43,445 nucleotides of DNA from Desulfuromonas sp. SDB. GTDB taxonomy: Bacteria; SDB-A. Every line of letters starts with the position of its first letter. Within the stretch, counting starts at the first letter, position 1. Under the pieces are notes generated by a model, which saw only the letters and a list, made by a program, of their open reading frames with translations, made no database searches and was not told where the DNA came from. Positions 1 through 43,445 of this stretch are shown here, in pieces. Location: positions 1 through 43,445 of the forward strand of contig LKUE01000391.1 in the NCBI GenBank assembly GCA_001412365.1, in the 5' to 3' direction. Made by a program: the position numbers and the translations under genes.

Positions 1-127
1 ATATGTATAGAAAAAAATTTCATATTTCTTGCATCTATGTTATTTTATAAATAAAATCAAATAAGTAATTTACATTGTTGTAATAAAGCAGTATAGATAT
101 TTTCATCAATCGGATAATGAGGTTAAG

Positions 128-1456
128 ATGAGTAAGCAAGAACAAACAATAATTGAAGATTTTTTTTCTAAAACTACTCAGTTACCCTGTGAAATTTTTT
201 TAACTTCCAGTAAGGTCGCTTCTACCAGATTTTCCAATAACGCCATCACTCAGAATGTTGAAGAATTTACCCAGGGGCTATCTTTAAGAATTTTAGATGG
301 TGTCAAAACCACCAGGGTTAGTTCCAATCAGTTTTCCCGTGATCAATTAGATGATTTATATTATCGGGCGGTAAAATTAAATGAATTTTCTCATCCTGAT
401 GAGGAATTACTTCCCCTATATGAACATAATCAAAAAAACATAGAAACAAATCACCCTGACTCCGGGGAAAGTTCCCCTGGTCACCGGGCTGAACTGGTCA
501 GTATAGTTGTGGACAAAGCAAAATCTGCCCGGTTAAATGCCGCCGGTATCATCTCCACTACTGAAAGTAAATTAACTATTGCCAATAACCGTGGATTGTT
601 CAAACAATCCCGGGAGAGGCAAAGCAATAGTTCAATTTCCATGATGAGTGATGAAGGATCGGGTTGGTCCGGAATTTGTAAGGTAAACTTAGAGGCAGGG
701 GATATTGAAAAATGTGCAAATAAATCAATTTCCCTGGCTTTAAAAAATACCCGCCAATCCAGTATTGAGCCAGGGGAATACACGGTAATACTGGAACCAG
801 CGGCAGTAGCGGATTTAATAAGATTTTTAAGTTACACTGGATTCAATGGTTTAGCTTTTGTGGAGGACCGCTCTTTTATGAGTGGAAAGCTGGATGAAAA
901 AATAATGGATGAAAAAATAACTATTTTCGATGACATCCACCACCTGTCTTTGCCCCTTAGAACCTTTGATTTCGAGGGAGTTGACACCTCTTCGGTAACT
1001 TTAATAGACCAGGGGATTGCCAAAGCAGTAGTCCACGATAGATCAACTGCATTTAAGACTGGCGGAAAAACCACCGGACATTCCTTGCCCCAGCCCAACA
1101 ATTTCGGTCCCATACCCAGAGCGGTTATAATTAAAGGAGGTTCCGGAGATTTGCAGAGTTTGATTAAAGCAACAGCCAAAGGAATTTTAGTTACCAGATT
1201 TCATTATACCAATTTATTGGATCCATTGAAAGTTACCGCCACCGGGATGACCAGAGATGGTTTGTTTTTAGTGGAACAGGGACAGATTACCACCGCCTTG
1301 AAAAATATGAGATTTACTGAAAGTATCCTAAAAGCTTTTAACCGAATTTCCGCAATTGGAAATGATCATGAACTTTTTTGGGGATTTTCCGGCTATAACT
1401 ATGTTCCTTCCATGAAAATCGCCAATTTTCATTTTTCCAGCCGGACTGAATTTTAA
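128..1456 (+). CDS. pmbA: TldE/PmbA-type subunit of TldD/TldE metalloprotease family
   Basis: 442-aa ORF followed directly by a TldD homologue; PmbA/TldE-like architecture without the HExxxH motif. Confidence 0.8.
   Translation: MSKQEQTIIEDFFSKTTQLPCEIFLTSSKVASTRFSNNAITQNVEEFTQGLSLRILDGVKTTRVSSNQFSRDQLDDLYYRAVKLNEFSHPDEELLPLYEHNQKNIETNHPDSGESSPGHRAELVSIVVDKAKSARLNAAGIISTTESKLTIANNRGLFKQSRERQSNSSISMMSDEGSGWSGICKVNLEAGDIEKCANKSISLALKNTRQSSIEPGEYTVILEPAAVADLIRFLSYTGFNGLAFVEDRSFMSGKLDEKIMDEKITIFDDIHHLSLPLRTFDFEGVDTSSVTLIDQGIAKAVVHDRSTAFKTGGKTTGHSLPQPNNFGPIPRAVIIKGGSGDLQSLIKATAKGILVTRFHYTNLLDPLKVTATGMTRDGLFLVEQGQITTALKNMRFTESILKAFNRISAIGNDHELFWGFSGYNYVPSMKIANFHFSSRTEF
891..920 (+). repeat. Perfect 15-bp tandem duplication (TGGATGAAAAAATAA x2) inside the tldE ORF
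   Basis: Read directly; in frame, encodes DEKIMDEKI. Confidence 0.95.
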
Positions 1457-1465
1457 GGGGTATAA

Positions 1466-2941
1466 ATGAAAGAATTAACTGACATCGCTTTAAATACTGC
1501 TCAGATGAACGGCGCTCAATATGCAGACATCAGAATAATAATTGACCATCGTGAGAACATTACAGTTAGAAATAACCGCACCGTAGGATTAAATAAAATC
1601 GAAACCAGGGGATTTGGAGTTAGAGTAATCTGTGAGGGGTCTTGGGGATTTGCTTCATCCAGTGTGCTGAATCAGGAAAGCATAGTAGAAGTCACTAAAA
1701 GAGCGGTGGAAATTGCTAAAGCTTCTGCCTCGGTTAAACTTCAGGATGTAGAATTAGCCCCTCAGACGTCCCAGGTAGATTTTTGGCAGACTCCGGTTAT
1801 TATTGATCCTTTTCAAGTAGCCCTATCTGAGAAATTAGATCATTGTTATGAGGTCAACGGCATTCTATCCGCCCATCCCCAGATAAAGGTAGCCACCAGC
1901 AGCATGGATTTTTGGATGGAACATCAATGGTTTGCCTCTACAGAGGGGAGCTTCATTGAACAAAGACTTATTAAATCAGGAGGAGGCTGCTCAGCAAGAG
2001 CAGTTGGCAATCATGATGTTCAAATACGTTCTTACCCTTTAAATTTCCGGGGGCAGTTTTTATCTGCCGGCTACGAGATGATTCCTGCTTTAAAATTTGT
2101 GGAAAATGCAGAAAGAGTTAGGGATGAGGCGGTAGCTTTGCTTTCTGCGGATGAATGTCCATCCGGGAAAAAAGATTTAATTTTATCCGGATCCCAGTTA
2201 TACCTGCAAATACATGAATCAGTGGGGCATCCCAGTGAATTGGACAGAGTGCTGGGGTTTGAAGCAAACTATGCAGGAAGGTCATTTGCCACTGTGGATA
2301 AGCTTGATAATTTCAAATATGGCTCTGAACTGGTTAATTTAGTTGCAGACAACACCCTCCCCCAGGGACTTTCCACTGCCGGTTACGATGATGATGGAGT
2401 ACCCGCTCAAAGATGGTATATTGTTAAACAGGGAATATTATCCGGATATATGACCAATAGGGAAGTAGCTCCTTTGATCGGTCAAACCAGCAGCAGAGGA
2501 AGCAACCGGGCGGATGGATTTAATAATATTCCCATCGTCCGGATATCCAATCTAAGCTTATTACCGGGCAAAGGTAGTTTAAAGGACATTATTGCCGATA
2601 CCGAAGATGGCATATTGATGGATATGAATAAAAGCTGGTCTATTGACCAGATGAGACTAAATTTTCAGTTTGGAGTTGAATTAGCCTGGGAGATAAAAAA
2701 AGGGAAGAAAACCAGATTGTTGAAAAATGCCAATTACCAGGGAACTACCCCGGAATTCTGGGGTAATTGCGACTGGATTGCCGGACCGGAAGAATGGGTG
2801 CTGTGGGGAGTTAACAACTGCGGCAAAGGACAGCCCGGGCAGAGGGCGGAAATGTCCCATGGCTGTTCACCCGCCAGGTTTAAAAAGGTGACGGTGGGAG
2901 TGGGGAATGATTTTCTTATGTCTTCAACCGGAGTAGTATAG
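1466..2941 (+). CDS. tldD: TldD-type metalloprotease
   Basis: HESVGH (HExxxH) and YDDDGVPAQ motifs; adjacent to TldE partner. Confidence 0.88.
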   Translation: MKELTDIALNTAQMNGAQYADIRIIIDHRENITVRNNRTVGLNKIETRGFGVRVICEGSWGFASSSVLNQESIVEVTKRAVEIAKASASVKLQDVELAPQTSQVDFWQTPVIIDPFQVALSEKLDHCYEVNGILSAHPQIKVATSSMDFWMEHQWFASTEGSFIEQRLIKSGGGCSARAVGNHDVQIRSYPLNFRGQFLSAGYEMIPALKFVENAERVRDEAVALLSADECPSGKKDLILSGSQLYLQIHESVGHPSELDRVLGFEANYAGRSFATVDKLDNFKYGSELVNLVADNTLPQGLSTAGYDDDGVPAQRWYIVKQGILSGYMTNREVAPLIGQTSSRGSNRADGFNNIPIVRISNLSLLPGKGSLKDIIADTEDGILMDMNKSWSIDQMRLNFQFGVELAWEIKKGKKTRLLKNANYQGTTPEFWGNCDWIAGPEEWVLWGVNNCGKGQPGQRAEMSHGCSPARFKKVTVGVGNDFLMSSTGVV

Positions 2942-2983
2942 GTTTATAAATAAATGAAAATATTAAAGTTAAAGGAGGGATAG

Positions 2984-4180
2984 ATGATCCAAATGCACTT
3001 TAATTTCAAGGACATATTTAGAGCAGGAAGATTAGGATTCAGTTTTAAGAAAATTTCTGCATCTCTGATCGGGTTGGTGATAATTACCTTGATCTACAAT
3101 ATATTTACCTACCTGGCATTGATAGTATCGGGAATTTCCTTCACTGAAATATGGCAGTTCATGAGGTTATTGCCAATTCCCCTGGGGATATCTCTGCCCT
3201 GGTATTCATGGCTTATCTGGGCAGGAGGAGTGGTTCTGTCCCTGTTAACTTTAGCGGTTACAGTAGGGGCAATTAGTAAAATTACTTTTGAACAGCTCCG
3301 GGGGGATGAGTTTTATGAAGTGAGCAAAGCGTACAAAGATGCTTTGAAATTATGGAAAAGTGCCTTCCTGTCCCCGGTATTTTTAGCTATTTTTATAATT
3401 TTTCTTTTATTGGTGGGAGTGGTATTCGGACAGATAGGCAAGATTCCGGTGGCGGGTCCCTGGATTGTGGGACTATTCTCCATTTTCCTTATCTTAGGCG
3501 CGTTCTTTATTGTATATCTCTGCTTGATTTTTGTTGTTTCTGTATTTATGTCTCCTACCATTGCCTTAACTACCAAAGGGGACAGTTTCGACACCTTGTT
3601 TGAAGTGTTCAGTGTAGCCAATGATCAGCCCTGGCGCTGGGTAATTTGGCAGATTTTAGTGGGTATTATTGCCCTGGTGGGAACCGCATTGTACAGCTTT
3701 GCTTTGAAATATACTTTCATGCTGATTAAATGGGCAATGCAAATACCCCAAGGGCAGGAATGGTGGAGTAAAATGTGGATGCTAGCCAGAGGAACTTTGC
3801 CTGCAGTTCCTCCCCAGCTTGATCCCTGGGTGAGTAGAATTTTCCCCGGAGCAGGATGGATACAGCCGATGGGAGGAGAAATAAGTCTAGGTCCCTTGGT
3901 CGGTGGCATATTATTAGCCATTGCCTTATATCTAGTGGTTTTGTCAATATTGGCACTGAAATTATCCATCTTCTCCGCCGGTCAAACTTTGATTTATGTG
4001 GTGTTGGTTAAAATTAAAGATGACCGCAATCTTCTGGAAACCAAGAAAAAGTGGTCTCTTGATGATGAAGACCTGGAAGATGAGGAATTTGAGGAAGAAA
4101 CCGAAGATGAACAGACTGAAGACGATGAAGACTCTTCCGGTGAACAAGACACTGAGGAAAAACCGGAGACAGAAGAATAA
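2984..4180 (+). CDS. Polytopic membrane protein with long acidic C-terminal tail
   Basis: Several hydrophobic segments; C-terminus DDEDLEDEEFEEETEDEQTEDDEDSSGEQDTEEKPETEE; SD aaaggaggg upstream. Confidence 0.75.
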   Translation: MIQMHFNFKDIFRAGRLGFSFKKISASLIGLVIITLIYNIFTYLALIVSGISFTEIWQFMRLLPIPLGISLPWYSWLIWAGGVVLSLLTLAVTVGAISKITFEQLRGDEFYEVSKAYKDALKLWKSAFLSPVFLAIFIIFLLLVGVVFGQIGKIPVAGPWIVGLFSIFLILGAFFIVYLCLIFVVSVFMSPTIALTTKGDSFDTLFEVFSVANDQPWRWVIWQILVGIIALVGTALYSFALKYTFMLIKWAMQIPQGQEWWSKMWMLARGTLPAVPPQLDPWVSRIFPGAGWIQPMGGEISLGPLVGGILLAIALYLVVLSILALKLSIFSAGQTLIYVVLVKIKDDRNLLETKKKWSLDDEDLEDEEFEEETEDEQTEDDEDSSGEQDTEEKPETEE

Positions 4181-4198
4181 CTTTAATTCATATTTTAT

Positions 4199-5293
4199 AT
4201 GTCCTTTCTAAAACTAACCGAAGTTAGTAAAACCTTCGGCAGCACCAGAGCTTTGGAGCCACTGAGCCTGGAGGTTGCCGAAGGTGAATTTGTAGTGCTG
4301 GTTGGACCCTCCGGATGTGGAAAATCAACCCTGCTCAGGATAATTGCAGGATTGGAAAAAGCTACTACCGGAAAAATTTTTTTAGATCAGCGGTGTATAA
4401 ATGAATTGGAGCCAGGGCAAAGAGATATTGCCATGGTTTTTCAAAATTATGCCCTATACCCCCACATGAAGGTTAAGGATAATTTATCTTTTGCTTTAAA
4501 ACTAAGGCATTATTCCAGGCAGGAGATTAGCCATCGAACTCAAGAAGCTTCTGAATTGCTGGGAATTGCTGAAATGATGAACAGGTATCCTCGGGAACTG
4601 TCCGGAGGGGAACGTCAAAGAGTGGCAGTGGGGAGAGCTATTGTCAGACATCCAAAAATATTTTTGTTCGATGAACCTCTATCCAATTTAGACGCCAAAT
4701 TAAGAGTTCAGATGAGATCGGAAATATCCAGGCTGCATAAGAAACTTGAAGTTACCATGATATATGTTACCCATGATCAAACCGAAGCGATGACCATGGG
4801 AGACCGGATTGTAGTTTTAAAAGCGGATAAACAAAAACAGCAGGGGGGAACCATACAGCAGATAGGCACTCCTATGGAATTATATCATACCCCTGAAAAT
4901 AAATTTGTAGCTGAATTTATCGGGTCACCCGCTATGAATATTATCGACAAGGTAAAATTAAATGACCAGGGAAAAGTGGAGACTGATGCAATCCCCAATT
5001 TAATTTATAATACAGTAAATTCAAAAGGGACCTCCACGGTGGATATTGGATTTCGTCCGGAGAAGGTTGATTTGATTAGATCAGCAGGATCATCAAAAGG
5101 GGTGGAAATGGATATTGAATTGGTGGAGAGAATGGGTTCGGAAACTATTCTCCACCTGTCCACAGGTCCAGTAAATATAACTGCAGTAGTATATGAGACT
5201 TTGGATTTCAAGGTAGGTGAGAAAATTCGGATTGGGGTTGATGCAAAAAATCTGTTTTTATTCGATCCAGCCAGCGGAAAGGTCTTGTATTGA
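4199..5293 (+). CDS. ABC transporter ATP-binding protein, MalK/UgpC/MsmX type
   Basis: Walker A GPSGCGKST, signature LSGGERQRVAVGRA, Walker B IFLFDEPLSNLDAKLR, C-terminal regulatory extension. Confidence 0.9.
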   Translation: MSFLKLTEVSKTFGSTRALEPLSLEVAEGEFVVLVGPSGCGKSTLLRIIAGLEKATTGKIFLDQRCINELEPGQRDIAMVFQNYALYPHMKVKDNLSFALKLRHYSRQEISHRTQEASELLGIAEMMNRYPRELSGGERQRVAVGRAIVRHPKIFLFDEPLSNLDAKLRVQMRSEISRLHKKLEVTMIYVTHDQTEAMTMGDRIVVLKADKQKQQGGTIQQIGTPMELYHTPENKFVAEFIGSPAMNIIDKVKLNDQGKVETDAIPNLIYNTVNSKGTSTVDIGFRPEKVDLIRSAGSSKGVEMDIELVERMGSETILHLSTGPVNITAVVYETLDFKVGEKIRIGVDAKNLFLFDPASGKVLY

Positions 5294-5556
5294 TAAAGCA
5301 AAATTTGGAAGTGGTTAATACTTTAGGTATACACGCCAGACCAGCTGCTTTAATCGTAAAAACTGCAAACAACTACAATTGTTCAGTGTTTCTGGAAAAA
5401 GATGGAATTAAAGTGGATGCTAAAAGTGTTTTAGGAGTTATGATGCTTGCCGCTCCTAAAGGATCCTCAATTACTGCAGAAATAAGTGGTGATGATGAGC
5501 AGCAGTGTTTAGAAGCGCTGGAGGAGATTTTTGCCCAGGGCTTTAATGAAGACTGA
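5290..5556 (+). CDS. ptsH: HPr phosphocarrier protein (TTG start overlapping previous stop)
   Basis: GIHARPAA (His15 site) and KSVLGVMMLA (Ser46 region); followed by EI. Confidence 0.9.
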   Translation: MIKQNLEVVNTLGIHARPAALIVKTANNYNCSVFLEKDGIKVDAKSVLGVMMLAAPKGSSITAEISGDDEQQCLEALEEIFAQGFNED

Positions 5557-5570
5557 AGGTTAAAAAAAAG

Positions 5571-7322
5571 ATGAGTACTGAACAAAAAAGCGAAATAGTT
5601 AAAATAGGTATTTCCATAAGTCCGGGAGTGGCAATCTGTCCTGCTTTTGTGTACCGGGTGCTGAAATATCAGGATAAAAGACAGGATACCCAGATTTCCG
5701 ATCAGGAAGTGACCAAACAGATCAAGAAATTGTCTTTTGCTATAAGTCACGCCAAAGCTACTATAAATATGCAGAGAAACCGGATGATTGGGAAGACCAA
5801 GAAATATCATCTGGGTATATTTGAATTTCAAACCTATCTGTTAGAGGATAGTTCTTTTATTGAAAAAATTAAAACTGCCATCAGTGAACAGAAAATTACT
5901 GCATATCAGGCAGTGATTGAAGTTACCAATGACTTAGCTCAAAAAATGAAACAAACTTTTGAAGATATAAAGGATGTGGGGAATTTAATATGTTCATTTC
6001 TCAGCGATGAGGAAACTTATCTGACTTCCATTCCTGAGAACAAACCGTTTATCTTTGTTTCCGATATCTTAACTCCATCCATAGTATCATTTTTAATAAA
6101 CAGCGAGGTGCAGGGGGTAATTACGGAGTTAGGGGGAAAAACATCCCATGCGGTAATATTATCTGAAAGTCTGAGGGTGCCGGTTGTTGTCAATACTCCC
6201 GGTATTACCGTAGAGGTTCAAAATGAGGATATTATCGGCATGGATGGTGACTGCGGTAAAATTGTGGTTAATCCTACTCCCCGCAGACTTAAAGCATTTG
6301 AACGGCTTCAGAAATGGCATAATCGCTACACCCGGAGGATTCAACGAGATGCCCATAAACAAGCACGTACTGATGATAAATACAAGATAAAAATTTGGGC
6401 TAATATTGAGTTGGTTTCTGAACTCGATTATGTCATTGACTCCGGGGCAGAAGGTATAGGTTTGTACCGCACCGAGTTTTTATTTTTGGAAAATCCCCAT
6501 AAAAGTCCGGATATCAACGAACAGTATGAAATTTACCGGGAGGTGGTCACCAAGATGGATGGGCGACCGGTTACTTTTAGAATATTAGATATTGGGGCGG
6601 ATAAAATTCCTTATTTTATAAATGGAAAAAAAGTTGATTGGGCAGAAGAGCCTAATCCTGCTTTAGGTTACCGGGGAGTTAGATTACTGAGGGGACACCG
6701 GGATGAAATCATTCTCCCTCAACTAAAGGCAATATTAAAAGCTTCAGCTTATGGCCCGGTAAAAATTATGCTGCCCATGGTTTCTCTGGTGGAAGAAGCA
6801 ATGGATTTTAAATTACTGGTGGAAGAGGCAGTTAAAAGTCTGGGTAAAGAAGCTCCCCGCCGAAAGCCGCCCTTGGGAATTATGCTGGAAACTCCTTCCT
6901 CGGTGTTATTAATTGATAAATTTGCCAAATATATGGATTTCTTCTCCATTGGCACTAATGATTTAACCCAATATGTACTGGCAGTTGATCGTAATAATGC
7001 TCAAGTTGCCTATATGTGGGATCATTATCATCCTGCAGTATTGAAGCTGGTGTCTGATTCCATTGTCTATGCCCGGGAAAACAAAAAATTAATCAGCATC
7101 TGTGGAGAAGCAGCCGGCGATCCTTATCTGGCTGCCCTGTTCATTGGACTGGGAGCTAATATCCTGAGTATATCACCGGCTAAAGTAGCAGAATTAAAAC
7201 ACTACATCCGGCAATGGAATCAACAGCAGTTAAAAGAAATTGCTGCTGAAGTTATCAATTACCAGTCAGCTCAGGAGGTTAGGACATTCTTAAAAAGGAA
7301 GGTAAAAGTTGGGATATTGTAA
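5571..7322 (+). CDS. ptsI: PTS enzyme I (phosphoenolpyruvate-protein phosphotransferase)
   Basis: GGKTSHAVILSESL phospho-His motif, GAEGIGLYRTEFLF, SIGTNDLTQYVLAVDR, SICGEAAGD. Confidence 0.95.
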   Translation: MSTEQKSEIVKIGISISPGVAICPAFVYRVLKYQDKRQDTQISDQEVTKQIKKLSFAISHAKATINMQRNRMIGKTKKYHLGIFEFQTYLLEDSSFIEKIKTAISEQKITAYQAVIEVTNDLAQKMKQTFEDIKDVGNLICSFLSDEETYLTSIPENKPFIFVSDILTPSIVSFLINSEVQGVITELGGKTSHAVILSESLRVPVVVNTPGITVEVQNEDIIGMDGDCGKIVVNPTPRRLKAFERLQKWHNRYTRRIQRDAHKQARTDDKYKIKIWANIELVSELDYVIDSGAEGIGLYRTEFLFLENPHKSPDINEQYEIYREVVTKMDGRPVTFRILDIGADKIPYFINGKKVDWAEEPNPALGYRGVRLLRGHRDEIILPQLKAILKASAYGPVKIMLPMVSLVEEAMDFKLLVEEAVKSLGKEAPRRKPPLGIMLETPSSVLLIDKFAKYMDFFSIGTNDLTQYVLAVDRNNAQVAYMWDHYHPAVLKLVSDSIVYARENKKLISICGEAAGDPYLAALFIGLGANILSISPAKVAELKHYIRQWNQQQLKEIAAEVINYQSAQEVRTFLKRKVKVGIL

Positions 7323-8307
7323 ACCTAATCAAATGGAGAAATGGATTGATCAATGGGGAAATGATTTAATTGGAGGATATCGAAAGTCAACTGAACTGAA
7401 TATTGCTCCCTGCAATCTAATGTTGTGCTGGGGTATGGGGGGCAGCGGAATAGGAGGCAGGATAATTGCGGACATAACCAACCATCAAGGAAAGAAGCCG
7501 GTAATTGCCTCCGGTGGATACAGATTGCCTTGCTGGGTAAACCGGAATGTATTGTTTGTATCAGTAAGTTATTCGGGGAACACTGAAGAAACTATTAATG
7601 CTTTTGAACAGGCTATTAAAACAGGAGCTAAGGTAGTGGTTTTAACTTCAGGAGGACAGTTAAAAAAATTTGCAGATCAGTATCAGCTGGAACAACTTCA
7701 GCTTCAGGGGGGGAGAGCTCCCCGGGCTAATATTGGTGAAATATTAGGTGCTCTGATGGGAATTGCGGAAAAAGCGCATATCATTGATATTGATTATACC
7801 TATATCCAGAAATTAACTGAGGAAATTAACACCTCTCTTGATCAGCAGTTCAAGTCCCTGGATCAAATTACTCCTTTAACTGAACATAAAAATATATATA
7901 TAGTAGTTCCGGAAAAATTCAGCGGGGTGGGTTTGAGATGGGTAACTCAACTAAATGAAAACGCTAAAATTCCCGCCCAAACTTTAATTCTTCCTGAAAT
8001 GAATCATAATTTCATTGTGGGGAGGATTACTCAGCCCAGTTTGTTTATCCTGGTCAGCGCGGAGCAATTTGAAACCAGAAGAGAGCTTAAACGGAAGTCA
8101 GTTACCCGCAAAGTATTGCTGCAGGAAAGCAAAAATATCCAGGTGGAGGAGTTAAAGATAAGCGGTTCTGATTTTATATCCACCTATATCCATATGCTGG
8201 TGTGGGGTGATATTTTTAGCATAAAAATGGCTGAAAAATTAGATGAAGACCCCCTGCCTATAGAGATGATTGATAAACTGAAGATGATGATGAAAGGTGA
8301 AGGATAA
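7309..8307 (+). CDS. Bifunctional phosphoglucose/phosphomannose isomerase (SIS domain)
   Basis: GMGGSGIGGR, SVSYSGNTEETI, C-terminal NHNFIVG and WGDIFSIKMAEKLDEDPLPIEMIDKLK. Confidence 0.85.
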   Translation: MGYCKPNQMEKWIDQWGNDLIGGYRKSTELNIAPCNLMLCWGMGGSGIGGRIIADITNHQGKKPVIASGGYRLPCWVNRNVLFVSVSYSGNTEETINAFEQAIKTGAKVVVLTSGGQLKKFADQYQLEQLQLQGGRAPRANIGEILGALMGIAEKAHIIDIDYTYIQKLTEEINTSLDQQFKSLDQITPLTEHKNIYIVVPEKFSGVGLRWVTQLNENAKIPAQTLILPEMNHNFIVGRITQPSLFILVSAEQFETRRELKRKSVTRKVLLQESKNIQVEELKISGSDFISTYIHMLVWGDIFSIKMAEKLDEDPLPIEMIDKLKMMMKGEG

Positions 8308-8367
8308 ACTATGTTTAGCTTTCCCCGGTTAAATTAACTATAATTTATAAATTTAAGAGGAGTATTT

Positions 8368-9342
8368 TTGAGAGTAGTAATACCTGCTGCAGGAATAGGA
8401 AAAAGACTTAGACCCCATACCCATACCGTCCCCAAAGTATTGCTGCGATTGGCGGGAAAACCAATGCTGGGTCATATTATGGATTTATTAGATGGTTTTG
8501 ATATATCTGAAATAGTTTTTGTCATCGGCTATAAAAGCGAATTGGTAAAACAGTATTTACAGCAAAATTATTCTCAGTATAATCTGAAGTTCATCTATCA
8601 GCAGAAGAGATTAGGTTTAGGTCATGCTATTTACTCTACGGGGGTATCCGATGAGGATACCCTTATAATTCTGGGAGATACAATATTTAGAGCTGATTTA
8701 AGCAGGGTAATCGAGTCAGGAAAAAACTCTATAGGTGTAGCGGAAGTGGAAGATCCCCGCAGATTTGGAGTAGTGCAGCTGGATAAGGACGGCAAAGTAT
8801 CCAGGTTAGTTGAAAAACCAGCCCATCCTCCTACTAATTTGGCAGTGGTGGGAGTCTATTACCTAAAGGACTATGACCTGCTGGGCAGGGCTTTAAATCA
8901 AATAATATCTGAAAATATCAAGAGTTCCGGGGAATATCAATTAACTGATGCTCTGCAATTAATGGTAGATGAAGGAATTGAATTTTCAACATTTCCCATC
9001 GTCAAGTGGCTGGATTGCGGAAAACCGGAAACTATGTTGGAAACTCAGAAGGTGTTATTAAACGAAAATTCCCAGGAAGTTAACATCCCCGGTTCCATAA
9101 TCATTCCCCCAGTGTATGTCTCACCCAATACCCAGGTGGAAAATTCAGTGCTGGGTCCCTACGTGGATATTGCCTCGGGATGCCGGATAAAAAATTGTGT
9201 TTTATCCAATGCTATAATTGGTGAGGATGCGGTGGTGGAAAATGCAGTGTTACAAAAATCTATTGTGGGCAATGAAGTAGTTTACTGTTTACGCCCGGTT
9301 GAAATCAACTTGGGCGACGGATCTCAGATTATCAGCAGTTAG
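8368..9342 (+). CDS. Sugar nucleotidyltransferase (glucose-1-phosphate thymidylyl/uridylyltransferase-like) with left-handed beta-helix tail; TTG start
   Basis: IPAAGIGKRLRPHTHTVPKVLLRLAGKPMLGH; hexapeptide-like C-terminal region; SD aagaggag upstream. Confidence 0.85.
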   Translation: MRVVIPAAGIGKRLRPHTHTVPKVLLRLAGKPMLGHIMDLLDGFDISEIVFVIGYKSELVKQYLQQNYSQYNLKFIYQQKRLGLGHAIYSTGVSDEDTLIILGDTIFRADLSRVIESGKNSIGVAEVEDPRRFGVVQLDKDGKVSRLVEKPAHPPTNLAVVGVYYLKDYDLLGRALNQIISENIKSSGEYQLTDALQLMVDEGIEFSTFPIVKWLDCGKPETMLETQKVLLNENSQEVNIPGSIIIPPVYVSPNTQVENSVLGPYVDIASGCRIKNCVLSNAIIGEDAVVENAVLQKSIVGNEVVYCLRPVEINLGDGSQIISS

Positions 9343-9351
9343 GGAGGAAAA

Positions 9352-10482
9352 GTGAAGAAAATTTTATTTACCTCTGAATCTGTCTCCGAAGGACATCCCG
9401 ATAAAATTTGTGATCAAATTTCAGACGGGATTTTAGATTCAGCTTTAGATCAAGACAAGGAAAGCAGAGTAGCCTGTGAAGTATTTACCACTAATGGCTT
9501 GGTTCTGGTGGGAGGTGAAATAACCACCAATGGATTTATTGATATTCAGAATATTTCCCGGGAAATCATCAAAGATATCGGTTACACCAATCCCCAATAC
9601 GGTTTTGACTATGAATCCTGTGCGGTTTTAGTTTCTATTCACTCCCAGTGTCCTGATATTGCCATGGGAGTAGATACAGGAGGAGCGGGGGACCAGGGTA
9701 TGATGTTTGGCTTTGCCTGCAGGGAAACTCCTCAGTTAATGCCCCTGCCCATAATGTTAGCCCACCGAATTGTCAAAACTCTGGCTCAGTATAGAAAATC
9801 CAGGGAAATCTGTTCGTTGAGACCGGATAGCAAATCCCAAGTCACCGTTGAATACCAGCAGGGTAAACCGGTTCGAATTGATGCAGTGGTAGTTAGCACT
9901 CAGCATGACCCGGATATGAGTGAAGATAGAGTAAAAGAAATTATTATAGATGCGGTTATCCCAAAATGCATTGATGATGAGATGGTTGATGATAACACCA
10001 AGTATTATATAAATCCAACCGGGAGATTTGTAATGGGAGGACCAGCTGCGGATACCGGATTAACCGGAAGGAAAATCATGGTGGATACCTACGGTGGTTA
10101 TTCCAGGCATGGGGGAGGAGCATTTTCAGGCAAGGATCCTTCCAAGGTGGACCGCAGCGCAGCCTACATGGCTCGTTATTTGGCAAAAAACATTGTGGCT
10201 GCGGAGTTGGCGGAGAAATGTGAAATTCAACTGGCTTATGCCATAGGAGTAAAAGAACCGGTTTCGGTCATGGTGGATACTTTTAATACCGGAAGTATTG
10301 CTGATGTGGAGATTTCCAAATTAATCAGAGAAAAAGTGGACTTGACCCCGGGAGGCATTATCCAGCGGTTCCAGTTGAAAAGACCGATCTACAAAGCTAC
10401 CTCGGTATACGGGCATTTCGGCAGAGAAGAACCTAATTTTCCCTGGGAATTAACTGATCTGGTTAATGAATTTCAGGCTTAA
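9352..10482 (+). CDS. metK: S-adenosylmethionine synthetase
   Basis: [50 protein letters not shown]. Confidence 0.97.
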
Positions 10483-12055
10483 AAACGTGAATTATGCATC
10501 TTATGTAAGAATATTTTTAATAATTCTAACTTTTGGACTAGCCCTGGTAGCCTTATCCGGAATTATGGTTACGGACAGGGCAATTCATCTGAATGAGGAG
10601 ATTGCCAGATTTTCCCTGGATGTAGATGCTGATCTGCTGCAGGAATTGATCTTATCCGGGGCAGTTGATGATCTATCGGATTTCAGAGGAATTTTTGATT
10701 TTGTGGCAATCCAACCAGTTGATTCGGTGCCTGAAAATATGATTACCTCAAATCTGATTTTATCTGATGGTTCGGAAGTGGTGGTTGGACGTTCCTACCC
10801 TTTAGTGGATCAATTGAGAATTTATAAAAATTTACTATTGTTTACCTTGATCATCGTGGTGATTTTAGAAATTATTGCCATAACCGTTTTCACCAAAGAA
10901 AAGGTGATGAAGCCTTTTGAGTTGATGGGTAAGATTACCGGCGCAGATCCCACTCCGGACAGCTTGGTGATAAAATTGGAAAAAATGGTGGAAGATCTGA
11001 GAGAGAACAAAGCTGAGCTGGAACTGTTATACCATCAAGAACAGTATAAAGTGGTAAATATAACTGCCCGTAGCGATTCAATACTGGATAATCTCCGGGT
11101 GGGGGTAATGGATATTGATAAACAGGGTAAAATTTCCCGGGGCAATACTGCCCTTAAAGAAATTTTCCCCCAGTTGCCCCTTAATGATGGAATCAATTAT
11201 GACCGGACCGATTTGCCCGGAGTGCTCATTGATTTAATCAGGCAGGTTTTTCAGCAAGGACAAACGAACTCCGCCCGGATTAATTTAGAAGACCGGATTA
11301 TTGATGTAGTGATTTCACCGGTAAAGGTAGAGCAGGAATTTGCAGGGGTGTTTCTTTCCGTTTACGATATTTCCGAGGCAGTTTACCTGGAACGAATATT
11401 GATGACCAAGGAAAAGCTTCAATCTTTCGGGGAGATGTCTGTAGGGATGGCTCATGAATTCAGAAATTCGGCAGGGGTTATTTTAGGAACAGCAAAACTG
11501 CTGGATAAAAAGTACGACCGGGAAGCTGTTCAGATATTAATTGATGAGACTAATTCTTTGTTGTCAACTATGGAGAAGTTTTTGGAGGTGGTCAAAAAAC
11601 AGGAATTAAAGTTCGAGGAATTTTCCATTAAAAATTTAACTGATGAAATTGCAAAAAACTATCAATGGCAGTTTCACACTGATATCAAAGTTGATCAGAT
11701 ATACGGGGACCGGGTGCTGTTGAGAAGAGCAATAATTAATTTAATAAAAAATTCATTGGAAAATAAAAGCAGTCCTCAGGATATTTTAATAATGGCGGAA
11801 CAGGATGATAATTGGTTTAAACTGGAAGTTTCGGATAAGGGGACCGGACTTAGTGAAAAGGATATTGAAAAAGTAAAAACTCCCTTTTATTCTACTAAGA
11901 GTAATGGGCTCGGATTGGGCTTATCCATCGTGGAAAAGATAATGGATTTGCATCAGGGGACTTTACAAATTATGCCGATTTTACAACAAAATGAAGTAAA
12001 GGGGACCAAGATTATATTGAGGTGGAGAAAACGTGGCAGAGATATTAATAGTTGA
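10466..12055 (+). CDS. Membrane sensor histidine kinase with PAS-like domain (NtrB/AtoS type)
   Basis: Two TM segments, H-box [16 protein letters not shown]-box [11 protein letters not shown]-box [23 protein letters not shown]. Confidence 0.9.
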
Positions 12056-13358
12056 AGATAAAAAAAATCTTCGCAAGATGCTGAAGATAGCTTTGGAGGC
12101 AGAAGGTTTCAATGTCCAGGAAGCTGGAGGAATCACTCAGGCAAAGCAGTATCTGCATAAATTTGTACCGGAAGTTATGGTGGTGGATATTCGTCTTCCT
12201 GATGGCAATGGGCTGGATCTTCTGGATTTTCTAAAAAAGGATATATCGGATATCATCATCATCGTTATGACTGCGTATGGAGATATTCCCATGGCTGTTT
12301 CCGCCATAAAAAAAGGGGCTGATGATTTTCTGCCCAAGCCTTTTGATCCTGACGATCTCACTGAGGTTATCCACCGGGAGATAAACAAGAAGTGGCTATA
12401 TCGAAAACACCGTGAATTGATGGAAAAAAGCGATTTATTGGAACCGGTAGGCAAATCTAAAATGTGGAATGATTTAATGGAGCTGGCGGGAAAAGTTGCT
12501 CCGGTAGATACCACTATACTGCTGATTGGGGAAACCGGCAGCGGAAAAGAGGTATTAGCCAGGAAAATTCATCAACTCAGTCCTAGGAATAAAGCTCCCT
12601 TTATCCCTGTAAATTGTGCAGCCATACCTAAAGATTTGGTGGAAAGTGAACTTTTCGGAGCGGAACCTGGAGCTTTCACCGGAATTGACAAAGTTAGAGT
12701 GGGTAAATTTGAATCAGCTGACCAGGGAACCATATTTCTTGATGAAATTGGAGATCTTTCCCTGGCTGCCCAGGCAAAAATACTGAGGATACTGGAAACC
12801 AAAGAAATTCAAAGATTGGGCTCCTCTAAGATTAAAAAAATTGATGTCCGCATTATTGCCGCAACCAATAAAAATTTAGAACTGGATAAAAACTCAAATC
12901 AGTTTAGGGAGGATCTGTATTTCCGTATTTCCGTATTCCCTATTACCATTCCCCCCCTGCGGGAAAGAATAGAGGATATCCGTCCGTTGGTGGAACATTT
13001 TTTAATTAAAATAGCGGCTAAACTTAATTTAGCTGAAATCCCCTGCATTGATGAAACGGTTTGGCCGAAGTTAATCAATTATTCCTGGCCGGGCAATGTT
13101 CGTGAATTAGCCAATGTCCTGGAAAGAGCGGTGATATTATCCTCGGGAAGTGAATTAACTCAGGATAAAATATTAATCCCGGATAATACCGGGCAATTTG
13201 ATGTCAGTCTGGTGGAGCAGGCAAAGTTCATCAAGGAAAAAGAAATGATAATAAAAGCTTTAAATCAGACCGGGGGAAATAAAACAAAAGCAGCAAAAAA
13301 ACTGGGCATCAGTTATCGGACCTTGCTCAATAAAGTAAAAAAATATAAAATAAATTAA
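12033..13358 (+). CDS. Sigma-54-dependent response regulator (NtrC family)
   Basis: Receiver domain, GETGSGKEVLARKIH Walker A, GAFTGI loop, FLDEIGDL Walker B, C-terminal Fis-type HTH. Confidence 0.95.
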   Translation: MAEILIVEDKKNLRKMLKIALEAEGFNVQEAGGITQAKQYLHKFVPEVMVVDIRLPDGNGLDLLDFLKKDISDIIIIVMTAYGDIPMAVSAIKKGADDFLPKPFDPDDLTEVIHREINKKWLYRKHRELMEKSDLLEPVGKSKMWNDLMELAGKVAPVDTTILLIGETGSGKEVLARKIHQLSPRNKAPFIPVNCAAIPKDLVESELFGAEPGAFTGIDKVRVGKFESADQGTIFLDEIGDLSLAAQAKILRILETKEIQRLGSSKIKKIDVRIIAATNKNLELDKNSNQFREDLYFRISVFPITIPPLRERIEDIRPLVEHFLIKIAAKLNLAEIPCIDETVWPKLINYSWPGNVRELANVLERAVILSSGSELTQDKILIPDNTGQFDVSLVEQAKFIKEKEMIIKALNQTGGNKTKAAKKLGISYRTLLNKVKKYKIN

Positions 13359-13442
13359 GATAAATATTGATTTTATAATTATTTACTGATAAAAATTAAA
13401 ATTAGTTTTTATAAATTTTAGTAAGAATTACAGGAGAAAAAT

Positions 13443-13634
13443 ATGTCATATAAGTGTGAAATATGTGGTAAAAGTCCTTCTATAGGAAACAATGTAAGCC
13501 ATGCTAACAACAGGACAAAAAGAAGATTTTTGCCTAATTTACAGAAAATTAGAGTGAAGCTTGATTCCGGTGCAGTAAAAAAGATGAAAGTCTGTACTTC
13601 CTGTATTAAATCAGGCAGAGTGAAAAAACCTTAA
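13443..13634 (+). CDS. rpmB: Ribosomal protein L28 (zinc-binding C+ form)
   Basis: [30 protein letters not shown] and two CxxC pairs. Confidence 0.95.
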
Positions 13635-13668
13635 TTTTCTAATCATACCTTTATCAGGAGGGTGATGA

Positions 13669-15141
13669 ATTACTGCTGGACACAAACTTTTTACAGTTAG
13701 TGTAATATTAATAACTGTAGAATTTGTTCTGTTGTTATTTGTTTCTCTATCCTGTCAGCATACCGGTGCATTGGTTAGAACAGAAAATAACCTTGCCCCC
13801 CATGAATCTGAGATCAGTTATTCCCAGGAGAATTTAGTGGGAAATTCACCTTCCCTTCCTGATCGATCCATTCAACCGGATTCAGAGGATAACTTCTCTC
13901 AACATCAATCTACACCAGGATTATCCGCTGAAAGCTTAGATTATGAAATAGATATAAAAAATAATTTTGAAAAATTAGCGGGGTGGGAACAACTCAAATT
14001 AACCGCTTCAATTCATCTGATCAAAGGAAATAATAGACAGACCTTGCCCGGTTATTTTTTAAACCATCCTCAATCCGATAATTCCGATTCAGGACAGTAT
14101 TACTATCATCAGGGAAGCAGTGCGGACAGCAGTCAAAACCAATCTAGATCTTTTTCCCAGGACTCATCGTTCTCCGCGCCCTGTTCCTCTTCCCCTGAAT
14201 ATACTGATCTGCCTTCTTTAAGCTCAGGTCTGAAACATACAATTTCCTGCTGTGTCCGGCAGTATATCCTGGGAGTAGTTAACAGCTATAAAATAATAGA
14301 ATATATACCCGGAGACAGTGCAATTCCGCTGACTATTTCCCCCCCTCCCCTTTGCACTGTTCCCAGTTTTGCTCAGTTTGAAATCCTGCCCACTCCGGAT
14401 CCCAAAAAAGTTATTATTTTTCTAAGTTCCACTGACAGCCTGGTTTATGATTTTAATCCCGGGGGGGGTACTTTGGAAATCCCGGATATTGAGTTTGACT
14501 ACCTTCCGGTCCGGATGGAAGTTAGAGCCCCTCAACTTACCGAAGTATTTAACTTTGTCCTCTATTCGGAAAGATGGATTGAAATATTTTGTGATTATGA
14601 TATTCAGTGTGCGGTGATGTGGGAAGGAGCCAGACCCAGAATATGGACTGTAGTTACTACCGGAAAGTCAAACTGGACCCGGGCGGAGCATTGCCGGATT
14701 ATGAACAAGGAGCCGGTAGCTTATTTTGTTCTGGATAGATCTCCGATGAGATGGTGGATGGGTATCCAGAATGTTCATGGAACTCAAAATGGAACCCATG
14801 CCCCCCTTTCCGGCACTTGGTGGAGATTAGGAAGACAGGGCAGCCATGGGTGTGTGCGTAATCCCTTTGCCGAAAAATTTTATCAACTGATGGAAGTTGG
14901 AGATAGGGTGGAAGTGTATTACCGTCACAGTGAGGGTTTTAACATCACTGAAATTAATCCCGCCTGGAGGTATTTGAGGTTTGACCTGCTGGAGGAAATT
15001 GAGGACAGCTCAGATCTAAAACAATATGTACACAGAGCTTCTGAAATTCTTATGCCCATTTACCAGGAAAAGTTAGCCAAAGCTTGGCAGGAAGACAGTG
15101 TTAACTGCAATCAGACTGCTGAATATCAAAATCATCCCTAG
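13669..15141 (+). CDS. Putative lipoprotein with L,D-transpeptidase (YkuD) domain; start extended to a candidate ATT codon at 13669
   Basis: HGTQNGTHAPLSGTWWRLGRQGSHGCVRNP catalytic motif; upstream in-frame ITAGHKLFTVSVILITVEFVLLLFVSLSC (signal plus lipobox); SD AGGAGG at 13656-13661. Confidence 0.8.
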   Translation: MTAGHKLFTVSVILITVEFVLLLFVSLSCQHTGALVRTENNLAPHESEISYSQENLVGNSPSLPDRSIQPDSEDNFSQHQSTPGLSAESLDYEIDIKNNFEKLAGWEQLKLTASIHLIKGNNRQTLPGYFLNHPQSDNSDSGQYYYHQGSSADSSQNQSRSFSQDSSFSAPCSSSPEYTDLPSLSSGLKHTISCCVRQYILGVVNSYKIIEYIPGDSAIPLTISPPPLCTVPSFAQFEILPTPDPKKVIIFLSSTDSLVYDFNPGGGTLEIPDIEFDYLPVRMEVRAPQLTEVFNFVLYSERWIEIFCDYDIQCAVMWEGARPRIWTVVTTGKSNWTRAEHCRIMNKEPVAYFVLDRSPMRWWMGIQNVHGTQNGTHAPLSGTWWRLGRQGSHGCVRNPFAEKFYQLMEVGDRVEVYYRHSEGFNITEINPAWRYLRFDLLEEIEDSSDLKQYVHRASEILMPIYQEKLAKAWQEDSVNCNQTAEYQNHP

Positions 15142-15188
15142 CCCAGTATTTACTTAACCGGCTATTTTTATCTAAAGTAAGGGATGAA

Positions 15189-15794
15189 TTAAGCAGAGCA
15201 GATGATATTTTTTAAAATATCATAAACCGGACTGTCAGAAGATAATTCAGGATGAAAAGTTGCCCCTAACACATTTTTTTGCTTAACCAGCACGGGTTCC
15301 TTATTACACCGTGCTAATATTTCCACCTCTGCTCCAACTTCAATAATTTTTGGGGCGCGGATAAATACTCCTTCACTGTGGCGGTGGGATGTATATTTTT
15401 CAGCTGATTCAGTATAATTGATTGTCTGGATAGATGAATCAACCTGCCTCCCGTAAGCATTTCTCTGAGTAGTGATTTCAATAAAATTCCAAGGCTCAGC
15501 CAGACCGGGATTGATTATTTTTTTAGATAGAAGTATAGCCCCGGCACAAGTTGCCAGAAAGAAAACTCCTTGCTCCCAGAGTTTTTCCAGTGATTTTCTT
15601 AATCCGGATAATTCAGCCAGTAAGTGGATTGTGGAAGATTCCCCCCCCGGTATGATTACTAGATCTAATTTTTCAGGCAGGTCGTAAATATCTCTGATCA
15701 GAAACAGGTTGGACCGGGGAAAAGCTTCTGAAATTTTCTGGCGGTGGGAGTTAAAATTACCCTGAATTGCAATTAATCCGGTATTAATTACCAA
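15189..15794 (-). CDS. pdxT: Pyridoxal 5'-phosphate synthase glutaminase subunit
   Basis: [33 protein letters not shown]. Confidence 0.93.
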
Positions 15795-16663
15795 CCCCTG
15801 TTTTGAATGATATCCTGTTTATCCATTTTAGAAGTATCAATCCCCCTCATTTCTTCACCCAGTTGGGATGATATCTCCGCTAATTTTTCAGGATCATTAT
15901 AATGGGTTACTGCGAGGACAATAGCTTTTGCCCTTGCTTCAGGATCCTGGGATTTAAAAACACCTGAACCCACAAAAACTGATTCAGCTCCTAACTGCAT
16001 CATCAATGCGGCATCAGCGGGACTGGCAACCCCTCCTGCGGCAAAATTGGGAACAGGCAGTTTTTTTTCTTCAGCCACCATCTTAACCAAAGCATAAGGT
16101 GCCTGCAGCTGTTTTGCTTCAGCCATCAATTCATCGCTGCGGAGGGTGGCAAGCTTTCTTATCTCCTGCTGTACTGATCTCATGTGCCTTACTGCATGAA
16201 TGATATCTCCGGTTCCCGCTTCTCCTTTAGTTCTGATCAGAGCAGCTCCTTCTGCTATTCTCCGCAACGCTTCCCCTAAGTTTCTTGCTCCGCAGACAAA
16301 GGGCACTTTAAAATCAAACTTGTAAACATGATTTTGGTCATCGGCAGGAGTCAGTACTTCGGATTCATCAATGAAATCTACTCCCAATGCCTGTAAAATT
16401 TGAGCTTCGGCAAAATGCCCAATCCGGCATTTAGCCATCACCGGTATGTCCACTGCTGCCATGATATCTTTGATTTTTTGGACATTGGCCATACGGGCTA
16501 CTCCTCCTGCTGCCCTGATATCTGCGGGTACTCTTTCCAAAGCCATAACTGCTACTGCTCCTGCCTGTTCAGCGATTTCAGCTTGTTCAGCATCAGTTAC
16601 ATCCATAATAACTCCGCCTCTAAGCATATCTGCAAGTCCTATTTTTAATCTTAGGTCAGTCAT
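15788..16663 (-). CDS. pdxS: Pyridoxal 5'-phosphate synthase lyase subunit
   Basis: [49 protein letters not shown]. Confidence 0.97.
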
Positions 16664-16764
16664 GATATCCTCCCTTGTATTATTTCCAGATTAATATTAT
16701 ATATAATTTTATTGAAAATAAAATAATATAATTAGATTTAAACATAATAACTAGGAAAATATTA

Positions 16765-17634
16765 CTGAAAACATATTTTGACTGCATACCTTGTTTTTTC
16801 CGGCAGGGGTTAAATGCCTGTAAAACCGCCGGGGTTAATGATGAGGTTAAAAGGCTGGTGCTTAATGAACTGGGGAGGCTGTTGCCTCAAATGGATATTA
16901 AATCTTCTCCTCCCCATTTAGCAATGGCTGTATACGGATTGGTGGAAAAATATGCAGGTATAAATCCGTTCAGAGAAGAAAAGAAAAAAGCCAATAAAAT
17001 TGCTTTGAACATTTATCCCCAACTGGTTGAAATGATCAGAAGAAGTTCTGATCCTCTGCTTACTGCATTGAAGATTGCTGCAGTGGGAAATATTATTGAT
17101 CTGGGAGCTTATGATTTTGATATTGAAAATTTTGACTTGATTGAAGAAATTAATAAACATTTAGCTATGGATTTTTATACCCATAATCTGGTGGAGTTCC
17201 AAGCTGACCTTGAAACTGCCCAAACAATTTTATACATTGGGGATAATGCCGGTGAAATTGTATTTGACAAAGCACTGATAAAATTACTCCGGAGCAGGGA
17301 TAAAAAGATAATATTTGCAGTCCGGGGCAAGCCAGTAATAAATGATGTGACTTTAGAAGATGCTGAACAAGTTGGCATTGGACAATATGCTGAAGTAATT
17401 GACAGTGGAGTTCCTGCCCCCGGTTGTATTTTATTTCTCTGCTCACAGGAGTTTCAACAATTATTTCAACATTCGGATTTGGTGATTTCCAAAGGACAGG
17501 GAAATTTCGAAGCTTTGGATAATGCCCCCCGTTCGGTTTATTTTTTGTTTAAAGTAAAATGCAAGGTGCTTTCCACCAATCTATCCGTTCCTCAGGATTC
17601 CATGGTTTTCATAAAATCAAATCTGAAATCATGA
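16765..17634 (+). CDS. DUF89/ARMT1-like family protein; start extended to a candidate CTG at 16765
   Basis: In-frame upstream sequence LKTYFDCIPCFFRQGLNACKTAGVNDEVKRLV supplies the N-terminal CxxC; core YIGDNAGEIVFDKALI and VISKGQGNFEAL. Confidence 0.8.
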   Translation: MKTYFDCIPCFFRQGLNACKTAGVNDEVKRLVLNELGRLLPQMDIKSSPPHLAMAVYGLVEKYAGINPFREEKKKANKIALNIYPQLVEMIRRSSDPLLTALKIAAVGNIIDLGAYDFDIENFDLIEEINKHLAMDFYTHNLVEFQADLETAQTILYIGDNAGEIVFDKALIKLLRSRDKKIIFAVRGKPVINDVTLEDAEQVGIGQYAEVIDSGVPAPGCILFLCSQEFQQLFQHSDLVISKGQGNFEALDNAPRSVYFLFKVKCKVLSTNLSVPQDSMVFIKSNLKS

Positions 17635-17758
17635 TTTCTTAAAATTCTTTCATTACCAGGCAAACAGGTTATATATTATTATATCCGCCTTATGAAATTT
17701 ATAAATTTTCCGCGGTTTTACGGTTATATGTAAAAAATGAAAGTACTGCCTGATCTTA

Positions 17759-18850
17759 TCACAGGGGGGACAGGAGGGAAGAATCAGGCAGATAGTAGTA
17801 GATATGTCCGCCCCGGTCAAGGTAGTCGGAAAAAATCTGTTTAAGCCAGAGCAGCCCCTGGTGATCTAAATACAATAAGGGATGCTCGATGAATAAACAA
17901 TCTGAATTAATTTCCAGGGCAATTAAATAAGTTAATTTTCTCCGTTCACCGCCGGATAAACTGAGAGGGCTCCGTTCATTAAAATCCTCGGGGATGCCGG
18001 CAGATAGAGCTTTTTCCATGAAAGCATTTATTAAGATGCCCGACCAGGCGAGTTCTTCAGTTAAGTTGTTGAAATAAAAATAATTTTCGGCAAAATAAGG
18101 AAGATATTGAATTTTACTCCCCCTCCGGATTAATTCTGCTTTGAGTTCATAAAGTTCTTTCCTGGTGCGAATATGGTGGAAATTATTCAGATCACTAAAA
18201 TCTACAGGGGATTTAAACAGGGGTTCGGCAAATTCAATGTTGTGCTCATGAACCTGCAAATGTTTTATGTTACAATGGTTTACCAGCTGGGGATATTGAG
18301 TTATAAATAAACTTCCCCGGTGGCAGTTAAATACTGAGCGGATAAACTTCTTTCTGTGCTCAGCACCTAAAAGAACCAGGACTTCATCAAAAATTAAAAA
18401 TTCTTTACCCGCTGCTAGCAGGGAAGCAGTGAGGGTGTTTAAATTGTCCAACATCATCTCATCTCGGTTATCACCAGCTTTAATATCCCATTCCCTGATT
18501 AATTTATCTAATATTTTTTTTCCGTCCCCTGGCTTGATTCCTCGGTTTTCCAGGCTGAATATTATTTCCTGGACCGGATCATCAAACAGTCTCTGATTAT
18601 TTAAATTTTGTTTTATCAGTCCGAATTTTGAAACCAGGCAGAGGGGATCATCAATTACTGCTCCCCCTAATTTTATAGTTCCCTGCTGGGCACAACGGTA
18701 TCCTGATAATATCTCCGCCAGGGTGGTTTTTCCGGAACCAACTGCGCCGGTGAGTACGTAGTGATCATCTAAGTCCAAAATCAAATTCAGCCGGTCCAGG
18801 ATGACTTTATCATCAAAACCATAACTGAGATTATTTATGTTTAATTTCAT
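17759..18850 (-). CDS. Degenerate double-domain ABC ATPase, EcfA/CbiO-like
   Basis: N-half Walker A GAVGSGKTT, Q-loop QNLNNQRLFDDPVQEIIFSLENRGI, Walker B FLIFDEV; C-half signature LSLSGGERRKL and D-loop LYLD but no Walker A. Confidence 0.85.
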   Translation of the reverse strand: MKLNINNLSYGFDDKVILDRLNLILDLDDHYVLTGAVGSGKTTLAEILSGYRCAQQGTIKLGGAVIDDPLCLVSKFGLIKQNLNNQRLFDDPVQEIIFSLENRGIKPGDGKKILDKLIREWDIKAGDNRDEMMLDNLNTLTASLLAAGKEFLIFDEVLVLLGAEHRKKFIRSVFNCHRGSLFITQYPQLVNHCNIKHLQVHEHNIEFAEPLFKSPVDFSDLNNFHHIRTRKELYELKAELIRRGSKIQYLPYFAENYFYFNNLTEELAWSGILINAFMEKALSAGIPEDFNERSPLSLSGGERRKLTYLIALEINSDCLFIEHPLLYLDHQGLLWLKQIFSDYLDRGGHIYYYLPDSSLLSPL

Positions 18851-18934
18851 AACTATGTGTTTAAATCTATTAAATCCTGATTATGATTTTAATGGACAGT
18901 GATATTTTAACCAGGCATAATGAAAAATTATATC

Positions 18935-18954
18935 TGCAAACTGATGCAAACTGA
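18935..18954 (+). repeat. 10-bp tandem direct repeat (TGCAAACTGA x2) upstream of guaA
   Basis: Read directly. Confidence 0.9.
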
Positions 18955-19020
18955 AGGATATTAAAATTCATAAACTGACCGGAAAACAAAATTGATATCC
19001 TCACCGCTGGATTTAACTAT

Positions 19021-20847
19021 TTGATGATGATGAAGAGTAAACAGGACAAAATCGGAGTTATTGATTACGGGGGGCAATATGCTCACCTCATAGCCAATGT
19101 GGTTAGATCAATAGGGGTTTATTCAGATATTCTACAGCCCCACCAGCTCAGAGATATCAGCCAGTACCGGGGCATTATTCTTTCGGGAAGTCCCGCCCTT
19201 AGCTCTGGAGACGAACTTTCAGTCAATCCCCTGATTTTCAAACTGAATATACCTGTACTGGGATTTTGCTTCGGTCACCAGGAAATAGCAAAATTCCACG
19301 GAGGCAAGGTGGAACATAAGGGTCAGGAATTTGGAAGAAGTTTGCTTAAACTGGTTAAAAAATCCCCAATATTCCTTAACTTGCCCGATGAACAAGTAGT
19401 GTGGATGAGTCATGGAGATGCGGTAACTGATCCCGGGGATATGGAAGAAATTGCTGTTTCTCTTGATCCTGACAACAATACACAAAAGTATTCTGCAATT
19501 TCAGATGAGAAACTCAGGCACTATGGATTCCAATTTCATCCCGAGGTAGATGATACTGAATATGGCAGGGAGATGATTGAAAATTATGTCATAGGCATTT
19601 GCGGATGCCGGAAGTCCTGGAATTCAGATTATATGGTGGAGGATATTGAAAATTCAATTAAAACTGAAGTAAAGACCAACCAGGTAGTTATGCTGGTTAG
19701 CGGAGGGGTTGATTCAACCGTCGCCGCAGTATTGCTCCACCGGGCTTTACCCGCCTCACAATTACATTTCATACATGTGGACACTGGTTTGATGAGACAT
19801 AAAGAAAGCGAACAAGTCACAGAATTGTTTGAGTCGGAAGGAATGCTGCCCAGCCTGGTAGTGGTGGATGCCTCTGAACAGTTTCTAAGGGAACTGCAGG
19901 GAGTTTATGATCCTGAACAAAAAAGAAACATAATCGGAAAAAACTTCATTGACCTTGTCAATGATGAAGTTGCTAAATTTGATCTGTCCACCGCCCTGCT
20001 TGCCCAGGGCACTATTTACCCCGATCGCATTGAAACCGGGGAGACTGAGCATGCCCATCGGATTAAAACTCATCATAACCGGATTCCTCAGATTGAAGCG
20101 ATGATCCGGCAGGGGTTGGTAATTGAACCGCTTAAAGACCTTTATAAGTTTGAAGTTAGAAAAGTCGGACAAACTCTGGGCATCCCCCAAACTATGCTTC
20201 AGCGTCATCCGTTTCCCGGACCCGGTCTGGGTATCCGCTGCATTTGTTCCCAGCCGGATAACCTCGATTATAAACAGATTACTGTGCTTAGAGCCAAGTT
20301 AAAGGATAACTGCGGGAAATATTATAGTGAAGTATTACCGGTGAAATCAGTAGGAGTGAAAGCAGATCAGCGAAGTTATGAATATCCTGGTCTGCTATGG
20401 AAAGAAAATTATTGCGGAGAGGAAATTGATGATATTGCTGCTAAAATATTTAGAAATGTTGATAATATAAATAGAATAATTTGGCTGGGGGGTAATCATG
20501 CCAATCCGCCAGTATCTATTCAGCCGGTATTAGCGGATATAAATGCAGCCAGGCTGGAAAAGTTAAGAGCAGCGGATAACCTGGCTCAACAGCTATTAGT
20601 AGAGCAGAACCTTTATGATGAAATCTGGCAGATGCCGGTTATTTCCCTTCCCCTGAAAATTAATCAGGTTTATGAGGATTTTATAATTTTAAGACCGGTA
20701 ATTTCAAAACGGGGAATGACCGCCCGTCCTTATTATCTTCCACCCCTTTACTTAAAAACTTTATCCGACAGGTTCAAACAGGTTGGAGTTAATTGGTGGG
20801 GAGTTGATGTTTCAACTAAACCTCCCGCCACCATTGAATGGGAGTGA
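19021..20847 (+). CDS. guaA: GMP synthase, long (eukaryotic-like) form
   Basis: GATase GFCFGHQE and FQFHPEV; PP-loop LVSGGVDSTVAA; RHPFPGPGLGIRC; C-terminal KPPATIEWE; 608 aa with extended dimerisation region. Confidence 0.93.
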   Translation: MMMMKSKQDKIGVIDYGGQYAHLIANVVRSIGVYSDILQPHQLRDISQYRGIILSGSPALSSGDELSVNPLIFKLNIPVLGFCFGHQEIAKFHGGKVEHKGQEFGRSLLKLVKKSPIFLNLPDEQVVWMSHGDAVTDPGDMEEIAVSLDPDNNTQKYSAISDEKLRHYGFQFHPEVDDTEYGREMIENYVIGICGCRKSWNSDYMVEDIENSIKTEVKTNQVVMLVSGGVDSTVAAVLLHRALPASQLHFIHVDTGLMRHKESEQVTELFESEGMLPSLVVVDASEQFLRELQGVYDPEQKRNIIGKNFIDLVNDEVAKFDLSTALLAQGTIYPDRIETGETEHAHRIKTHHNRIPQIEAMIRQGLVIEPLKDLYKFEVRKVGQTLGIPQTMLQRHPFPGPGLGIRCICSQPDNLDYKQITVLRAKLKDNCGKYYSEVLPVKSVGVKADQRSYEYPGLLWKENYCGEEIDDIAAKIFRNVDNINRIIWLGGNHANPPVSIQPVLADINAARLEKLRAADNLAQQLLVEQNLYDEIWQMPVISLPLKINQVYEDFIILRPVISKRGMTARPYYLPPLYLKTLSDRFKQVGVNWWGVDVSTKPPATIEWE

Positions 20848-20850
20848 GAA

Positions 20851-22806
20851 TTGCCAGGAAAAAACCGGAATAACAAAGTATACTGGTTAATCGTCTGTTT
20901 TCTCCTGCTGATCTTGCTTATCCCTTTTGGCTTAACTGCCCGGGCAGGAGGAGGGGGAAGTTATGGGGGAGGTGGAGGTGGTGGCGGATATTCGGGGGGA
21001 GGATATTCGGGAGGTGGTTACTCTTCCGGGTCCTCAGGAGGAGGGGGTGATCTCAGTCCCTGTTCCTGTGCCTGCATGATCATCATGCTGATTGTGTTCG
21101 TAGTTATATTTGCGGTAGTTCCCCGATTTCAGAACAAAAAAATGCGCAAGGCAAATTATTATCAGAAAAAATATCATGTTAATAAAGCAATTGAAAAAAT
21201 TAAAACCAGAGATGCTGATTTTAGTATTGAACAGTTCAAGAAGATGGCTGGCATGGCTTTTGTTGAAATCCAGCAAGCCTGGTCTGAACAGAATTTAACC
21301 TCAGTATCCAGGTTTATTTCAGATGGGATCAACCAGAGATTTTCTCTGCAGCTGGAAATGCAGAAATCGGAAGGATGGCGGAATATTGTTGAAAATGTTG
21401 AAATAAAAAACATGCGTATTGTTAATGTAGCCATCTATGAACGGTTTGAGCAAATTGATCTGGAGATCACTGCTAAAGCTAAAGATTACCGGGTATATTT
21501 AAACAGTGGAAAAATGATCAGAGGATCAATGCTGAAATCTGATTTCACTGAAATTTGGTCTTTTCTCCGCAGCGCTTCTGCAAAAACAGTTCAAGGGAAG
21601 GGATTGATTGCCGGCAGTTGTCCTAATTGCGGAGCATCTCTGCACATTACCGATGCAGGAAAGTGTCAGGCTTGCAATGCTTATATCCGGAGTACAAAAT
21701 ATGATTGGATATTATCTGAAATTACCCAGCAAATTGAGTGGCAGGTTCCACTTCCCGACCAGAATATTCCGGGAATTGCTGAAATTAAGAGCAGAGATCA
21801 ATTATTTTCCTCCCAGTATATTGAAGACCGTTGCTCGGTAATATTCTATGCCTGGCAATCCTCATTGTTCTACGTAACTTTAAAACCAATTCAAAAGGTT
21901 ACCGGAACAGGGTACATTGATAAAATTTCCTCAGTTGTGGATATTTCCAAAAATCCACAGAATCCAGTTTATTATAAAGATCCCGCGGTGGGTAAAGTTG
22001 AAATTCTGTGGGCGACCACTGATGAAAAATATGACTATGTTCATGTCATGGTTAAATGGTCAGGAACCAAGGTTAGCAGGGATCTGGGCAGTGGAAAGAT
22101 AAAAAATCTCTATCCCCAGGCAATATACCGTAGTGTGTTAATTTTAGCCAGACTCAAAGAAACTCAATCTCCTTCCGATATCCTTCATTCTGCTCACTGT
22201 CCCCACTGTGGGGCTCCGGAGCAGCCTGATCATCAGGGTAGATGCCCTTATTGCCAGACTCCCCTTAATGACGGCAGCAGGACTTGGATCCTCACTGACC
22301 TGTGCAGTTATTATCAATGGAGACAAAAATATGGCAGGGCTTATCAAAAATTTAAAAAACAGCTGTCAAAACCCCTGAGTATTCATCCCCAAGATTTAAT
22401 GGAAGGAATGATCATGATGATGAGTGCGGATGGAAAAATTGAAAATAAGGAAATCCGACTTCTTTCAAAATTTTCCGGACTTTACCGTATCTCTGACCAC
22501 CAGCTGGAAGAAATAACGGAAAGAGTAAAAAGAGGAGAGGGAACCTGGAAAATTCCCACCCGTCCTGAGGATCAGCAGAAATTTTTATCGGGGTTGGTAG
22601 ATATGTCTCTCAGTGATGGCACAATTTCTCGTTTTGAATACAAATTATTAAATCAGATAACTGCGAAGATGGGAATCAGCAATGCCAACCTGAAAAAATT
22701 GATAAAACAAAGACAAGCGGAATTGTTGAAATATCAATGGGAGGTTGAACAAACAAAAAGACAATCTACTCCTCCTCTCCCTCCCCCTCCTCCCCATTAC
22801 GTTTAG
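20851..22806 (+). CDS. Membrane-anchored Tim44-like / double zinc-ribbon / TerB-like protein (copy 1)
   Basis: N-terminal hydrophobic segment with ARA|GGG, Gly-rich loop, second TM, Tim44-like FKKMAGMAFVEIQQAWSEQNL, CPNC..CQAC and CPHC..CPYC ribbons, TerB-like repeats, PPLPPPPP tail. Confidence 0.8.
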   Translation: MPGKNRNNKVYWLIVCFLLLILLIPFGLTARAGGGGSYGGGGGGGGYSGGGYSGGGYSSGSSGGGGDLSPCSCACMIIMLIVFVVIFAVVPRFQNKKMRKANYYQKKYHVNKAIEKIKTRDADFSIEQFKKMAGMAFVEIQQAWSEQNLTSVSRFISDGINQRFSLQLEMQKSEGWRNIVENVEIKNMRIVNVAIYERFEQIDLEITAKAKDYRVYLNSGKMIRGSMLKSDFTEIWSFLRSASAKTVQGKGLIAGSCPNCGASLHITDAGKCQACNAYIRSTKYDWILSEITQQIEWQVPLPDQNIPGIAEIKSRDQLFSSQYIEDRCSVIFYAWQSSLFYVTLKPIQKVTGTGYIDKISSVVDISKNPQNPVYYKDPAVGKVEILWATTDEKYDYVHVMVKWSGTKVSRDLGSGKIKNLYPQAIYRSVLILARLKETQSPSDILHSAHCPHCGAPEQPDHQGRCPYCQTPLNDGSRTWILTDLCSYYQWRQKYGRAYQKFKKQLSKPLSIHPQDLMEGMIMMMSADGKIENKEIRLLSKFSGLYRISDHQLEEITERVKRGEGTWKIPTRPEDQQKFLSGLVDMSLSDGTISRFEYKLLNQITAKMGISNANLKKLIKQRQAELLKYQWEVEQTKRQSTPPLPPPPPHYV

Positions 22807-22943
22807 AACAATTAATTTAAAATAGTGTGGAATAAACTATATAGTTGCAGGTATACACTGTACAAAAATACGCTCAGGTTTTACAATAAATATTAAAAAA
22901 ACAGGATTTTAAACAAGTCATTTGTTAAATAAAGGAGTTACCA

Positions 22944-24875
22944 GTGCTGAGAAAAATATTGGTAGTAATTGGCTTAATTATTTTAATCAGTTATGGTTAT
23001 TCGGCATTGTGGGCTCGAGCAGGGGGAGGAGAATCATTTGGAGGAGGAGGGGGAGGTTCTTTTGGAGGAGATGGGGGAGGAGAAGGTATTGGCGCGCTGA
23101 TTTATCTTCTATTCTGGCTGGTGGTTAATTATCCCTGCATCGGCATACCCCTGGTAATTGCAGTAATTATTTTTTTAATTTTCGCTAATTTAAAGGGCAA
23201 AGGAAAGATAACTGATCGCAGACTTCGAAAATCGAATTTTTTTCAAAACCAGTATGAAGTTAATCAAGCCCTGGAAAAAATTAAACAACGGGATCCTAAT
23301 TTTAATATAGATAGTTTCAAACAAAGAGTATCCCGGGCTTTTTATTTGATTCAGACTGCCTGGAGTGAACAAAAGCTGACCAATGTTCACCGGTTTATAT
23401 CAGATGGAGTGGAAGAAAGATTTAATCTGCAGATTAAAATGCAGCAGGCAGAAGGGTGGAGGAATGTGATGGAGAATGTGAAAATTCAGAAAATTGAAGT
23501 GGTATCTATTGAATCCGATCAACACTTCGATACTATTCATCTGGCTATAACTGCAAGGGCAAAAGATTACAAGGTTGATTTAAAAACGGGGAGAACCCTG
23601 CCCCAGTCCAAAATCACTGAACCATTTACCGAGGTTTGGTCTTGGCTGAGAAAACCGGGAGTGAAGACAATCCGAGCTCAGGGAGCTATTGAAGGTAACT
23701 GCCCCAACTGTGCCGCTCCTCTGGATATCACTGATGCAGGTAAATGCAGGGCTTGCGGGGCATTCATCCGGAGTGGTGAATATGACTGGATTCTGTCGGA
23801 GATAACCCAGGAAAGCGAATGGGAAGTAACCGGAAAGAGTTCAGAGATACCCGGTTTTATAAATTTACAGCAAGTGGACCCCGGTTTTTCTGTTCAACAC
23901 ATTGAAGATAGAACTTCAGTGATATTCTACCGTTATCAGGCTGCTTTATTTAACCGCAGCTCCAAGGTGTTGAAGAAAGTAGTTTATTCCCCCGCTCTGG
24001 AGAGAATTATCCGGAGATTATCCGGGGTCCCCCAAACCTCAGTTGCCCGTTACTATAAGTTCCCTGCAATTGGAAAAGTAGAAGTACTGTGGATCAAGCC
24101 GGAAAGCGAATTAATTAAAATATTTGTTTTAGTAAAATGGTCGGGAAGTTTTGCTCAGCGTGATTTGAAAACCAACCAGATAAAATTGCTTTCCTCCAGA
24201 ACTATATATTCTGACATCTATACTTTGGTTCGGAAGATTAATGTCGCCTCACCTCATAATGCATTTAATTCTGCCCACTGCCCCAATTGCGGAGCTCCGG
24301 AAGTGCCTGACGGCACCGATAGCTGCCCTTACTGCGGCACGGTGCTAAATGATGGCAACCGCAGCTGGGTGCTTGCTGATATTGAAGAATTTACTATATG
24401 GCTCCAGAGTAACCGGGAGCAGTGGAAACAAGCCAGAGCCGGAGTAACTGCAGATATTACCGGAAGACCCAAAGCGTTAATTGAAGCATTGGCGATGATG
24501 ATGGCAAGCGATGGAGATATTGATCAGAGAGAATTAAAAATGCTGAAGAACTTTACCGGTAATTATCAGATTTCAGATTTGGAATTAAGACAGATAGTAG
24601 ACCGGGTTCAACAAGGGCAGGGTATTTGGAAGATTCCGGAAGATTACAATCAAGGAGTAGTGCTTTTATTTGGATTGATTGATATGGCATTGAGTGATGG
24701 ACGGATTTCTTCTCCGGAAAAACAATTGCTGGATAGTGTGGCTAAAAAATTGAATATTCCCTCAAATATCTTAAATCAGTGGATAAAAGACCGGCAGAGT
24801 TCGCTGATAGAATTCCAGAAAAATTATCGAAAATCAGACACTCCTATACCCCCACCCCCTCCACCTCAGCCTTGA
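22944..24875 (+). CDS. Membrane-anchored Tim44-like / double zinc-ribbon / TerB-like protein (copy 2, paralogue)
   Basis: Collinear with copy 1 over the whole length: ARA|GGG, Gly-rich loop, TM, Tim44-like, CPNC..CRAC, CPNC..CPYC, TerB-like, PIPPPPPP tail; GTG start with SD aaaggag. Confidence 0.8.
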   Translation: MLRKILVVIGLIILISYGYSALWARAGGGESFGGGGGGSFGGDGGGEGIGALIYLLFWLVVNYPCIGIPLVIAVIIFLIFANLKGKGKITDRRLRKSNFFQNQYEVNQALEKIKQRDPNFNIDSFKQRVSRAFYLIQTAWSEQKLTNVHRFISDGVEERFNLQIKMQQAEGWRNVMENVKIQKIEVVSIESDQHFDTIHLAITARAKDYKVDLKTGRTLPQSKITEPFTEVWSWLRKPGVKTIRAQGAIEGNCPNCAAPLDITDAGKCRACGAFIRSGEYDWILSEITQESEWEVTGKSSEIPGFINLQQVDPGFSVQHIEDRTSVIFYRYQAALFNRSSKVLKKVVYSPALERIIRRLSGVPQTSVARYYKFPAIGKVEVLWIKPESELIKIFVLVKWSGSFAQRDLKTNQIKLLSSRTIYSDIYTLVRKINVASPHNAFNSAHCPNCGAPEVPDGTDSCPYCGTVLNDGNRSWVLADIEEFTIWLQSNREQWKQARAGVTADITGRPKALIEALAMMMASDGDIDQRELKMLKNFTGNYQISDLELRQIVDRVQQGQGIWKIPEDYNQGVVLLFGLIDMALSDGRISSPEKQLLDSVAKKLNIPSNILNQWIKDRQSSLIEFQKNYRKSDTPIPPPPPPQP

Positions 24876-24987
24876 TAAAATCATGTTGAATAGCAATTTT
24901 GATTGTGATAATATTGGTCGGTTAGAAAATGGAGTTGCGAATTGTTAGGTTTGACAAAAGGGTACTGGAGTGTTCGTGATGCTTAGA

Positions 24988-25146
24988 TATGATTTGAGCC
25001 AACACCTTTCAATAGGGAATTCAGGTTCTGGAGGAACAAGCAAGCTCACCTGGAGTGAGATCCTTCGAACTTCAGACAGGATACCCACTTTACTGGAAGG
25101 TTCAAACTATTCTATCACACGGCATTCCGGTTCCCACCAAATCATA
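24988..25146 (+). ncRNA. Candidate structured RNA, possibly 6S RNA (ssrS)
   Basis: Intergenic; terminal 9-bp complement TATGATTTG (24988-24996)/CAAATCATA (25138-25146); local hairpins GTTC-TGGAG-GAAC and CTCAC-CTGGA-GTGAG; CCTTC/GAAGG stem; lies upstream of rny. Confidence 0.4.
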
Positions 25147-25323
25147 AAGGGATAGGTTGACGGTATTAAGCTATTTAGATGTGTTATTTGCGATGCTAAG
25201 TCCTTGTTTTAGATATAGTGATAAGTTTTGGATTCAAATATTTTTTCCACTTTATCTGATGAGGATCATAATTAAAACATAATGAAAATTGGATATTTAT
25301 GAATATATTTAGCTATTTATCAA

Positions 25324-25361
25324 GGGAGTTCAGATATCACCAAAAACTTGTGATAACTCCC
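25324..25361 (+). promoter_or_regulatory. Bulged hairpin in the rny 5' leader
   Basis: GGGAGTT-CAGAT-ATCAC-CAAAAACTT-GTGAT-AACTCCC: 7-bp and 5-bp stems separated by a one-sided bulge. Confidence 0.6.
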
Positions 25362-25401
25362 CCTACATCTAATTTCTTTTTGCCATCTTCTTCCTATCTC
25401 T

Positions 25402-27033
25402 TTGGGGAAGGAGATGATGGTGAACTATTTAATTTTTAATCTATTAATTTCCCAGACAGTCGGATCTATATTCCCAGTTCTGATGTTTGTTTTAATCTTT
25501 TTCATGGTGGGGATAGTTTCTTTTTGGTTTGGTTATATTATCTGTATCCGGATTCAAAAGAGTAAACTGGAAGATGCACAGACTGTAGCTCAAAAAATAA
25601 TTGAAGATGCCAAGAAAGATTCTGATTCCTACAAGAAAACTGCCCGATTGGAAATCAGTGAAGAAATTGCAAAATCCAGGGCGGACTTGGAGTCCAGGGA
25701 AAAAAAGTGGCAAAGGGAGATGTATCAGACTGAGAGGAAGTTAAATGAACGTAAATCATCGTTGGACAAGAAACAGGACTCTTTGAGCAATAAAGAACGG
25801 GAGGTGGTGAAAAAAGAAAAAGACTTGGTCATAAAAGAAAGAGGTTTGATTGCCAAAACGGAGAAACTGAAAAGAGAAATTGAAGAAATTACCAGCAGAT
25901 TACAGCGAATTGCCCGGATGAGTACGGATGAAGCAAAAGTTGAATTGATGAAAACCATTGAAAGCGAAACCAAAAAAGAAGCAGCTAATATGATAAAAGA
26001 GATCAAGGATAAAGCTCAGAGAACCGGAGAAAAAGAAGCTGCTGAAATTATCGTATCCGCCATACAAAGGTGCGCTACCGATCATACCGTGGAATCAACT
26101 GTTTCGGTAGTAGCTTTGCCCTCAGAAGATATGAAAGGAAGGATTATCGGAAGAGAGGGAAGAAATATCCGTTCATTTGAAAATTTGACCGGGGTGGAGA
26201 TAATTATTGATGATACTCCCGAGGCAATTACCTTGTCCGGTTTTGATCCGGTGCGGCGGGAGATTGCCCGTATTTCTATGGAAAATTTGGTTTCCGACGG
26301 CAGAATTAATCCGGGGCGTATTGAAGTGGTGGTGGAAAAAGCCAAGAAGGAAATTGATGAAATAATCAGAAATACCGCAGAAGAAACGGTAGCAGATATG
26401 GGTATTACCAGTTTACATCCTGAATTGATGAGGTTAATTGGCAGACTTAGATATCGAACCAGCTATGGGCAGAATGTTCTGCAGCACTCCAAAGAAGTTG
26501 CTCATATTTCCGGACTAATGGCCGGAGAATTAAATCTGGATGTTGAATTGGCTAAACGCAGCGGTTTGCTCCATGATATCGGCAAAGCCACTGACCAGAG
26601 TATTGAGGGCACTCATGCCATTATCGGTTCAGAACTGGCTAGAAAATACGGTGAAGATATGGTAGTAGTTAATGCCATTGCCGCCCATCATGAAGAAGTA
26701 GAGCCCATTTCCTCCATTGCCGCTCTGGTTCAGGCTTCGGATGCAATATCCGGTTCAAGACCAGGAGCGAGGAGGGATACCATTGAAGCTTACCTGCAAA
26801 GGGTGGATAAGCTTGAACGGATTGCTGCTCAAATTGACGGAGTGGAAAAAGTATTTGCACTGCAGGCTGGTCGTGAATTAAGAGTAATTGTTGAGCCTTC
26901 TAAAATATCTGATGCTGAGGCAGTGGTGCTAGCCAGCGATGTAGCCAATAAAATTGAACGGGAATTGAGATATCCCGGGCAAATTAAAGTGACTATTATC
27001 CGGGAAGTAAGAGCAACTGAATATGCCAAATGA
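25402..27033 (+). CDS. rny: Ribonuclease Y (true start probably within 25414-25420)
   Basis: N-terminal TM, coiled coil, KH domain GRIIGREGRNIRSFENLTGVEIIIDDTPEAITLSGFDPVRREIAR, HD domain HSKEVAHISGLMAGEL..LLHDIGKA. Confidence 0.97.
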   Translation: MGKEMMVNYLIFNLLISQTVGSIFPVLMFVLIFFMVGIVSFWFGYIICIRIQKSKLEDAQTVAQKIIEDAKKDSDSYKKTARLEISEEIAKSRADLESREKKWQREMYQTERKLNERKSSLDKKQDSLSNKEREVVKKEKDLVIKERGLIAKTEKLKREIEEITSRLQRIARMSTDEAKVELMKTIESETKKEAANMIKEIKDKAQRTGEKEAAEIIVSAIQRCATDHTVESTVSVVALPSEDMKGRIIGREGRNIRSFENLTGVEIIIDDTPEAITLSGFDPVRREIARISMENLVSDGRINPGRIEVVVEKAKKEIDEIIRNTAEETVADMGITSLHPELMRLIGRLRYRTSYGQNVLQHSKEVAHISGLMAGELNLDVELAKRSGLLHDIGKATDQSIEGTHAIIGSELARKYGEDMVVVNAIAAHHEEVEPISSIAALVQASDAISGSRPGARRDTIEAYLQRVDKLERIAAQIDGVEKVFALQAGRELRVIVEPSKISDAEAVVLASDVANKIERELRYPGQIKVTIIREVRATEYAK

Positions 27034-27832
27034 TCAGTTCAGTTTGATCTTTATTGGGGATATCATAGGACAACCGGGCAGGGAAACCTGTCACCGGCTG
27101 TTTGATCAGATTTATGAAAAATATCTTCCTGATATCATTGTGGTCAATGGAGAAAATTTAGCCAGCGGTTTCGGCATTTCCCGGAAAGTTGCCAATGAAA
27201 TGTTTTCCCTGGGAGTAAATTTTATTACCGGGGGCAATCATTTCCTCCAGGTTGACAACATTGAAGATTGGTTTGAAATTGAACCTAAGGTAGTGATCCC
27301 CGCAAATTACACCCACTACATCAGGGGTAACCGTTTGGGATTATATCAAAGTGAGCAGCTGAAACTGTATGTAATTTCCCTTTTGGGAAGATTATACATG
27401 AATCCGGTTGATAATCCTTTTATATGCATAGATAAAATAATCAGCGACATCGGAAACAGGGATAACAATCAAATAGTGGTGGTGGATTTTCATGCTGAAG
27501 CTACTTCGGAAAAGCAGGCCATGCTTCATCATCTAAACGGAAGAGTTTCCGCGGTGCTGGGAACCCATACTCATGTCCAAACTGCAGATTGTCTGGTCAC
27601 TGATCAGGGCACTGCTTATATCACCGATGTGGGAATGGTGGGGGCAGTTAAATCGGTTATCGGGATGGATTGGAAAGCCTCTGTGGAAATTATGAAAACC
27701 GGGCGGAGAAGAAGATTAAGACCTTATTATGACCCTCTGAGGAAATTGGATGGAGTATTGGTGAAGTTTGATAAATCAACTGGCGGGGCGGCATTAATTG
27801 AAAATTTTTCCCTCCGGGCTGAGATCAATTAA
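27023..27832 (+). CDS. ymdB: YmdB-family metallophosphoesterase
   Basis: FIGDIIGQPGRE, VNGENLASGFGIS, GGNHFL, DFHAEATSEKQA, GTHTHVQTAD. Confidence 0.93.
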   Translation: MPNDQFSLIFIGDIIGQPGRETCHRLFDQIYEKYLPDIIVVNGENLASGFGISRKVANEMFSLGVNFITGGNHFLQVDNIEDWFEIEPKVVIPANYTHYIRGNRLGLYQSEQLKLYVISLLGRLYMNPVDNPFICIDKIISDIGNRDNNQIVVVDFHAEATSEKQAMLHHLNGRVSAVLGTHTHVQTADCLVTDQGTAYITDVGMVGAVKSVIGMDWKASVEIMKTGRRRRLRPYYDPLRKLDGVLVKFDKSTGGAALIENFSLRAEIN

Positions 27833-27845
27833 GGAGTTATAAAAA

Positions 27846-28712
27846 ATGGAAACACTTGTTCTCAAAGGAAAGCCGGTGGTGGAGAAGATTTATCAAGATC
27901 TTAAAGAGCAGGTTGACCACCTGGACACCGCTCCCCGGTTAACCGTGGTAATGGTTGGTCAGGATCCTTCATCACTTTCTTACATCAAGTCAAAAACTAA
28001 AGCTGCTGCTAAAATCGGTATAGATGCAAGTACAATTAATTTACCTGAAGATATCAGTGAAACTGACTTAATTGATGAAATAAAAAAAATATTGCAAAGA
28101 GACCAGCCCCATGGAATTTTAATACAGCTTCCCCTTCCTCCTCAATTAAATGTTGAAAATATTCTTTTGTTCATTCCTCCCCAAAAAGATGTAGATGGTT
28201 TTCATCGCTGTAATCTTGGAGCAATGATCAGGGGAACTAAGGCACATTATCCCTGTACCCCTGCCGGTATTCTGGAATTATTGAATTATTATAACATTCC
28301 TCTATCCGGTAAAAATGTGGTGGTGGTGGGGAGGAGTCTGATTGTGGGAAAACCCCTGGCGGTTATGCTTATGGAAAAAAACAGGGATGCTACTGTAACT
28401 GTATGTCATTCCCGGACTGCCAACATCGCTGAACATACCCTGCGGGCAGATATTGTAGTAGCTGCGGCGGGAAGACCTGGTTTGATCACTGCAGAAATGG
28501 TAAAACCGGATTCAGTGATAATAGATGTAGGAACCAATCCCGTCTCTGATCCTAGCCGGAAAAAAGGATATAAATTGGTGGGTGATGCTGATTATGAGGG
28601 GTTGTTAAATAAAGTTGCTGCAATTACTCCGGTTCCGGGAGGAGTCGGTCCACTGACCGTAGCCATGTTGATGAAAAATACAGTTCAGTCCAAATTAGAT
28701 TCAATGTCATGA
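27846..28712 (+). CDS. folD: Methylenetetrahydrofolate dehydrogenase/cyclohydrolase
   Basis: GILIQLPLPPQLN, DVDGFHRCNLG, VVGRSLIVGKPLAVML, TPVPGGVGPLTVAMLMKNT. Confidence 0.97.
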   Translation: METLVLKGKPVVEKIYQDLKEQVDHLDTAPRLTVVMVGQDPSSLSYIKSKTKAAAKIGIDASTINLPEDISETDLIDEIKKILQRDQPHGILIQLPLPPQLNVENILLFIPPQKDVDGFHRCNLGAMIRGTKAHYPCTPAGILELLNYYNIPLSGKNVVVVGRSLIVGKPLAVMLMEKNRDATVTVCHSRTANIAEHTLRADIVVAAAGRPGLITAEMVKPDSVIIDVGTNPVSDPSRKKGYKLVGDADYEGLLNKVAAITPVPGGVGPLTVAMLMKNTVQSKLDSMS

Positions 28713-30100
28713 ATTCACCGGTTAAACCCATGGAATTATTAACGGTATCTTCAGTTAATCAAATGGCCAAAAAAATCATGGAACTGCAGATTGGATATAT
28801 TGCAGTGCAGGGGGAAATATCAAAAACCACCCTTCATTCCAGCGGCCATTTCTATTTTACTCTCAAAGATGATAAATCCAGTCTGGATGCAGTGTTATTC
28901 AAGAATAAAGTATATCAGATGTTTTCTAAAAATTTGTCTTTTACGGAAGTGGATAGTGAAAAATTGCCAAAATTAGGAGAGTTATGGATTTGTGAGGGAG
29001 TATTGACCATTTGGGAGAAAACGGGTAGATATATGTTTAAGGTAAACCAGGCAGTCCCCTCAGGCCGAGGAAAATTGTACCGGGATTTTCAACTTCTCAA
29101 GGAGAAATTGTATGCCCGGGGTTGGCTGAATCCGGAAAATAAAAAAAAAATACCCCCTTTCCCCCTGAAAGTTGGAGTTATTAGTTCTCCCACCGGAGCG
29201 GCAATCAGAGATATTATAAAAATTTATACCCGGAGATTTCCTGCTGCTGAAATTATTGTTTCTCCGGCTTTGATGCAGGGCAAACAGTGTGTTGACAGTA
29301 TATTGCAGGCATTAGATCGGATTAAGCAATTCCCGGTGGATTTAATCATCCTGACCAGGGGAGGAGGGAGCCCCGAAGATTTAGCTGAATTTAATGATGA
29401 ACGCTTGGCTCAGGCTGTTTTTCACCTGGAAATTCCAATTGTATCCGCAATTGGACATGAGATAGATCAAACCATTGTGGATTTAGTTGCCGATTTATCT
29501 GCTTCCACCCCTTCTGCCGCAGCTGAATTGGTTTTCCCGGATAGGGACAGTGTTCTAAGAAATTTAGATAGTAAAAAAAATCAGGTCAGAACCGCTGTAT
29601 TTTCTGTACTGGAAAAGCACAAAAAAAACATTGAACATCTTTCTGAAGTGTATGCATTTCGCATAGTTCCCGACCGGCTCAGAGAATTAAGAGTTACTGT
29701 AGACAATTACCGGGAAGTAATTGAAAAACAGCCCCTCCGGACTATTTCCTCTCTGCAGTTAAAACTACAGGTCCACCGAAGAAATTTCCAGGCAGGCAGA
29801 ATATTAAAGGAATTGAAAATCCGCAGAGAAAAGCTGGAATTAATAAATGATAAAATGATCCATAATATCAGGGGGAAAAATAAACAATGGAAGCAGAACT
29901 GCCGGTATTTCGGTAATCTTCTGGGCAGCCTTTCTCCTCAGTTGGTTTTAACCAAAGGTTATTCCATAGTAACTGACCATCAGGACAAGGTAATCACCCG
30001 GGGGAACTTGTTGAAAAAAGGAAAAAAGTATAAAATTAAATTTATTGATTCAACCTGGCTGATGAAGTCAGAGAAGGAGATAAGCAATCATGATAATTAA
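28709..30100 (+). CDS. xseA: Exodeoxyribonuclease VII large subunit
   Basis: OB-fold GEISKTTLHSSGHFYFTLKD, VGVISSPTGAAIRDI, LTRGGGSPEDLAEFNDE, SAIGHEIDQTI. Confidence 0.95.
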   Translation: MNSPVKPMELLTVSSVNQMAKKIMELQIGYIAVQGEISKTTLHSSGHFYFTLKDDKSSLDAVLFKNKVYQMFSKNLSFTEVDSEKLPKLGELWICEGVLTIWEKTGRYMFKVNQAVPSGRGKLYRDFQLLKEKLYARGWLNPENKKKIPPFPLKVGVISSPTGAAIRDIIKIYTRRFPAAEIIVSPALMQGKQCVDSILQALDRIKQFPVDLIILTRGGGSPEDLAEFNDERLAQAVFHLEIPIVSAIGHEIDQTIVDLVADLSASTPSAAAELVFPDRDSVLRNLDSKKNQVRTAVFSVLEKHKKNIEHLSEVYAFRIVPDRLRELRVTVDNYREVIEKQPLRTISSLQLKLQVHRRNFQAGRILKELKIRREKLELINDKMIHNIRGKNKQWKQNCRYFGNLLGSLSPQLVLTKGYSIVTDHQDKVITRGNLLKKGKKYKIKFIDSTWLMKSEKEISNHDN

Positions 30101-32447
30101 TATAGTTGTATTATTTTTGATGCTATGCAGTAAAAACGATCAGTTAGTGGTTTCTGCAGACACCTCTTTCTCATTTGAATTGCAGAGGGGAAGAGGTAAG
30201 TTCAAAATATTTGAGGATCAATGGTCTGATTTGGAATTATCTGTAATTCCTCAAGTTCCTTTTTCTGTATTTGATGAGGATCATAATCTGGTAGCTGCTA
30301 CCGATGACGGTTCAGTGCGTCTGAATACGTTCAGAGATTACTGGTTAACTGTTTCTTTCTCCGGTTTAGACGATTTAAAACTGAGAATTGACTTAAACCG
30401 GACCAATGATTACCGCAGGTTGACTTCAACCCCTGTGCAGGGTGAACTGGGTCCATCTCAACCTGCTGAGGTAATTGAATACGTAATCCCCCAAGATGGA
30501 AGATACCGGTTTGAATTAGATTCCCCTGACCGGGGCGGGGATATAGATTTAAACATCTATGTGGATAACTACAACTTAGCGGGATCAGGTGTTTCCCAAA
30601 CCAATCATGAACAGGTAAGTGTTGATGGGTTTTGTCAGGATACAATCAGAGCACTGATTTTTTTAAATGATCTGCAATCCAGGGTGAGGTGGGAATTAAA
30701 TATTGATCAGAACGATGAATTAACCGGTATATCAATTGGCCAGGCAGATATTTACCTCATGAATTATGAGCAGCCCCGGGATATCTATCTTCTTGATAAC
30801 ACCACATCTTATCCTGTTTTAATATATTTAAATTCTTCAGAGGATGTGGATCTCGATTTAATAGTTGAATATCAAGGGGAGAAATACAGTTCAACCTCCT
30901 ACAGTTCTATGGAGACCGTACTCATTCCCCCCCGGACCAGGGATATTAAAATTGTAGTGGAAGGATATCAACTAAATGAAACTAATCCCCGCTATACTTT
31001 AGAAGCCAGGGAAATTAAAAATTTCTACTCCTTTTCCACCGGTCATATTCAAACTCAGGTAGATCCGGAAAGCAGAGAAATAATTGGAATTGTCAACAGT
31101 TCACCGGGATTTAAGTATTTTGAAGTCAATTCCATTGAGAAACGGGATGTGGATATGATTATATTCAATCACTATGGAGTTTCTGATTTAAGCTTCAGCT
31201 CTCTGAATCCAAGGGAAGTTTCAGTACAGTGGATGGATTATGGAGATACTTTGTTCATATTGCCTATGCTCTACGACAGGTCTTCACCGGTGGACATCAT
31301 ATTCAGGGAAATAGACCCGGATACCCTACCTCGATTGACTGAAAATATGAATTTAGAAGATTTTGTAAGACCTCCTTATCAGGGGGTAAAAGTTTATCTT
31401 TTAGAATTCGAAAACAGGGGAACTGGAGTAATTACAGTGAGGGGAGAAAGTCACCGGGAGAGAGATGTGGATTTAATTGTAGCGGGTAGGGATTTCCACC
31501 GCCGATCGGAGGGGGAAGAAAATCCTACCGACCGGGCTTCAGATGAAACCATCCTGTTTTACGTCCATCCTGAGCAGGACTATCTGGCTGAGGTATACGC
31601 CTATGGACGGGGTGATCGCTGCCGATATCAGATATCCTCCCTGTTGATAGAAGATCAACAACTGCAATATACCTCTCAGCCCTCTATTTGGGCGCTGATT
31701 GTGGGTATTAGCGGATATCCCGGGGAGAGTGCACTGAATAGAGCCAGTCAGGATGCATTGGAGTTTTATCAGACTGTAGTTGAATCTGAAAATGTTGATC
31801 CTTCCCAGGTGGTTTTTCTAGCAGATGAGCAAGCTACCCGGGATAACATTATCGAAAACCTCAACCGTATTTCCACTTTGGCTAAACCGGGAGACCGCAT
31901 TATCTTTTTCTTTAGCGGACATGGCTGTCAGGAAAGATATCAGCAGGGAGAGTTGGAAGAAGATGGATTTGATGAAGGCATTTGCGGATATCCTCAACCG
32001 GGAAATGAAGACATTTTTGACGACGAGTTAAATGACCTGCTTCCGGATAATATTGAAGCCTGGATTTTTCTGGATGCATGTCATTCCGGAGGATTTGTTA
32101 AAGATCTTATGAATAAAAATAACCGGTTGATTATTACCGCCAGTGAGGAAGACCGGGAAGTCGGGGAAAGAGTGCTGACCCCCATATTGATAAGAGCAAT
32201 AAGAGGAAGGGCGGACAGCAACGATGATGGTTACATATCTGCCCGGGAGTTAATGGATTATGTGGGATATCATTGCCTGCATACTTGTCCGGAGTGTCTT
32301 TATGAATTTTCAGGTTCTGCTCCCCGCACTTGTCCTAATTGCGGGACTGAATTAACTGGCAGCAATAGACCGATGAATCCTGAACTGGATACTAATTTAG
32401 ATCCGCACCGGAAATTGTTTCGAATATATTCAGGAGGTAAGAATTGA
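30090..32447 (+). CDS. Secreted caspase-like (peptidase C14/orthocaspase) protein with EF-hand-like loop and C-terminal zinc ribbon
   Basis: N-terminal signal-like segment; caspase domain ALIVGISGYPG, FFFSGHGCQ (His), FLDACHSGG (Cys); DSNDDGYISARE; CPEC..CPNC. Confidence 0.88.
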   Translation: MIINIVVLFLMLCSKNDQLVVSADTSFSFELQRGRGKFKIFEDQWSDLELSVIPQVPFSVFDEDHNLVAATDDGSVRLNTFRDYWLTVSFSGLDDLKLRIDLNRTNDYRRLTSTPVQGELGPSQPAEVIEYVIPQDGRYRFELDSPDRGGDIDLNIYVDNYNLAGSGVSQTNHEQVSVDGFCQDTIRALIFLNDLQSRVRWELNIDQNDELTGISIGQADIYLMNYEQPRDIYLLDNTTSYPVLIYLNSSEDVDLDLIVEYQGEKYSSTSYSSMETVLIPPRTRDIKIVVEGYQLNETNPRYTLEAREIKNFYSFSTGHIQTQVDPESREIIGIVNSSPGFKYFEVNSIEKRDVDMIIFNHYGVSDLSFSSLNPREVSVQWMDYGDTLFILPMLYDRSSPVDIIFREIDPDTLPRLTENMNLEDFVRPPYQGVKVYLLEFENRGTGVITVRGESHRERDVDLIVAGRDFHRRSEGEENPTDRASDETILFYVHPEQDYLAEVYAYGRGDRCRYQISSLLIEDQQLQYTSQPSIWALIVGISGYPGESALNRASQDALEFYQTVVESENVDPSQVVFLADEQATRDNIIENLNRISTLAKPGDRIIFFFSGHGCQERYQQGELEEDGFDEGICGYPQPGNEDIFDDELNDLLPDNIEAWIFLDACHSGGFVKDLMNKNNRLIITASEEDREVGERVLTPILIRAIRGRADSNDDGYISARELMDYVGYHCLHTCPECLYEFSGSAPRTCPNCGTELTGSNRPMNPELDTNLDPHRKLFRIYSGGKN
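32214..32249 (+). other. EF-hand-like calcium-loop coding segment DSNDDGYISARE
   Basis: 12 residues with D1, N3, D5, G6, I8, S9, E12. Confidence 0.7.
32286..32346 (+). other. Zinc-ribbon coding segment CPECLYEFSGSAPRTCPNCG in the caspase ORF
   Basis: Two CPxC knuckles 12 residues apart, between the RELMDYV helix and the C-terminal end. Confidence 0.8.
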
Positions 32448-34234
32448 CAACGGAAGAGTTAAGGCAGGCTTATATTGAATTTTTTAAACTTAACCAGCAT
32501 AAACAAATTAGCGGTTTTTCTTTAATTCCTGAAAATGACCCCACCGTATTGTTTACCACTGCAGGGATGCATCCCCTGGTTCCTTATCTGATGGGAGCTG
32601 AACATCCCTGCGGGAAAAGACTGTGTAATTGGCAGAAATGTGTCCGCACCGGGGATATTGATGAAGTTGGTGATTCCCAGCATTTAACCTTTTTTGAGAT
32701 GTTGGGTAACTGGTCTTTGGGGGATTATTTTAAAGATCAAGCCATTGAGATGAGTTACCAGTTTTTGACTGATTCCTCTTGGCTGGGAATAAATCCTGAT
32801 AAATTATTTATCACTTTGTTCCAAGGAGACCAGGTTGCTCCCCGGGATGAACAATCAGCAGAACTCTGGATTAAACAGGGCATTGAGCAAGGACATATCT
32901 TCTTTTTGGGAAAGAAGGACAACTGGTGGGGCCCGGCAGGAAAAACCGGACCTTGCGGACCGGATACCGAAATGTTTTACGACACCGGATTACCTTTCTG
33001 CAGCGCTAACTGTCAGCCCGGATGTCCCTGCGGCAAGTATGTGGAAATATGGAACGATGTGTTCATGGAATACGATAAGCAATCAAACGGTTCTTATGCA
33101 GAGTTATCCCAGAAGAATGTAGATACGGGGATGGGATTGGAGAGGACTTCCGCCACTCTCAACGGTTATTCATCGGTTTATCAAATTGATAAATTCCAAC
33201 CCATTATTGAGGTTATTGAAAAGCTGTCCAAAAGAAAATTTATGGAAAATAAAGAGGATACGGTTTCGATGAGAGTAATTGCTGATCACATCAGGGCAGC
33301 GGTATTTATTATGGGTGATCCTCTTGGCGTTCCTCCCTCTAATCTGGATCAGGGATACATTGTGAGAAGACTTATCCGCAGGGCGATGAGACATGCTATG
33401 CAGCTGGAGATTAATGATCAGCTGGGAGACAGTTTAACCGACCTAATCATTGAATTAAATCCGGTTTATCCTGAATTAAGTGAACGAAGGAATTTCATTT
33501 TGGAATCATTCAGGGAAGAAGAGCAGAGATTTAAAAAGACCCTTAACCGGGGTTTAACTGAATTAAAAAAAATTCTGCCCCAGGTATTACAATCAAAACA
33601 GAAAGTGATTTCCGGCAGAGTTGCGTTTAAGCTGTACGATACTTACGGATTCCCTCTGGAGATGACTGAAGAACTGGCTAAAGAGCATGGAGTTGAAGTT
33701 GACCAGGAAGGATTTACCCGGGCATTTGAAAAACACCAGGAAAAATCCCGCAGCGGAAGTGAGTTGAGATTTAAAGGGGGACTTGCCGATGCCAGTGAAC
33801 AGACCCGTAAACTTCACACTGCTACTCATTTACTGCACCAGGCATTGAGGATGGTGTTAGGGGAACATGTGCAGCAGAAAGGTTCCAATATCACCCCGGA
33901 AAGGCTGAGATTTGATTTCAGCCATCCTCAGCCCATGACCAAACAGGAAATTGAACAAGTTGAAAAAATTGTGAATGAGGTAATCCAGAAGGATTTGCCT
34001 ATCAGCTGTGATCTGATGACCTTGGATGAAGCGGAGAATAAAGGCGCTATCGCTTTATTTGTGGACAAGTATTCCCAACAGGTAAAAGTATATTCAGTGG
34101 GGGATTTTTCCAAGGAGGTATGCGGAGGTCCCCATGTGGACCGTACCGGTGAATTGGGGAGATTTTCCATAATCAAGGAGCAATCCTCTTCGGCAGGAGT
34201 CCGCAGAATTAAGGCGATTTTATCATCTGAATAA
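32444..34234 (+). CDS. alaS: Alanyl-tRNA synthetase, short form (catalytic and editing regions, no C-Ala/DHHA1 region)
   Basis: FTTAGMHPLVPYLMG, GPCGPDTEMFYD, RRLIRRAMRHA, editing HTATHLLHQALR and CGGPHV; ends at RRIKAILSSE. Confidence 0.85.
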   Translation: MTTEELRQAYIEFFKLNQHKQISGFSLIPENDPTVLFTTAGMHPLVPYLMGAEHPCGKRLCNWQKCVRTGDIDEVGDSQHLTFFEMLGNWSLGDYFKDQAIEMSYQFLTDSSWLGINPDKLFITLFQGDQVAPRDEQSAELWIKQGIEQGHIFFLGKKDNWWGPAGKTGPCGPDTEMFYDTGLPFCSANCQPGCPCGKYVEIWNDVFMEYDKQSNGSYAELSQKNVDTGMGLERTSATLNGYSSVYQIDKFQPIIEVIEKLSKRKFMENKEDTVSMRVIADHIRAAVFIMGDPLGVPPSNLDQGYIVRRLIRRAMRHAMQLEINDQLGDSLTDLIIELNPVYPELSERRNFILESFREEEQRFKKTLNRGLTELKKILPQVLQSKQKVISGRVAFKLYDTYGFPLEMTEELAKEHGVEVDQEGFTRAFEKHQEKSRSGSELRFKGGLADASEQTRKLHTATHLLHQALRMVLGEHVQQKGSNITPERLRFDFSHPQPMTKQEIEQVEKIVNEVIQKDLPISCDLMTLDEAENKGAIALFVDKYSQQVKVYSVGDFSKEVCGGPHVDRTGELGRFSIIKEQSSSAGVRRIKAILSSE

Positions 34235-34270
34235 ATCCATTAAATATTCACGGTTAAAAGATAATAAATG

Positions 34271-34304
34271 ATACCTGGAACTGGTTTTATCCAGTTCCAG
34301 GTAT
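34271..34304. terminator. Strong hairpin between convergent alaS and trpB2, probable bidirectional terminator
   Basis: Perfect 14-bp stem ATACCTGGAACTGG/CCAGTTCCAGGTAT, loop TTTTAT. Confidence 0.8.
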
Positions 34305-34312
34305 ATGATCAG

Positions 34313-35698
34313 TTAGCCCGTATTAATTAAACATTCCGGCTTGGGAAAATTACTCAGAGCTTCCAGCGATTTATTCAGCTTTTCAGGGGAAAGCCGATGA
34401 TCGGTCAGTTTTCCGTTTAAGTAATCCTCATAAGCATTTAAATCCAGCATTCCATGCCCACTCAAATTAAATAAGATTACCCGGGGTTTGCCCAGTTTCT
34501 TGGCTTTCTCCGCTTGTTCAATTACTGCAGCCAGGGCGTGGGAAGTTTCCGGGGCAACCACTATACCCTCAGCGAAGGCAAATTGAACTGCCGCTTGATA
34601 GCATTGAAGCTGGGGAAAAGCCTGGGGAGAAAGCAGACCGGCTTGTACTGCTTGAGAAACCAGGGGAGCCATCCCGTGATATCTTAGCCCCCCTGCATGA
34701 ATGGGAGCAGGGATGAACTGATGACCCAGACTGTGCATGGCTAGCAGGGGAGTCATCCCCGCTGAATCTCCAAAATCATAACAGTAAGGTCCTCTGGTCA
34801 AGGTAGGACAGGAAGTAGGTTCTACCGGAATAATTTCAATCTGCTCTCCGTGAATTTTATCCAGCAGATAAGGAAAACTTAAACCGGCAAAATTACTTCC
34901 TCCTCCCACACAGCCAATTACCGTATCCACTTTAGCTTCACCTAATTTAGCCAGCTGTTTTTTAGCTTCTAAACCGATTACCGATTGATGCATCATCACC
35001 ATGTTTAGTACGCTGCCCAGAGAATATTTGGTTTCGCCGGATTTATCCTCCATTGCCTTTTCCAGAGCCTCACTGATGGCAATGCCCAAACTGCCCGGAC
35101 TTTCCGGATGCTGGTTTCTGATTGTTCTTCCAAATTCGGTGGTATCGCTGGGACTAGCCAGGCAATGGGCTCCCCATATTTTCATCAACGTTTTTCTCAA
35201 AGGTTTTTGATGGTAGCTTATGTTTACCATGTAAACCTGGCATTTCAGCTTGAATTTTGCACAGGCAAACGCCAGAGCGCTTCCCCATTGACCTGCTCCG
35301 GTCTCGGTGGTGAGACATTTTACCTGTTCTTTGTGGTTGTAATATGCCTGAGCTACTGCAGTGTTGGGTTTATGGCTGCCGGGGGGAGATACACTTTCAT
35401 CTTTAAAATATATACGGGCGGGAGTGTCCAGGATTTTCTCCAGATTTACTGCTCTTTTCAGGGGAGTAGGTCTCCACAGGGAGAGTACTTCAAGAATGTC
35501 CTGGGGGATATCAATCCATCTTTTTGTGGAAATTTCTTGTTCAATTAATGATTGAGGAAAAATTAACTGTAAATTTTCCGGGTTCAATGGAATCCCATTA
35601 GCAGTGAGGGGAGGATTTTTAGGTCCGGGTAAATCCGGAGCTATATTCAGCCACTGCCGGGGGATTTCATGGGGGCTAAGACTTATTTCAGTATTCAT
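34313..35698 (-). CDS. trpB: Tryptophan synthase beta chain, TrpB2 type
   Basis: GRPTPL-like WRPTPLKRAVNLEK, SHKPNTA PLP-lysine motif, ETGAGQWGSALAFAC, GCVGGGSNFAG, NLSGHGMLDL; SD CAAGGAG upstream. Confidence 0.93.
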   Translation of the reverse strand: MNTEISLSPHEIPRQWLNIAPDLPGPKNPPLTANGIPLNPENLQLIFPQSLIEQEISTKRWIDIPQDILEVLSLWRPTPLKRAVNLEKILDTPARIYFKDESVSPPGSHKPNTAVAQAYYNHKEQVKCLTTETGAGQWGSALAFACAKFKLKCQVYMVNISYHQKPLRKTLMKIWGAHCLASPSDTTEFGRTIRNQHPESPGSLGIAISEALEKAMEDKSGETKYSLGSVLNMVMMHQSVIGLEAKKQLAKLGEAKVDTVIGCVGGGSNFAGLSFPYLLDKIHGEQIEIIPVEPTSCPTLTRGPYCYDFGDSAGMTPLLAMHSLGHQFIPAPIHAGGLRYHGMAPLVSQAVQAGLLSPQAFPQLQCYQAAVQFAFAEGIVVAPETSHALAAVIEQAEKAKKLGKPRVILFNLSGHGMLDLNAYEDYLNGKLTDHRLSPEKLNKSLEALSNFPKPECLINTG

Positions 35699-35749
35699 AA
35701 ATACTCCTTGTAATTGGTTGAATGGGTATAGAGGAAAAATAAAGGTAAA

Positions 35750-35778
35750 ATAGTATGGGCGGTTAAACCGCCCACCAA
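35750..35778 (-). promoter_or_regulatory. Promoter-like sequence upstream of trpB2 with palindromic spacer
   Basis: Minus strand TTGGTG-17 bp-TACTAT; perfect palindrome GGGCGGTTAAACCGCCC at 35757-35773. Confidence 0.5.
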
Positions 35779-35808
35779 TGAATGCAGGTAATGGTTAGAC
35801 TGTCGGTT

Positions 35809-35825
35809 TTGGCTAGTTTAACCAA
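35809..35825. promoter_or_regulatory. Imperfect palindrome TTGGCTAGTTTAACCAA, candidate TrpR-type operator
   Basis: Arms TTGGCTA/TAACCAA match 6 of 7; contains CTAGTTTAAC, partly resembling the E. coli trp operator core. Confidence 0.35.
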
Positions 35826-35846
35826 TAGATAGTGTTGCCCTGACCC

Positions 35847-35871
35847 CAATTGTTCTAATTTAAAACAATTG
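35847..35871. repeat. Inverted repeat CAATTGTT-N9-AACAATTG
   Basis: Perfect 8-bp arms between trpR-like gene and trpB2. Confidence 0.7.
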
Positions 35872-35913
35872 AAGTTTAGACAGAAGTTTTGGAACAGGCA
35901 GTTACCTATCATC

Positions 35914-36189
35914 TCAGTCGTTCTTATTGTACATGGATAGAAGTTTCTTAATTGCAGAATTATTCTTTTTCAATTCTCTTGATCCACGGGTTATTTTGCA
36001 CAAGCTTATATGCAGCTGCCGGGCAATGGACCTTTGACTGATACCTCGGTCTAGCATTTTAAGCAACTCCCATCTCTTATCCAGTGTGTTTACTTCAGCA
36101 GGAGTGAGGATTTGATGAAAAAAATCTTCAATTAAATCTGGATCATTGATCCTGCTGAGCAAGTTTGATATTTCAGTTAAATTATCCAT
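35914..36189 (-). CDS. TrpR/YerC-family DNA-binding repressor (start moved to ATG at 36189)
   Basis: LTPAEVNTLDKRWELLKMLDRGISQRSIARQLHISLCKITRGSRELKK; the ITRGS..LK helix matches TrpR; the longer ORF start at 36261 overlaps a promoter. Confidence 0.85.
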   Translation of the reverse strand: MDNLTEISNLLSRINDPDLIEDFFHQILTPAEVNTLDKRWELLKMLDRGISQRSIARQLHISLCKITRGSRELKKNNSAIKKLLSMYNKND

Positions 36190-36195
36190 TAAATC

Positions 36196-36215
36196 TGTTT
36201 CTATAGACAGAAACA
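36196..36215 (-). promoter_or_regulatory. Leader hairpin just upstream of trpR-like start
   Basis: TGTTTCT/AGAAACA 7-bp arms, 6-nt loop. Confidence 0.5.
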
Positions 36216-36232
36216 CCTTGTTAAATTTAAAA

Positions 36233-36261
36233 AGATTAGCCTTTTTAAAAGGCAATGTCAA
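36233..36261 (-). promoter_or_regulatory. Sigma-70-like promoter of trpR-like gene with palindromic spacer
   Basis: Minus strand TTGACA-17 bp-TAATCT; spacer holds GCCTTTTAAAAAGGC (36239-36253). Confidence 0.7.
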
Positions 36262-36318
36262 CTTAATAATTTATTGAAGATTCAAAATTAAAAAATATTT
36301 ATATGGGCTAAATGGTTT

Positions 36319-38079
36319 TTAAGCGTCTTCTATGAGATATTGGGAAGTACCGGTAACTCTGAAAACTTCCTTATAGGAAGTTTGTCCCAGCAGCATTTTT
36401 TTCACCGCTACCTCCCGCAGAGAGAGCATCCCTTCTTTACGGGCATTTTGCCTTAAGTTAATACTGTCTGCTCCGGAAACGATCAATTGACGGGTGCGGG
36501 GAGTTATATTCATTGTTTCAAATATTCCGGTCCTCTCTAAAAATCCGGTTTGACGGCAGTGAAGACATCCTTTTCCCGATTTTATTTGGGCTTGGGAAAT
36601 TAAATCTTCGGAGAGGTTGAGTGCTTTAATTACATCCGGTGGTAATTTTGAATCTTGGGTGCAGTGAGTGCAGACTTTTCTCACCAGTCTTTGGGCGATG
36701 ATGCCGATTAAAGTTGAGGCGATCAGATAACGGGGGATTCCCAGATTGGACAAGCGGGTAATCGCGGAAGGAGCGTCAATGGTGTGCAAAGTGGAAAAGA
36801 CCAAATGACCGGTGAGAGCAGCTTGTATGGCGTAATTAGCAGTTTCTTCATCCCTGATCTCTCCCACCATAATAATGTCGGGATCCTGGCGGAGAACATT
36901 TCTTAAAGCATTGGCAAAGCTAACCCCTGACTTCGGATCAACGGTTATTTGATTGAAATCTTCATATACCAATTCTACTGGATCTTCAATGGTGATAATG
37001 TTCACTTCCGGTTTAGTCAGTTCACGGAGAAGGGAGTACAAAGTTGTGGTTTTCCCGCTCCCGGTAGGTCCGGTAATAAGTATAATACCCTCGTTATGTC
37101 CAATAAAATCTTTAACCAGGGCAAGTTCTTTGGCGAAAAACCCTAATTTATTTATTTCCAGCAGAAGAACTTCCGGATCGAAAATCCTCATAACCACTTT
37201 TTCTCCGAATACAGTGGGCATGGTGGAAATCCTCACTTCTAGTTCAATGCTTTTATACTCCCTCTTGATCCTGCCGTCCTGGGGGATTCTTTTTTGAGCG
37301 ATATCCAGACGGGACAGGATTTTTATCCGGGATACTATGGCTGAATGAACCAGAGTGGGCATGACATGAACATCATGCAGAACTCCGTCAATTCTCATTC
37401 TAACCAGGGACAAATTTCGCTTTGGTTCGATATGAATATCCGAAGCCCTTTGTTCAAATGCATATCCAAACAGATTATCTACTGCCTGCACAATGGGCTT
37501 GGTATGGGGGGATAATTCCTGCTCAGCGCGGCTAAGGTATTCCCGGTCGAAAATATTCTTGGATTCCAGGGAACCGGCTCTCAACATGGTTTCAGCAGCT
37601 TTGAGAGAGGTGTGTAATCCAAAAAATCCCTGATTGATAATTTCAATGTCGCTGGGAGTGGCGATGACCGGTTTAACTTTTATCTGCAGCTGATGCTCAA
37701 TTTCTTCCAGTATCTTCAATTTTTCCGGGTTGCACAAAGCTACGGTTATCTGATCGCCCTCTCTGGATAAAGGAACAATGTTATGATGCTTTGAATAATT
37801 GGCAGGAAGGGAGGCAGTAACAATTTCAATGTCCAGGGAAAGGGGATCAATATGGATGAAATTAAATCCCAGTACTTCCGCCATATTCCGGTAAACCTCT
37901 TCTTCGGACAGGGTGTTGGTGGAAATTATAGCTTGAAGCAGAGACTGACTGGACAGTTTTGCGTGACGTTTTACTTTTTCCAGTTTTTCAACTTCCACAA
38001 TATTTTGTTTTAGCAGGTGATCTATGATTTCCTGTTCAATTTCAGCTTGGGTTTTATTAGCAAAATCCAGGTTCATCAT
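36319..38079 (-). CDS. pilB: GspE/PilB-type secretion or pilus assembly ATPase
   Basis: GPTGSGKTTTLYSLLRELTKPEVNIITIEDPVE, ALRNVLRQDPDIIMVGEIRDEETA, HLVFSTLHTIDAPSAITRL, CTHC..CLHC. Confidence 0.93.
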   Translation of the reverse strand: MMNLDFANKTQAEIEQEIIDHLLKQNIVEVEKLEKVKRHAKLSSQSLLQAIISTNTLSEEEVYRNMAEVLGFNFIHIDPLSLDIEIVTASLPANYSKHHNIVPLSREGDQITVALCNPEKLKILEEIEHQLQIKVKPVIATPSDIEIINQGFFGLHTSLKAAETMLRAGSLESKNIFDREYLSRAEQELSPHTKPIVQAVDNLFGYAFEQRASDIHIEPKRNLSLVRMRIDGVLHDVHVMPTLVHSAIVSRIKILSRLDIAQKRIPQDGRIKREYKSIELEVRISTMPTVFGEKVVMRIFDPEVLLLEINKLGFFAKELALVKDFIGHNEGIILITGPTGSGKTTTLYSLLRELTKPEVNIITIEDPVELVYEDFNQITVDPKSGVSFANALRNVLRQDPDIIMVGEIRDEETANYAIQAALTGHLVFSTLHTIDAPSAITRLSNLGIPRYLIASTLIGIIAQRLVRKVCTHCTQDSKLPPDVIKALNLSEDLISQAQIKSGKGCLHCRQTGFLERTGIFETMNITPRTRQLIVSGADSINLRQNARKEGMLSLREVAVKKMLLGQTSYKEVFRVTGTSQYLIEDA

Positions 38080-38927
38080 TTCTGTTCAATTAATTTCCGG
38101 TATTCATCTACAGTGAAATTCTTGATCTTAGTGGATTCGGATTCTCCGGGAAAATTGCCGGATCTGACGTCTTCACTGTACTGACTTATGGATTGGGTGT
38201 AAGTCTGTCCTAAATTAGCGTAAGTTCTGACAAATTTCGGAATTACATCCGGATTGAAATTCATCAGATCGTGGATAACTAAAATCTGTCCATCGCATTT
38301 ATTCCCACTGCCTATTCCGATGGTGGGGATAGTGATTTTTTCAGTAATTAATTCAGCTAATTCCTGAGGGATGAACTCCAGAACAATGGAGAACACTCCC
38401 AACTCTTCCAGGATAAGAGCATCCTGATAAATCTTTTTGGCTTTTTCAACCGTTTTTCCCTGGAGCCGGTAGCCTCCGTATTTTGATATGGATTGAGGAG
38501 TCAGTCCTAAATGCCCCATCACTGCTATCCCGCAATTTAAAATTGATTTAATCTGGGAAGCCACTTCTTGACCACCTTCAACTTTAACTGCATCCACCTC
38601 CCCTTGAGAAACTAACTTCCCCGCATTTTCAACTGCCTGTTCAGTTGAGATCTGATAGGTTAGAAAGGGCATATCTCCCACCACAAATGTCTCCGGGGCA
38701 CCTTTTCTCACTGCCTGGGAATGCTTGATGATATCCTCCAGGGTTACCTGGAGAGTATTATGGCGTCCGTAGCATACCATCCCCATCGAATCACCCACCA
38801 AGATGAAATCAATTCCCGCTTGTTGCTCATAATAAGCAGTAGGAAAATCGTAAGCGGTTAGGGCTACTATTGGTTTTTGATTTTTTTTAGCCTTTTTAAA
38901 GTCTGAAAGTTTAAAATTTCTGTTCAA
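38076..38927 (-). CDS. panB: 3-methyl-2-oxobutanoate hydroxymethyltransferase
   Basis: ALTAYDFPTAYYEQQAGIDFILVGDSMGMVCYG, VKVEGG, AVMGHLGLTPQS, IGIGSGNKCDGQILV. Confidence 0.96.
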   Translation of the reverse strand: MNRNFKLSDFKKAKKNQKPIVALTAYDFPTAYYEQQAGIDFILVGDSMGMVCYGRHNTLQVTLEDIIKHSQAVRKGAPETFVVGDMPFLTYQISTEQAVENAGKLVSQGEVDAVKVEGGQEVASQIKSILNCGIAVMGHLGLTPQSISKYGGYRLQGKTVEKAKKIYQDALILEELGVFSIVLEFIPQELAELITEKITIPTIGIGSGNKCDGQILVIHDLMNFNPDVIPKFVRTYANLGQTYTQSISQYSEDVRSGNFPGESESTKIKNFTVDEYRKLIEQK

Positions 38928-39397
38928 AACGTCTTAGCTAGTGCAAAAATTGGTTTTAGTCTTTCATTGGTCGCTCTCAGCCTTTCTGCTAAGGTCCGCA
39001 CCAATACCCAGAGAATATTAAGACCTGCTGCTGGAAATTCCTGCATGAATTCAATTAATTTTTCTCTTTTGAATCCAATGGTCTCGGTTTCTTCTTCTGC
39101 AATAACTGTAGCTGATCTTTTGGATGCTTCAATCAAAGCCATTTCTCCAATTATTTCCCCCGGACCGTAAAAAGCAAGAGCTTCTTCTCCCACCCCCGGA
39201 ATTATTGTGCATATCCTCACCTTGCCCTTGATGATCACGTACATTATCTGTCCCTTTTCTCCCTCCGCAAAGATAGTTTCCCCTTTGGTAAATATCTTTA
39301 ATTTTGCCCTTTTGAATAATTCCATTAATTCATCTTTGTTCAAACCCCGGAACAAGGGAACTTTTCTCAAGATTTCAATTTTTTTCTCATTACTCAT
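38924..39397 (-). CDS. Cyclic-nucleotide-binding domain protein without HTH (start moved to 39397)
   Basis: cNMP fold VPLFRGLNKDELMELF, FAEGEKGQIMYVIIKGKVRI, PGEIIGEMALIEASKRSATVIAEEETE; MSNEKK start sits next to the upstream stop. Confidence 0.85.
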   Translation of the reverse strand: MSNEKKIEILRKVPLFRGLNKDELMELFKRAKLKIFTKGETIFAEGEKGQIMYVIIKGKVRICTIIPGVGEEALAFYGPGEIIGEMALIEASKRSATVIAEEETETIGFKREKLIEFMQEFPAAGLNILWVLVRTLAERLRATNERLKPIFALAKTF

Positions 39398-39398
39398 A

Positions 39399-40475
39399 TT
39401 AAAACTCCAAACTGAGGGGAGATGGCGGAGGAGTACATTTAGCCCATAACCGCAGTTTATCTCCAACCATTAAATCGGTTCGATTAGTGATATCTACTAC
39501 ATAACCGGAACATGATCTGTCCTGAACGTGAACAACCTGCACATGACCTACCACAATTTCCGGAATATGTACTGCTCTGCCTGTATTAGGGTGAGATACA
39601 GTTTGTTCAGGTTTTACAATCTCAAAAATATCTCCGACTGCGATTCCTGATGCCGAGCCCACATCAACATAGACAAAAGCGTAGGGCTTTAATACTCCAT
39701 AGTTTTCCTTTATTGCGCAAATATAGGCATTTGTCTGGATTTCTGCGGGAAGTAGTGTTACATCCAGAGGGATTTCTGGCGCCTGATAAGCAGCCAGGTG
39801 ATCCCCCATTTCAAGAGAATCGGTAAAAGAGTGAGTTATCGTACAGATAGATGATCGGTCAAAAACCTCTTTGATGGTCAATATCCCTTTGATATCAACA
39901 AGATTTCCCATGTATCTTCCGTCTCTATAACTGTTTACTCCTGCATTTAGATCAAAGATTACCAGCTTCTCCCCCGGCTGGAAATTCCGGTCAGTGCCTC
40001 CGTCAATGAATACGTCAATCCCGTTGAATATCTGGTTTTGATCAGGATCTACAATGGAAACTATTGCCGGATTTTCATTAAACTGGCGTTCAGTCAGATA
40101 ACCGCATCTAAATGCCAAGTCATAGGCAACTGCTTTTTCAGGCAAATCTGCCGCAGTTATCTCCACACTGGCAGGTAAGTCAGTAAGTTCCCAAGCCACA
40201 TGGGTTGGACCAGTGGGAGGAATTATCAATTTTTGACCAGGATAAATCCAATGTGGATCTCTGATTATATCGCGGTTGGCTTCCCAAATTACCGGCCACT
40301 GATAGGGATTACCTAAATAGTAATTTGCTAAATACCACAAACAGTCACCGGGAGAAACAATATGATGACGGGGAAGTGAACCGTAATTTAACTGTCCTTG
40401 TGCCGCTAAGCCGCATGCTAGAAAAATTGATAAAAGGACAACCGAGCACCTCTTCACAATGCCCTCCTTTCTCAA
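39399..40475 (-). CDS. Secreted LysM-domain protein
   Basis: Signal peptide VVLLSIFLACGLAAQG; LysM HHIVSPGDCLWYLANYYLGNPYQWPVIWEANRDIIRDPHWIYPGQKLIIPP. Confidence 0.88.
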   Translation of the reverse strand: MRKEGIVKRCSVVLLSIFLACGLAAQGQLNYGSLPRHHIVSPGDCLWYLANYYLGNPYQWPVIWEANRDIIRDPHWIYPGQKLIIPPTGPTHVAWELTDLPASVEITAADLPEKAVAYDLAFRCGYLTERQFNENPAIVSIVDPDQNQIFNGIDVFIDGGTDRNFQPGEKLVIFDLNAGVNSYRDGRYMGNLVDIKGILTIKEVFDRSSICTITHSFTDSLEMGDHLAAYQAPEIPLDVTLLPAEIQTNAYICAIKENYGVLKPYAFVYVDVGSASGIAVGDIFEIVKPEQTVSHPNTGRAVHIPEIVVGHVQVVHVQDRSCSGYVVDITNRTDLMVGDKLRLWAKCTPPPSPLSLEF

Positions 40476-40624
40476 ATATTTAAATTACAATTAGTGCAAG
40501 TTAATAGCTTTGTATTTAAAACGGTTAATGTAACCAAGTTATTTTTATACTTCATGTAAACAACCTTAAACTTTTAGTTCTTGTAATTTAATAACATTTT
40601 TCAGATAAAAATTCCACCTGGAAT

Positions 40625-41782
40625 TTAACTGTCCAGGTTAATTAATTTAATTGGATTAATATTATTTCCTCTGATGAAGTAAACAGATGACTGAAGATTT
40701 ATATGGATGGAATACTCGGTGGTATGCTGATTTAAATTACAGGGGGATAATTCGGCAATAATTCTTCCGGATAAATCAGTTAATATAATGGATTGATCGG
40801 TATAGAAGGGTATACAGATGAAAAGTTGATTTCCGGAATAACTGTAATTAATTGGCTGGAGGCAATAGTGTTGAGATTCTTCAGTTGAAGTCCCTTGATC
40901 TAAAAGCCAGCGTGAAGTATTTAAAATTAATTCCCGGTTGTCATGTTCAATCCAGTTATTTTCATGAGTGGTGGGTCCGCTGCCGTCACAAAATGGTGAA
41001 GAATCTCCAATCCCCGCTACCTTACCGTTTCCCACCAAGGCGGTGGCTACGATTATCAAGGTATTGTTTTGAGGTTTATTATTTACCCAGATATGTCCTC
41101 TTACTGAATCCAAATTTAAATTGTAATTTGGGAAAACGGTGAATACATCGCCTTGATGATAGGTGAAAGTATCCACTTCCCCGTAAAAACCATATATAAT
41201 TGGGTCCTGGTTATTATTGGATACGTTAGTAAAAGAATCACTATATGCATTATAGGGATCACCATTTACATGCAAGTAAAAACCAAAGCGGGGTTTTATG
41301 AACCTGGAAGTATCCGCGCCAGGGGGAGTAGTGATATGAGGATTGACAAAACCGTTGAAAATACTGGGGGAGTCCCAGTCGTTGTGGTTGCGGTCAGAGC
41401 TGTTGTGATCGGCAATTATAAACAAATTCCCCCCATTGACCACAAAATCTTCAATGGCATCCATTTCCTGCAAGCTGAAGGTGTCCTGAGGTTCAGGTAT
41501 GATCAGCAGGTCAATTCCATCCAGCACCCCCGGGGTGATAAAATCGGTATTTATCCTGATGGTATGACCGGCCAGGTATAACTCATACCCCCAGGTGGAC
41601 AGCTGACCATTCCAGTCATGGGCAGAGGTGGGTGGATAAGGTTGGGGTACAGGGGCATTATCGTCAACAATGAAATCGTAGGAACTCCAGTTGGTCTGGC
41701 TGTGAGCTTGATCAAATAAAATAGTTGCCCCGGGCAGGCAAACCGGAATTAATAAAGTGATAATTAAGTATTTCACAATCAC
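40625..41782 (-). CDS. Secreted protein with GATase/DUF4350-like N-terminal region and C-terminal sorting-like domain
   Basis: Signal peptide; ILFDQAHSQTNWSSYDF...GIDLLIIPEPQDTFSLQEMDAIEDFVVNGGNLFIIADH; C-terminal SIILTDLSGRIIAEL...SSVYFIRG resembling Por/T9SS domains. Confidence 0.7.
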   Translation of the reverse strand: MIVKYLIITLLIPVCLPGATILFDQAHSQTNWSSYDFIVDDNAPVPQPYPPTSAHDWNGQLSTWGYELYLAGHTIRINTDFITPGVLDGIDLLIIPEPQDTFSLQEMDAIEDFVVNGGNLFIIADHNSSDRNHNDWDSPSIFNGFVNPHITTPPGADTSRFIKPRFGFYLHVNGDPYNAYSDSFTNVSNNNQDPIIYGFYGEVDTFTYHQGDVFTVFPNYNLNLDSVRGHIWVNNKPQNNTLIIVATALVGNGKVAGIGDSSPFCDGSGPTTHENNWIEHDNRELILNTSRWLLDQGTSTEESQHYCLQPINYSYSGNQLFICIPFYTDQSIILTDLSGRIIAELSPCNLNQHTTEYSIHINLQSSVYFIRGNNINPIKLINLDS

Positions 41783-41937
41783 AATAATATCATTTTGACC
41801 GTTGAAAGTCTAGATTGAGAAAATTCCTCATTTCAACCTTATTTAAGTTATTCTGCTGTAAGCCAGTACATTATAAATTTATTTTTAGCCAGGCTGAGTC
41901 TGATCGGGCAGATTGTTTTTGTTTGTAATTTCACCCC

Positions 41938-41965
41938 TTGACAGTTTATTAACTGCAAATATCTT
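41938..41965 (+). promoter_or_regulatory. Promoter-like sequence of hsp20 cluster with internal inverted repeat
   Basis: TTGACA-16 bp-TATCTT; CAGTT-TATT-AACTG at 41942-41955. Confidence 0.5.
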
Positions 41966-42009
41966 TTTTAAGTGAGAGAAAAGAGCAAAGTAAATTAAGG
42001 AGGTATAAC

Positions 42010-42423
42010 ATGTGGTTTAGCGATGACTACTATTATCCACTGAGAGAATTTAAAGATCTTCAGCGGAGGTTAGATCAGTTATTTGAAGGTAACCGTAGAG
42101 GTACCAGTTTCCCCCTGTGCAATATCAGCACTGACCAGGAGAAAATTTACCTTAATTTTCTGATTCCCGGAGTGAATCAGGAAGATATTAACTTAACCAC
42201 CACCAATGATTCTTTAGATATCGAAGTGGAAAAAAAATCTTGTAAGGAACAGCAGGATTGCGTGAGAGAGGAGAGAATCAGCGGAAAATTTAAAAGAGCC
42301 ATTAATCTTCCTTACCACATAGATACTGATAAAACCGAAGCTTCTTATCGTAATGGAATTTTATCAGTAACTTTAATCCGTTCTGATCAAGATAAACCTA
42401 AGACTATTGCAATTAAATCCTAG
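42010..42423 (+). CDS. Hsp20/alpha-crystallin family small heat shock protein 1
   Basis: IPGVNQEDINLTTTNDSLDIEVEKK, A/LxxxGxLxV-like YRNGILSVTL, C-terminal IAI. Confidence 0.88.
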   Translation: MWFSDDYYYPLREFKDLQRRLDQLFEGNRRGTSFPLCNISTDQEKIYLNFLIPGVNQEDINLTTTNDSLDIEVEKKSCKEQQDCVREERISGKFKRAINLPYHIDTDKTEASYRNGILSVTLIRSDQDKPKTIAIKS

Positions 42424-42432
42424 GAGGAAAAA

Positions 42433-42801
42433 ATGGAAAAGAAAATAGAAAAACAAAATCAATCAGCTAAAAAAGTATACCGTCCAACTACAGATATTTA
42501 CACCAATGAAGATGGTTTTATTCTGTATTTGGATGTACCTGGCTGTGATCAAGATGATGTCAATATCAATGTGGAAAACAATATATTGAATATCAAAGCG
42601 GAGCCGAAGAATGAAGCTGAATCTAAAACTGATTTGATTTATCAGGAATTTGAACTGGGTACTTATGAGCGGACTTTTACTTTACCCCGGAAAACTGATG
42701 TAAATAAAATCGAAGCTTCCATGAAGGATGGAACCCTTAAAGTGGTGCTTCCATTTTCAGAAGAAGTTAAGCCGAAGAAAATTGAAATTAAGAAATCATA
42801 A
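42433..42801 (+). CDS. Hsp20/alpha-crystallin family small heat shock protein 2
   Basis: DVPGCDQDDVNINVENNILNIKAE, MKDGTLKVVLP, C-terminal IEI. Confidence 0.92.
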   Translation: MEKKIEKQNQSAKKVYRPTTDIYTNEDGFILYLDVPGCDQDDVNINVENNILNIKAEPKNEAESKTDLIYQEFELGTYERTFTLPRKTDVNKIEASMKDGTLKVVLPFSEEVKPKKIEIKKS

Positions 42802-42812
42802 GGAGGTCTGAA

Positions 42813-43304
42813 ATGGCTTTTAAAAACTTAATTCCGTGGCAGAGAGGGAATTCAGGCATTCAGGATTTTCAGCATTCTCCTTTTTACAGCTTAAGAGATG
42901 AGATGAATAAGATGTTTGAGGATTTTTTCAAGGATTTTGATTTAAACCTCCCTCAATCTTATTCATCCGCAAAATTTAATCCCAGCGTAAATGTAGCTGA
43001 AGATAAGGACAAAATCGAAATCACTGCTGAACTTCCGGGAATGGATGAAAAAGATGTGGAGCTCACTCTGTCCGAAAATAAACTGACTATAAGCGGAGAA
43101 AAAAAAGAAGAAGTGAAAAAGGAAAAAGAGAACTATCATTACTTGGAAAGAAAAAGCGGTTATTTCCGCCGTACCATCCAACTGCCGGTGGAGATAAATA
43201 CTGAACAGGCTGAAGCTGAATTCAACAAAGGTGTGTTGAAGGTTATCCTGCCTAAATCAAAACAAGCTGAAAAAATAAAGAAGATTCAAATTAAATCTGA
43301 ATAA
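42813..43304 (+). CDS. Hsp20/alpha-crystallin family small heat shock protein 3
   Basis: ELPGMDEKDVELTLSENKLTISGEKK, FNKGVLKVILPK, C-terminal IQI. Confidence 0.95.
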   Translation: MAFKNLIPWQRGNSGIQDFQHSPFYSLRDEMNKMFEDFFKDFDLNLPQSYSSAKFNPSVNVAEDKDKIEITAELPGMDEKDVELTLSENKLTISGEKKEEVKKEKENYHYLERKSGYFRRTIQLPVEINTEQAEAEFNKGVLKVILPKSKQAEKIKKIQIKSE

Positions 43305-43306
43305 TC

Positions 43307-43330
43307 CAGGGGGGATTTACCTCCCCCCTG
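43307..43330 (+). terminator. Hairpin downstream of the hsp20 cluster
   Basis: 9-bp stem CAGGGGGGA/TCCCCCCTG, loop TTTACC; no strong T-tract. Confidence 0.65.
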
Positions 43331-43387
43331 AAATCAAACCAGGGATAAACCCATAGCACACCGCCCGATCCCGGGAAAATATTTATT

Positions 43388-43405
43388 GACAGGATGGACA
43401 GGATG
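43388..43405. repeat. Tandem GACAGGATG x2, start of a short-period intergenic repeat tract running off the window
   Basis: Read directly; followed by TTAACCACAGATGAACACAGA at the window end. Confidence 0.75.
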
Positions 43406-43445
43406 CCCACCACCACCCCTACGATTAACCACAGATGAACACAGA

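Follow-up and report, generated by a model that had tools for sequence, protein, structure and literature searches.

Bacterial Tim44-like proteins (PF04280, Tim44_TimA_adap NF033779, TimA NF033778), which to our knowledge have no settled function, carry a signal-like segment, a Gly/Ser-rich loop, a hydrophobic stretch and a Tim44 domain that ends in WxLxxIxQ. The TerB family (PF05099), DUF533 and the TerB domain of DjlA, a protein that joins a TM, TerB and a J domain, consist of an acidic helical domain with two halves. The mitochondrial Tim44 C-terminal domain and mL45/Mba1 are single domains, soluble or peripheral, and we know of no inserted zinc ribbon in either. At membranes, the Tim44 fold serves Hsp70 recruitment to TIM23 and mitoribosome anchoring (PMC9695410, PMC11452304), and mitochondrial Tim44 scaffolds Hsp70 together with the zinc protein Tim15 (PMC9695410). 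PspA of B. subtilis is brought to the membrane by YdjG, YdjH (TPM) and YdjI (SPFH), and YdjG itself comprises two zinc ribbons, an NTF2-like fold and a TM (PMC11237479, PMC8581546).

The stretch of 43,445 nucleotides analysed here (the window) is contig C391 (LKUE01000391.1) of the 3.1-Mb draft genome of Desulfuromonas sp. SDB (G000). The sequence-only reading had placed two paralogous ORFs at 20851-24875; these coordinates were right, and the two genes are adjacent on the same strand and encode proteins that are 44% identical over 624 aa (E 4e-177). Both proteins resemble the bacterial Tim44-like proteins in all the elements listed above, and differ from them in having two Tim44 repeats, each with a ribbon built into it, and a TerB domain at the C-terminal end; in the two NCBIfam families, TimA and Tim44_TimA_adap, ORF1 scored 49.8 bits against a cut-off of 80 and 23.2 bits against a cut-off of 200, well short of both, and ORF2 was likewise below. 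With the mitochondrial Tim44 C-terminal domain and mL45/Mba1 they share the fold and, by analogy, may share the role of a membrane-side scaffold, while their TerB domain has the acidic two-half helical form of its family, from which it differs in being fused to Tim44 modules and in lying outside a ter operon. The features of the locus are as follows.

19021 to 20847, + strand: guaA, the upstream neighbour
20851 to 22806, + strand: ORF1, 651 aa, membrane-anchored protein with two Tim44-plus-ribbon units followed by TerB
20878 to 21120, + strand: ORF1 membrane region, signal-like aa 10-28, Gly-rich loop aa 33-66, TM aa 72-90, then +5 net charge
21181 to 21729, + strand: ORF1 repeat 1, Tim44-like fold, ribbon 1 (C257/C260/C272/C275) inserted before the last strand
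21760 to 22320, + strand: ORF1 repeat 2, diverged Tim44-like fold, ribbon 2 (C450/C453/C465/C468) inserted before the last strand
22387 to 22734, + strand: ORF1 TerB domain, two D-G-x5-E halves
22944 to 24875, + strand: ORF2, 643 aa, paralogue of ORF1
22956 to 23192, + strand: ORF2 membrane region, signal-like aa 5-23, Gly-rich loop aa 27-50, TM aa 65-83, then +6 net charge
23262 to 23819, + strand: ORF2 repeat 1, Tim44-like fold, ribbon 1 (C253/C256/C268/C271) inserted
23856 to 24383, + strand: ORF2 repeat 2, Tim44-like fold, ribbon 2 (C446/C449/C461/C464) inserted
24468 to 24779, + strand: ORF2 TerB domain (Pfam, model)

No characterised family with this architecture was found, in keeping with the earlier description of the proteins as a candidate uncharacterised module. 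The open-access literature searched yielded no paper on the ribbon-in-Tim44 repeat or on its fusion to TerB and nothing relevant on bacterial Tim44-like proteins; a 2012 comparative study of Ter systems, cited in PMC4012209 as Anantharaman et al., may mention TerB fusions. The architecture, built of known domains, is apparently undescribed.

ORF1 starts with TTG, 3 bp past the guaA stop, with GGGAG upstream, and ORF2 starts with GTG, preceded by AAGGAG; given these start codons and upstream motifs, both ORFs look translated, and translation of ORF1 is probably coupled to that of guaA. The position of guaA is conserved in 4/4 genomes of the window's phylum, which we take as synteny only and to which we attach no functional link. 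The gene-free gap downstream of ORF2 holds a 6S RNA at 24959-25137 on the + strand (Rfam RF00013, 89.5 bits, E 2.2e-18). Further along the + strand of the window are a 785-aa caspase-like (GHG / DACHSGG) peptidase with a C-terminal CPxC..CPNC zinc ribbon (30090-32447), an alanyl-tRNA synthetase-like ORF of just 596 aa, apparently without the C-terminal domain (32444-34234), and three tandem Hsp20-type small heat-shock genes (42010-43304).

Hydropathy analysis gave two segments per protein, a signal-like one that ends at ARA|GGG and, beyond the Gly-rich loop, a single TM, which confirmed the N-terminal order first read from the letters, and hydropathy and charge together support membrane linkage of both proteins well. 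The positive net charge after the TM argues that the bulk of each protein faces the cytosol, and an N-out/C-in topology is suggested by hydropathy and charge; the cytosolic part carries a net charge of +21 in ORF1 and +9 in ORF2. The signal-like segment, R-x-GGG and the Gly-rich loop are conserved in nearly all of 28 homologues. Two TerB-bearing relatives (L049:7088-9478 and L050:7946-10303) have a multi-TM N-terminus in place of the signal and Gly-rich loop.

PF04280 (Tim44) matched ORF1 at aa 111-243 (E 2e-20, 73.9 bits) and ORF2 at aa 107-237 (E 1.4e-19, 71.1 bits), both above the Pfam gathering cut-off of 29.6, which bears out the original Tim44 assignment, and it matched 28/28 homologues. 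What had been left as an unnamed second domain is present, but it is a second, diverged repeat of the Tim44 type rather than a distinct domain, as argued by three comparisons. When the two halves of the alignment of 28 full-length homologues (A4) were compared as profiles, repeat 1 and repeat 2 aligned end to end over 177 of ~185 columns (probability 99.9, E 1.8e-35), the Tim44 parts without the ribbon still aligned (probability 99.0, E 3.8e-18), and control comparisons against the TerB part gave 0.1-0.5% probability. Independently, an HMM from eight plain single-domain bacterial Tim44 proteins found its predicted position in repeat 2 in the majority of homologues, for the most part with weak scores (E 1.6e-6 to 0.04 in most), and the single-repeat relatives L056 and L058 aligned by BLAST to both halves of ORF2.

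Plain Tim44 proteins end with the strand FxEYWTFxR, a short turn and the strand WxLxxIxQ. In each repeat of ORF1 and ORF2 the alignment, and for ORF2 also the model, places a CxxC..CxxC ribbon after the FTExW strand and before the closing WxLxxIxQ strand, and together they show each ribbon in the place of the loop of the predicted last beta hairpin. The ribbons (CPNC..CQAC and CPHC..CPYC in ORF1, CPNC..CRAC and CPNC..CPYC in ORF2) are real, as had been noticed, but they lie inside the Tim44 fold and not between domains. None of the eight ribbon cysteines varies in 28/28 homologues, nor does either of the two DWxL-type tryptophans, and Pfam zinc-ribbon matches at the cysteine clusters are weak. 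The invariance of the cysteines makes the proposed metal binding likely, with zinc as the predicted metal. Cysteines of the ribbon type usually hold structural zinc, and the zinc of ORF1 and ORF2 would likewise be structural rather than sensory.

With an alignment of 5 sequences AlphaFold2 reached a pLDDT of 57, and 28 sequences were used instead, which gave a model of ORF2 aa 88-643 with a mean pLDDT of 85 and a pTM of 0.73. The model runs helix-helix-beta-beta-beta-[ribbon]-beta twice and then into a helical TerB end. Its leading matches among solved structures include mitoribosomal mL45 (chains up to TMt 0.69) and human and yeast Tim44 (TMt 0.63 for 2cw9), at an identity of only about 10-16%, followed lower down by the inter-membrane domains of the plastid-division proteins ARC6/PARC6; a search of a viral fold library returned nothing at E below 0.001. 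The mL45 matches raise the possibility of a tether that serves membrane-protein insertion at the ribosome or translocon, an Mba1/mL45 analogue whose Tim44 domains would keep ribosomes close to the insertase while its ribbons would touch rRNA or r-proteins; the net positive cytosolic part agrees with such a role, as does the finding that no genome of one phylum lacks a match (see below). However, the likeness to mL45 is no closer than that to Tim44 or ARC6/PARC6, and no translation-gene context was found beyond lineage-specific synteny, so we consider a tether unlikely.

PF05099 (TerB) matched ORF1 (E 1.6e-8, 35.3 bits) and ORF2 (E 6.4e-7, 30.1 bits) above the gathering cut-off of 24.4, and the TerB part matches the solved TerB-like structures 2ou3 and 2h5n by sequence, so the TerB assignment holds; the repeats formerly read there correspond to a single TerB domain made up of two acidic D-G-x5-E halves. 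The polyproline tail that follows is present in both ORFs, but it is confined to the window's own phylum and is absent as a conserved trait in the homologues. A weak match of the TerB part to PDC-S48 (defence; E 1e-3) was rejected. TerB homology and the invariance of these acidic motifs (D/E 523, 530, 585 and 592 in 28/28 homologues) would suit the metal or tellurite sensor that the sequence-only reading had proposed. The window genome, however, contains no TerD and no TerB match besides ORF1 and ORF2, no Ter neighbours were seen near the two genes, and the ribbons look structural; we therefore rejected a ter-operon reading and regard sensing as very unlikely.

All 4 genomes examined of the window's phylum carry the family, and the other three (G001-G003) have a single copy beside guaA and rny. 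The architecture also has a match in 42/42 genomes of one other phylum, in most members of one large-genome family and in a scattered set in a third phylum, and outside the window's phylum the full architecture is usually single-copy. Since the in-phylum relatives are single-copy and carriers in the other phyla usually are, the suggestion that the two proteins act as a pair was not borne out. The tree places ORF1 as the sister of a group formed by ORF2 and the three in-phylum relatives (95/88), which fits either a duplication inside the phylum followed by a loss in the other genus, or a fast-evolving ORF1. Of the two copies, ORF2 is the nearer to the single-copy proteins of G001-G003, and the branch of ORF1 is twice as long as that of ORF2. 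TerB-less cousins have one or two Tim44-ribbon units, and two or three of their genes sometimes stand in tandem (L166, L168, L169, L170); a plasmid collection gave one partial match, annotated as 'TIM44-like domain-containing protein'.

No conserved cross-phylum gene neighbour was found for the TerB-bearing form. A TPM-related gene lies directly or close upstream of TerB-less cousins at six loci, four from one family, L185 from another phylum and L052 by BLAST without Pfam support, in up to three lineages. The TerB-bearing L164 shares its strand with the adjoining SPFH/GYF gene and, further on, a CoaBC-like gene and then DnaK. At L043, L044, L153, L154, L161 and L162 the gene lies beside LarA-like and zinc-ribbon histidine-kinase-like genes, an arrangement conserved within that phylum only. 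The TPM and SPFH neighbours would be expected of an envelope-stress receptor of the Psp/YdjGHI type that recruits SPFH, TPM or AAA proteins to damaged membrane, and the Tim44-ribbon family with its TPM and SPFH neighbours brings together the parts that make up YdjG/H/I, namely zinc ribbons with an NTF2-like fold and a TM, a TPM protein and an SPFH (band-7) protein. YdjG/YdjH nevertheless differ from ORF1 and ORF2 in belonging to another, YpeB-related NTF2-like family and in the order of their parts, and PspA was not found in 7/13 carriers tested. In the window genome TPM gave no match and PspA no more than a 21-bit sub-threshold fragment, so the likeness to YdjG is one of analogy and not of membership, and a receptor of this type seems improbable.

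The DnaK gene of L164, two genes beyond the SPFH neighbour, would instead suit a membrane Hsp70 adaptor, as would the roles of mitochondrial Tim44/Tim15 and the match of the TerB part to the DjlA model (E 1e-6, below the cut-off). Set against this, no J domain was found and DnaK proximity was seen at a single locus, which makes an Hsp70 adaptor a distant prospect. An apparent DnaK cluster at four loci was rejected as a BLAST-chaining artefact: three of the proteins are FHA-like, and DnaK is present only at L164.

Of the sensor or scaffold offered by the first reading, the scaffold is our best guess, and we tentatively put it at a little under an even chance that ORF1 and ORF2 are cytosol-facing, membrane-anchored, zinc-stabilised scaffolds or adaptors of the Tim44/mL45/YdjG kind, with TerB as the regulatory or docking end. 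A match to the architecture in each of the 42 genomes of that other phylum points to a core role, and, given what the Tim44 fold is known to do at membranes, a docking platform at the membrane is the most parsimonious reading. The Tim44 and TerB matches, the second Tim44 repeat with the ribbon in each hairpin, the predicted topology and the invariance of ribbon cysteines and TerB acids across phyla also speak for a scaffold. By analogy, a scaffold is favoured by nearest solved folds that include the mL45 and Tim44 C-terminal domains, which are membrane-side anchors or scaffolds, and by TPM genes beside the TerB-less cousins and SPFH at L164, which are parts of PspA-YdjGHI recruitment. Against it stand the lack of a conserved cross-phylum neighbour of the TerB-bearing form and the use of NTF2-type folds as enzymes as well. 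In such a scaffold, the signal-like segment, exposed Gly-rich loop and single TM would hold two rigid Tim44-type (NTF2-fold) modules at the inner face of the cytoplasmic membrane, and the structural ribbon in the last hairpin of each module would widen its interaction surface. Like Tim44 and mL45/Mba1, the Tim44 faces may bind to lipid of the membrane, to a machine within it or to both, and the acidic C-terminal TerB may dock or regulate a cytosolic partner. In the lineage of the window, gene duplication and divergence of ORF1 would have produced a likely partner or specialised copy.

A broader proposal, that this multi-phylum family of ribbon-grafted tandem Tim44 folds is a core docking platform for the ribosome, an insertase or Hsp70, we hold to be doubtful; if true, a single bacterial polypeptide would be the counterpart of the mitochondrial Tim44/Tim15/mL45 toolkit. 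The inserted-ribbon arrangement offers a precise structural definition by which the family may be named. It occurs in every examined genome of one phylum and in most members of the large-genome carrier family, which may include genetically tractable species, so that a core role of the Tim44 fold at membranes could be put to direct test.
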